A DNA stretch of 41,614 bases from Actinomycetota bacterium (GTDB lineage Bacteria; Actinomycetota; Acidimicrobiia; IMCC26256; PALSA-610). The number at the start of each line of letters is the position of its first letter. Within the stretch, counting starts at the first letter, position 1. A program made the position numbers and the translations under genes. Of the stretch, positions 1 to 41,614 are shown in pieces. The notes under the pieces are model-generated. The model searched no databases, was not told where the DNA came from, and worked only from the letters and a program-made list of their open reading frames with translations. The DNA is taken from assembly GCA_005772765.1 (NCBI GenBank), contig SXIR01000033.1:1-41614 (forward strand). The letters run 5' to 3'.

Positions 1-589
1 CACGTGGAGTCCGACGCGCGATCCGGCGCGGGTGCGGGTAGCTCGGCAGCCCGACGCCACTCGTTTCTCGGCGGAAGTGATCGAGTTGGTCGTCGGTCAG
101 TCGGCCCTCGAGATATGCGCGGGCGTAGATCCCGGGAGCTGCGTGGCCTTGCACGAACACCTGGTCGCCGAATCCGCCATCGGCCTTCCCGCGGAAGAAG
201 TGATTGAAACCGACTTCGTAGAGCGACGCGGCCGAGGCGTAGGTCGAAAGGTGACCCCCGAGCCCGTCGAATCGATCGTTGGCTCGGTCGACCATCACCG
301 CGGCGTTCCACCGGATGTAGGCCCGAATGCGGCGCTCGAGGTGCTCGTCGCCCGGGAACCACGGCTCTTCGGCCGCAGGAATCGAGTTGATGTAGTCGGT
401 CTGCACCGACGCCGCGACCGCGACACCCTTTTCGCGAGCCCGCTCCATGAGTCGGGTCAGCAGGTAGTGCGCGCGAGCTGTTCCCTTGATGTCGATGATG
501 GCGTCGAGGCTGTCGAGCCACTCGGCAGTCTCGTCGGTGTCGACGTCAGGGAGTTGGTGGATCGATGCGCCCGGCTGGTCGATGCTCAT
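1..589 (-). CDS. aceE: Pyruvate dehydrogenase E1 component, homodimeric type (N-terminal part; runs off the left edge)
   Basis: This is the first 196 codons of a thiamine-diphosphate-dependent pyruvate decarboxylase subunit, the E1 of the cytosolic pyruvate dehydrogenase complex that feeds acetyl-CoA synthesis. The protein starts at the ATG at 589, preceded by a CTGGAG ribosome-binding-like stretch. Recognisable AceE segments are [25 protein letters not shown], the TDYINSIP motif, [11 protein letters not shown], and [24 protein letters not shown]. The last of these contains the conserved GGH of the cofactor pocket and is followed by [18 protein letters not shown]. The reading frame is open to the window edge, so roughly 700 C-terminal residues lie outside. 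The identification rests on the family's characteristic N-terminal sequence. The next gene upstream begins about 300 bases away on the same strand and is unrelated. Confidence 0.93.
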
Positions 590-618
590 CGTGGCTCCAG
601 CCTAGATGCGGTGCTCGG

Positions 619-894
619 CTATTTCGCTTGACCGGGGAGCTGGCAGCCTTTTGCTTCGAGGGTGCTTCCGAGCAGCTTGCACGAACATGCGTCGGCACAC
701 TCGTCGAGTTCCGACCGGTAGAACACCAATCCGCCTGCGAGTGACGCCAGGATCGCCGCCAGCACAAGCCGCATCGCGAGCTTTCGGATGAAGACCAACG
801 ACGCGAGCACGCCCATCGCAAGCGCGACCGCGGTCGTAATGGTGACGCCCCGCAAGAAGCCGAGGTCGAACCAACCCGGCAGTTCGGCAATCAT
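619..894 (-). CDS. Small membrane protein, unknown function
   Basis: A 91-residue protein with two hydrophobic helices, about residues 13-32 (LRGVTITTAVALAMGVLASL) and 35-55 (RKLAMRLVLAAILASLAGGL). They are followed by a short acidic, cysteine-containing tail (DECADACSCKLLG) with three cysteines in seven residues. The ATG at 894 was chosen because GGAGGA lies about ten bases upstream; the frame is open further upstream, but that extension is arginine/proline-rich and looks non-coding. It lies 29 bases upstream of aceE on the same strand and could be cotranscribed with it. I do not recognise the family. The cysteine cluster after the second helix could be a disulfide or metal site (inference). 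Confidence 0.6.
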   Translation of the reverse strand: MIAELPGWFDLGFLRGVTITTAVALAMGVLASLVFIRKLAMRLVLAAILASLAGGLVFYRSELDECADACSCKLLGSTLEAKGCQLPGQAK

Positions 895-1048
895 CGCGAC
901 CGCATCCTCCTCGAAGCGCACGCCTGGTGCATCGGTACCTTCGCCACCCCATCGGCAGGTTCGCCGCCAGATCGGAGCCTTCGCGGGCAGCTTTGCGCCG
1001 CCCGGCCGAAAGCCAGGTGGTGCCCGATCGGGGGTCGCAGTGGCCTCA

Positions 1049-1426
1049 TCAGGCTCGAGGCCTGGGAATCCGAAGTTGGAGCGATGCGCCACCCTCCGCG
1101 CGATTCTCGGCCGAGACCGTGCCCCCATGCGCTTCGGCGATCGCGCGCACAATGGCGAGGCCGAGCCCCGTCCCGTCGCGATCTGTGTCACCTTTGCGGA
1201 ACCGCTCGAAGACCTGTCCGATCAAATCGGGCGGAAACCCTGGACCATCGTCGTTGACCTCGATCAATGCATCGCGATTGTCCTCCCGTACGACCAACTC
1301 GACGCGTGTCGCACGGCGCACCGCGTTGCGCACGAGGTTGTCGATGGCCTGACGCAGCAACGAATCGTCGGCTTCGATCACCAGCGGATCCGAATCGGCC
1401 CCGATTCCTCCCAACGCGCTCAGCAC
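1049..1426 (-). pseudogene. Truncated sensor histidine kinase: ATPase domain only
   Basis: About 125 codons encode an almost complete HATPase_c domain. The N box is RQAIDNLVRNAV (residues 26-37), the G1 box DDGPGFP (59-65), the F box VFERF (72-76), and the G2 box GTGLGLAIV (85-93). The end, GGASLQLRIPRPRA, is a typical kinase C terminus. No membrane, HAMP or phospho-accepting HisKA segment precedes it: only 14 further in-frame codons exist before the TGA at 1469-1471, which is the stop codon of the next gene upstream in the same frame. The apparent start is a GTG at 1426 with no obvious ribosome-binding site. I read this as the 3' remnant of a kinase gene whose 5' part was lost at the junction near 1470. 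A stand-alone ATPase protein is less likely. There is no response regulator nearby. Confidence 0.72.
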
Positions 1427-1468
1427 CGCAAATGCGATCGCTCGCGCAAAACAGCGCCGCTCGCCAGT

Positions 1469-2638
1469 TCAGGTTCGCGCGATGGCCGCGACGGCGTCGA
1501 GTAGTCGCTCGATGTCGTGGTCGTCGACGTAGGCAACGACTCCGGCTCGCACGACACCGCCGTGTTCGTTCACTCCGAGGCTGTCGCCGATCTCGACCGC
1601 GTAGCTGTTCCCGGACCACACCGCGATGTCACGTTCGGCCAACGCTGCCGCGGTGAGATCGGGATGCTGGCCGTCGACGACGAAGCTCACGGTGGGCGTG
1701 CGATCGACCAGATCGAGCGGCCCGTAGATACGAACACGATCGATGGTCTGGAGCCCCGCGAGCAGCGGAGCGAACGTCGCTTCCTCGATCGCTCGCAGCG
1801 CGTCGATGCCCATCTCGAGCACGAACTCGGCGGCCGCGACGAGCGCTGCGAGGCCCTCGTAGTTGGGCGTACCGGTCTCGAACCGGGATGGGCCTTCGTT
1901 CTCGGCCGGGCGGACCTTGTAGGCCGGCAACCCCTCGAGCAGGTCGGGCCGAACCCACATGGCTCCGACGTGAGGGCCGTACCACTTGTATGCGCTCGAC
2001 ACGATCGCGTCCGCGCCGAGCGCCGCGACGTCGACGCGTCGGTGCGGCGCAAACGCAACCGCATCGACAAAGACATGCGCGCCGACGGCGTGCGCCGCGT
2101 CGGCGACTCGGCGCACGTCAGGAATGGTTCCGAGCAGATTCGACGCCGCTCCGATCGCGACCCACCGGGTGCGTTCGTCGATGAGGTCGATCACCGACTC
2201 AGCCGCCAACCGGCCGGTCGCAACATCGAAGGATGCCAACACGTGGTCGACGCCGACATCGTCTGCGGCCCGTCGCCACGTCCAGACGTTGCCATCATGA
2301 TCGAGGCGCGTCCCAACCACACGGTCGCCTGGTTCCAGACTCGCTGCGATCGCTCGCGTGAACGCGAAGGTCGCGGTCGTCATGTTCGCGCCGAACCACA
2401 CCCCGTCAGCCGAAGCGCCATACAGTCGGCCGACGACCTCGCGCGCCCGGGCGACCAACGCGTCGCACTCCGCCGACGCGGCGAACGCCCCGTGACTGTT
2501 CGCGACGTGACCCGACGCAGCGAACTGCGCCATCGCTGCGATCGCCGAATCGACCATCTGCGTCCCCGCCGGACCATCGAAGCGCGCCCAACGTCGATCA
2601 ACGCCAGGAAAGCGTTCGCGGATTGCCGAATGATCCAT
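1469..2638 (-). CDS. Cysteine-desulfurase-like PLP enzyme (class V aminotransferase fold, VC1184-type)
   Basis: A 389-residue fold-type I PLP protein. Visible landmarks are FDGPAGTQ near residue 20, LDHDGN (112-117), the cofactor aspartate in FVDAVAFAPH (D192), and the Schiff-base lysine in SSAYKWYGPH (K218). FETGTPNYEG follows, then a C-terminal IAVWSGNSYAVEI...VVRAGVVAY segment characteristic of the desulfurase-like subfamily. The mobile-loop cysteine required by true desulfurases is not visible in that segment, so sulfur release from cysteine is doubtful and the substrate is unknown. The ATG start at 2638 is 91 bases from the divergent glycoside hydrolase start at 2730. Its stop codon marks the edge of the histidine kinase remnant downstream. 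Confidence in the fold is high; confidence in the reaction is low. Confidence 0.85.
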   Translation of the reverse strand: MDHSAIRERFPGVDRRWARFDGPAGTQMVDSAIAAMAQFAASGHVANSHGAFAASAECDALVARAREVVGRLYGASADGVWFGANMTTATFAFTRAIAASLEPGDRVVGTRLDHDGNVWTWRRAADDVGVDHVLASFDVATGRLAAESVIDLIDERTRWVAIGAASNLLGTIPDVRRVADAAHAVGAHVFVDAVAFAPHRRVDVAALGADAIVSSAYKWYGPHVGAMWVRPDLLEGLPAYKVRPAENEGPSRFETGTPNYEGLAALVAAAEFVLEMGIDALRAIEEATFAPLLAGLQTIDRVRIYGPLDLVDRTPTVSFVVDGQHPDLTAAALAERDIAVWSGNSYAVEIGDSLGVNEHGGVVRAGVVAYVDDHDIERLLDAVAAIART

Positions 2639-2729
2639 GGATCGTCAGTCTTGTCGCGCGTGTGACAGCGACCACAACTGGGCCAATCGCCCCACTGTCG
2701 AATCGACAACTTGTCCGTACCATCGCCAG

Positions 2730-4406
2730 ATGAGCTTCCGTGCGGGTCTGAGCCGAGCCGCGGCCGCGTGTGTTTCCACCGCGATCGCCTTGGCGACAAT
2801 GGTGGGGATCGAGACCGCCCCAGAAGTTGCCGCACGGCCGAACGCACCGCTGGTGCCGTCCTCAGGCGCGCTGCTCGGCGCGTGGATGGAGCGCGACCAC
2901 GCGACCACCATGACGACCAAGAAGGCGATGTGGGAGAGCCGAGAACGCGAGCTCGGCCGGCGCTACGACATCGTGAACCGCTTCTACCCGTTCACGTCGA
3001 CGTTCCCGACCTGGGGCGAACAGTGGGATCTCGACCTCGGTCGCATCCCCTCGATCTCGTGGGCGGGCGCCGACACCTTGGCCGTCAATGCCGGAACCCA
3101 TGACGCGCTGATCCGTGCGCGCGCGCAGGGTGTTGCCGGCCTCGACGGACAGGTCTTCATGCGCTGGTTCTGGGAAGCCGACGGCGCCTACCAGCTCCCG
3201 ATTGCGCACACCCCTGCTGACTTCATCGCTGCGTGGAAGCGAGTGCGGCGGATCTTCATCGAAGAGGGCGCGACCAACGCCGTGTGGACCTGGTGCGGCA
3301 CCGCGTGGGGCTTCACGACCGGCAACGCGGACGCGTGGTACCCCGGCGACGACGAAGTCGATTGGGTGTGCGCGAACGGCTACAACTGGGCGCCCGTCAA
3401 GCCGCGTGCGCCGTGGGATTCTTGGGAGAAGATCTACCGGCCCGCCCACGATTTCGCCATCGAACACGACAAGCCACTGATGGCTGGTGAGTGGGGGGCG
3501 TTGGAGCGCAACCCGGGCGAGAAGGCCGCATGGCTCGACGCGGCCCGCGCGACCATCAAGACCTCGATGCCCAATATGGCTGCACTGGTTGCGTTCGACG
3601 AAGAGCGCTACGAGAGCCGTTACGACCTGACCTTCGACTGGGAGGTCGACTCGTCGGCATCGGCACAGCTGGCCTTCGTCCGTATGGCACGCGATCCACA
3701 CTTCACAGTTCGTACTGCGGCGACGATGCCAATGCTGGATGTCAGCGACGCCCGAATCTGGGAAGGCAACACCGGCAACATCGTTGGCCGCGTGCCGGTG
3801 ACACTCTCGACCCCGACCCACGAGGATGTGTCGTTCCGGTTCCGCACCCTGACCGGCAGCGCCGGCGCTGGCGACTTCGTGGCCGTCGATCGGACCGTGC
3901 ACATTCGCGCCGGAGGGACACGCGCCGAGGTCAGCATCACCCTGAGCGGCGACATCGTGAACGAGAACCGGGAGTCGTTCCGGTTCGTGATCTCCGACCC
4001 CGTGGGTGCGGTCATCGGCGACAGCACCGGACAAGGCGTGCTCTTCGACGACGACCCGGCGAGCGCAGGCGTCTTGCACGTCATGGCCGGCGACCTCACC
4101 GTGACCGAAGGTGTCGTCGCAACTCGGGCAGTGCGCATTCCGATCACCTTGACCGCGGCCCGCAGCAGCTCGACCACCATCGCCTACCGCTTGCTTCCGT
4201 GGACCGTGAACACCGCCGATTACGCAGCTGCGGCCTCCGGAACGATCGTCATCCCCGCGGGCCAACGCCAGGGGTCGGTCGCCATCACGATCCGCGGTGA
4301 CGTTGCGACCGAAACCAACGAAGCCCTCTTCGTCGAACTGACCTCGACCTCTGCTGGCACCATCACCGACGGTCTCGGCGTGCTGACGATCCGCACCGAC
4401 GACTGA
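2730..4406 (+). CDS. Secreted GH26-type glycoside hydrolase with two Calx-beta domains (copy 1)
   Basis: A 558-residue exported protein. Residues 1-36 are a signal peptide (Arg at 4 and 9, hydrophobic core AAAACVSTAIALATMVGI, AxA-like end). Residues 40-325 form a TIM-barrel glycosidase of the GH26 (beta-mannanase-like) kind. The likely acid/base is E149 in MRWFWEADG and the likely nucleophile E254 in MAGEWGALE, 105 residues apart as in GH26. Two Calx-beta domains follow (about 333-443 and 448-558), each with the ENREsFRF / ETNEaLFV signature and a GD..G.L.DDD end. The ATG at 2730 was chosen because it starts the signal peptide; the frame is open upstream, but that stretch overlaps the divergent gene. 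It probably cuts a beta-mannan or related polysaccharide outside the cell; the substrate is inferred. A paralogue follows directly downstream. Confidence 0.85.
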   Translation: MSFRAGLSRAAAACVSTAIALATMVGIETAPEVAARPNAPLVPSSGALLGAWMERDHATTMTTKKAMWESRERELGRRYDIVNRFYPFTSTFPTWGEQWDLDLGRIPSISWAGADTLAVNAGTHDALIRARAQGVAGLDGQVFMRWFWEADGAYQLPIAHTPADFIAAWKRVRRIFIEEGATNAVWTWCGTAWGFTTGNADAWYPGDDEVDWVCANGYNWAPVKPRAPWDSWEKIYRPAHDFAIEHDKPLMAGEWGALERNPGEKAAWLDAARATIKTSMPNMAALVAFDEERYESRYDLTFDWEVDSSASAQLAFVRMARDPHFTVRTAATMPMLDVSDARIWEGNTGNIVGRVPVTLSTPTHEDVSFRFRTLTGSAGAGDFVAVDRTVHIRAGGTRAEVSITLSGDIVNENRESFRFVISDPVGAVIGDSTGQGVLFDDDPASAGVLHVMAGDLTVTEGVVATRAVRIPITLTAARSSSTTIAYRLLPWTVNTADYAAAASGTIVIPAGQRQGSVAITIRGDVATETNEALFVELTSTSAGTITDGLGVLTIRTDD

Positions 4407-4482
4407 GGCCACCGCGTTGAATTCGGGCATATCGTCCGGATCGTCGCCGACGCTCAGCACCGCAGGCCACGCTGCGCGTACC

Positions 4483-6168
4483 ATGCAGCACGTCATGTGG
4501 CGGAGAGTTGTCCAGCGCGCGTTCCTGGTCGTCGTGATCAGCGGCCTCATCGCCACATCAGCGATCGACCGGCGGCCTGACCCGGCTGCAGCGGCTCGCA
4601 CCGGCCGGCTCGTTCCTGCGACCGGAACGTTGTTCGGGGCTTGGATCGAACGAGACGTCACCACCGTCGACGGGTTCAAGGGCCTCGTCCTCGAGCGCGA
4701 AGCCCAAATCGGTCGCCGCTTCGACATCGTCAACCACTTCTATCCATTCACGAACTCGTTCCCGCGCTGGCACGAATCCTGGGATGTCCAGATGGGCCGC
4801 ATCCCGATGATCTCGTGGAACGGCACCGACACCGCGGCGATCAACCGCGGCGACCACGACGCCATCATCATGCAGCGAGCGATCAACGTCCGCGACTTCG
4901 GTCACGACCTGTTCATGCGCTGGTTCTGGGAAATGGACGGCGGCTACAACCGAGCGGTTGCAGTATCGCCAGCGAGTTACGTCGCAGCATGGAACCGCGT
5001 GCGTTCGATCTTCATCGCCGCCGGAGCGACGAACGCGGTGTGGGTATGGTGCCCGACGTCGTGGGGCTTCGAGCAAGGCAACGCGGCGTCGTGGTATCCG
5101 GGCGACGCGAACGTCGACTGGGTGTGCGCCGACGGCTACAACTTCGCGCCGACCCGCGACGGCGCGCAGTGGCAAACCTGGGACGACATCTATCGCGAAG
5201 CCCACGACTTCGCGGTCGCCCGCAGCAAACCGCTCATGGCGGGCGAATGGGGCGCGCTCGAACGAAATGCCGGTGAAAAGGCCGCCTGGTACGACGCCGC
5301 GCGCAACACCATCAAGGCGTCGATGCCCAACATGGCTGCAATCGTCGCGTTCGACGAACGCAAGTGGCACGGCGACGAGAATCGTTACTTCAACTGGGAG
5401 GTCGACTCCACCGAGAAGTCGCTCATGGCCTACATGCGGTGGGGACGCGACCCGTACTTCCGTACGCGCGGTCCGTTGATCCTGCCGACGGTGTCGGCCG
5501 GCGACGCCAACGGATGGGAGGCCGACACGGCCGACCCGACGGTCTCCGTGCCGATCACGCTGTCGGCGCCGTCGCCCGATGTCGTGAGCGTGAACGTCAG
5601 CACCGTGCCGGTCACTGCCGCCGCGACCGCCGACTACGTCACGGTGAACAAGGTCGTCAAGTTCAATCCCGGGATTACCCGCGTGTTCGTCGACATCCGA
5701 CTGAAAGCCGACAGTCTCGACGAAGCAGCCGAGACGTTGAACGTCGCCGTCTCGAACCCGAGTGCCAGTGCGACACTCGGCGACGCATCCGGATTGGTCA
5801 CGATCACCGACGAAGACCCGAACACTTCGCCCGTGCGCATCTACGCGTCGAACAACTCCGTGTGGGAAGGCGGTAGCTACGACCGCACGGCCCGCTTCAC
5901 GGTGTCCCTGAACCATGACTCGGCCACGACTGTGAGCGTCAGGTGGGCGTTGTCATCCACCTCGGCAGTCCGCCTGAGTGATTGGGCCGGCACCACGAGT
6001 GGCACCCTGACGTTCCAGCCGGGACAAAACTTCAAGCAGATCTCGGTCAAGGTGCTTCCCGACTGGCTCGACGAGGCCAACGAGACCGTGACGGTCACCC
6101 TGTCGAACGCGACCGGCGCCACCATTGCCGATACCGCCGGAATCCTCACCATCGTCGACGACGACTGA
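4483..6168 (+). CDS. Secreted GH26-type glycoside hydrolase with two Calx-beta domains (copy 2)
   Basis: A 561-residue paralogue of the preceding gene with the same architecture: signal peptide (residues 1-38, core FLVVVISGLIAT, ending PAAAA), GH26-like barrel (about 45-330) and two Calx-beta domains (about 335-447 and 450-561). Catalytic candidates are E150 in MRWFWEMDG and E255 in MAGEWGALE. Long segments such as KPLMAGEWGALER and the SWYPGD...VDWVCA block are shared with copy 1, while the surface regions differ, so the duplication is old. The start could be ATG 4483 or ATG 4495; both give a signal peptide and neither has a clear ribosome-binding site. Spacing of 76 bases after copy 1 suggests cotranscription. 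The final Calx-beta strand ends with the same DDD-stop pattern as copy 1. Confidence 0.84.
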   Translation: MQHVMWRRVVQRAFLVVVISGLIATSAIDRRPDPAAAARTGRLVPATGTLFGAWIERDVTTVDGFKGLVLEREAQIGRRFDIVNHFYPFTNSFPRWHESWDVQMGRIPMISWNGTDTAAINRGDHDAIIMQRAINVRDFGHDLFMRWFWEMDGGYNRAVAVSPASYVAAWNRVRSIFIAAGATNAVWVWCPTSWGFEQGNAASWYPGDANVDWVCADGYNFAPTRDGAQWQTWDDIYREAHDFAVARSKPLMAGEWGALERNAGEKAAWYDAARNTIKASMPNMAAIVAFDERKWHGDENRYFNWEVDSTEKSLMAYMRWGRDPYFRTRGPLILPTVSAGDANGWEADTADPTVSVPITLSAPSPDVVSVNVSTVPVTAAATADYVTVNKVVKFNPGITRVFVDIRLKADSLDEAAETLNVAVSNPSASATLGDASGLVTITDEDPNTSPVRIYASNNSVWEGGSYDRTARFTVSLNHDSATTVSVRWALSSTSAVRLSDWAGTTSGTLTFQPGQNFKQISVKVLPDWLDEANETVTVTLSNATGATIADTAGILTIVDDD

Positions 6169-6187
6169 GGCAGACCCACACTCGCGA

Positions 6188-6201
6188 ACGGGAATTCCCG
6201 T
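6188..6201. terminator. Possible terminator hairpin after the GH26 pair
   Basis: A perfect 14-base palindrome, ACGGGAATTCCCGT, lies 20 bases after the stop of the second glycoside hydrolase, flanked by CGCG on both sides (CGCGA upstream, GGCCGCG downstream). No T tract follows. It sits between the plus-strand GH26 genes and the 3' end of the minus-strand tRNA, so it could serve either transcript. The palindrome is seen directly; its role is inferred. Confidence 0.35.
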
Positions 6202-6248
6202 GGCCGCGAATCAACGATGCGACCCCGCTGACCTGGAGATTTGGCACG

Positions 6249-6325
6249 TGGTGGGCGGTACTGGACTCGAACCAGCGACCTCTACCGTGTCAAGGTAGCG
6301 CTCTAGCCAACTGAGCTAACCGCCC
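6249..6325 (-). tRNA. tRNA-Val (anticodon GAC)
   Basis: Read on the minus strand, the 77 bases form a complete cloverleaf. The acceptor stem is GGGCGGT/ACCGCCC, the D arm GCTC...GAGC, and the anticodon stem CTACC/GGTAG closes the loop TTGACAC (anticodon GAC, valine). The variable loop is AGGTC, and the T arm is GCTGG-TTCGAGT-CCAGT. Discriminator A and an encoded CCA complete the 3' end. Every stem pairs without a mismatch apart from a G-T closing pair in the T arm. It would read GUC and GUU codons. Confidence 0.96.
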
Positions 6326-6508
6326 TTCGTGGAGCGGCGCAGTGTACCCAATCGCCTCGGCCCAGCCCGGTTCGATCACGGGAGCCTCGCGCTGACGCAA
6401 TCACGACTACTCAACTCCCCGGTGCCCGAACCGAGTGAGACAGCAGCCGTACGACCGGTCGCGAGCGATGGGCTCGCGCCTCGTCGGCTCGAACATTCGG
6501 AGGTCGGG

Positions 6509-7045
6509 ATGACCCAGACAGATCCGTTCGGCAACGAACCGCAGGGCGCGCCCACCGCGCCGGCCGTGCAGTTCGATGTCGACACCATCAAACAAGCATC
6601 GCTCGGCGTCAAGGTCGCACTCGGCGGCGCCGCAGTGACCTTCATCGCCGCGTTCATGACGTGGGGCAGCATCAACCTGCCGTCGGAGCTCGAGGGCTTT
6701 GGCGTGGCAACGAGCGCGAGCGGCATGGACGGTGGCGACGGCAAACTGACCGTGCTGATGGCCATCGCCGTCGGGGCGCTCTGTGTCGTGCAGCTCATCA
6801 AGGGCTGGAACAAGGGCATGGCGATCGGCGCGATCTCGTGCGCGTCGATCTCGACCCTGGTCGGCGTCATGAACTACTTCGATATCAAAGACGTGTCGGG
6901 CGACATGCCCGCCGGCTTCGACGTTTCGGTGAGCGTCGGCTTCGGCCTCTACCTGACGATCCTGGCTGGCATTGCGATGATCGTCGGATCCGTGTTGCAC
7001 TTCAAGGGCAACACGACCACCGAATCAGCGCCTGCCGCGATCTGA
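6509..7045 (+). CDS. Small integral membrane protein, unknown function
   Basis: A 178-residue protein that begins at the ATG at 6509, nine bases after a CGGAGG ribosome-binding site. A polar, proline-rich N-terminal tail (residues 1-33, DPFGNEPQGAPTAP) precedes four likely membrane helices: about 36-54 (VKVALGGAAVTFIAAFMTW), 79-96 (LTVLMAIAVGALCVVQLI), 102-122 (MAIGAISCASISTLVGVMNYF) and 140-160 (VGFGLYLTILAGIAMIVGSV). The loop between helices 1 and 2 is glycine-rich and would face outside. This layout is common among unnamed actinobacterial membrane proteins. It stands alone, followed by a strong hairpin, so it is probably monocistronic. Function unknown. Confidence 0.78.
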   Translation: MTQTDPFGNEPQGAPTAPAVQFDVDTIKQASLGVKVALGGAAVTFIAAFMTWGSINLPSELEGFGVATSASGMDGGDGKLTVLMAIAVGALCVVQLIKGWNKGMAIGAISCASISTLVGVMNYFDIKDVSGDMPAGFDVSVSVGFGLYLTILAGIAMIVGSVLHFKGNTTTESAPAAI

Positions 7046-7067
7046 CGAAGGTCGAACCGAACGAAAC

Positions 7068-7103
7068 CGATGGAGCCGGGCCAACCAAGGTCCGGCTCCA
7101 TCG
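7068..7103. terminator. Bidirectional terminator hairpin
   Basis: CGATGGAGCCGG (7068-7079) and CCGGCTCCATCG (7092-7103) form a perfect 12-bp stem around a 12-base loop. It lies 23 bases after the stop of the plus-strand membrane protein and 49 bases after the minus-strand stop of the LLM oxidoreductase. There is no T run. The position between convergent genes supports a two-way terminator. Confidence 0.7.
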
Positions 7104-7151
7104 CGTTCAGGGTCGGCACACCCCGGCGCGTTCAGGTCGGCACGGCCCCGC

Positions 7152-8174
7152 TCAGCCGACGATCTCCGCGAAGGCGCGCAGCGTGTCAGGACCGCCCGAC
7201 AAGATCAGCGTCGTGATGGGCGACGACTCCCACGCGCCAAGTCGGTCCCTGATGCGTTCCGGCGTACCCACCAACCCGATCTCGTCGGCGAACCGCACCG
7301 GCACCGCGGCGATCGCCTCATCGCGCTTGTTGGCGAAGAACAAATCTTGCACCTGGTCGGCTTCGCGTTCGTAGCCCATCCGCCCCATGAGCTCCTTGTG
7401 GAAGTTGCGGCTCTTGTGGCCCATACCGCCGATGTAGAAGCCGAGTGCCGCACGCGTGCCCGCAAGCGCGGCCTCGATGGTCTCGGGTTTGTCGTCGGCG
7501 GTCACGGTGCAGCCCATGAGATTCACCGCAATTTCGAAGTCAGCGCTGACCGGTCCGAGCGTGTCGTAGACATCAGGCTTTTCGGGGTTGTAGTAGAGCG
7601 GCAACCATCCGTCGGCGATTTCCGCGGCGAGCGCGACGTTCTTCGGCCCCTCGGCGCCGAGGAAGATCGGCAGATCGGCGCGCAACGGATGGGTCATCAC
7701 CTTCAGCGGTTTACCCATGTCCCAGCTGTTCGGGCCTCGGTACGGCAGTTGGTAGAACTCGCCGTCGTAGGTGACCCCTTCGGGGCTGCGCTCGAAGACG
7801 CGGCGGATGATGTCGACGTACTCACGTGTGCGGGTCAGCGGCTTGCCGTAGGGCTGGCCGTACCAGCCCTCGACGACCTGCGGTCCCGAAAGACCGAGGC
7901 CGAGGCAGAATCGCCCGGCGCTCAGGTGATCGACGGTGATCGCGTGCATCGCGCAGCTCGTCGGCGTGCGTCCGCTCATCTGGACAACACCGGTGCAGAT
8001 CTTCACCCGCTCGGTGTGCGCCGCGACCCATGTCGCGAAACTGAACGCATCGTTCCCCCAGGATTCGGCGACCCAGACCGAGTCGAATCCGAGTCGTTCG
8101 GCTTCTTGGGCGAGTGGTACGTGGAACGGGTTCGAGGCCGCGCCCCAGTACCCCAGCTGCAGTCCGAGTTTCAT
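7152..8174 (-). CDS. LLM-class (luciferase-like) F420-dependent oxidoreductase
   Basis: A 340-residue TIM-barrel flavin or deazaflavin oxidoreductase. Typical segments are MKLGLQLGYWG at the start, AERLGFDSVWVAESWGNDAF, HLSAGRFCLGLGLSGPQVVEGWYGQPY, LPIFLGAEGPKNVALAAEIADGWLP, and a C-terminal GTPERIRDRL. The VAESWG / GLGLSGPQVVEGW pattern is that of actinobacterial F420-dependent members rather than FMN monooxygenases. The ATG at 8174 was chosen because the barrel's first strand begins there; the frame runs 45 codons further upstream through unconvincing sequence. The substrate is unknown; relatives act on lipids, mycolates and xenobiotics. It is convergent with the small membrane gene. Confidence 0.88.
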   Translation of the reverse strand: MKLGLQLGYWGAASNPFHVPLAQEAERLGFDSVWVAESWGNDAFSFATWVAAHTERVKICTGVVQMSGRTPTSCAMHAITVDHLSAGRFCLGLGLSGPQVVEGWYGQPYGKPLTRTREYVDIIRRVFERSPEGVTYDGEFYQLPYRGPNSWDMGKPLKVMTHPLRADLPIFLGAEGPKNVALAAEIADGWLPLYYNPEKPDVYDTLGPVSADFEIAVNLMGCTVTADDKPETIEAALAGTRAALGFYIGGMGHKSRNFHKELMGRMGYEREADQVQDLFFANKRDEAIAAVPVRFADEIGLVGTPERIRDRLGAWESSPITTLILSGGPDTLRAFAEIVG

Positions 8175-8426
8175 GCCGTCGACCCTACCGAACCGAGTTC
8201 TCCCTGGATCGGGCGACGGTTTCGGTCGCGCGATGCAACGAGAACGCGTCGGGTCAGACGAGCAGGCGGCGACCGGGGCTGAACTCGACGGGAGCTGGGG
8301 TCGTGCCATACTGCCGTGGTCATCGGAAGTGCTCTGAGATGTCGACCGGCGCGACCGTCAATGCAACGGAGACCGTCTCGCGTTAGCGTCTGATCGTCGG
8401 GTGTCCCAACCGCGGTTCCCGTGACC

Positions 8427-9584
8427 TCAGAGTTGGGTGACGATCCAATCGCGATCGCCTGCCTCTAGATCATGGATCGAGGTAGCGACAACGAGGCCCG
8501 ACCCGGCCACAGCCAATGTCTCGACGTTCGGTACCTCCACATCGGTGCTTTGACCGTTCGGAGCGAGCCGAGTGAGGCTGTTGCCTGGTGCGCCCGCGTC
8601 GCGGGTGACCGCGAGAACAGCCAGGTAGTGAGACGCAACCGGTCCGGCGACCCCTGGTGTTGTCAACGAGTTCACCACGGAAACTTCCGACGTCGGTACG
8701 TCGAATGTGACATAGGAGCGTTCGCGAGCGACCACAACCTGCTCGGAGCCGCAGACAAAGGTGGGCTGCAGGACTACGTCCTCGGGCAACACCCCGCGCA
8801 TCGACGTCTCTGTCCATTCTTGCGCGTCGGGTCGTAGCGTGAGAAGGATCGGATCACGCGGAGCGGTGTCGGCCCAGTCGTAGGGGTTCGCGACAACTGC
8901 CAGGGTATGCAACGAACCATCACCAGTCTGGCAAGCACCGAGCACAGTGTGATTGAGTTTGGGCAATACGTCCACAGCCCCTGAGGCAGTCTCGATGCTC
9001 CAGAACTCCTGTATTTGCGGGTCGGAGTGCGTTGTCCGCAACGCGACTGGATTGCCAGCGATCACCCCTACGAGCGCGAACGTGCCTCCAGCACTGTCAA
9101 AGAGTTGCTTGGAGATCGGTATCGGCGATTGCCACTCCTTGCTCGAGAAATCGAATACGTGTAGTTCGGCGAAAGCACGGTCTCCATCACAACCTTCGGC
9201 TTCCACCGCGTCAACGCAACGAAGCGCAGCAACGAAAGCCCGGTCGTCTTCAACCAGCATCGACAATGCGAATCGGCCGAGCAGTTGCGTTGCCTCCGCT
9301 GACTCCCACGCCGCATCGCTACCCCCCCTAAGCCAGGCGAACTCTGGCGGCGACTCCGAGCGACGATCACGTGAGAGTGCCGCGACGATCTCGCTCCCAG
9401 GTGCGAGCTGTACGGCCGTGTCGCCCGCGCGCTGCTTGGCTTCGAAAGGAGGTCGAGATTGAGAAGAGGAGGCACCCCGAAATGGAACGCTTCTCTCCGA
9501 TGACGAACCGCAGGCTGAAACGCCAACTACAAGCACAACCACAACGGACAACGAACGAACTCTTTGAAGCTTGACTGGAGTCAT
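8427..9584 (-). CDS. Predicted secreted lipoprotein, unknown function
   Basis: A 385-residue protein with a type II signal: residues 1-24 (basic start, core LSVVVVLVVG) and lipobox VSAC with C25, followed by a serine-rich tether (GSSSERSVPFRGASSSQS). The rest is rich in beta-strand-like segments and tryptophans and lacks a motif I know; spaced VxxVxGxPVALRTT-like strands could be a propeller (weak inference). The ATG at 9584 overlaps the stop of the EEP-domain frame upstream as ATGA (9581-9584), indicating translational coupling. G+C is visibly lower than in the surrounding genes. A short, decayed copy of its start region lies at 10973-11080. The product would be anchored on the outer face of the membrane. 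Confidence 0.8.
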   Translation of the reverse strand: MTPVKLQRVRSLSVVVVLVVGVSACGSSSERSVPFRGASSSQSRPPFEAKQRAGDTAVQLAPGSEIVAALSRDRRSESPPEFAWLRGGSDAAWESAEATQLLGRFALSMLVEDDRAFVAALRCVDAVEAEGCDGDRAFAELHVFDFSSKEWQSPIPISKQLFDSAGGTFALVGVIAGNPVALRTTHSDPQIQEFWSIETASGAVDVLPKLNHTVLGACQTGDGSLHTLAVVANPYDWADTAPRDPILLTLRPDAQEWTETSMRGVLPEDVVLQPTFVCGSEQVVVARERSYVTFDVPTSEVSVVNSLTTPGVAGPVASHYLAVLAVTRDAGAPGNSLTRLAPNGQSTDVEVPNVETLAVAGSGLVVATSIHDLEAGDRDWIVTQL

Positions 9585-9603
9585 AGGAAGCTCTCGTAGA
9601 TCA
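9567..9603. repeat. Dispersed repeat, copy A (EEP/lipoprotein junction)
   Basis: A 37-base segment spanning the end of the EEP frame and the start of the lipoprotein gene. It aligns with 11063-11097 with two substitutions and one 2-base gap. Copy A keeps both reading frames open. Confidence 0.75.
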
Positions 9604-10087
9604 TGTGGTCGGAATACGGCGAGTTATTGATGCGAGCAGGAGGGTTGGGTTGGATAATTGTCGGCTGCCAGACATCGTCGATCTTGTCGCCATCGCCAGG
9701 ATCTGTCGTAGCGCGGATACTCAGCGGCAAAGGCTGGACCGGCGTGTCCGCTTCGAGATAGCCACCTTGGGTAGACGACTCCCGGCATTCCGGCCCAATA
9801 ACGGCGCGCATTGCCGGGTTCGTGGACAGGTTCAGGTCCCCACCCCACATCGGAATGTAGTTGGTCTGGTTCGGAATCCAGGCAGTTAACGCTTGGAGCT
9901 GATTGATCGCGCTCGGCGAGGGACTGGACGCTCCTGCTTTCTGTAGATGCGTGCTGCATGCGAATACGCCGAAGAAGCCTAGGTTGGACTTCAGGCATAC
10001 GGCGCTCTTTTTTCCTCGTTTGGTACGGTTGGATAATCGAGATAATGAGAAGCTTGACAAGGGAGCGTCGGACCGTCCCCAATTCAC
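9581..10087 (-). pseudogene. Truncated endonuclease/exonuclease/phosphatase (EEP) domain protein
   Basis: A 168-codon frame whose last ~135 residues match the C-terminal half of the EEP fold (DNase I / exonuclease III superfamily). Visible motifs are FACSTHLQ (about 43-50), the catalytic GGDLNLS (82-88), KIDDVW (134-139), and the terminal SDHM (158-161) that carries the acid/histidine pair. The N-terminal half, with the metal-binding N...LQE motif, is absent; the first ~30 codons are basic and unlike the family. It begins with a GTG at 10087 inside the stop of the upstream gene (GTGA, 10084-10087) and ends in an ATGA overlap with the lipoprotein. It is either a decaying remnant that still couples translation, or a cut-down protein of unknown activity. 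As read, it cannot form a normal nuclease site. Confidence 0.68.
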
Positions 10088-10890
10088 CAGTCGACCGCCA
10101 TGACTCCAATTGGCGGAATCGCGAGGTGCTCGGGCTTTTCGCCGTCGCCAAGGACAATACGCGCCGGAAGGTCAAGCATCGAGGCAAGTAGCTCTCGCCA
10201 ACGATTCAGTCGTGGTGCTATCTCGCTGACGTCCTTCGCGAGCCGAATCATTGCCCCCTCGCCGACATCTACGATGTCGCTTACAGGTACTTCTGCGATT
10301 CTCGACCGGCCACCGGCGCGAGCTATTTGCATCTCTGACATGAAAAGAAGCCAACCGTAACCCCACAGCACTTCCGGATCGTCTGGCGGATTTCTCGCCG
10401 AGTACGCGTAATACGGATTCCCTAGTTGGCCATGGTATCCAATGACATGGCTCGGGCGGGTCGCAGTCGCCATCCGGACCGCGAAATTCCAAGCTAACTC
10501 TTCCGCTTCGGAAGCCCATTGTTCGACATTTGGATCGATTCGAAGCCCGAACCTCCACGGCACGTTCTCGGCAGCTCGGCCAATCCCACAGTCCCAATCT
10601 CCTCGCTCAGTCTGAGCCCCCCAAACCAAATTCACGCTCGGAGAATGGAGGTGCTTTCTCGCTCTCGACACGACCTGATTCGAGGTGAGCTCGCGCCATC
10701 GAATTCGATACTGTGATGGCTGCGTGATCACGCCGAACGACCCCGTCATCGGCGGTTCAGCCCCAAGCTCACTCCAGAGCCAATCCACGATCTCACGACA
10801 CTCTTCCAACTCGGAAGGCGGAGCCTTAAGATCCCCTTCGACATGCAGGGGAAGTCGCGAGTTGCTTCGAAACAGTCGATCAGTGGACAC
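10084..10890 (-). CDS. Hypothetical protein of the low-GC island
   Basis: A ~268-residue soluble protein I cannot assign. It is rich in tryptophan (VDWLWSEL, YRIRWREL, NLVWGAQ, ENVPWRFGLR, EEVLWGYGWLLFM) and has no signal peptide or membrane segment. The GTG at 10890 is preceded by AGGGG at a five-base spacing and was preferred; a GTG at 10911 in the same frame would add seven residues. The stop overlaps the GTG of the EEP fragment (GTGA), so both are probably translated as one unit with the lipoprotein downstream. G+C is about 55% by eye, well below the flanks, which suggests horizontal acquisition. Size and composition recall immunity or effector-accessory proteins, but no motif supports that. 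Confidence 0.62.
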   Translation of the reverse strand: MSTDRLFRSNSRLPLHVEGDLKAPPSELEECREIVDWLWSELGAEPPMTGSFGVITQPSQYRIRWRELTSNQVVSRARKHLHSPSVNLVWGAQTERGDWDCGIGRAAENVPWRFGLRIDPNVEQWASEAEELAWNFAVRMATATRPSHVIGYHGQLGNPYYAYSARNPPDDPEVLWGYGWLLFMSEMQIARAGGRSRIAEVPVSDIVDVGEGAMIRLAKDVSEIAPRLNRWRELLASMLDLPARIVLGDGEKPEHLAIPPIGVMAVDW

Positions 10891-10972
10891 ATTTACCCCT
10901 ATCAGCGACACAGAATCAATCTCGTCCGACGTGGCAGCGATGAGTTCTGAAGCTCACTTGGGGCAGGCGGAT

Positions 10973-11080
10973 CTACGCAGCTGCGCATGCTTGAGTTCCA
11001 CCCGCGCACTGACTGCCGCACGAGAGGGCTGTCCAAATCACCCCTACGGCAATGCCCACCACAAGCTTGGCTGGAGTCAT
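10973..11080 (-). pseudogene. Remnant of a second lipoprotein start (35 codons)
   Basis: An ATG at 11080 opens a 35-codon frame, MTPAKL followed by the hydrophobic run VVGIAVGVIWTAL and SCGSQC, that ends at a TAG. The first six residues match MTPVKL of the intact lipoprotein at 9584, and the DNA around both starts is nearly identical over about 35 bases, including the tail of the EEP reading frame. The frame therefore looks like the front of a duplicated lipoprotein gene cut short after its signal peptide. A genuine 35-residue micro-lipoprotein cannot be excluded, since the lipobox-like LSC is in place. It lies 53 bases downstream of the P450 stop on the same strand. Confidence 0.55.
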
Positions 11081-11097
11081 AGGAAGCTCGCAGATCA
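11063..11097. repeat. Dispersed repeat, copy B (decayed junction)
   Basis: The 35-base partner of 9567-9603. Relative to copy A it lacks two bases upstream of the ATG, which would shift the EEP frame. The match breaks off soon after the lipoprotein start, so this is the worn end of an older duplicate. Confidence 0.75.
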
Positions 11098-11133
11098 CAC
11101 ACAGACCCTTGTCAGATTCCTGACCTGGCCTTT

Positions 11134-12384
11134 CTAGCCACGCAACACTCGCCGCCCAGGTGAGAATTCGACGGGCTGATGCTTGATGCCGTTGATGAAG
11201 TTCGACCGCAGGCGTTGCGGCGGAGCGGTCGGCTGCATGTCCGGCATGCGCGTCAGGATCTCGCGGAAGATCGCTCGCAGTTCGGCCCGGGCAAGATTGG
11301 CACCGAGGCAGAAGTGCGGTCCACGCCCACCGAACGTCACGTGGTCGTTCGGCGTTCGTGCCAAGTCGAACTTGAACGGATCCGCGAACACCTTGGCATC
11401 GCGGTTCGCCGACATGTACCAGAGCGCGACCTTGTCGCCCGCCGGAATCTCCTTGCCGCCAAGCACGACGTCCTTCATGACCGTGCGGCGGAAGTTGAGG
11501 ACCGGAACGCCCCAGCGAAGCATCTCTTCGATGGCAGAGTTGAGGCGGCCGTCGATGTCTTCCATCAGCCACGCCCGCTGGTCCGGGTGCTCGAACAGCG
11601 CCTGCATGCCATGTGCGGTGAGATTTCGAGTCGTCTCGTTGCCGGCCACCGCCAACAACAAGAAGAAGACGTTGACCTCCATCTCGGTGAGTCGATCGCC
11701 GTCGATCTCGGCGTGCACGATGGCCGAGATCACGTCGTCGCGCGGGTTCGCCAACCGGTCCTGCGCCAACGCCGACGCGTACGCGAACAACTCCATTTGG
11801 GCTGACTCGGCGCCCTGGAACCCGGCATCGCCGCCGTTTTGTTCCATGTACTCGGGGTCCTCGGAACCGATCATTCGGTTCGACCAGTCGAACAACTTGT
11901 GTCGGTCTTCTTGCGGCACGCCCATGATGTCGGCAATCACCTGCAGCGGAAGCTCCGCGGCAAGGTCGGTGACGAAGTCCGCCGTTCCCTGCTCGATGAC
12001 GTTGTCGACGATCTTCGTTGCCTGATCGTCGATCGCACGTTCGAGCTCACGAATGTGCTTGGGCGAGAAACCCTTGCTGACCAACAATCGGTACCGGGTG
12101 TGTTTCGGCGGATCCATGTTGAGCATGATCATGCGGTTCATCTCGAGCGCTTCCGGCTCGAGATCGCGAATCAACGTTCCCCCCTCTTCGGACGAGAACG
12201 TTGCAGCATCGCGGTTGGCGGTCGTCACCGATTCGTAATCGAACAGACTCCAATACCCGCGCCCGCCGGGTTCGTCGGTCCAGTGCACGGGGTCGTGTTC
12301 ACGCCAGTAGGTGAACGTGTCGTGCGGCACGCCGTCGACGAAGACGTCGAGGTCGTTCAGGTCAGCGAGTTGCGGTTCGGTCAT
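11134..12384 (-). CDS. Cytochrome P450 (bacterial class I, steroid/lipid-hydroxylase-like)
   Basis: A 416-residue soluble P450. Landmarks are LNMDPPKHTRYRLLVSKGFSPKHI (C-helix region), the I-helix oxygen-activation motif AVAGNETTRN, the K-helix EEMLR of the ExxR pair, and the haem loop FGGRGPHFCLGANLAR with C359 as thiolate ligand. The ATG at 12384 is preceded by ACGGAG. The sequence style (DPPKHTRYR, PHFCLGANLAR) resembles the actinobacterial CYP124/125/142 group that oxidises sterol side chains or branched lipids, but the substrate is inferred. It needs an external ferredoxin and reductase, neither of which is in the window. It is divergent from a TetR gene, with a long palindrome between them that probably controls it. 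Confidence 0.92.
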   Translation of the reverse strand: MTEPQLADLNDLDVFVDGVPHDTFTYWREHDPVHWTDEPGGRGYWSLFDYESVTTANRDAATFSSEEGGTLIRDLEPEALEMNRMIMLNMDPPKHTRYRLLVSKGFSPKHIRELERAIDDQATKIVDNVIEQGTADFVTDLAAELPLQVIADIMGVPQEDRHKLFDWSNRMIGSEDPEYMEQNGGDAGFQGAESAQMELFAYASALAQDRLANPRDDVISAIVHAEIDGDRLTEMEVNVFFLLLAVAGNETTRNLTAHGMQALFEHPDQRAWLMEDIDGRLNSAIEEMLRWGVPVLNFRRTVMKDVVLGGKEIPAGDKVALWYMSANRDAKVFADPFKFDLARTPNDHVTFGGRGPHFCLGANLARAELRAIFREILTRMPDMQPTAPPQRLRSNFINGIKHQPVEFSPGRRVLRG

Positions 12385-12468
12385 GTCGGCTCCGTCAGCA
12401 GCATCGATGCAATGTCCAACCAACGTGTCGATCCGCGCTGTACCTGGGCACAGCAGACGATCGACACC

Positions 12469-12500
12469 GGTGAGAAATCATTCTAGAATGAATTCTCACC
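12469..12500. promoter_or_regulatory. 32-bp near-perfect palindrome: putative TetR operator
   Basis: The left arm GGTGAGAAATCATTCT (12469-12484) and right arm AGAATGAATTCTCACC (12485-12500) are complementary at 15 of 16 positions, with no spacer. It lies between the divergent P450 (start 12384) and the TetR gene and overlaps one of the possible TetR start codons (ATG 12488). Symmetry, length and position are those of a site bound by one or two TetR dimers. The site is seen directly; the binding partner is inferred. Confidence 0.82.
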
Positions 12501-12550
12501 AGGATGCGAGCACCCGCAACCAGCAACTCCGACCCCGACTGCGATCGCCC

Positions 12551-13147
12551 ATGACGACTGCCAGTGCCGAACTCACGCTTCGGCGCCGCCTCTCGGTCGG
12601 CCAGCAGGAGCGCCGCGCTCGCGTGCTCGAGGTCGCAACGCGACTCGCCGAGGCCGGCGGCTACGAGGCGGTTGCGATGAAGGACGTTGCCGAGCAGTCA
12701 GAAGTGGCGCTCGCGACCCTCTATCGCTGGTTCTCGTCGAAGGATCACTTGCTCACCGAGGTCCTGCTCGAGTGGATCGGCGAACTCGGTGCAACCCTGC
12801 ATGATTCGCCGGCCGAAGGCGGGTCGGCCGCCGACCGCGTTGCCACGGTCATGGCAGTCATCGCAGACACTGTGGCCGGCCGGCCACAACTCGCCGCAGC
12901 CGTCACGCAGGCGCTGTTGAGTTTCGACGCCGGCGTGTGGGACAGCGAACACGATTTCCATTCGGCCATGGCGGCCTGGATCGACTCCGCCATCGGTGCC
13001 GAAACGGTCGCCAACCGAGCGGTCGTCATCGAAGTCCTCGAACACCTCTGTTTCTCATCGCTCATCTCGATCGCGCGGGGCCGCGACACGGCCGAGGCAA
13101 TGGGCCGCCGACTTGCCCACACCGCCCGTTCGCTCCTTCGATCTTGA
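12551..13147 (+). CDS. TetR-family transcriptional regulator
   Basis: About 198 residues from the ATG at 12551. An N-terminal three-helix DNA-binding domain (about residues 18-65) includes the helix-turn-helix MKDVAEQSEVALATLYRWFSSKDHLLTEVL, a canonical TetR motif with the LYRWF-S-K end. The C-terminal ~130 residues are helical and would bind a ligand. An ATG at 12488 in the same frame would add 21 residues, but it lies within the palindromic operator, so I prefer 12551; neither start has a clear ribosome-binding site. It is divergent from the P450 gene and probably represses both that gene and itself through the palindrome. The ligand is unknown; a lipid or acyl-CoA substrate or product of the P450 is a reasonable guess. 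Confidence 0.88.
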   Translation: MTTASAELTLRRRLSVGQQERRARVLEVATRLAEAGGYEAVAMKDVAEQSEVALATLYRWFSSKDHLLTEVLLEWIGELGATLHDSPAEGGSAADRVATVMAVIADTVAGRPQLAAAVTQALLSFDAGVWDSEHDFHSAMAAWIDSAIGAETVANRAVVIEVLEHLCFSSLISIARGRDTAEAMGRRLAHTARSLLRS

Positions 13148-13246
13148 CTCCGCGGCCCACGCCGAATTTTCGCGCGCACGCGCGGCGCGCTTGACGAAAC
13201 CCTCACACTCCGACGCGACAGTGAACGTCCGACCGAAAGGACGATC

Positions 13247-13726
13247 ATGAAGAAGCGCATCGCAGCAGCATTGGCGTCGGCGTCACTTGGCGTGATGGGC
13301 GCCAGTGCTGTCGCCGCGACCGAAGGCCACGCGGCCAATCGTTCGACTGCAACGGCCGCCGCAAACGAAGAAGGTTCGTCAGGCTCCGAAGCGTCGCAGG
13401 AATGTGGCGACCGACGCCATCGCGGCCGTCGGGCGGCCATCCGTCGAGCGACCCTGCGGGTCGCCGCGGACGCGATCGGCATCGAGGCCCGCGGCCTGCG
13501 AGAGGAGCTCACCAATGGTGCATCCATCTCCGAGATCGCCGAGGCCAACGATGTCGACCCAGCGGACGTTGCCACAGCCTTGTTGGACGCCGCCGAGACT
13601 CGCATCAACCGAGCCGTCGAGCGGGGCAGCATCGATGCCGAGGCCGCCAGCGAGTTACTCGAACGCGCCGCTGATCGAATCGCACGGCTGCTGACGACGA
13701 CGCACCACGCCGCTGATTCGGTCTGA
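13247..13726 (+). CDS. Secreted small helical protein
   Basis: A 159-residue exported protein starting at the ATG at 13247 with GAAAGGA five bases upstream. Residues 1-30 form a signal peptide (KKR, core IAAALASASLGVMGASAVAA, AxA). A low-complexity Ala/Thr/Ser/Glu linker carries a single Cys, followed by an Arg-rich stretch (DRRHRGRRAAIRRATLR). The C-terminal ~85 residues are helical: AADAIGIEARGLREELTNGASISEIAEANDVDPADVATALLDAA, then RINRAVERGSIDAEAASELLERAADRI. This two-part helical unit recurs in many secreted actinobacterial proteins of unknown role. It is convergent with the decarboxylase gene. I know of no assigned function for the family. Confidence 0.8.
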   Translation: MKKRIAAALASASLGVMGASAVAATEGHAANRSTATAAANEEGSSGSEASQECGDRRHRGRRAAIRRATLRVAADAIGIEARGLREELTNGASISEIAEANDVDPADVATALLDAAETRINRAVERGSIDAEAASELLERAADRIARLLTTTHHAADSV

Positions 13727-13755
13727 GGCGGGAGCGTCGCGTTGCGCCATCGAGG

Positions 13756-15093
13756 TCAGCGCATCGCCGCCAAGATCGACTCGAAAAGCTCGATAGACGT
13801 CGAGGGGTGCAAGAAGACGGCTCGTCCGACCACCTCGCCGTGCCAGCGCGACGGGACGACGAAGGCGATGCCGTCGTCGAGCAGGCGTCGAGCCCACACG
13901 AGATAGTCGGCTTCGACCCACCCGTCGCGAGCGAAGAGCAACACCGACAAATCGGGATCGTTCAACAACGTGACCCCGGGCGTCGAACGAATCATCTCGG
14001 CCGCCGAACGGGTCAACGCCAGCGCGCGCTCAATGGCGTCGACGTAGGCGCTTGTCCCGTGCACGACGAGCGAAAACCACAGCGGCAATCCGCGAGCCCG
14101 GCGGGTGAGGTGGAACGCGTAGTCGCTCGGGTTCCATCCCCCATCGGCGTGCAACAACTCGAGATACGACGCTTCCTGGCGAAACGTCGCTACGGCGAGC
14201 TCGGGGCGCCGATACAGCAACGCGCCGCAGTCGAGCGTCGAGAAGAGCCACTTGTGGGGGTCGATCACAATCGAATCGGCACGCTCGATACCGTGAAATC
14301 GCGGTCGGACGCTCGGAGCAAGCAAGGCTCCCCCGCCGTAGGCCGCGTCGACGTGGAACCAGACGCCATGACGTTCACAAGCATCGGCGATGCCGTCGAG
14401 ATCATCGATCACCCCGGCGTTGGTTGTTCCTGCCGACGCCACGACGGCGCTCACGTTCGGGGTGGAGCCGAGCGCGTCACCGACTGCCGCGCCGAGCAAT
14501 CGACCGCGGTCGTCGGCTTGCACGTCGCGCACCTCGATGCCGAGGAGGTGCGCAGCGCGAGCGACCGACGCGTGGGCCGCCGAACTCACGAGCACGACCG
14601 AACCCGCGCCATGCCCACGGTCGCGGGCGACTGCCAAGCCCGCAAGGTTCGCGGCCGAGCCTCCGCTGGTGAAACAACCGCCGGCACCCGACGGCAGCCC
14701 GGCGGCGTCGGCGAGCAGTCGCAAGACTTGGTTTTCGGCAGCGATTGCCCCCGCTGCTTCGAGCCAACTCTCCGGCGAATAGGTCATCGTGGCGACGACG
14801 GCATCGAACGCCTTGGCGGCCAATGTGGGCGCGGCCGGGATCAGCGCGACGAACCGCGGGCTGTCGAGCGCGACAACGGCCGGATCGATGACATCTCGAA
14901 CCAGGCCCACCGCTGCGTCGACACCCAAACCGTCGAACGTGATCGCGCCCCGTAAGGCGGCGTCGAGGTCTGCGGCATCCGCAGTGGCACCGATCGGCGG
15001 GTCGGCGTCGGCGCCCCGCCGACGGACGATGTCGAGGCACGCCTCGATCGCGGCTCGGGTCGTGGGATCCTCGGGATCGTGCATCGCGGCCAT
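13756..15093 (-). CDS. PLP-dependent group II amino-acid decarboxylase
   Basis: A 445-residue fold-type I decarboxylase of the aromatic-L-amino-acid/glutamate/diaminobutyrate group. Seen are FTSGGSAANLAGL (141-153), the ring-stacking histidine in SSAAHASVARA (H174), the cofactor aspartate in WFHVDAAYGGGAL (D249), and the Schiff-base lysine in VIDPHKWLF (K281). The N-terminal LDSPRFVALIPAAPT and TYSPESWLEAAGAIAAENQVL are family hallmarks. It would convert an amino acid to its amine and CO2 in the cytosol; which amino acid cannot be told. The ATG could be 15093 or 15084. Being near an amine-utilisation gene set, it may supply or remove amines (inference). The next gene upstream ends 20 bases away on the same strand. 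Confidence 0.86.
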   Translation of the reverse strand: MAAMHDPEDPTTRAAIEACLDIVRRRGADADPPIGATADAADLDAALRGAITFDGLGVDAAVGLVRDVIDPAVVALDSPRFVALIPAAPTLAAKAFDAVVATMTYSPESWLEAAGAIAAENQVLRLLADAAGLPSGAGGCFTSGGSAANLAGLAVARDRGHGAGSVVLVSSAAHASVARAAHLLGIEVRDVQADDRGRLLGAAVGDALGSTPNVSAVVASAGTTNAGVIDDLDGIADACERHGVWFHVDAAYGGGALLAPSVRPRFHGIERADSIVIDPHKWLFSTLDCGALLYRRPELAVATFRQEASYLELLHADGGWNPSDYAFHLTRRARGLPLWFSLVVHGTSAYVDAIERALALTRSAAEMIRSTPGVTLLNDPDLSVLLFARDGWVEADYLVWARRLLDDGIAFVVPSRWHGEVVGRAVFLHPSTSIELFESILAAMR

Positions 15094-15113
15094 TCTCGCC
15101 GCTCAACCCGAGG

Positions 15114-15800
15114 TCAGCGCAACGAGACTCGGTCGGTACAGACGAGATCGAGGCGCGGGTACGGATTCACGACCTGGTACGGATCCCACGCTGGGTGGAT
15201 CTCGAAGTGGGTGTGCGTCCCGCCGGCGTTGCCGGTCGCGCCGGCGTACCCAATGACCTCACCTTGGCGCACGAGTCGGGGCTCGCCTTCGTAGTCGCTC
15301 AGGTGGAAGTACCAGTACTCGTTGCCGTCCTCACCACGCAGCGACGCGCCGAGGCCCTGACGGGCACCCGACTTGTAGCTGACTGCGCCATCGACGACCG
15401 CAACCACCGCGACACCGTGGTCGCTGATCAGGTCGTTGCCTTGGTGTTGGCGGGCATCCGATCGCGGATTGCCGAAGTCGTCGTAGAACCACACCGTGCC
15501 GCGCAACGGGCACACCATCCCCGCCAGCTCGTGGCGCAGCTCGGCCTCGACTTCGAGCGCCGTGATCTCGTTCGATCGCAGCGTTACCGCGACCGGCAAC
15601 AACGGCGCGGCGTCGTCACCGGCGGCGGCTGCCGCGGCACCGACATCGTTGCCGGCATCGGGAACCGGCTGGGCCGCGGCCGGAGCGATGAGCGACACGG
15701 TCGCAAGACCCGTCACCAGCGCGACGCTGGTCATTCGGCGGACCCGACCGAGTCGTGACTCGTGTGCGGGCGCGCCGAAGCAAGTATGTGGGAACGGCAT
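15114..15800 (-). CDS. Secreted M23-family metallopeptidase (LytM-type)
   Basis: A 228-residue exported protein. The signal peptide has a basic n-region (SRLGRVRR) and core SVALVTGLATVSLIAPAAA. An Ala-rich linker follows, then an M23 domain: zinc ligands in RQHQGNDLIS (H-x3-D), HLSDYEGEPRLVRQGEVIGYAGATGNAGGTHTH, and the HTHFEIHP motif with its paired histidines. The fold trims peptidoglycan cross-links or activates amidases. AGMVCPLRGTVWFYDDFGNPR shows the usual beginning of the domain. The first ATG (15800) was taken; a GTG at 15809 and an internal ATG at 15734 are alternatives. It is divergent from the aminotransferase gene. Confidence 0.87.
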   Translation of the reverse strand: MPFPHTCFGAPAHESRLGRVRRMTSVALVTGLATVSLIAPAAAQPVPDAGNDVGAAAAAAGDDAAPLLPVAVTLRSNEITALEVEAELRHELAGMVCPLRGTVWFYDDFGNPRSDARQHQGNDLISDHGVAVVAVVDGAVSYKSGARQGLGASLRGEDGNEYWYFHLSDYEGEPRLVRQGEVIGYAGATGNAGGTHTHFEIHPAWDPYQVVNPYPRLDLVCTDRVSLR

Positions 15801-15843
15801 GCCGGTCACGCTAGTAACGCGGGGCGTGGCAGGGCGAATGCGC

Positions 15844-15857
15844 TGAGCGTTCGCTCA
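15844..15857. promoter_or_regulatory. Possible operator between M23 peptidase and aminotransferase
   Basis: TGAGCGTTCGCTCA is an inverted repeat with 6-bp perfect arms and a 2-base centre. It lies in the 144-base divergent region, 43 bases upstream of the peptidase start and 87 bases upstream of the aminotransferase start. Next to it are two TGTGAC direct copies (15869-15874 and 15887-15892). No protein can be assigned. Confidence 0.3.
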
Positions 15858-15944
15858 ACCACACGTCTGTGACCTGGAGTTTCTCCTGTGACTCGTGGGG
15901 CCAGTGTGGGTTACGTCCGCAGTGGGGTTTCCTAGGATCGGCCG

Positions 15945-17195
15945 ATGGCCTCCTCCTCCCGCTTCGGCGCGTTCTTGCATCCGTACGCCCGCCCCACCCG
16001 TCCCGCGGACGAGTTCGTGTGCATCGTGCGCGGCGAAGGCGCACGGGTCTGGGACCGCAACGGCAAGGAGTACCTCGACGGGATGGCCAGCCTCTGGTAT
16101 GCCAACGTCGGGTACGGGCGGCGTGAGATCGCCGACGCGGTCGCCGATCAGATCAGCCAGATCGCCGCCTTCAGCTGCTTCGACCCGTTCTCGGTCGAGC
16201 CGGCGGAATCGCTCGCCGAACGAATCGCCGCGCTCGCTCCGATGCCCGACGCGCGCGTCTTCTTCACGAGCAGCGGCTCCGAAGCAGTCGACTCGGCAAT
16301 CAAGCTCGCCCGCATCGCCCACCACCGGGCCGGTCGGGCCGACCGCCACCTCATCGTGTCGCGCGGACGCGCCTATCACGGCGTCACCTACGGCGGGCTT
16401 TCGGCGCAGGGATTGCCGCTGAACCAGGAGGGCTTCGGTCCGTTCGTCGAGGGCATGATCAACCTGCCGCCCGATGACATCGAGGCCACGGCCCAGTTCA
16501 TGGCCGAACGCGGCGACGAGGTCGCGGCGATCATTGCCGAACCCGTCCAAGGAGCCGGCGGGGTGTACCCGCCGCCGCCGGGCTACCTCGCAGGCCTGCG
16601 CCGCCTCGCCGACCAACACGGTGCCTACCTCGTCTTCGACGAAGTGATCAGTGGATTCGGTCGCCTCGGCCGCTGGTGGGGTGCGCAGCACTACGACGTC
16701 ACGCCGGATCTCATCACGTTCGCGAAAGCCGTCACGTCGGGATACATCCCGCTCGGCGGCGTCCTCGTCGGATCCGATGTCAGAGCAGCCCTCGAGGCCG
16801 ACGATACGTGGATGTTGCGCCACGGTCACACGTATTCGGGCCACGCCGCCGCGTGCGCAGCCGGTCTCGCCAACCTCGACATCATCGACCGCGAGGGCCT
16901 GCTCGATCGCGCCACCGTCATCGGTGCACGCCTCTTCGGCGGACTCCAGACGTTGGTCGACGATGGTCTCCTCGGCGCCTTGCGCCACGCGGGCGCGGTT
17001 GGCGCGACGGTCATGGCCGAAGGTCGAGATGCATTCGCGGTCCGCGACGCCCTGCTCGACGCAGGCGTGATCACCAGAGCCGTCAACCCGCAAACCCTCA
17101 CATGGTGCCCGCCCTTGGTCATCTCCGACGCCGAAATCGACCGCATCGTCGACGCCGTCGCATCCGCAACCCGCACGCCGTTGTCCGATCGGTAG
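15945..17195 (+). CDS. Class III (omega) aminotransferase
   Basis: A 416-residue PLP aminotransferase of subgroup II. Landmarks are EYLDGMASLWYANVGYGRREIADA (43-66), VFFTSSGSEAVDSAIKLAR (phosphate-binding, 105-123), RAYHGVTYGGLS, AAIIAEPVQGAGGVYPPPPGYL, LVFDEVISGFGRLGRWWG (D232 binds the pyridinium nitrogen), and the lysine in ITFAKAVTSGYIPLGG (K261). Such enzymes transfer the distal amino group of omega-amino acids, amines or polyamines to pyruvate or 2-oxoglutarate. With the GS-like ligase and PuuD-like hydrolase about 7 kb downstream and a PucR regulator between, a role in amine catabolism is likely but inferred. It ends 67 bases before the secreted propeller gene. Confidence 0.9.
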   Translation: MASSSRFGAFLHPYARPTRPADEFVCIVRGEGARVWDRNGKEYLDGMASLWYANVGYGRREIADAVADQISQIAAFSCFDPFSVEPAESLAERIAALAPMPDARVFFTSSGSEAVDSAIKLARIAHHRAGRADRHLIVSRGRAYHGVTYGGLSAQGLPLNQEGFGPFVEGMINLPPDDIEATAQFMAERGDEVAAIIAEPVQGAGGVYPPPPGYLAGLRRLADQHGAYLVFDEVISGFGRLGRWWGAQHYDVTPDLITFAKAVTSGYIPLGGVLVGSDVRAALEADDTWMLRHGHTYSGHAAACAAGLANLDIIDREGLLDRATVIGARLFGGLQTLVDDGLLGALRHAGAVGATVMAEGRDAFAVRDALLDAGVITRAVNPQTLTWCPPLVISDAEIDRIVDAVASATRTPLSDR

Positions 17196-17261
17196 ATCAA
17201 CGGCGGTCGCACGTCGCGAACCAACAATCAGTCTGACCCGCTCGGCGACGAACGAAGCGGG

Positions 17262-19241
17262 ATGAGACGCAATCAGAAAACAGTCGGCATCTTCCTGGCG
17301 AGCGCGCTCAGCGCGTCGATGACCCTGGGCGACGGGCGCGCCGACGCTGTCGTCGATCGCGATGTCACGCCCATCATTGCACCGGGCAACGGCTGGCGAG
17401 GCGGGGCCACGGCACCACTCTCCGACGGTTACGTCCGAGTCCAGTCCGATCATGCGTTGCACGCAAGCGATGTCAACACCGAACCCGATGTCTACGTCGT
17501 GGCGGTTGGGTCCGAACCCATCGTCGCTTCGGGTTCGATCGAAGGTGGCAGCGTCGTCGTCGGTCAAGACAACGACGAGATCTACTTCGAGAGCAACGCA
17601 GGTCTGGTCCCCAGCGATACTGACGGCACCACCGATATCTACGCCATGACCTTCACCGGGGTCCGGCGAATCGTGACGCCGAACACGCACGGCGTCCTCC
17701 GCTCGCTCGGCGTCTCACAGGACGGCACGAAAGTGTGGGTCTCAACCAACGCAGCGCTACTTCCGTCCGATACCGATAGCGACACCGACTACTACGAGTT
17801 CGTTGACGGGACAGCTCGTCACCTCACGGCCGAGGACCACCACGGAAGCTCTACCGTCACGGATTTCTTCACGACGTCCGACGGACAACTCGTTGGTTGG
17901 ACGACCAACGAGCCGATGCTGGAACTCGATACCGACTCCGTCGCCGATATCTACACGCGCGACACATCCGGAGTCATCGAGCTCCGAACGCCGAACACGC
18001 CGAACGCAGTTACCTCGGTCGTGGGCGACCCGTTGCGAACCGACCATGTCGTCGGTCTTACGACGTCTGCGCTCGTCAGTGCCGACGTGGACGACTCGCG
18101 GGTTGATCTTTATTCCTTTTCCGATGACGGGACGGCGACCGGACTCACCACTTCTGGAAACGGAGCGTTCGACGTCAGCTTCGTCGTAGCCCGCGCCGAA
18201 CACGTGCTGGTGCGAACGAGCGACCTGCTCCAAGGTACGGGGGCGAACGGCACGGCCCCATACCTCTATACCGTGAATCTCCGACTCGACGAGGCGCGCT
18301 TCGTCGCAGCCGATGCGTCGCAGCTTGCAGAGCCGCGTCTGACGGACAGCGGACGCGTCTTCGTCGCGACCGACGCATCGAAGTCAGCCGGGGACGGCGA
18401 CGCCCACTTCGACGTGTACCAGGTGGCCGAAGGGCAGTTCACGCTCATTTCCGACCTGGCGAGTACCTCCGATGTCTTCGCCCCGTTCGCATGGGACGAG
18501 CGCGTCCTCCTCTCCACGACGTCAGCGCTTGTGAGCGATGACACGGATACAGCGCTCGATGTGTACGAGCGGCGACAGAACGGAACGACCCGCCTCGTCG
18601 ACTCTGGCCATGCCCACCACACCCAAATCGGCGGCGCCGATCGCGACGGCATCGAGTTCACGCTGGAATTGGACATCGACGGCAGCTCCGATTTCGGGCT
18701 CCAACTCGCACGGTTTGCGGCACCGGTTGCGCTCACCACGCCCGAAGTCGTCGGCCGACGCGAGGTTGGTCGGCGCGTGCGATGTGTGGGTGCCAGTTTC
18801 GACGGCGACGGGCTCGGACCGCACGCGTTCAACTGGTTCGTTGCCGGCGCTCCGGTCCCACTTGCGGTCACGTCGAGCTTCGAGATCCGGCCCACGGATG
18901 CAGGACGGCTCATCCGGTGTCGGGTGACCGGCTCGAACGTCGCCGGGTCCGCGACGCGGATCAGTGAGACGGTGCGGGTCGCTCCGCACTTCGCCAATCG
19001 ACCGACGGTGACAGGCCGACCCGTCGTCGGGCATTCCCTGGCTTGCTCGGGCCGGGCCGTGGGCGCGTCCAACATTGTCTTCCGATGGTTCCGAGACGGA
19101 GTCGGCACCGCGCAGCGCACGCAGCAATATCGGATTCGACCCGCCGATGTCGGTCATCGCCTGTCGTGTCTCGCGATTGCAACCAACGCTGGTGGATCGG
19201 CGACGGCTCGGTCGACCACGGTGCTCGTCCGCACCACCTGA
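17262..19241 (+). CDS. Secreted repeat protein: 8-9 blade propeller-like region plus two Ig-like domains
   Basis: A 659-residue exported protein. Residues 1-29 are a signal peptide (RRNQK, core VGIFLASALSASMTL, ADA). From residue 62 to about 480 a unit of 49-53 residues repeats, each with a T/S-x-ALxxxDxDxxxDxY core. The cores begin near 62, 111, 161, 214, 267, 319 (degenerate), 370 and 419, with a faint ninth near 467. The Asp pattern resembles calcium-binding loops in TolB/WD40-like propellers. Residues ~490-574 and ~575-659 are two Ig-like domains of the VGRRVRC...F.WF..G...RPTDAGRLIRCRVTGSN.AGSA type. There are no catalytic residues, so an adhesive or binding role at the cell surface is likely. 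The ATG at 17262 has AAGCGGG upstream. Confidence 0.83.
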   Translation: MRRNQKTVGIFLASALSASMTLGDGRADAVVDRDVTPIIAPGNGWRGGATAPLSDGYVRVQSDHALHASDVNTEPDVYVVAVGSEPIVASGSIEGGSVVVGQDNDEIYFESNAGLVPSDTDGTTDIYAMTFTGVRRIVTPNTHGVLRSLGVSQDGTKVWVSTNAALLPSDTDSDTDYYEFVDGTARHLTAEDHHGSSTVTDFFTTSDGQLVGWTTNEPMLELDTDSVADIYTRDTSGVIELRTPNTPNAVTSVVGDPLRTDHVVGLTTSALVSADVDDSRVDLYSFSDDGTATGLTTSGNGAFDVSFVVARAEHVLVRTSDLLQGTGANGTAPYLYTVNLRLDEARFVAADASQLAEPRLTDSGRVFVATDASKSAGDGDAHFDVYQVAEGQFTLISDLASTSDVFAPFAWDERVLLSTTSALVSDDTDTALDVYERRQNGTTRLVDSGHAHHTQIGGADRDGIEFTLELDIDGSSDFGLQLARFAAPVALTTPEVVGRREVGRRVRCVGASFDGDGLGPHAFNWFVAGAPVPLAVTSSFEIRPTDAGRLIRCRVTGSNVAGSATRISETVRVAPHFANRPTVTGRPVVGHSLACSGRAVGASNIVFRWFRDGVGTAQRTQQYRIRPADVGHRLSCLAIATNAGGSATARSTTVLVRTT

Positions 19242-19285
19242 GGTCGCGCGCGAGATCGGATCTGGTCGTGCACAGAGCGCACGGT

Positions 19286-20461
19286 TCAGTCATTCGCAAC
19301 GAGCGCCCACCAGGTCGAAAGACGCGCCTCGTGGGTGTCGAGCGACTTCCCCGTGATCTCGGCGCACCGTCGAATCCGGTGCCGGATCGTGTTCGGGTGA
19401 ACCCCGAGTTCCTCGGCCACGGACGGCACGTCGCCAAACGACTCGAGATAGCGCTGGAGCGTGACTCGCAGGACCGCGTGCTCGCGATCGACCGCGAGCG
19501 GACCCAGCCAGTCCTGGGCCAAGCTCTGCGCGAGCGCGACGTCCTCGTGGACTGCGACCAGCGGACCCACATCGGCCAACTGCACGACGCCCGAACGACC
19601 TGATCTGATCGCCGCGCGTTCGATGCGCTTCGCCCAACGAGCCAACGTCGGAAACTCGTCCAGAGTTCCCGGAGGCGAAGCCGCGACCAGCACTCCGGTT
19701 GGCACGATGGGATCTCGCTCGAGCACACACAACAGGACCGAGTCCTCGACAATCGTCGCGGCCAACACACCTTCTCGGGGAGCAGGGCCGGCAGCTCGCA
19801 GCCCTGCATAGGTGGTGGCCCGGTCACCGCCGAGGTCGGCGACACGGCCAATGCGATAGGGACGGTTCGGTTCGAATCCTGCAGCGACCGCACGACCGAG
19901 CACTTCCGGATCGCCGAGCCCGCGCTCAACCAGTTCGTGCAACAGCGCGAAGTAGTCGTCTCGCGCCGTGTCGCGGCGTCGACGCCCAATCGCGTCACGC
20001 ACGAGCTGCGCTTGCCAAACGCGGCGATCGATTGCCTGACGAGCGACCGATGTCGCCGCGACGATGAGGTCGATCGACGACGCGTCGTCGGGGAGTCGGC
20101 GCACGACCGTCTCCCACGCAGCCCAGACACAACTCCGCATGCCTTCGAGAACGAATGGGAACATCGCGTCCGGGATGTCGTCGCGCTCGGCAAGCTCGCG
20201 AGCGTCCTTTTCTTCCTCGGCCGCGGTCGGTACGTGAGGTGACACGCTGCGCAGTTGCACGGCGTCGATGAGTTCGGCCATGGGAGCGACGAACTCGTCG
20301 CCGGGCTCGAAGGAGTGCCCCGGCAGGATCGTTGCGAGCGTGTCCAACACCGCGCGCAACAAGTCCGAACGCGTCGCTGCCGACGTCCTCCACACCAGCG
20401 AGTAGGCAGCCCACGCGTCGTCGGAATACAACGCCGTGTCGGAGGCGACCGCGACACTCAT
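19286..20461 (-). CDS. PucR-type transcriptional regulator
   Basis: A 391-residue cytosolic regulator. The C terminus carries the PucR-type helix-turn-helix: VLRVTLQRYLESFGDVPSVAEELGVHPNTIRHRIRRCAEITGKSL. The middle (about 200-320) is the GGDEF-like fold seen in CdaR/PucR proteins, and the N-terminal ~190 residues are helical (RsbR/LysR-unrelated input domain). The ATG at 20461 was chosen; an in-frame upstream start at 20506 would add 15 residues with little support. PucR-type proteins regulate nitrogen-compound use, including purines and, in Streptomyces, polyamines. Its place among the aminotransferase, GS-like and PuuD-like genes makes it the candidate regulator of that set (inference). 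It is convergent with the propeller gene. Confidence 0.85.
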   Translation of the reverse strand: MSVAVASDTALYSDDAWAAYSLVWRTSAATRSDLLRAVLDTLATILPGHSFEPGDEFVAPMAELIDAVQLRSVSPHVPTAAEEEKDARELAERDDIPDAMFPFVLEGMRSCVWAAWETVVRRLPDDASSIDLIVAATSVARQAIDRRVWQAQLVRDAIGRRRRDTARDDYFALLHELVERGLGDPEVLGRAVAAGFEPNRPYRIGRVADLGGDRATTYAGLRAAGPAPREGVLAATIVEDSVLLCVLERDPIVPTGVLVAASPPGTLDEFPTLARWAKRIERAAIRSGRSGVVQLADVGPLVAVHEDVALAQSLAQDWLGPLAVDREHAVLRVTLQRYLESFGDVPSVAEELGVHPNTIRHRIRRCAEITGKSLDTHEARLSTWWALVAND

Positions 20462-20518
20462 CGTTGCGAATGTAACGGAGACACATCGGGCAGCAGCGGA
20501 CCCCACCCTGCTGGGCTG

Positions 20519-22861
20519 CTACTCGAACCGAGCGCCCATCTGGCGGATGACCTCGATGAGGCGATCGGGCGAGTCCGGGCCAGGCTCGCCCGGCACGTAC
20601 CGAACGCGGTGCAGTGTGCCCGTGTAGGCGAACGGGCCGAACTGCTCGAAGATGCTCCACGAGATGGGACTGCGACGGTCGATACCGACGTCGATGCCCT
20701 CGAACGGCGCGATGCCGAACAACATCGCGACGTCGACATGCCCTGGCCTCGCAACGCCATCGACCTGCAGCGACGCGTGCCACCGCCGGCCCGCTTGTGC
20801 GTCCATGTGCAACGACACCGCAGTCGCTGACTCCACGCGACCGGCATCGAAGGTGGTCATCGTGCCGCGCCCGTCGTTGTGGACGAACGTCAGATGGTCG
20901 TCGAGCACGTACACGCCGTACCCCGAGCCTTGGTCACCGTGCGCGATGAGATAGCCCTGATCGCCCGTTCGATGCACCAAGTCGATCTCGACGACGAATG
21001 ATCGAAACCACACCAACTGGACCGAACGCCAGCGCTCCAACGTCGGGGTCCCTCGCGCGATCGTCACAGGAGCGCGAAACGCGTCGACCCAGCCCGGACG
21101 CGACAAGAACCGAATCGAACTGCCTTCCTCGAGCGGATACACCTGGTTCGAGCGGGCGGCCGCTTCCCACATTTCGGCCAAGGCGGCAACGTCGTCGGGC
21201 CGTTCCGCGGCAAGATCGTGCAGTTCCGTCGGATCGGTGCGAAGGTCGTACAGCTCCCACTCGTGGTCGCCGAACGGTGTCAACGGCCGGTGGTTCGTGA
21301 CGATCTCGAGTCCGTCGAGGTAGAACCCGCGGTGCCCGTTCATCTCGGCGTACTGCACAACATGACCATGCGTTGCTTCGGGATCGTGCAAGGTCGCCAC
21401 AAAGCTCTCGCCGGCCAACGGCGGACTCTCGAGGCCGTGCCGCTGGCTCGGTCGATCGACACCGAGCAACTCCAGCAGCGTCGGAACAACGTCGGTCACG
21501 TACGTCCACTGGCGCCGAATCGCTCCGCCGTCGAGCCCGCCGTTCGGCCAGTGCACCAGCAGCGGCGAGGTATGACCGCCCGCGTGCATGTTGATCTTGT
21601 AGAGCCGCCACGGTGTACCGCTGGCCATCGCCCAGCCCCGCGGGTAGTGCGGGGTTGTCTGGGGACCGCCAATGAGGTCGAGGCGACGAAGATCCGATTC
21701 GACGTCGTCGCCCTGCAGCAAATGCACGTAGTACGCGGTCGTTCCTGCAGCTTCACCTTCGCGCGACGCGCCGTTGTCGGAACAGAAGAAGAAGATGGTG
21801 TTATCGAGCTCACCCAGGTCGCGCAACGCGTCGAAGAGTCGTCCGACGTTCTGGTCGATGTTGTCGACCATTGCGGCATACACGGCCATATGCCGAGCAA
21901 ACAGTTCGCGTTCGTCCGCAGAGAGATCGGCCCAGGCAATGACCTCGTCTCCCGGTTCGCTATTGCGCGGCGGGAGGTCGGCCCCGTCCGGGAGCACGCC
22001 GAGCGTCTGTTGACGCTCGTAGCGGCGTTGCCGGATCACATCCCAACCGTCGCGATACGCGTCCATGTATTTCGCGATGTCGGATGGTTTCGCGTGTAAC
22101 GGCGCGTGCACCGCGCCGTGCGCGAAGTAGAGGAAGAACGGCTTCTCGGGATCCGCGGCCTTGACGGATCGGATCATGCTGATCGCCTGATCGGTGAGGT
22201 CGTCGGTGAGGTAGTACCCGGCGGGGTACGAATCCACATCGATCGGCGTGTTGTCGCGAACGAGCTCGGAAGGGTGGTGCAGGTTCGTGAACGGTCCGAG
22301 GAACCCGTAGAAGCGATCGAAACCGCGTTGACACGGCCAGCTGTATTGCGGGCCAGCGGCGTGCTCGTCGCTGTCCTTGCAGAGATGCCACTTCCCCACC
22401 ATCGCCGTGAACCAACCGGCGTCGCGCAACGTCTCTGCGATCGTTGGTGCTGCCGTCGCGAGTTCGCTCGTGTACCCCGCGAATCCTGGGTCACTCTGCG
22501 CGACGCTGCCCATGCCGACCTGGTGTGGGTTGAGCCCCGTCAACAGCGCCGCACGCGTCGGCGAGCACATCGCCGCCACATGAAAGTTCGTGTACCGCAG
22601 TCCGCGTCCCGCGATTGCATCGAGGTTCGGCGTGTCGATCTCGCCACCGAAACAGCCCATGTCCGACCAGCCGAGGTCGTCGACCAACATGAACACGACG
22701 TTCGGTCGCCCGGTGGCCCGCGGGCGATCGGGCCAACTCGGTTCGGATCCGGCAAACGTTCGTCCGACGCGCCCGTTCGACGCAGCCGACGATGGAGCCG
22801 ACGATGGAGTCGCGGGTGTGGAATTGGACGGCGGGTTGGGGGCAGTCGACGAGGTGCTCAC
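20519..22861 (-). CDS. Arylsulfatase-type sulfatase with C-terminal extra domain
   Basis: A ~780-residue type I sulfatase. GRPNVVFMLVDDLGWSDMGCFGGEIDTPNLD supplies the metal-binding Asp pair (D61, D62). MCSPTRAALLTG holds the formylglycine precursor C99 in a CxPxR motif. GKWH (K157, H159), HAPLHAKP and FFFCSDNGAS complete the active site. It cleaves sulfate esters after conversion of C99 by a formylglycine-generating enzyme not found here. The last ~150 residues (from about FRSFVVEIDLVHRT) look like a beta-sandwich typical of the long AtsA-like forms. No signal peptide is visible, so it is probably cytosolic. The start is uncertain: the GTG at 22861 gives a plausible Ser/Pro-rich leader and leaves 20 bases to the divergent gene, whereas the longest frame would overlap that gene. 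Confidence 0.88.
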   Translation of the reverse strand: MSTSSTAPNPPSNSTPATPSSAPSSAASNGRVGRTFAGSEPSWPDRPRATGRPNVVFMLVDDLGWSDMGCFGGEIDTPNLDAIAGRGLRYTNFHVAAMCSPTRAALLTGLNPHQVGMGSVAQSDPGFAGYTSELATAAPTIAETLRDAGWFTAMVGKWHLCKDSDEHAAGPQYSWPCQRGFDRFYGFLGPFTNLHHPSELVRDNTPIDVDSYPAGYYLTDDLTDQAISMIRSVKAADPEKPFFLYFAHGAVHAPLHAKPSDIAKYMDAYRDGWDVIRQRRYERQQTLGVLPDGADLPPRNSEPGDEVIAWADLSADERELFARHMAVYAAMVDNIDQNVGRLFDALRDLGELDNTIFFFCSDNGASREGEAAGTTAYYVHLLQGDDVESDLRRLDLIGGPQTTPHYPRGWAMASGTPWRLYKINMHAGGHTSPLLVHWPNGGLDGGAIRRQWTYVTDVVPTLLELLGVDRPSQRHGLESPPLAGESFVATLHDPEATHGHVVQYAEMNGHRGFYLDGLEIVTNHRPLTPFGDHEWELYDLRTDPTELHDLAAERPDDVAALAEMWEAAARSNQVYPLEEGSSIRFLSRPGWVDAFRAPVTIARGTPTLERWRSVQLVWFRSFVVEIDLVHRTGDQGYLIAHGDQGSGYGVYVLDDHLTFVHNDGRGTMTTFDAGRVESATAVSLHMDAQAGRRWHASLQVDGVARPGHVDVAMLFGIAPFEGIDVGIDRRSPISWSIFEQFGPFAYTGTLHRVRYVPGEPGPDSPDRLIEVIRQMGARFE

Positions 22862-22881
22862 GCGCCGCAAACTACGCGAGG

Positions 22882-23526
22882 ATGGCCGCCGTGAAGATTT
22901 CGACCGAACCGGACCCGCCTCCGATCGTCCGGATCCTCGCGACAACGTTGCGGCGCGCGGCCGAGCACCGGCAGATCGCCCGCACACTCGGCGGGATGCG
23001 CGGCGTCGCGGCGCTACGGAGCTCGACCGATCCGCAATGCGCGACGATGCGATTCGATCGTGGCACGATCGTCGTCGACCGTGGCGTCGCCGACGATGTC
23101 ATGGTCGTCATCGCGACCGATCTTGCCACGATGAACGACCCCAATCCCCCGAAGCCCCAGGTTTCCGGTGCGCTGCGTCACCCGGCATTCGCGCTTGCAC
23201 TGGCGAAGGTTCTCGCCCCGCCGAACGACACCTGGTCAGACGGCGCGCAACGATTCTGGACCGCCACCGCGACGCACCCTGGGATGCCACCCGCCATCGA
23301 GATCGTCGACACCGACACGGGCGAGCGCTTGTTGCTCGGCGGCGGCGAACCACGGGTCGAGGTGCACGGTGCCACGCACTGGCTCACCGTCTTGTTCTCC
23401 GGAAACTCGATCCTCGGCGAAGAGATCCTCGCGGGCAGGATCCGGTTTGTCGGGGCCCTCGAACACTTGGCTGTGCTCACGGGGCGCACGATCGCCGGGA
23501 TGCTCGACGGCGCATCGGAATCGTGA
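22882..23526 (+). CDS. SCP2-like lipid-binding protein (putative)
   Basis: A 214-residue soluble protein starting at the ATG at 22882 (a GTG at 22891 is possible). The C-terminal half, ERLLLGGGEPRVEVHGATHWLTVLFSGNSILGEEILAGRIRFVGALEHLAVLTG, follows the SCP2 sterol-carrier pattern in which a hydrophobic strand precedes LAGRIRxxG and a short helix. The first half contains MRFDRGTIVVDRG and VMVVIATDLATMND, strands expected earlier in that fold. It has no signal peptide. Its stop overlaps the start of the GS-like gene (GTGA, 23523-23526), so the two are probably translated together. A lipid or acyl carrier role is inferred from the fold alone; the pairing with a ligase is unexplained. Confidence 0.62.
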   Translation: MAAVKISTEPDPPPIVRILATTLRRAAEHRQIARTLGGMRGVAALRSSTDPQCATMRFDRGTIVVDRGVADDVMVVIATDLATMNDPNPPKPQVSGALRHPAFALALAKVLAPPNDTWSDGAQRFWTATATHPGMPPAIEIVDTDTGERLLLGGGEPRVEVHGATHWLTVLFSGNSILGEEILAGRIRFVGALEHLAVLTGRTIAGMLDGASES

Positions 23527-24932
23527 ACAGCCCGATGTACCCGCGCACGCACCCAATTGCGGTCGACGATGTCGAAGCGTGGCTCGACGCGCACGCGATC
23601 ACGTGGGTACGCACCGACGGCATCACCGTCGACGGTCTCGTCGTCGGCAAGCATCTCCATCGCGCCAAGTTCCTCAACGCGCTGCCCGCCGGCAACGCGA
23701 TCAGCGAGATCGTCTACGGCATGGACCTCGGCGGGGCAGCGCACTTCAGCTGGTGGCCGAGGTGGCGACGCGACGCGCTCGGCGACTTCGTCCAGCGACC
23801 CGATCTGTCGACGCTGCGCGCGGTGCCGGGCCGTGCTGGTGTCGCGTCCGTGATGGTCGAGCACCACGATCTCGAAGGTGCGCCGATCCCCGTATGTCCG
23901 CGAGCCTGTTTGCGCTCCGTCATCGACCAAGTCAGCGCGGCGGGCTATCGCGTGCTGGCCGCGTTCGAGCTCGAAGGGATGTTGTTCGCCGATCCGCTCC
24001 CGGTGGCCCGGCGCAAGGGTTTTCGCAACCTCACCCCGATGTCACACCCCGCGCCGATCGGCTACTCGAACTTCAACGCCGCGCAACTCGCGCCGTTCTT
24101 CGACCAACTGTTGCCGCGACTCGATGCGCTGGGAATCGCAATTGAAGGCTGGCACGACGAAGCTGCTCCGGGCCAGTTCGAACTGAACTTCGCTCCGACT
24201 GATGCGTTGACCGCAGCCGACTCGATCGTGCGCACGAAACAAGCAATCCGCGAACTATGCCTCGACCTCGGCCACACCGCGACGTTCATGGCGAAACCGA
24301 GCGATGCCTACGGCAACGGATTGCACGTCCATCATTCGTTGCGCGCGATCGAGGACGGCACACCCGTACTCCTCGACGACGACGGCGACATGAGCGCCCT
24401 CATGCGCCACTGGCTCGGCGGGATCGTCGCGACGATGCCAGCCGCGACGTCCATCTTGCTGCCGACAATCAACTCGTATCGTCGACTCGTCGGATGGGCG
24501 GCCGCGCCAACCACCGCCACCTGGGCCGAAGACAACAAGTCGACCGGCGTTCGCGTGCTCACCCGGTCACCTAGCTCGGCCCGGATCGAGCACCGACTCG
24601 CCGGAGGAGACGCCAACCCCTACCTCGTGTTGGCGACCGTGCTCGCCGGCGGACTCGCCGGTCTCACCGACGGCGACGCGCCGCCGCCCGCGCTCACCGT
24701 TTCCGGCTGGGGGCTGCCCGATGGTTGGCCACATCTTCCCAGTGCGATCCGCCCTGCATCCGACCTCCTCGAACGCGACGCCAGGCTGCGCACGTACCTC
24801 GGTGACGATCTCGTCGATCATTGGGTCGAGAGCCGGAAGTGGGAGTGGCTGATGTTCCACACGACGGGGGGCGATCCGACGGCTGCCACCGTCACCGACT
24901 GGGAACTTGCGCGAAGCTTCGAACTCGCATAA
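23523..24932 (+). CDS. Glutamine-synthetase-like ligase (possible gamma-glutamyl-amine synthetase)
   Basis: A 469-residue glutamine-synthetase-fold enzyme. Seen are FELEGMLFADP (E-x-E metal site), GIAIEGWHDEAAPGQFELNF (second metal-binding glutamates), GNGLHVHHSL (catalytic His), LLPTINSYRRLVG, and EDNKSTGVRVLTR...ARIEHRLAGGDANPYLVLATVLAGG. These are the arginine and glutamate positions that bind ATP phosphate and substrate. It is a GlnA-like paralogue rather than the housekeeping enzyme: the ammonium-site and adenylylation-loop surroundings differ and the next gene is PuuD-like. Such proteins join glutamate to putrescine, spermine, ethanolamine or similar amines using ATP. The GTG at 23523 overlaps the previous stop; an ATG at 23535 is the alternative. 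PuuD-like partner 18 bases downstream. Confidence 0.84.
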   Translation: MNSPMYPRTHPIAVDDVEAWLDAHAITWVRTDGITVDGLVVGKHLHRAKFLNALPAGNAISEIVYGMDLGGAAHFSWWPRWRRDALGDFVQRPDLSTLRAVPGRAGVASVMVEHHDLEGAPIPVCPRACLRSVIDQVSAAGYRVLAAFELEGMLFADPLPVARRKGFRNLTPMSHPAPIGYSNFNAAQLAPFFDQLLPRLDALGIAIEGWHDEAAPGQFELNFAPTDALTAADSIVRTKQAIRELCLDLGHTATFMAKPSDAYGNGLHVHHSLRAIEDGTPVLLDDDGDMSALMRHWLGGIVATMPAATSILLPTINSYRRLVGWAAAPTTATWAEDNKSTGVRVLTRSPSSARIEHRLAGGDANPYLVLATVLAGGLAGLTDGDAPPPALTVSGWGLPDGWPHLPSAIRPASDLLERDARLRTYLGDDLVDHWVESRKWEWLMFHTTGGDPTAATVTDWELARSFELA

Positions 24933-24950
24933 CACCGAAGGACCTGCTCG

Positions 24951-25646
24951 ATGAAACCGCTCGTGGGAGTCACTGCGCACCGCATCGTGGTGCAAGACGT
25001 CGACGACGTCGTCGCCATGCCGCACGAAGCCGTGGCGAGCTTCTATGTGCGCGCTCTGCACAAGGCTGGAGCGATCCCGGTGGTGTTGCCGGTGGTCGAC
25101 CCCGATGACCACGACGGGCTCGATCAACTGCTCGACCGCTTCGCTGCGATCGTGATCACGGGCGGAGCGGACGTCGACCCGACCAACTACGGCGCGCCAG
25201 TCGCGGCCGCATGCGGACCGGTCCAACCCGATCGCGATCGCATCGACCTTGCAGTCGCGCGATCGTGTCTCGCTCGGAACCAACCAACGCTGGCGATCTG
25301 TCGCGGCATCCAGGTCGTCAACGTGGCGCTCGGCGGCACACTCGTCCAGCACATCGACGATCACATGGTCGTCGAGCGCTACAACTCCGAGGTGCACGGG
25401 ATCTCGGTCGAACCGGGTTCGCGCCTCGCAACGATCATGGGCGTCACCGAGTACTGGTCGAACTCACTCCATCATCAGTGCCTCGACCGGCTCGGTGAGG
25501 GAGTCCGGGCGGTGGCCCATGCCGACGACGGGACCATCGAGGCCATCGAGATCGACCACGCCCCCAACGTCGTCGCGGTGCAATGGCACCCCGAGATGAT
25601 CCGCCACGACCCCGCACACCTCGCCCTGTTCCGCGCCCTGCATTGA
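24951..25646 (+). CDS. Class I glutamine-amidotransferase-like hydrolase (PuuD-like)
   Basis: A 231-residue cytosolic hydrolase of the peptidase C26 group. The nucleophile cysteine is in LAICRGIQVVNVALGG (C near residue 117), and the His/Glu of the triad are in VVAVQWHPE. ITGGADVDPTNYG and SLHHQ are further hallmarks of gamma-glutamyl-gamma-aminobutyrate hydrolases, which release glutamate from gamma-glutamylated amino acids. The ATG at 24951 is preceded by GAAGGA. It follows the GS-like ligase by 18 bases, so the pair can add and later remove a gamma-glutamyl group, as in the putrescine-utilisation pathway. The stop codon forms the first three bases of a 20-bp terminator stem. No amine oxidase or aldehyde dehydrogenase is adjacent. 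Confidence 0.88.
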   Translation: MKPLVGVTAHRIVVQDVDDVVAMPHEAVASFYVRALHKAGAIPVVLPVVDPDDHDGLDQLLDRFAAIVITGGADVDPTNYGAPVAAACGPVQPDRDRIDLAVARSCLARNQPTLAICRGIQVVNVALGGTLVQHIDDHMVVERYNSEVHGISVEPGSRLATIMGVTEYWSNSLHHQCLDRLGEGVRAVAHADDGTIEAIEIDHAPNVVAVQWHPEMIRHDPAHLALFRALH

Positions 25647-25688
25647 GGCGTCCTTTCGTTGCGAATACCGCAACGAAAGGACGCCTCA
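25644..25688. terminator. Bidirectional terminator: 20-bp perfect stem built on two stop codons
   Basis: Bases 25644-25663 and 25669-25688 are perfectly complementary over 20 bp around a 5-base loop (AATAC). The outer TGA on the plus strand is the stop of the PuuD-like gene; the outer TGA on the minus strand is the stop of the second P450. There is no long T tract. Convergent position and stability support two-way termination. Confidence 0.88.
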
Positions 25689-26882
25689 GTGGGCTTGCAG
25701 GGTCACCTCGGCTGCGGCGAGGCCGTAGACGAACGGGTTCGGCATCTCGATCACGGTGTCGGGCGTCAATGACCATTTCTGCACCCGCTGCAGGAACTCC
25801 TCGAAGAAGATCCGGATCTCGAGGCGCGCCAGGGATGCCCCCAGACAGAAGTGGGTTCCGAACCCGAACGCGATGTGGTTGTTCGGGTCGCGCGTCACAT
25901 CGAACCGGTCGGGCTCGTCGAAGTGCGCGCCGTCGCGGTTGGCCGAGGAATACATCAGGACAACTTGTTGGCCAGCTCGAATCGTCTCGCCACCGATCTC
26001 GTAGTCACGATTCGCGACTCGGCACATGTTGTGAATCGGCGTGACCCATCGGATGAACTCCTCCACGGCGACGGTGAGGTCGGCCCCCGCCCGCAGCTTC
26101 GCCAACGCTTCGGGCTGATGCAGGAGCTCGAGAATCGTGCGAGCGATCACTGTCCGAGTCGTCTCGGCCCCTCCGTCGAGGAGCAGCAGACAGTCGGAGA
26201 TCACCTCGTTGAGGCCGAACTCGTGCCCGGGGATCTCGGCCTGGGTCCACACCGACATGACATCGTCGGCCGGACACCGCTGCTTCTCCTCGTACAAGTC
26301 GGCGCAGGCTCCGGCGAACTCCATGGCCGCGACGATCCCGTCATCGTTGAGGTAGCGCGGCCCGCCGCCGAGCACGATCGTCGTCTCCGACCAGTGCTGC
26401 AGCTTTGGCCACATCTCGTCGGGGAAGCCGAGCAGGAGACCGATCATCATCGCCGGGAGCGGAGCTGCGAGGTCGTTGATGACATCGACCTTGCCCTTGG
26501 CCAGCGCATTGTCGATCAAGTGCGCGCAAACGTCGCGCACGTGGTCCTCCCACTTCCCCACCGCACGCGGCGTGAATCGACGGGCGACCAACATGCGGCG
26601 ACGGTTATGCAGGGGGTCGTCGAGGCCGATGATCGCCGCATCCGCGGGCAGATTCGGTCGATACCCGCCTTTGTTCTGGTCGGAGTTGATGAAGACGTCG
26701 TTGTGCTTTTCGATCTCGACGATGTGGTCGTAGCGCGAGACCCCCCACAACTCGTTGATGGAGTCCCAGTAGACCGGGGCGTGCTCACGCATCCACGCGT
26801 AGGTCGGGTACGGGTCGTTGACGTAGAAATCACCATCGAGCAGGTCGATGGCTCGGGCTCCAGCTCCCGCGGCGTCGCTCAT
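25686..26882 (-). CDS. Cytochrome P450 (CYP142-like)
   Basis: A 398-residue class I P450. Seen are LDDPLHNRRRMLVARRFTPRAV (C-helix), the I-helix LLLLDGGAETTRTV, EEFIR of the ExxR motif, CRVANRDYEIGGETIRAGQQVVLMYSSANRD, and the haem loop FGFGTHFCLGASLARLE with C346. The pattern GGAETTR plus FGFGTHFCLG is that of the CYP142-like group, whose mycobacterial member oxidises the cholesterol side chain; the substrate here is unproven. The ATG is at 26882. The 3' end shares a hairpin with the PuuD-like gene. It differs clearly from the P450 at 11134-12384, so the two are not a recent duplicate. No ferredoxin gene is adjacent. Confidence 0.91.
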   Translation of the reverse strand: MSDAAGAGARAIDLLDGDFYVNDPYPTYAWMREHAPVYWDSINELWGVSRYDHIVEIEKHNDVFINSDQNKGGYRPNLPADAAIIGLDDPLHNRRRMLVARRFTPRAVGKWEDHVRDVCAHLIDNALAKGKVDVINDLAAPLPAMMIGLLLGFPDEMWPKLQHWSETTIVLGGGPRYLNDDGIVAAMEFAGACADLYEEKQRCPADDVMSVWTQAEIPGHEFGLNEVISDCLLLLDGGAETTRTVIARTILELLHQPEALAKLRAGADLTVAVEEFIRWVTPIHNMCRVANRDYEIGGETIRAGQQVVLMYSSANRDGAHFDEPDRFDVTRDPNNHIAFGFGTHFCLGASLARLEIRIFFEEFLQRVQKWSLTPDTVIEMPNPFVYGLAAAEVTLQAH

Positions 26883-27029
26883 GGCGTCGATCTTCGCGCA
26901 CCTCGGGCGAACCAGCGGGACTCATGCCTCCAGGATCGGGACCTTCGACCCGCCGATCTGCCGCTTCGGAGGGCGAAGAATACAGAGGCAATCGAATGCC
27001 GATGCGCCCGAGACGGCTGGAGCCGAACC

Positions 27030-27506
27030 ATGACCATGATGGAAACACGCGGTCCTGCACCAAGCCCCCGTGACCGCGCCCGAATCGAGATCCTGCAACA
27101 CCACATCGACGACGAACGCGAAGCCATCGCTCGCTACGACGCACTCCTCGACGAGGTCGGGGATCGCTCCGTGCAATACCTCGTCGGAATGATCAGCGAC
27201 GACGAAGCCCGCCATCACGAGATGCTCCGAGAGATGCTCCATCACGCGCAGGCGCACGTGACCATGAGCGAGCAGCCTCCGCAGGTTCCCTGGCGGACAC
27301 GTCCCCGTGACCCGCACACCGTGCGGTACGCGGTCCGAGCGCTCCGCCGAATCGAACGACGCGACCTGCGCGAGTTGCGTTCGCTTCGTCGCCGGCTCCG
27401 GCGCGAACGCGATCATTCTTTTCTGCCGTTGCTCTGTGACTTGATGATCCACGACACCAAGAAGCACCTGCGAATCTTGCGCGACCTCGACACGATCTCT
27501 CGCTGA
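27030..27506 (+). CDS. Ferritin-like fold protein (putative)
   Basis: A 158-residue helical protein starting at the ATG at 27030. The first half contains helices with IDDEREAIARYDALL (E31, Y36) and MISDDEARHHEMLREML (E59, H62), the E...ExxH spacing of a ferritin-like carboxylate metal site. The second half repeats the idea loosely (IERRDLRELRSLRR, then MIHDTKKHLRIL with D142 and H146) and is very basic. A link of about 30 residues (QPPQVPWRTRPRD) joins the two. It might hold one di-iron site or be a non-catalytic relative. It stands alone, convergent with the TauD-type gene across a 14-bp tandem repeat. The extra open frame upstream of 27030 is antisense to the P450 and was ignored. Confidence 0.68.
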   Translation: MTMMETRGPAPSPRDRARIEILQHHIDDEREAIARYDALLDEVGDRSVQYLVGMISDDEARHHEMLREMLHHAQAHVTMSEQPPQVPWRTRPRDPHTVRYAVRALRRIERRDLRELRSLRRRLRRERDHSFLPLLCDLMIHDTKKHLRILRDLDTISR

Positions 27507-27539
27507 GTCCAGCGAGCGGCTCGGCGAACGCGCCGCGAC

Positions 27540-27623
27540 GAACCGTCGTCCCAGAACCGTCGTCCCAGAACCGTCGTCCCAGAACCGTCGTCCCAGAACC
27601 GTCGTCCCAGAACCGTCGTCTCA
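27540..27623. repeat. Tandem 14-bp repeat, six units
   Basis: Six head-to-tail copies of GAACCGTCGTCCCA occupy 84 bases. Five are identical; the sixth ends TCTCA. It fills the gap between the stop of the ferritin-like gene (27504-27506) and that of the TauD-type gene, whose TGA (27621-27623, minus) is the last triplet of unit six. There are no spacers, so it is not a CRISPR array. Confidence 0.95.
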
Positions 27624-28550
27624 GTCTGCGGCGCGCCCGCGGGGCGCCTCTCCCGCCACGGTCGTGCGCGTCATGAACCGTCGGTGTCCCGTGAAATCGG
27701 CCATGGCCATGTGCTGCACGCACCGATTGTCCCAGAAGGCAAGATCACCGGCGCTCCAACGCCACCGGATCGTGAACGCATCCTGCGTGGAGTGTGCGAA
27801 CAGGAAGTCGAGCAACGGGCGTTGTTCGTGCTGGTGGAAGCCGCCAAGCGCAATCGTGTACTGCTGATTGACGTAGAGGCACTCCCGACCGGTCTCGCCG
27901 TGCGTGCGAACCACAGGATGGGCTTGTTCGCGCAGTGCCTCGTCGGAGGTCGTGACCTTCATACCCTTGAACAGGTCGTGCACTGCCTGCATCTTCGGTG
28001 CGTAGCCGTCACGAGCCGAATGCACGCCAACGAGCCCGCGCAGCATCGATTGCATCGCATCCGACAGCGCTGCAAAGGCGTGGTACTGGTTCGCCCACAG
28101 CGTGTCGCCCCCGAAGGGCGGAACCTCGACGGCGTAGAGCAACGAGCCGAAAGGTGGTTCGGGTAAGAACGAGAAGTCCGAGTGCCACAGCGAACCGAAC
28201 CCGAACCGTTGACGTTCCTCGGCTTCGCGCACGACCGCGATGACCTCGGGATGGTCGGCCACGGGTTCGACGAACGGCACCGGCGAGTAGGGACCGAAAC
28301 GGCGCGAGAACCGCACCTGCTGGTCGGGGGTCAGGTGCTGGCCCCGAAAGAAGACGACGTGATGGTCGAGTACGGCTCGGCGGATCTCGCTCACGACCTC
28401 GTCGTCGAGTTCCTGGGAGAGATCGACGTTGCTGATCACCGCGCCTCCGGCACCCGACCAGCGTTCGACGCCGATGCGCCGATAGGTCACAGTCGGCGGA
28501 GCCGCGGCCACGGGCACCAGTTCCTCGGGCATCGTCTGCATCGGGGTCAT
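27621..28550 (-). CDS. TauD/TfdA-family Fe(II)/2-oxoglutarate dioxygenase
   Basis: A 309-residue cytosolic dioxygenase. The metal triad is H123 and D125 in LWHSDFSFL and H280 in WDNRCVQHMA; R291 or R295 in HRRFMTRTTV binds 2-oxoglutarate. VVFFRGQHLTPDQQVRFSRRFG near residue 65 and GGDTLWANQYHAF near 147 are further family features. Members release sulfite from taurine or alkylsulfates, or cleave aryloxyacids and similar compounds. With a sulfatase in the window, use of organosulfur compounds is possible but unproven. The ATG at 28550 was taken; ATGs 3 and 6 codons later are possible. The last codon runs into the 14-bp tandem repeat. It is divergent from the amidohydrolase with only 35 bases between starts. 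Confidence 0.9.
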   Translation of the reverse strand: MTPMQTMPEELVPVAAAPPTVTYRRIGVERWSGAGGAVISNVDLSQELDDEVVSEIRRAVLDHHVVFFRGQHLTPDQQVRFSRRFGPYSPVPFVEPVADHPEVIAVVREAEERQRFGFGSLWHSDFSFLPEPPFGSLLYAVEVPPFGGDTLWANQYHAFAALSDAMQSMLRGLVGVHSARDGYAPKMQAVHDLFKGMKVTTSDEALREQAHPVVRTHGETGRECLYVNQQYTIALGGFHQHEQRPLLDFLFAHSTQDAFTIRWRWSAGDLAFWDNRCVQHMAMADFTGHRRFMTRTTVAGEAPRGRAAD

Positions 28551-28560
28551 GGTCGCAAGT

Positions 28561-28576
28561 GTACGAACCGCCGTAC
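28561..28576. promoter_or_regulatory. Possible operator between dioxygenase and amidohydrolase
   Basis: GTACG (28561-28565) and CGTAC (28572-28576) form an inverted repeat with a 6-base spacer, centred in the 35-base gap between the two divergent start codons. A protein bound there could control both genes. The arms are short, so chance is possible. Confidence 0.3.
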
Positions 28577-28585
28577 GATGCGGTC

Positions 28586-30334
28586 ATGGCGAGAACCCTG
28601 GTTCGTAACGGCCTGCTGGTCAACGGCACGGGCGCGCCCGCACACGTCGCTGACCTGGTGATCGACGGTGAGCACATCGCCGAGGTCGGGCGCGGCCTAC
28701 GACCTGACGGCATCGACGCGACGATCGACGCCGGCGGCCTCATCGTGACACCCGGGTTCGTCGACATCCACACGCACTTCGACGGCCAGGTCACCTGGGA
28801 TCCGATTGTCGCGCCCAGCAGCATCCACGGGGTCACGAGCCTCGTCATGGGGAATTGCGGTGTCGGCTTCGCGCCGGCTCGCCCCAGCGACGCCGATCAC
28901 GAGTGGCTCATCGGACTCCTCGAAGGTGTCGAAGACATCCCCGGCACGGCGCTGGCCGAAGGGCTCACCTGGGATTGGGAGACCTTCTCCGATTACCTCG
29001 ACGCGCTCGACCGCCGGTCGTGGACGCTCGATGTCGCGACCCAGGTCGCGCACGCTCCACTGCGCGCGTACGTAATGGGACGCCGAGGCGCCGACCCCGA
29101 CGAGGCCCCCACCGACGACGAACTGCGAATGATGTACGAACACACCCTCGACGCGGTGCAAGCTGGCGCGCTCGGCTTCACCACCTCGCGGACGTATGTG
29201 CATCGGACGCGAGACGGCAGCGCGCTGGGGACGCGTTTCTCCTCGGCGGACGAACTCATCGCCATTGCCTCGGCACTGCGCGACGCGGGGACGGGCGTGA
29301 TCCAAATGATCAGCGACGCCTACCAGTCGACCGATACCGACTTCGCGTACGCCGAACTCGACCTGATGCGCGAACTCGCTCGTGCGGTGCGTCGGCCGCT
29401 CAGCATGACCGTGCAACAGAATCTCGACACCCCCGATCGGTGGCGGGAGATGCTCGACTTCGCGGCAGGTTGTCGCGCCGAAGGACTCGACGTGAAGGCT
29501 CAGGTTGCGCCGCGCCCGATTGGCCTCCTCTCGGGCTACACCGCTGGCGTCCATCCCTTCATGCTCTGTTCGGCGTATCACGAAGTCGCGTCACTGCCGC
29601 TCGCCGAACGCGTGGTGGCGCTCCGCGACCCCGAGCGGCGTGCGCGCGTCATCGGCCAGCATGGCGCCCCGCACGACGGCATGGTCGGCCAGATCACCCA
29701 TAGCTGGGATCTGCTGTTTCCCCTGACCGATCCGGTCGACTACGAACCCAGTCCCGAAGCGTCGGTCGCCGGAATCGCTGCACGCGAGGGTCGTGCACCC
29801 ACCGAAGTGGCCTACGACCTCCTGCTCCAACACGACGGCACACAGTTGCTGTACCTCCCGTTGTTCAACTATGCCCGCCGCGACCTCAGCGACACGCGCG
29901 AGATGCTCGTGTCGAACGACGTCGTGCTCGGACTCTCCGATGCCGGAGCGCACTGCGGTGTGATCTGCGACGGGTCCATGCCGACGACCGCGCTCGCACT
30001 TTGGACCCATCGTCGACGCGGCGACGGCCTCCCCCTCGAACGAATGGTGCATCACCTGACCCAGCGGACTGCGCGCCACGTCGGATGGAACGATCGCGGC
30101 GTCCTCGCACCGGGAATGCTGGCCGACATCAACGTGATCGATCTGGATGCGCTCGGCGCGCACCCGCCGACGATCGTGCACGACCTCCCCGCCGGCGGGC
30201 GGCGCCTCATGCAGACCGCCAGCGGGTACCGCCACACGTTCAAACGAGGAGTCGAGACCTTCCGCGACGGCAACGCGACCGGGGCGCTCCCCGGCCGACT
30301 CGTTCGGGGCGCTCAGGCGGCGTCATCCGCCTGA
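28586..30334 (+). CDS. N-acyl-D-amino-acid deacylase-type amidohydrolase
   Basis: A 582-residue metal-dependent hydrolase of the amidohydrolase 3 / D-aminoacylase group. The N-terminal small beta-sandwich (TLVRNGLLVNGTGAPAHVADLVIDGEHIAEVG) leads into the metal-binding TPGFVDIHTHFDGQVTWDP (H62, H64). VTSLVMGNCGVGFAP follows, and LGLSDAGAHCGVICDGSMPTT near residue 455 gives the late Asp/His site. The C-terminal APGMLADINVIDLDALGAH closes the sandwich. Such enzymes remove N-acyl groups from D-amino acids or open related ring amides. The ATG at 28586 starts the first strand; the frame is open nine codons further upstream into the intergenic gap. It is divergent from the TauD-type gene. Confidence 0.88.
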   Translation: MARTLVRNGLLVNGTGAPAHVADLVIDGEHIAEVGRGLRPDGIDATIDAGGLIVTPGFVDIHTHFDGQVTWDPIVAPSSIHGVTSLVMGNCGVGFAPARPSDADHEWLIGLLEGVEDIPGTALAEGLTWDWETFSDYLDALDRRSWTLDVATQVAHAPLRAYVMGRRGADPDEAPTDDELRMMYEHTLDAVQAGALGFTTSRTYVHRTRDGSALGTRFSSADELIAIASALRDAGTGVIQMISDAYQSTDTDFAYAELDLMRELARAVRRPLSMTVQQNLDTPDRWREMLDFAAGCRAEGLDVKAQVAPRPIGLLSGYTAGVHPFMLCSAYHEVASLPLAERVVALRDPERRARVIGQHGAPHDGMVGQITHSWDLLFPLTDPVDYEPSPEASVAGIAAREGRAPTEVAYDLLLQHDGTQLLYLPLFNYARRDLSDTREMLVSNDVVLGLSDAGAHCGVICDGSMPTTALALWTHRRRGDGLPLERMVHHLTQRTARHVGWNDRGVLAPGMLADINVIDLDALGAHPPTIVHDLPAGGRRLMQTASGYRHTFKRGVETFRDGNATGALPGRLVRGAQAASSA

Positions 30335-30444
30335 GCAACCGTTCGACCGGCATGCCGGCGGCGTCGCGCACCACGCCTCCTTCGGCCGCGATGTCGCGCG
30401 TCTAGGTTCGACCGATCGCTGTCCTCCTCGCACTCGCGTCGGCG

Positions 30445-31695
30445 TTGACCTACGGCACCGCCGACTTCTTCGGCGGCGTCGCGACGCGACGCGCGAATCG
30501 AGTGCTCAGCGTTGTGCTGACGACCCAAACCGCCGGGCTCATCTTCGTCCTCCTCGTGCTGCCGTTCGTGGAGGGCACCTTGCTCGCCCGCGATGCCGCC
30601 ATCGCCGCACTCGGTGGTCTCGGTGGCGTGCTCGGTCTGCTCTGCTTCTACCGCAGCTTGGCGATCGGCCCGATGAGCATCGCCGCGCCGCTCTCGGCCG
30701 TGCTGGCCGCGTTGGTTCCGCTCGGCACCGGTTTGGCCCTCGGCGAACGACCCGACGCAATCGCATGGGTCGGGATCCCGCTCGCGCTGGTGGCCATCGT
30801 GTTGTTCTCTCGCGAACCCGACGACAGCAAGGCGGCGGGCGCCAACTCGCGCGTCATCGTCTTGGCCGTGCTCGCCGGGATCGGGTTCGGTGGGTTCTTC
30901 GTCGCACTCGACAAGGTCAGCGCCGACGCTGGGCTGTGGCCGGTCGTGATCGGTCGGGCGGTCTCGGCGCTCGCCGTGGGAATCGTCGTGATCGCCACCA
31001 AGTCACCCGCGCGACTCGGACGATCCGCGTTCCCGGTGGCCCTCGTCTGTGGCGTGTTCGACACGCTCGCCAACGTCTTCATTCTGCTGGCCAACCGCGA
31101 AGGCGATCTGTCGACCGTCGCGGTGGTGTCGTCGTTGTACCCGGCCGCGACTGTCAGCCTCGCGCTCGTCGTGCTCCACGAACCATTCACGCGAGCCCGC
31201 CAACTGGCCGCGGCGGCGGCGCTCGGCGCCGTGACGTTGATCGCGCTGGGCCAGGGCGCGGAGGCAACCGACGCTTCGCCCGAAACCAAGTCGCGACAAA
31301 TCGACGTCGCGGACCGGGGCGCCGCGGTGATGGGGTTCGACCTGAAGACAACGACGCACGTGTTTCGAGAGAACGATTTCGGCGGCGAACAGACCGTGAC
31401 CGCTGATGACCCGAACGACACCATCGAGATCGCCAACATCCGATCCCATCTCGCGGCTGTGGCTGTCCGCTTCGGCGACGGCGACTTCTCGGATCCGGGC
31501 CACATCCACGGCGACGACATGCCGGGACTTGTCGAGCTCGGCGCGGCTGGCGACGCGCTCGACGTTGCGTACGTCGAGGTCGACGCAGGTGCTCGCATCA
31601 TCTACCGGAGCGATCGACCGGACGTCGTCGACGCGATTCACCGGTGGTTCGCCGCGCAGCGGCGCGATCACGGCGATCACGCCTCGGGCGGTTGA
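30445..31695 (+). CDS. EamA/DMT-type transporter fused to a soluble C-terminal domain; anomalous start
   Basis: Residues 1-272 (from the TTG at 30445) are an EamA-like permease with about nine visible helices, beginning within TYGTADFFGGVATRR, the end of the usual first helix. Residues ~284-416 are a separate soluble domain, VADRGAAVMGFDLKTTTHVF...GDFSDPGHIHGDDMPGL...RSDRPDVVDAIHRWFAAQRRDHGDHA, seen elsewhere as a stand-alone protein often labelled (doubtfully) aspartate carbamoyltransferase. The join is in frame. The first helix clearly starts further upstream (ATC 30415: IAVLLALASAL), but no ATG, GTG or TTG exists there before an in-frame TAG at 30403; an ATG at 30391 lies beyond that stop. 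A rare ATC start, a lost start codon or a sequence error is possible. The 3' end overlaps the next gene by 19 bases, convergently. Confidence 0.75.
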   Translation: MTYGTADFFGGVATRRANRVLSVVLTTQTAGLIFVLLVLPFVEGTLLARDAAIAALGGLGGVLGLLCFYRSLAIGPMSIAAPLSAVLAALVPLGTGLALGERPDAIAWVGIPLALVAIVLFSREPDDSKAAGANSRVIVLAVLAGIGFGGFFVALDKVSADAGLWPVVIGRAVSALAVGIVVIATKSPARLGRSAFPVALVCGVFDTLANVFILLANREGDLSTVAVVSSLYPAATVSLALVVLHEPFTRARQLAAAAALGAVTLIALGQGAEATDASPETKSRQIDVADRGAAVMGFDLKTTTHVFRENDFGGEQTVTADDPNDTIEIANIRSHLAAVAVRFGDGDFSDPGHIHGDDMPGLVELGAAGDALDVAYVEVDAGARIIYRSDRPDVVDAIHRWFAAQRRDHGDHASGG

Positions 31696-32552
31696 GCTCC
31701 CAGCCCGGCGAGCAGGCCCGATTCGACGATCGCCTTCGCCAACGGGCGCGCCGCACGTCGAAGTGACGCACAGCCATCGGGTCCGAGCACCGCGTACGGG
31801 GCCGAGGCCAGCCGGTCGGTATCGCGCTCGATCTGCGCACGGAGTTCGCGACCGGCGTGGGTGAACGCACCCGAGCCATCGACCAGGTCGCGATCGGCCA
31901 GCCGCACAATCGCGGCTTCCCATTCGTCGTCCGACCAGGCACGGGTGGCCTGGAGCGCTCGCCGCGGGACCTCGCCGGACGCGGCGTGCAGCACGAGCGC
32001 GTCGAGCCCGGTGAGCTCCGCACTCAACAGCAGCGCGATGTGGCCGTCACCCCGGAACTCGCGCAGCAACGTTTGCGCGTGCCACAACACCAGATGCGGT
32101 TCGTCCGGCCATGCCAGCGCGGCGTGGCCGGCGAACAGAGCCCGACCTTCGCTCGCGAGCATCGCCGAACGCGCGGCGATGCTCGCGAGCTTCGCTGCCG
32201 CTGCGACCTCGTCGCTGTCGATCCATGGTCCTCCCGCACGACGCAACGCGGCATCAGCGGCGACCAGACGAGCCCGACACATCGCTTCGGGGGTCGCAGA
32301 AGACCACGCGGCTTGCATCGCCGAACGCACCAAGTCCGGGTGGAAGTTGAAGAAGGCGGCAACGACCACCTCTGCGCTGACGGCGCCCATTGGCGCCGCG
32401 CGCGACGCGAAGTAGCCGGTGCGACCGGTGACCCCAATCGCCGCGTAAGCGTCCGTCGCCTCGGGCGCGAAGTAGATCATGCCGTGAATCGGCTCCAGGG
32501 TCCGCCACGTCTGTCGGGCGATGATCGGGTCGAAGGCAGGCACGGCACGCAT
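31677..32552 (-). CDS. SCO6745-family protein
   Basis: A 291-residue soluble protein of the actinobacterial SCO6745 family, recognised from TWRTLEPIHGMIYFAPEATDAYAAIGVTGRTGYFASRAAPMGAVSAEVVVAAFFNFHPDLVRSAM at the N terminus and GHAALAWPDEPHLVLWHAQTLLREFRGDGHIALLLSAELTGLDALVLHAASG in the middle. The last third (WSDDEWEAAIVRLADRDLVDGSGAFTHAGRELRAQIERDTDRLA) is a winged-helix-like segment. The biochemical role of the family is not established. The start is the ATG at 32552. Its 3' end overlaps the transporter gene tail-to-tail. The divergent aminotransferase begins 54 bases from its start. Confidence 0.87.
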   Translation of the reverse strand: MRAVPAFDPIIARQTWRTLEPIHGMIYFAPEATDAYAAIGVTGRTGYFASRAAPMGAVSAEVVVAAFFNFHPDLVRSAMQAAWSSATPEAMCRARLVAADAALRRAGGPWIDSDEVAAAAKLASIAARSAMLASEGRALFAGHAALAWPDEPHLVLWHAQTLLREFRGDGHIALLLSAELTGLDALVLHAASGEVPRRALQATRAWSDDEWEAAIVRLADRDLVDGSGAFTHAGRELRAQIERDTDRLASAPYAVLGPDGCASLRRAARPLAKAIVESGLLAGLGAQPPEA

Positions 32553-32605
32553 CCTCGCACGCTGACCATGAGGCCGTGCGTCGCTCGGACGGGCAGAATG
32601 CTGCC

Positions 32606-33964
32606 ATGACCCTCTCGACCGACGAACTCGTCGACCTCGCTCGCAAACACCTTTGGTTACATATGGCGCCCCAGACTGGCGATGCGATGACGGTCATCGA
32701 GCGCGGCGAGGGTTGCTACCTCTGGGACACCGAGGGCCGCCGCTACCTCGACGGCCTCGCGGGGCTGTTCACGGTCAACGTCGGTCACGGCCGGGCCGAC
32801 ATCGCGGCTGCGGCGACCGCGCAGGCCGGAGACCTCGCTTACTTTCCGATCTGGAGCAACGCACACCCGCGCGCCATCGAACTTGCCGCACGTCTGTGCG
32901 ATCTGGCGCCGGACAACCTGAATCGTGTGTTCTTCACGAGCGGCGGCTCCGAAGCAGTCGATACAGCGTGGAAACTTGCCCGCAACCATTTCAAGGCGAT
33001 CGGACAGCCGCAACGAACGAAGGTTGTCGCCCGCCACTACGCGTACCACGGAACGACGATGGGGGCATTGTCGATCACCGGCGTACCCGAGATTCGCAAT
33101 CAGTTCGAACCGTTGATCCCTGGCGTCTTCCACGCGCAGCCTGCGTACCCGTACCGGTGCGCGTTCTGTGACAACGCTTGTTCGCTGCAATGCGCCAACT
33201 ACATCGAGCGCATCGTGTTGGCCGAAGGGCCTGAGACCATCGCTGCGGTGTTCGTCGAACCCGTGCAGAACACCGGCGGGTCACTCGTACCCCCCGAGGG
33301 CTACATGCAGCGCGTCCGCGAGATCTGCGATGAGCACGGAATTCTGCTCGTCTCCGACGAAGTGATCTGTGCGTTCGGGCGCGTCGGCGCCTGGTTCGGC
33401 GCACAGCGGTTCGATTACGAGGCCGACATCTTGACGTTCGCCAAGGGTGTGACGAGTGGATACGCGCCCCTCGGCGGGGCGCTCGTTTCCGATCGGGTCG
33501 CAGAGCCGTTCCTCGATGGTCGAGCCGACTTCCTCCACGGGTTCACCTTTGGCGGACACCCGGTGAGTTGCGCCGTGGCGCTCGCCAACCTCGACGTGAT
33601 GGAGCGAGAAGACCTCCCCGGACGGGTGCGGGACAACGAGGCGTTGTTCCGCTCCGAACTCGACGCGCTGAGCGACATTCCGATCGTCGGCGACATTCGC
33701 GGCATCGGCTACTTCTACAGCATCGAGCTGGTTCGCAATCGCGCGACCCGAGAACACCTCTCCGAACGGGAGTGTCGTGAGGTGCTCAAGGGCTTCGTCG
33801 GACCACGCCTGCTCGACCTTGGCTTGATCTGTCGGGCCGACGATCGTGCGGAGCCCGTCGTGGTGTTGTCGCCGCCGCTGGTCGCCGGACCAGACGAGTT
33901 TGCCGAGATCGGTCGAGCGTTGCGCACCGCACTCAGCGAGGCGGCCGAGCGCATCGCGTCGTGA
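32606..33964 (+). CDS. Class III (omega) aminotransferase, second copy
   Basis: A 452-residue PLP aminotransferase. Landmarks are LDGLAGLFTVNVGHGRADIA (48-67), VFFTSGGSEAVDTAWKLAR (108-126), ARHYAYHGTTMGALSITG, AAVFVEPVQNTGG, LLVSDEVICAFGRVGAWFG (D251), and the lysine in LTFAKGVTSGYAPLGG (K280). YPYRCAFCDNACSLQCANYIE carries four cysteines (185, 188, 192, 196) in the segment where this group usually has a YRCPF motif. The ATG at 32606 begins a typical N terminus. It resembles amine- or omega-amino-acid:pyruvate transaminases more than GabT. It is only distantly similar to the aminotransferase at 15945. The following NTF2-like gene overlaps its stop (GTGA). Confidence 0.9.
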   Translation: MTLSTDELVDLARKHLWLHMAPQTGDAMTVIERGEGCYLWDTEGRRYLDGLAGLFTVNVGHGRADIAAAATAQAGDLAYFPIWSNAHPRAIELAARLCDLAPDNLNRVFFTSGGSEAVDTAWKLARNHFKAIGQPQRTKVVARHYAYHGTTMGALSITGVPEIRNQFEPLIPGVFHAQPAYPYRCAFCDNACSLQCANYIERIVLAEGPETIAAVFVEPVQNTGGSLVPPEGYMQRVREICDEHGILLVSDEVICAFGRVGAWFGAQRFDYEADILTFAKGVTSGYAPLGGALVSDRVAEPFLDGRADFLHGFTFGGHPVSCAVALANLDVMEREDLPGRVRDNEALFRSELDALSDIPIVGDIRGIGYFYSIELVRNRATREHLSERECREVLKGFVGPRLLDLGLICRADDRAEPVVVLSPPLVAGPDEFAEIGRALRTALSEAAERIAS

Positions 33965-34416
33965 CCACTTCGGTCTCCGAGCGCGAGCAGTTCGTCGCAG
34001 CGTTCGCGACCGGTTGGGCGCTCGCCGCAGGCGCGGATGCGTTCCTCACCTACTTCGTACCCGATTGGATCGATCCCGACATCGAGCTTCGCCAGCCGCT
34101 CACCCGAACGGTGCATGGACTCCCAGCATTCGAGCGGTCATTTCGTGCCGTGTTCACGGCACTTCCCGATCTGCGCGCCGAGGTGGAGGCGTGGACACCG
34201 ACCGCGACGGGCGTCGACGTCCATCTGAGGTTCTTCGCCACGTTGGGACGTTCACCGGTCGAGTTCACGTCACTCGACCGGATCGAGTTGCGTTCCGGGC
34301 GGATCCTTCGCCGTTCGGCCCGCCTCGGGCTCGGACCTCTGCTCCGCGCGGCCGTCCGTGACCGCCGAGCGCTCTGGGCACTGGTCACCCTGGCCAGAGC
34401 CGGGATCCGCCACTGA
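33961..34416 (+). CDS. NTF2/SnoaL-like protein
   Basis: A 151-residue protein that starts at a GTG overlapping the aminotransferase stop (GTGA, 33961-33964), so it is almost certainly translated from the same message. FVAAFATGWALAAGADAFLTYFVPDWIDPDIELRQPLTRTVHGLPAFERSFRAVFTALPDLRAEVEAWTPTATGVDVHLRFFAT is the cone-shaped NTF2-like fold with its HGLPAFE helix and paired strands. The C-terminal ~35 residues are basic and helical (LRRSARLGLGPLLRAAVRD). Members are small isomerases, hydrolases or binding proteins; no catalytic residue can be singled out. It probably serves the adjacent aminotransferase pathway (inference). Confidence 0.78.
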   Translation: MTTSVSEREQFVAAFATGWALAAGADAFLTYFVPDWIDPDIELRQPLTRTVHGLPAFERSFRAVFTALPDLRAEVEAWTPTATGVDVHLRFFATLGRSPVEFTSLDRIELRSGRILRRSARLGLGPLLRAAVRDRRALWALVTLARAGIRH

Positions 34417-34564
34417 GCGGCCGGCCCACCGCGCACACCCCCGAATCGTCCGAAATGCCGCGCGCATCCGGCCGGATCGCAACGGGCCGCTGGCGGCGGG
34501 AACCCGGAGGCGACGAGGATCGTCAGAGCCAGGTCGGGCACGTGCTCGGCGAGGGGAGAACATC

Positions 34565-37500
34565 GTGCCGAAGCGCGGAATCGTTGCGGTCGCCATCGTG
34601 GTTGCAGTCGCGTCCCTCGGTGCAGGCATCGGCCTCCTCGGCCGCGATGGGAGCAACTCGATCGACGATCTCACAACACCGATCCCCGGCGGACAGCCGG
34701 GTTCTGGGCAGTTCGGTATCGCCCTCAGTACCGGAAAGCCGTCCGCGCGGCCCGAGATCGGTCTGACCGTTCTCGACGGCGATCCGCTCGCCGCCGACGC
34801 GATCGACGCGGTCGTGCGACGGCTCGAACCGTTCAGCGACGATGCACCGCGACAGGATTTTCGTTTCCCGACCGAAACACTGCGCCGCCCGCGCGTCGGT
34901 TCGACCATCGACGTGCCGTTCGGCGTTGCGCCTCGCCCGCGCGTCGCACCTCCGGCCGACGGACCGCTCGAGGTCGTGCGGTTCCAACCCGAAGGCGATG
35001 TCGCAATCGCGCCGGCGCTGAGCGTCACCTTCAATCAGGCGATGATCGAGCTGGCCACGCTCGACCAACTCGACGATCTCGACGTTCCTGTCCAAGTCAC
35101 TCCGGCGCTCGCAGGTCGGTGGCGCTGGATCGGCACCCGCACTGTGCGATTCGAAGCCACCGGCGCAGTCGATCGATTGCCTATGGCCACCGACTACACC
35201 GTCACGATTCCCGAGGGCACCACGTCGATCACCGGCGGAACGCTCGCCGAGACCGTTCGGTTCGAGTTCCGCACTCCGCCGCCACAGATCGTTGCGTTCA
35301 CACCGAACGGTACCCACGTCGATCGAGAGCCCGTGCTGGTGGCGGTCTTCGATCAGCTGGTCGACCCCGACGCCGCCATCGAGTACCTCACCCTCACAGG
35401 AGACGATCGCGAGGTCGATCTGCGGCTTGCGACGGCGGACGAAATCGCGGCCGACGAACAGGCACGTGCGATCATCGAATCAACGCAACCCGGGCGTTTC
35501 ATCGCGCTGCGGCCGTCTGCGCCGCTGCCAACGGGCACGGCATTCGCGCTCGAGTTCCGAGCCGGGCTGCCATCGGCCGAAGGCACCCGGACGACCGAGC
35601 GAGCCACGACGCAGCGGTTCTCGACCTACGGTGACTTCGAGTTGGAACGTTCGTCGTGTGGTTCCGGCGACGGCTGTCGGCCCGAGGCGCGGTTCGAACT
35701 CACGTTCACCAACCCGATCGATCTCGACACGTTCGCCCAGGATCTGATCACGATCACCCCGGAGATTCCGTTCGCGGCCGGCGCCTACGGCGCCATGATC
35801 TCCATCAGCGCCGCAACCGAGCCGGACACGACCTACACCGTCACGATCGACGACACCTTGCGTGACGGGTTCGGGCAGGCACTGGTCGACAACGAACCTA
35901 TCGAGTTCGACGTCAAACGATCACGGCCGACGATACAGGCATTCGACCGGCAGATCATCACGTTGGATCCGCTCGCGGAGACACCAGCGGTGTCGGTCGT
36001 TTCGGTTGGCCACGCCGAGCTGCAAGTCGAGGTGTACGACGTCGACGTCGACGACTACGCGAGTTTCCAGCAGTACCTCACGCGCTACTGGGATAGTGCG
36101 GACACCACGCGCCCCGACGCACCCTGGACGACCCGTTCGTCGTCGACCATCGAGATCGATGGCGGTGGCATCGAACGCACCGAGACTCGCGTCGATCTGA
36201 GCGCCGACTTCGACTCGGCGTTCGGGCACCTCGTCGTCGTCGTCTCGCCGACGGTGGTCTTCGATCGCGACGATGACGACTTCTGGTCGAATCGACCGAC
36301 GATTGCGTGGGTCCAACGCACCAACATCGGCGTCGACGCGTACTCGAACGGACGCGAGCTCGTGACGTGGGCCACGGACGTACGGAACGGCTCACCGATC
36401 GCAGATGTCGCAGTGCGATTGAGTGGGCGTGGGACGCCAACCGCGACCGACGCCGAAGGCCTTGCGTCGCTCGAAATGAGCGCACAGGCGGCACGGCACC
36501 TCACCGCTCGGCTCGGACCCGACACGGCGATCCTGGCGGCGAACCAGGGCCATTGGGCGTCCCTGCCCCAGTCCGACTCGATCCTCGGCTTCTCGTTCAG
36601 CGACCGAGGCCTCTACCGACCCGGCGAAACCGCGCACGTCAAAGGTTGGTTCCGCCACTATCGAGTGGCGACGGGCCGAATCGAACGGCTCACCGACGAT
36701 CGCTCCGCGATCTGGACCGCACGAGACGCGTTCGGCAACGAACTCGCCAAGGGCACCGTCGAACTCTCGGCGGCGAGCGCGTTCGACATCGCGATCGACA
36801 TCGATGCAGGTGCCGCGCTCGGGCCGGCATCGGTGGATGTCGTCGTCAACGGTGGCGGCGGGCGCGTCGGCGCCACCAGCGCCTCGATCAGCATCGAGGA
36901 GTTCCGCCGCCCCGAGTTCGAGGTCGTCACCCGGGCTGACAGTGAGGGGCCGCACGTCCTCACCGACCCGTTGACCTTGGCCGCTGTCGCGCAGTACTTC
37001 TCGGGCGGGACCCTGCGCGACGCGCCGACGACCTGGCAGGTCACAACCCGAAACGCTACGTACACGCCGCCCAACTGGTCGGACTTCACGTTCGGCGAAT
37101 GGCAACCGTGGTGGATCGAGTCGAGCTCGTTCGATCACGACTCGGGCGTGCGCTTCGACAGCGACCTCGGATACCCCCGCCCCGACGACAGCACGACCGA
37201 GACGTACCGCGGCGCCACCGACGCCAGCGGGACGCACTACCTCCAACTCGACTTCACGGGCGAAACCCCCGACCTGCCCCAGACGGTCGCGGCGAACGCG
37301 GCGGTCGAAGACGTCAACCGTCAGCAGTTCGCGTCGAACATCGAGGTCCTCGTGCACTCGGCCGACTTGTACGTCGGGCTCCGAGGCACCCGCCAGTTCG
37401 TTCGGTCGGGCGAAGCGCTCGATGTCGAGGCGATCGTGACCGACATCGATGGCAACGTCGTTGTCGACCGCGCCGTCGAAGTGCGCGCGGCGCGCATCAC

Positions 37501-40500
37501 GTCCGAATGGCGTGACGGCGAGAGCGTCGAGACCGAACACGACGCACAGGAGTGCGCCATCACCTCGGCCGACGAACCCGTGTCGTGTTCGTTCGCGACC
37601 GACGTCGGCGGGGAATACCGGGTCACGGCAGTCGTACGCGATGACGCGGGCGGCCGCAACCGCAGCGAGCTGACCCGCTGGGTGAGCGGCCCACGCGAGG
37701 TCACGACCCGCACCGTCGAGCTCGAAACCGCGACCGTCGTTCCCGATCGTGAGGGCTACGCGCCGGGCGACACGGCCGAGCTGCTCGTGCTGGCTCCGTT
37801 CGCCGAAGGCCACGGCCGCCTCACGTTGGAGCGACCGCTCGGTGTCGAGACGATTTCGTTCGTTGTCAACGATGGTTCTGCCGTGATCGACGTCGCTCTG
37901 GGAGATCTCGATGCCCCCGATCTCGCGATGCAGGTCGACATCGCCGGCATTGCGCCTCGCCTCGCCGACGACGGTACCGAAGACCCGGCCCTCCCACCCC
38001 GTCCGGCGTTCGCATCAGCGAATCTGACGCTGCCGGTGACCCCCGTCGGGCAACGTCTCGACGTCGAGGCCGCTCCGGTGGCCGACACCGTCGAACCGGG
38101 CGCGGACACAGCAGTCACCGTGGGCGTACGGGACGCGGCTGGCAATCCCGGTCCGGCGGCCGACGTCGCCGTCGTCGTCGTCGACGAATCGGTGCTTGCA
38201 TTGACGGGCTACGAACTCGCCGATCCCCTCTCGGCGCTGATGCGGCCGAACTCGTCGGCGGGAGTCGTCGATTATCTGCGCGCAACAATGGTGCTCGACC
38301 ACCCCGACGTCTTCGCTCCGGCCCCGCCCGACGGCAGCTTCGATGACGGCGCCGCCGAAGCTGCCGACTTCGACAGATCGAACGAGGCGGGACGGACCCG
38401 CTCCGACGAGTTTTCCACGACCGCCTCGCAGTTGTATGCCGCCGCGCCTGGGCTCACGCGCATCACCGACGCGGCGATTCTCGAACGCACGAACTTCGAC
38501 GCGCTGGCGATCTTCGCGCCCGCCGTCACGACCGACGCGAACGGCAACGCCATCGTCAACGTCGCGCTGCCCGACAACCTGACCCGCTACCGAGTCATGG
38601 CCATCGCCGCCGCTGGCGACGACCAGTTCGGTGCCGGCGAGTCGAGCCTGACCGCGCGCCTCCCGCTGCAGGTCCGGCCATCGGCGCCGCGGTTCGCGAA
38701 CTTCGGCGACCGTTTCGAGTTCCCGGTCGTCGTGCAGAACCAGACCGATTCCGACGTCGTTGCCGATGTCGTACTCGAGACCTCCAACCTCGCCATTGAC
38801 GACGGATCCGCGCCGGCCGCCGGTCGGACCATCACGGTCCCGGCGGACGACCGCGTCGAGATCCGATTCCCGGTCGCCGTCGCCGATGCGGGCACCGCGC
38901 GCTATCGGGTCAGCGTCGCAAGCGGCGACCTCGCCGACAGCTCCCGCGGCGAGTTCCCGGTCTACACGCCCGCGACCAGCGAGGCGTTCGCCACCTACGG
39001 GGTCGTCGACGACGGCGCAATCGCACAACCACTGCTCACACCGACCGGCGTGATTCCGCAGTTCGGCGGGCTCGAGATCGACACCGCTTCGACGGGTGTG
39101 CAGGCCCTCACCGACGCCGTCGTCTACTTGCACGAATACCCCTACGAGTCCGCCGACGCGTACGCCAGCCGGATCACGGCGCTCGCATCGTTGCGGGACG
39201 TGTTCGCCGCGTTCACGGCCGAGGCGGTTCCCGACGCCACCGCGATCGACTCTCGGATCCGCGCCGACATCGCTGCGTTGCTCCGACTCCAGCGATCCGA
39301 CGGCACCTTCGGCTACTGGAGTGCCGTGCGCGACCCCCAGCCGTACATCACCGTGCAAGCCTTCGAAGCGTTGGCGCTGGCTCGGGCCGAGGGCTTCGAT
39401 GTCGACAACGGTGCCTACGACCGCGCGCTCGGCGTCGTTCGCACGATCGAATCGCATCTCCCCGCCGAGTGGTCGGCCGACGCGAAACGTGCCGTACGGG
39501 CCTACGCGATCAACGTTCGAGCTCGTGCGGGCGATCGCGATCCCGCGAAGGCTGCGGCGCTGTACCGCGAGGCGGATCTTCCGCTCGATGCGGTCGCGTG
39601 GATCTGGTCGTCGATCGACGACCCAGCCATCGACGCCGAGATCGAACGGACGATCCGCAACCGTGCAAACGACACGCCGGCGGCAGTGACGTTCGCCGCG
39701 GGCTACGAGGACGGCGCGCACCTCGTGCTCGCGTCCGATCGCCGCACCGACGCCATCGTGCTCGATGCACTCATCGCGCGCCGACCGGACAGCGACATGA
39801 TCCCGAAAGTCGTTGCGGGGTTGATCGGCAACCAGACCCGCGGCCGGTGGAACAACATTCAAGAGAACGGGTTCATCCTCGTCGCACTGCACCGCTACTT
39901 CGCGACCTACGAGGCGGTGTCACCCGATTTCGTGGCGCGGGTGTGGCTCGGCGACACCTACGCCGCCGAGCACGAGTTCGCGGGCCGAACGACCGATGTC
40001 CGTCACACGATCGTCCCAATGGACGAGCTCGCCGGCGACCCGGACATCGTGATCGCCAAAGACGGGCCGGGTCGGCTCTACTACCGACTCGGGCTGCGCT
40101 ACGCCCCCGATGATCTTGCACTCGACGCACGTGACGAGGGCTTTGTCGTCGAACGTACCTATGAGGGCATCGAGGAGGGCGACGTGGCCCGCGACGCCGA
40201 CGGGACCTGGCGCATTCGGGCCGGCGCCAACGTCCGGGTCCGGCTGACGATGGTTGCCGAGGCGGGCCACAACAACCTGGCGTTGGTGGATCCGTTGCCC
40301 GCCGGACTCGAAGCGGTCAACCCCGACCTTGCGACCGCGCCGCTCGTGCCGGTCGACCCCGAGGAGGACGAACGGTTCCCAGAAGTCACAAGTGTCGATG
40401 ACTTCAGAACCGACGCTGTCTTCAGTAGCCGGGTCTCCTACCCCTGGTGGCAGTGGTACGACCACGAGAACCTGCGCGACGACCGCGTCGAAATCTTCGC

Positions 40501-40651
40501 GTCATACCTGGGCGGCGGCGTCTACGAGTACACCTACATCGCTCGGGCGACCACTCCCGGCGAGTTCGTCGTCCCGCCGACCAAGGCCGAGGAGATCTAC
40601 GCGCCCGAGGTGTTCGGCCGTGCCGCATCCGATCGCGTGATCGTGGAATAG
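34565..40651 (+). CDS. Giant alpha-2-macroglobulin-family protein without thioester motif
   Basis: A 2028-residue exported protein. The GTG at 34565 has GGGGAG upstream and gives an N-terminal membrane/signal segment (KRGIVAVAIVVAVASLGAGIGLLG). MG-type beta domains follow, from SVTFNQAMIE (about residue 150) on. MG2 carries the hallmark FSFSDRGLYRPGETAHVKGWF (near 680), and the core A2M domain contains NFDALAIFAPAVTTDANGNAIVNVALPDNLTRYRVMAIAA (about 1305-1345). The alpha-helical thioester domain starts near 1500, but where a PYGCxEQ motif belongs it reads YPYESADAYASR (1525-1536). There is no Cys or Gln, so covalent trapping of proteases is impossible. It resembles YfaS-type thioester-less bacterial macroglobulins. 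No adjacent penicillin-binding protein gene. No lipobox cysteine is visible. Confidence 0.9.
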   Translation: MPKRGIVAVAIVVAVASLGAGIGLLGRDGSNSIDDLTTPIPGGQPGSGQFGIALSTGKPSARPEIGLTVLDGDPLAADAIDAVVRRLEPFSDDAPRQDFRFPTETLRRPRVGSTIDVPFGVAPRPRVAPPADGPLEVVRFQPEGDVAIAPALSVTFNQAMIELATLDQLDDLDVPVQVTPALAGRWRWIGTRTVRFEATGAVDRLPMATDYTVTIPEGTTSITGGTLAETVRFEFRTPPPQIVAFTPNGTHVDREPVLVAVFDQLVDPDAAIEYLTLTGDDREVDLRLATADEIAADEQARAIIESTQPGRFIALRPSAPLPTGTAFALEFRAGLPSAEGTRTTERATTQRFSTYGDFELERSSCGSGDGCRPEARFELTFTNPIDLDTFAQDLITITPEIPFAAGAYGAMISISAATEPDTTYTVTIDDTLRDGFGQALVDNEPIEFDVKRSRPTIQAFDRQIITLDPLAETPAVSVVSVGHAELQVEVYDVDVDDYASFQQYLTRYWDSADTTRPDAPWTTRSSSTIEIDGGGIERTETRVDLSADFDSAFGHLVVVVSPTVVFDRDDDDFWSNRPTIAWVQRTNIGVDAYSNGRELVTWATDVRNGSPIADVAVRLSGRGTPTATDAEGLASLEMSAQAARHLTARLGPDTAILAANQGHWASLPQSDSILGFSFSDRGLYRPGETAHVKGWFRHYRVATGRIERLTDDRSAIWTARDAFGNELAKGTVELSAASAFDIAIDIDAGAALGPASVDVVVNGGGGRVGATSASISIEEFRRPEFEVVTRADSEGPHVLTDPLTLAAVAQYFSGGTLRDAPTTWQVTTRNATYTPPNWSDFTFGEWQPWWIESSSFDHDSGVRFDSDLGYPRPDDSTTETYRGATDASGTHYLQLDFTGETPDLPQTVAANAAVEDVNRQQFASNIEVLVHSADLYVGLRGTRQFVRSGEALDVEAIVTDIDGNVVVDRAVEVRAARITSEWRDGESVETEHDAQECAITSADEPVSCSFATDVGGEYRVTAVVRDDAGGRNRSELTRWVSGPREVTTRTVELETATVVPDREGYAPGDTAELLVLAPFAEGHGRLTLERPLGVETISFVVNDGSAVIDVALGDLDAPDLAMQVDIAGIAPRLADDGTEDPALPPRPAFASANLTLPVTPVGQRLDVEAAPVADTVEPGADTAVTVGVRDAAGNPGPAADVAVVVVDESVLALTGYELADPLSALMRPNSSAGVVDYLRATMVLDHPDVFAPAPPDGSFDDGAAEAADFDRSNEAGRTRSDEFSTTASQLYAAAPGLTRITDAAILERTNFDALAIFAPAVTTDANGNAIVNVALPDNLTRYRVMAIAAAGDDQFGAGESSLTARLPLQVRPSAPRFANFGDRFEFPVVVQNQTDSDVVADVVLETSNLAIDDGSAPAAGRTITVPADDRVEIRFPVAVADAGTARYRVSVASGDLADSSRGEFPVYTPATSEAFATYGVVDDGAIAQPLLTPTGVIPQFGGLEIDTASTGVQALTDAVVYLHEYPYESADAYASRITALASLRDVFAAFTAEAVPDATAIDSRIRADIAALLRLQRSDGTFGYWSAVRDPQPYITVQAFEALALARAEGFDVDNGAYDRALGVVRTIESHLPAEWSADAKRAVRAYAINVRARAGDRDPAKAAALYREADLPLDAVAWIWSSIDDPAIDAEIERTIRNRANDTPAAVTFAAGYEDGAHLVLASDRRTDAIVLDALIARRPDSDMIPKVVAGLIGNQTRGRWNNIQENGFILVALHRYFATYEAVSPDFVARVWLGDTYAAEHEFAGRTTDVRHTIVPMDELAGDPDIVIAKDGPGRLYYRLGLRYAPDDLALDARDEGFVVERTYEGIEEGDVARDADGTWRIRAGANVRVRLTMVAEAGHNNLALVDPLPAGLEAVNPDLATAPLVPVDPEEDERFPEVTSVDDFRTDAVFSSRVSYPWWQWYDHENLRDDRVEIFASYLGGGVYEYTYIARATTPGEFVVPPTKAEEIYAPEVFGRAASDRVIVE

Positions 40652-40710
40652 TTCACGTCGACAAACCGAGAACGTCATTGGCCGCTCCTCTGGACGGCCT
40701 ATGCGTGAAC
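40651..40710. terminator. Possible two-tier hairpin after the macroglobulin gene
   Basis: GTTCACG (40651-40657) pairs perfectly with CGTGAAC (40704-40710), and inside it GGCCG (40680-40684) pairs with CGGCC (40695-40699). The outer stem begins at the last base of the stop codon. It could end the macroglobulin transcript or lie in the leader of the acetyltransferase gene. The pairing is seen; the function is inferred. Confidence 0.4.
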
Positions 40711-40767
40711 GAACCGCACCTGCGCCCCGAACACAACCGGGCCCGCCGTCGTGGAACAATCGTTGGT

Positions 40768-41292
40768 GTGGACGCAAGCCTCGAGCTTCACGGTCGGCAG
40801 GTAGTGCTTCGAACGACACGGCGGGATGACCGCGACGCACTCGTCGCGATCAGGTCCACCGACGAGGTGCGGAGGTGGTGGCGGGGTGACGACCTCGCGG
40901 CCGAGTTCGACGACGACCTGGGCGACGAGGAGGTCCACCGTTTCACAATCCTCGACTTGACGCACCGCACCGTCGGACTGGTGCAATACGCCGAGGAAGT
41001 CGATTCGCAGTACCGGCATGCGTCGGTCGACATCTACATCGACCCGCACGTTCACCGTCAGGGTCATGCCACGGACGCGCTTCGCACGATCGTCGAGTAT
41101 CTGTTCGATGTTCGGGGGCACCACCGGCTGACGATCGATCCCGCCGCCGACAACGAAGCAGCGATCGCGTGTTACTCGCGGATCGGCTTCGAGCCGGTCG
41201 GTGTGATGAGGTCGTACCAGCTCCAAGACGACGGCTACTGGGCCGATGGACTGTTGATGGAGCTGCTGGAGAGCGACAGGCCTACACACTGA
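40768..41292 (+). CDS. GNAT-family acetyltransferase (aminoglycoside 6'-N-acetyltransferase-like)
   Basis: A 174-residue acetyl-CoA-dependent N-acetyltransferase from the GTG at 40768. The fold is read from VVLRTTRRDDRDALVAI (strand 1/helix 1), VGLVQYAEEVDSQYRHASVDIYIDPHVHRQGHATDALRTIVEYLF (with the R/Q-x-x-G-x-A acetyl-CoA loop), and HHRLTIDPAADNEAAIACYSRIGFEPVGVMRSYQLQDDGYWADGLLMELL. The last segment is typical of the group that contains AAC(6')-type enzymes, but many chromosomal members have other amine substrates and resistance is not implied. It is separated from the macroglobulin gene by 116 bases that contain a hairpin. Confidence 0.86.
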   Translation: MDASLELHGRQVVLRTTRRDDRDALVAIRSTDEVRRWWRGDDLAAEFDDDLGDEEVHRFTILDLTHRTVGLVQYAEEVDSQYRHASVDIYIDPHVHRQGHATDALRTIVEYLFDVRGHHRLTIDPAADNEAAIACYSRIGFEPVGVMRSYQLQDDGYWADGLLMELLESDRPTH

Positions 41293-41511
41293 TCGATTGC
41301 AGTCGTGCCTGAGCGTCGTGTCGCTTTCCTGCATGAACTGATTGGCAGCATCGCAAACGGGGCTGCCGCGCGTTGACCTGACCGTTGGTCGGGCTGCCGT
41401 TGCGGCCGTGAGGCGTCAGGATGGTTTCGCCAACCATCGCAGCGATCGCCGACCGACCTTGCAGCCTCGGCGGGCGTTTCGTGCCGCAGTGTCAGCGTCG
41501 CAGCACGATCC

Positions 41512-41554
41512 GACCTGGACCTGCTTGGAGTGTCTGACCTGGACCTTCTTGGAG
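41512..41554. repeat. Two direct copies of a 19-base motif next to a tRNA 3' end
   Basis: GACCTGGACCTGCTTGGAG (41512-41530) and GACCTGGACCTTCTTGGAG (41536-41554) differ at one base, with a 24-base period. The second copy runs into the CCA end of the tRNA fragment. The stretch 41293-41511 before it holds no gene I can support. Confidence 0.7.
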
Positions 41555-41577
41555 CGGACGACGGGATTCGAACCCGC
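41550..41577 (-). tRNA. 3' fragment of a tRNA gene (probably tRNA-Gly), possible attachment site
   Basis: On the minus strand this reads as a T arm (GCGGG-TTCGAAT-CCCGT), the acceptor 3' strand CGTCCGC, discriminator T and an encoded CCA. These are the last 28 bases of a tRNA. U73 and the implied GCGGACG 5' strand fit tRNA-Gly best, but no anticodon is present to prove it. Upstream of the T arm the sequence turns AT-rich and forms no anticodon arm. The break inside a tRNA 3' end is the usual footprint of a tyrosine-integrase element. Confidence 0.72.
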
Positions 41578-41614
41578 GAGAGATTTCATTTAAACTATTA
41601 ATTGCTTTAATGGC
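41578..41614. other. AT-rich DNA at the right edge (possible start of an integrated element)
   Basis: The last ~34 bases are about one quarter G+C, against about two thirds in the rest of the window, and contain runs such as TTTAAACTATTAATT. The shift begins immediately after the tRNA T arm. It could be the end of an integrated element, or a contig-end or assembly artefact. No gene is visible. Confidence 0.5.

Follow-up and report, generated by a model that had tools for sequence, protein, structure and literature searches.

What does it mean when a membrane transporter and a soluble domain that is otherwise met on its own are encoded by one reading frame? A gene in a 41,614-nucleotide stretch of DNA from an Actinomycetota bacterium (hereafter, the window) raises this question. 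The original prediction held that an EamA permease is fused here to a domain of a poorly annotated family, and that the fusion would place the domain at the membrane and link it to transport. We asked whether the gene is genuine, where it begins, on which side of the membrane the domain would lie, and what the arrangement says about the family.

The fusion gene, its start codon and its surroundings

A single uninterrupted frame on the forward strand encodes a complete EamA permease followed by a soluble domain of ~125 residues. The open frame from 30445 to 31695 has 416 codons and lies within a stop-to-stop frame of 429 codons that begins at 30406. Two stretches within the first ~270 residues match Pfam EamA (PF00892), with a score of 69 bits (cut-off 28.2), and the permease part is 61% and 60% identical to the stand-alone EamA proteins of two congeners, G001 and G002, respectively. 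Third-position GC is 0.86 in the EamA part, 0.80 in the domain, and 0.81 in the neighbouring genes, and the codon-position pattern is similar on either side of the join and in those neighbours. Other frames of the domain show no coding pattern, and nothing at the join thus points to a frameshift, the error that had been named as a possible flaw. The claim that a full permease is joined in frame to a soluble domain is borne out.

The start codon originally proposed, the TTG at 30445, does not hold up as well. Ten codons 5′ of it, an ATC at 30415 stands in the alignment where more distant family relatives have ATG or GTG (M-AILLALASAIVFG versus I-AVLLALASALTYG), and the aligned eamA codon is also ATC in G001 and G002 (window 30403–30447; L018 1459–1503; L019 1459–1503). 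Neither congener has an ATG, GTG, or TTG within the first 30 codons of eamA, and all three genomes have an in-frame TAG four codons before the ATC (30403 in the window). Because the window and both congeners share an ATC where relatives have ATG or GTG, and because a start at the TTG would split helix 1 in half, eamA probably begins at this ATC in all three. The alignment suggests a non-canonical start codon conserved in the genus; that a membrane transporter should probably start with ATC throughout one genus is a second point of interest of this locus. Table 1 collects the features.

Table 1. Positions in the window of the fusion gene, its parts, and the adjoining genes
Feature	Positions	Strand	Basis or remark
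Amidohydrolase	28559..30334	+	Upstream of the fusion; adjoins eamA in G002 too; 76% identity
Whole fusion gene, likely ATC start	30415..31695	+	426 codons, stop TGA 31693–31695; open frame and start alignment
EamA permease part	30415..31256	+	Pfam PF00892; ten predicted helices; N-out/C-out by charge
TTG, start first proposed	30445..30447	+	Probably internal, within helix 1; alignment with relatives
Short linker, helix 10 to domain	31257..31293	+	EamA proteins of congeners end here; residues 269–286 (TTG-start protein) of low model confidence
Soluble domain, VMPF / IHGxxMPG family, including family linker RQIDVADRGAAV	31294..31692	+	Alignments A2 and A4; AlphaFold2
ATG, putative internal start	31330..31332	+	Invariant Met of VM(P)F, 53/53 relatives
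His of TTHxF, alignment residue 22	31357..31359	+	53/53 relatives
Conserved His, residue 52	31447..31449	+	53/53 relatives
HGDDM core, His 72 and Met 76	31507..31521	+	52/53 and 53/53 relatives
Conserved His 116 (A-I-H-R-W-F)	31639..31641	+	52/53 relatives
Conserved His 126 (DHG)	31669..31671	+	53/53 relatives
SCO6745-family gene	31677..32552	-	NCBIfam NF047719; tail to tail with the fusion; not at this place in congeners
Class III aminotransferase	32576..33964	+	Downstream of the fusion; adjoins eamA in G001 too; 77% identity

The genes on both flanks of the fusion are native to the genus. Between 23544 and 33964, the window carries a cluster kept in the genus (GS-like, PuuD-like, P450, TauD-like, amidohydrolase, EamA, and class III aminotransferase) that resembles a gamma-glutamyl amine degradation set. 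Its order in G001 runs GS-like, PuuD-like, P450, TauD-like, EamA, and class III aminotransferase, and in G002 PuuD-like, P450, TauD-like, amidohydrolase, and EamA. The EamA proteins of both congeners stand alone and end right after helix 10; in the window, the same cluster has the domain joined to EamA and a SCO6745-family gene between the fusion and the aminotransferase. G002 has its SCO6745 ortholog on another contig. The permease probably keeps its role in the cluster, as a carrier for a small amine or a compound resembling an amino acid. A 14-base unit (GAACCGTCGTCCCA) is repeated in tandem at the TauD-like gene's 3′ edge (27540–27624), with 6.1 copies and 98% matches.

The soluble domain and its relatives

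The last ~125 residues have 48–60% identical counterparts in many phyla, with homologues in Actinomycetota, Gemmatimonadota, Pseudomonadota, Chloroflexota, and one cyanobacterium. One scan with an alignment of ten relatives as query returned 440 relatives; the window domain as a single query found none in genome contigs or viral contigs, and no phage or viral-contig relative was found. Close to home the domain is rare: it was not found in 13 other genomes of the same family, and it occurs in only six others among 395 genomes sampled from the class, some being partial. That the domain is otherwise a separate small protein therefore applies to other organisms; the window's own assembly (80% complete, 233 contigs) has no second copy.

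In nearly all relatives that we read, the linker RQxEVAxRGxxVMPFDL is preceded by one export element (signal peptide, lipobox, or membrane anchor), and none of these proteins is polytopic. Two (L050 and L096) have no export signal in the frame read, possibly through frame errors. Aligned relatives give the longer linker consensus RQxEVAxRGxxVMPFDLxxTTHxF, for which the window has SRQIDVADRGAAVMGFDLKTTTHVF. Homology begins at the RQ, ~31294, upstream of the ATG at 31330. The window domain has no N-terminal anchor, signal peptide, or lipobox of its own, and the permease stands in that position. The window protein is a variant of this exported family, which we call VMPF / IHGxxMPG after its motifs. 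A membrane location was presented as a new clue to the family, and it loses that value with nearly all relatives read already exported or anchored. One further locus (L120; G698:C175, 4728–4856 onward) encodes a lipobox and the domain's first third, continuing in frame into a trimethylamine methyltransferase-like (MttB-like) protein, and is possibly a chimera of a metagenome-assembled genome or another fusion.

The annotation of free-standing relatives was rightly called doubtful: the records NZ_AP019784.1 and NZ_CP080769.1 name family members "aspartate carbamoyltransferase". A reading as true aspartate carbamoyltransferase (PyrB) is unsupported by profiles, with no such Pfam or NCBIfam match for the domain and no such Pfam match for nine relatives. 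The soluble domain matched nothing in Pfam, NCBIfam, or PDB sequences; weak profile matches to designed chlorophyll proteins in the PDB are not credible. A literature search returned no paper on any family member. AlphaFold2 models the domain with a mean pLDDT of 87.5 as beta-beta-alpha twice, and in a full-length model the domain is as confident as alone and the membrane part unreliable. A fold search of the PDB and a viral library gave no significant match for the domain model. The best viral matches (TM 0.33–0.38) were to a Prp/YsxB-like cysteine protease fold, which we rejected for a family that has no conserved Cys.

The window domain keeps 32 of the 35 columns conserved at 95%, with all five conserved His and both Met intact. 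It departs at P14G, Q45E, and L48N, so that VMPF reads VMGF; three departures are among the most in any of the 54 sequences. Metal binding, which had been suggested for the His-rich DHGDHA end, is plausible, but only the first His of that end is invariant, and the five core His and two Met are better candidates.

The search for the domain and its neighbours in other genomes also gave the family a genetic setting. A MarR-family gene lies directly upstream, ending just before the domain gene, at 35 of 80 neighbour loci (L034–L113; raw counts, with many loci closely related and the 35 not independent cases), with 45–74% identity to one probe. Loci with this neighbour include Actinomycetota, Rubrobacter, and Chloroflexota, and the MarR-family gene (one close group) and the domain gene likely form an operon of a regulator and an exported protein. 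The probe had no match in the window's genome, which says little for a query fragment against an assembly 80% complete. A copper-type P-ATPase gene is found within 6 kb at 6 of the 80 loci, against ~0.5 expected by our own estimate, which assumes about two such genes per 5-Mb genome. Multicopper oxidase genes occur near L049 and L090, a Metal_resist protein near L049, and a cupredoxin-like protein near L033; in Cupriavidus pinatubonensis, genes for a heavy-metal ATPase, YHS, and DUF2933 lie upstream of the family member. L049 (Hyphomonadaceae) also adjoins a YHS/HMBD P-ATPase, and a long His/Met-rich stretch (MSHEEMMQHC...) precedes its domain, before position 6001. Loci with copper-gene neighbours are a minority, most loci being without metal-gene neighbours, and none of the window genes near the fusion is a copper gene.

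This neighbourhood of stand-alone members suggests metal or stress handling outside the cell. Conserved His and Met, taken together with MarR, copper-gene, and metal-gene neighbours, make extracytoplasmic metal handling our leading guess for the family. These residues and part of the gene neighbourhoods fit copper-binding periplasmic proteins; the domain model has no significant fold match. A bolder version, that the exported family is an extracytoplasmic copper handling or sensing module captured here by a permease whose transport it gates, strikes us as improbable.

Topology and rival readings of the fusion

Read from the ATC at 30415, the permease part accommodates ten hydrophobic segments (the number of helices was imposed). 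With ten helices, Lys and Arg divide between the two faces 12:4 in the window protein, 9:3 in G001, and 9:4 in G002; in the window protein, the 12 lie in the loops after odd-numbered helices and the 4 on the opposite face. By the positive-inside rule, this distribution predicts an N-out/C-out protein, which would make the permease C-terminus and the attached domain extracytoplasmic. Such a placement agrees with the exported or anchored state of the relatives. One could instead picture the domain working inside the cell on a cytoplasmic C-terminus, the kind of C-terminus that the DMT-family fusion SepJ has (PMC12096826). Yet the Lys and Arg distribution is opposite in the window protein and in both congeners, and the domain's relatives reach the outside by signals of their own, and we regard an inward-facing domain as quite unlikely.

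The fusion is probably real. A chimeric contig, in which eamA and the domain gene come from different organisms, would be in keeping with a draft genome of 233 contigs and 80% completeness, with the absence of both the SCO6745 gene and the domain at this place in congeners, and with the possible similar chimera in another draft, G698, where a third of the domain runs into the MttB-like protein. However, the genes on both sides belong to the genus and follow the cluster order, the frame continues across the join, which falls between the last helix and the family linker, and GC and codon pattern are even, so that we hold an assembly artefact to be improbable. Still less can be said for a domain translated separately from ATG 31330 or GTG 31327 and unattached to the permease, one of the outcomes named beforehand as fatal to the fusion. 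An in-frame ATG is indeed present at 31330, but such a product would lose the conserved linker RGxxV, begin at a Met that is internal and invariant in VMPF across the family (53/53 relatives), and be left without any export signal; moreover, no ribosome-binding-like sequence is apparent before this ATG. We consider separate translation highly improbable.

If the fusion is real, does it reveal the family's true partner? The domain could bind a substrate or metal on the outer side, regulating the permease or supplying it. An in-frame fusion to a conserved domain, which the charge count would put at the permease's outer mouth, speaks for such coupling. But the fusion is known from one species, and the proposed link to transport draws on that fusion and on none of the relatives read, and none of these carries the domain on a polytopic protein. 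In the neighbour count, EamA does not figure with the most frequent families, and stand-alone members accompany MarR regulators and some metal genes instead. Functional coupling thus appears unlikely, if somewhat less so than an artefact or an inward-facing domain, and it is unnecessary to explain the arrangement.

We give about an even chance to a species-specific gene fusion by anchor swap with the domain outside the cell, its metal role, most likely in copper, being less certain. On the simplest account, a local insertion brought in the domain without its anchor, and the domain came to be read on from eamA. Helix 10 of the native EamA permease takes the place of the single anchor of the domain's relatives, as homology begins at the RQ (31294) and the domain's own anchor is absent. 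Thus placed, the domain, carried by the permease's last helix, would fold on the outer side and perform the same job as its relatives. That job may be to bind or buffer a metal ion with the conserved His and Met, copper being the likeliest, perhaps within a response to metal or redox stress.

What is gained here concerns the family more than the fusion. Members of this exported family occur in a few hundred bacterial genomes, some members being recorded under the wrong enzyme name, and neither Pfam nor NCBIfam has a model for it. It offers a testable setting in the adjoining MarR gene, the metal genes near some members, and the conserved His and Met.

Comparison with known systems

Two known kinds of protein are here combined in a new architecture, observed in one species only. 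With EamA / DMT permeases (PF00892), the window protein has in common the Pfam match in two stretches, the ten hydrophobic segments that can be placed in it, and genus orthologs of 60–61% identity; it differs from them in its C-terminal soluble domain of ~125 residues, its N-out/C-out charge pattern, and its probable ATC start. With the exported family annotated as "aspartate carbamoyltransferase" (for example, WP_221067177.1 and WP_220632079.1), it shares 43–60% identity over the whole domain and linker and the same five His and two Met. Stand-alone members of that family bring a single anchor or a signal peptide of their own, whereas the window protein has helix 10 of the permease instead, and VMGF for VMPF. 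SepJ of filamentous cyanobacteria is likewise a DMT-type permease with a large soluble extension, which in that case consists of an N-terminal coiled coil and a linker, the C-terminus being cytoplasmic (PMC12096826). SepJ and the window protein are thus alike in being DMT permeases that carry a soluble part, but they differ in the end that bears it and in the predicted side of the C-terminus.
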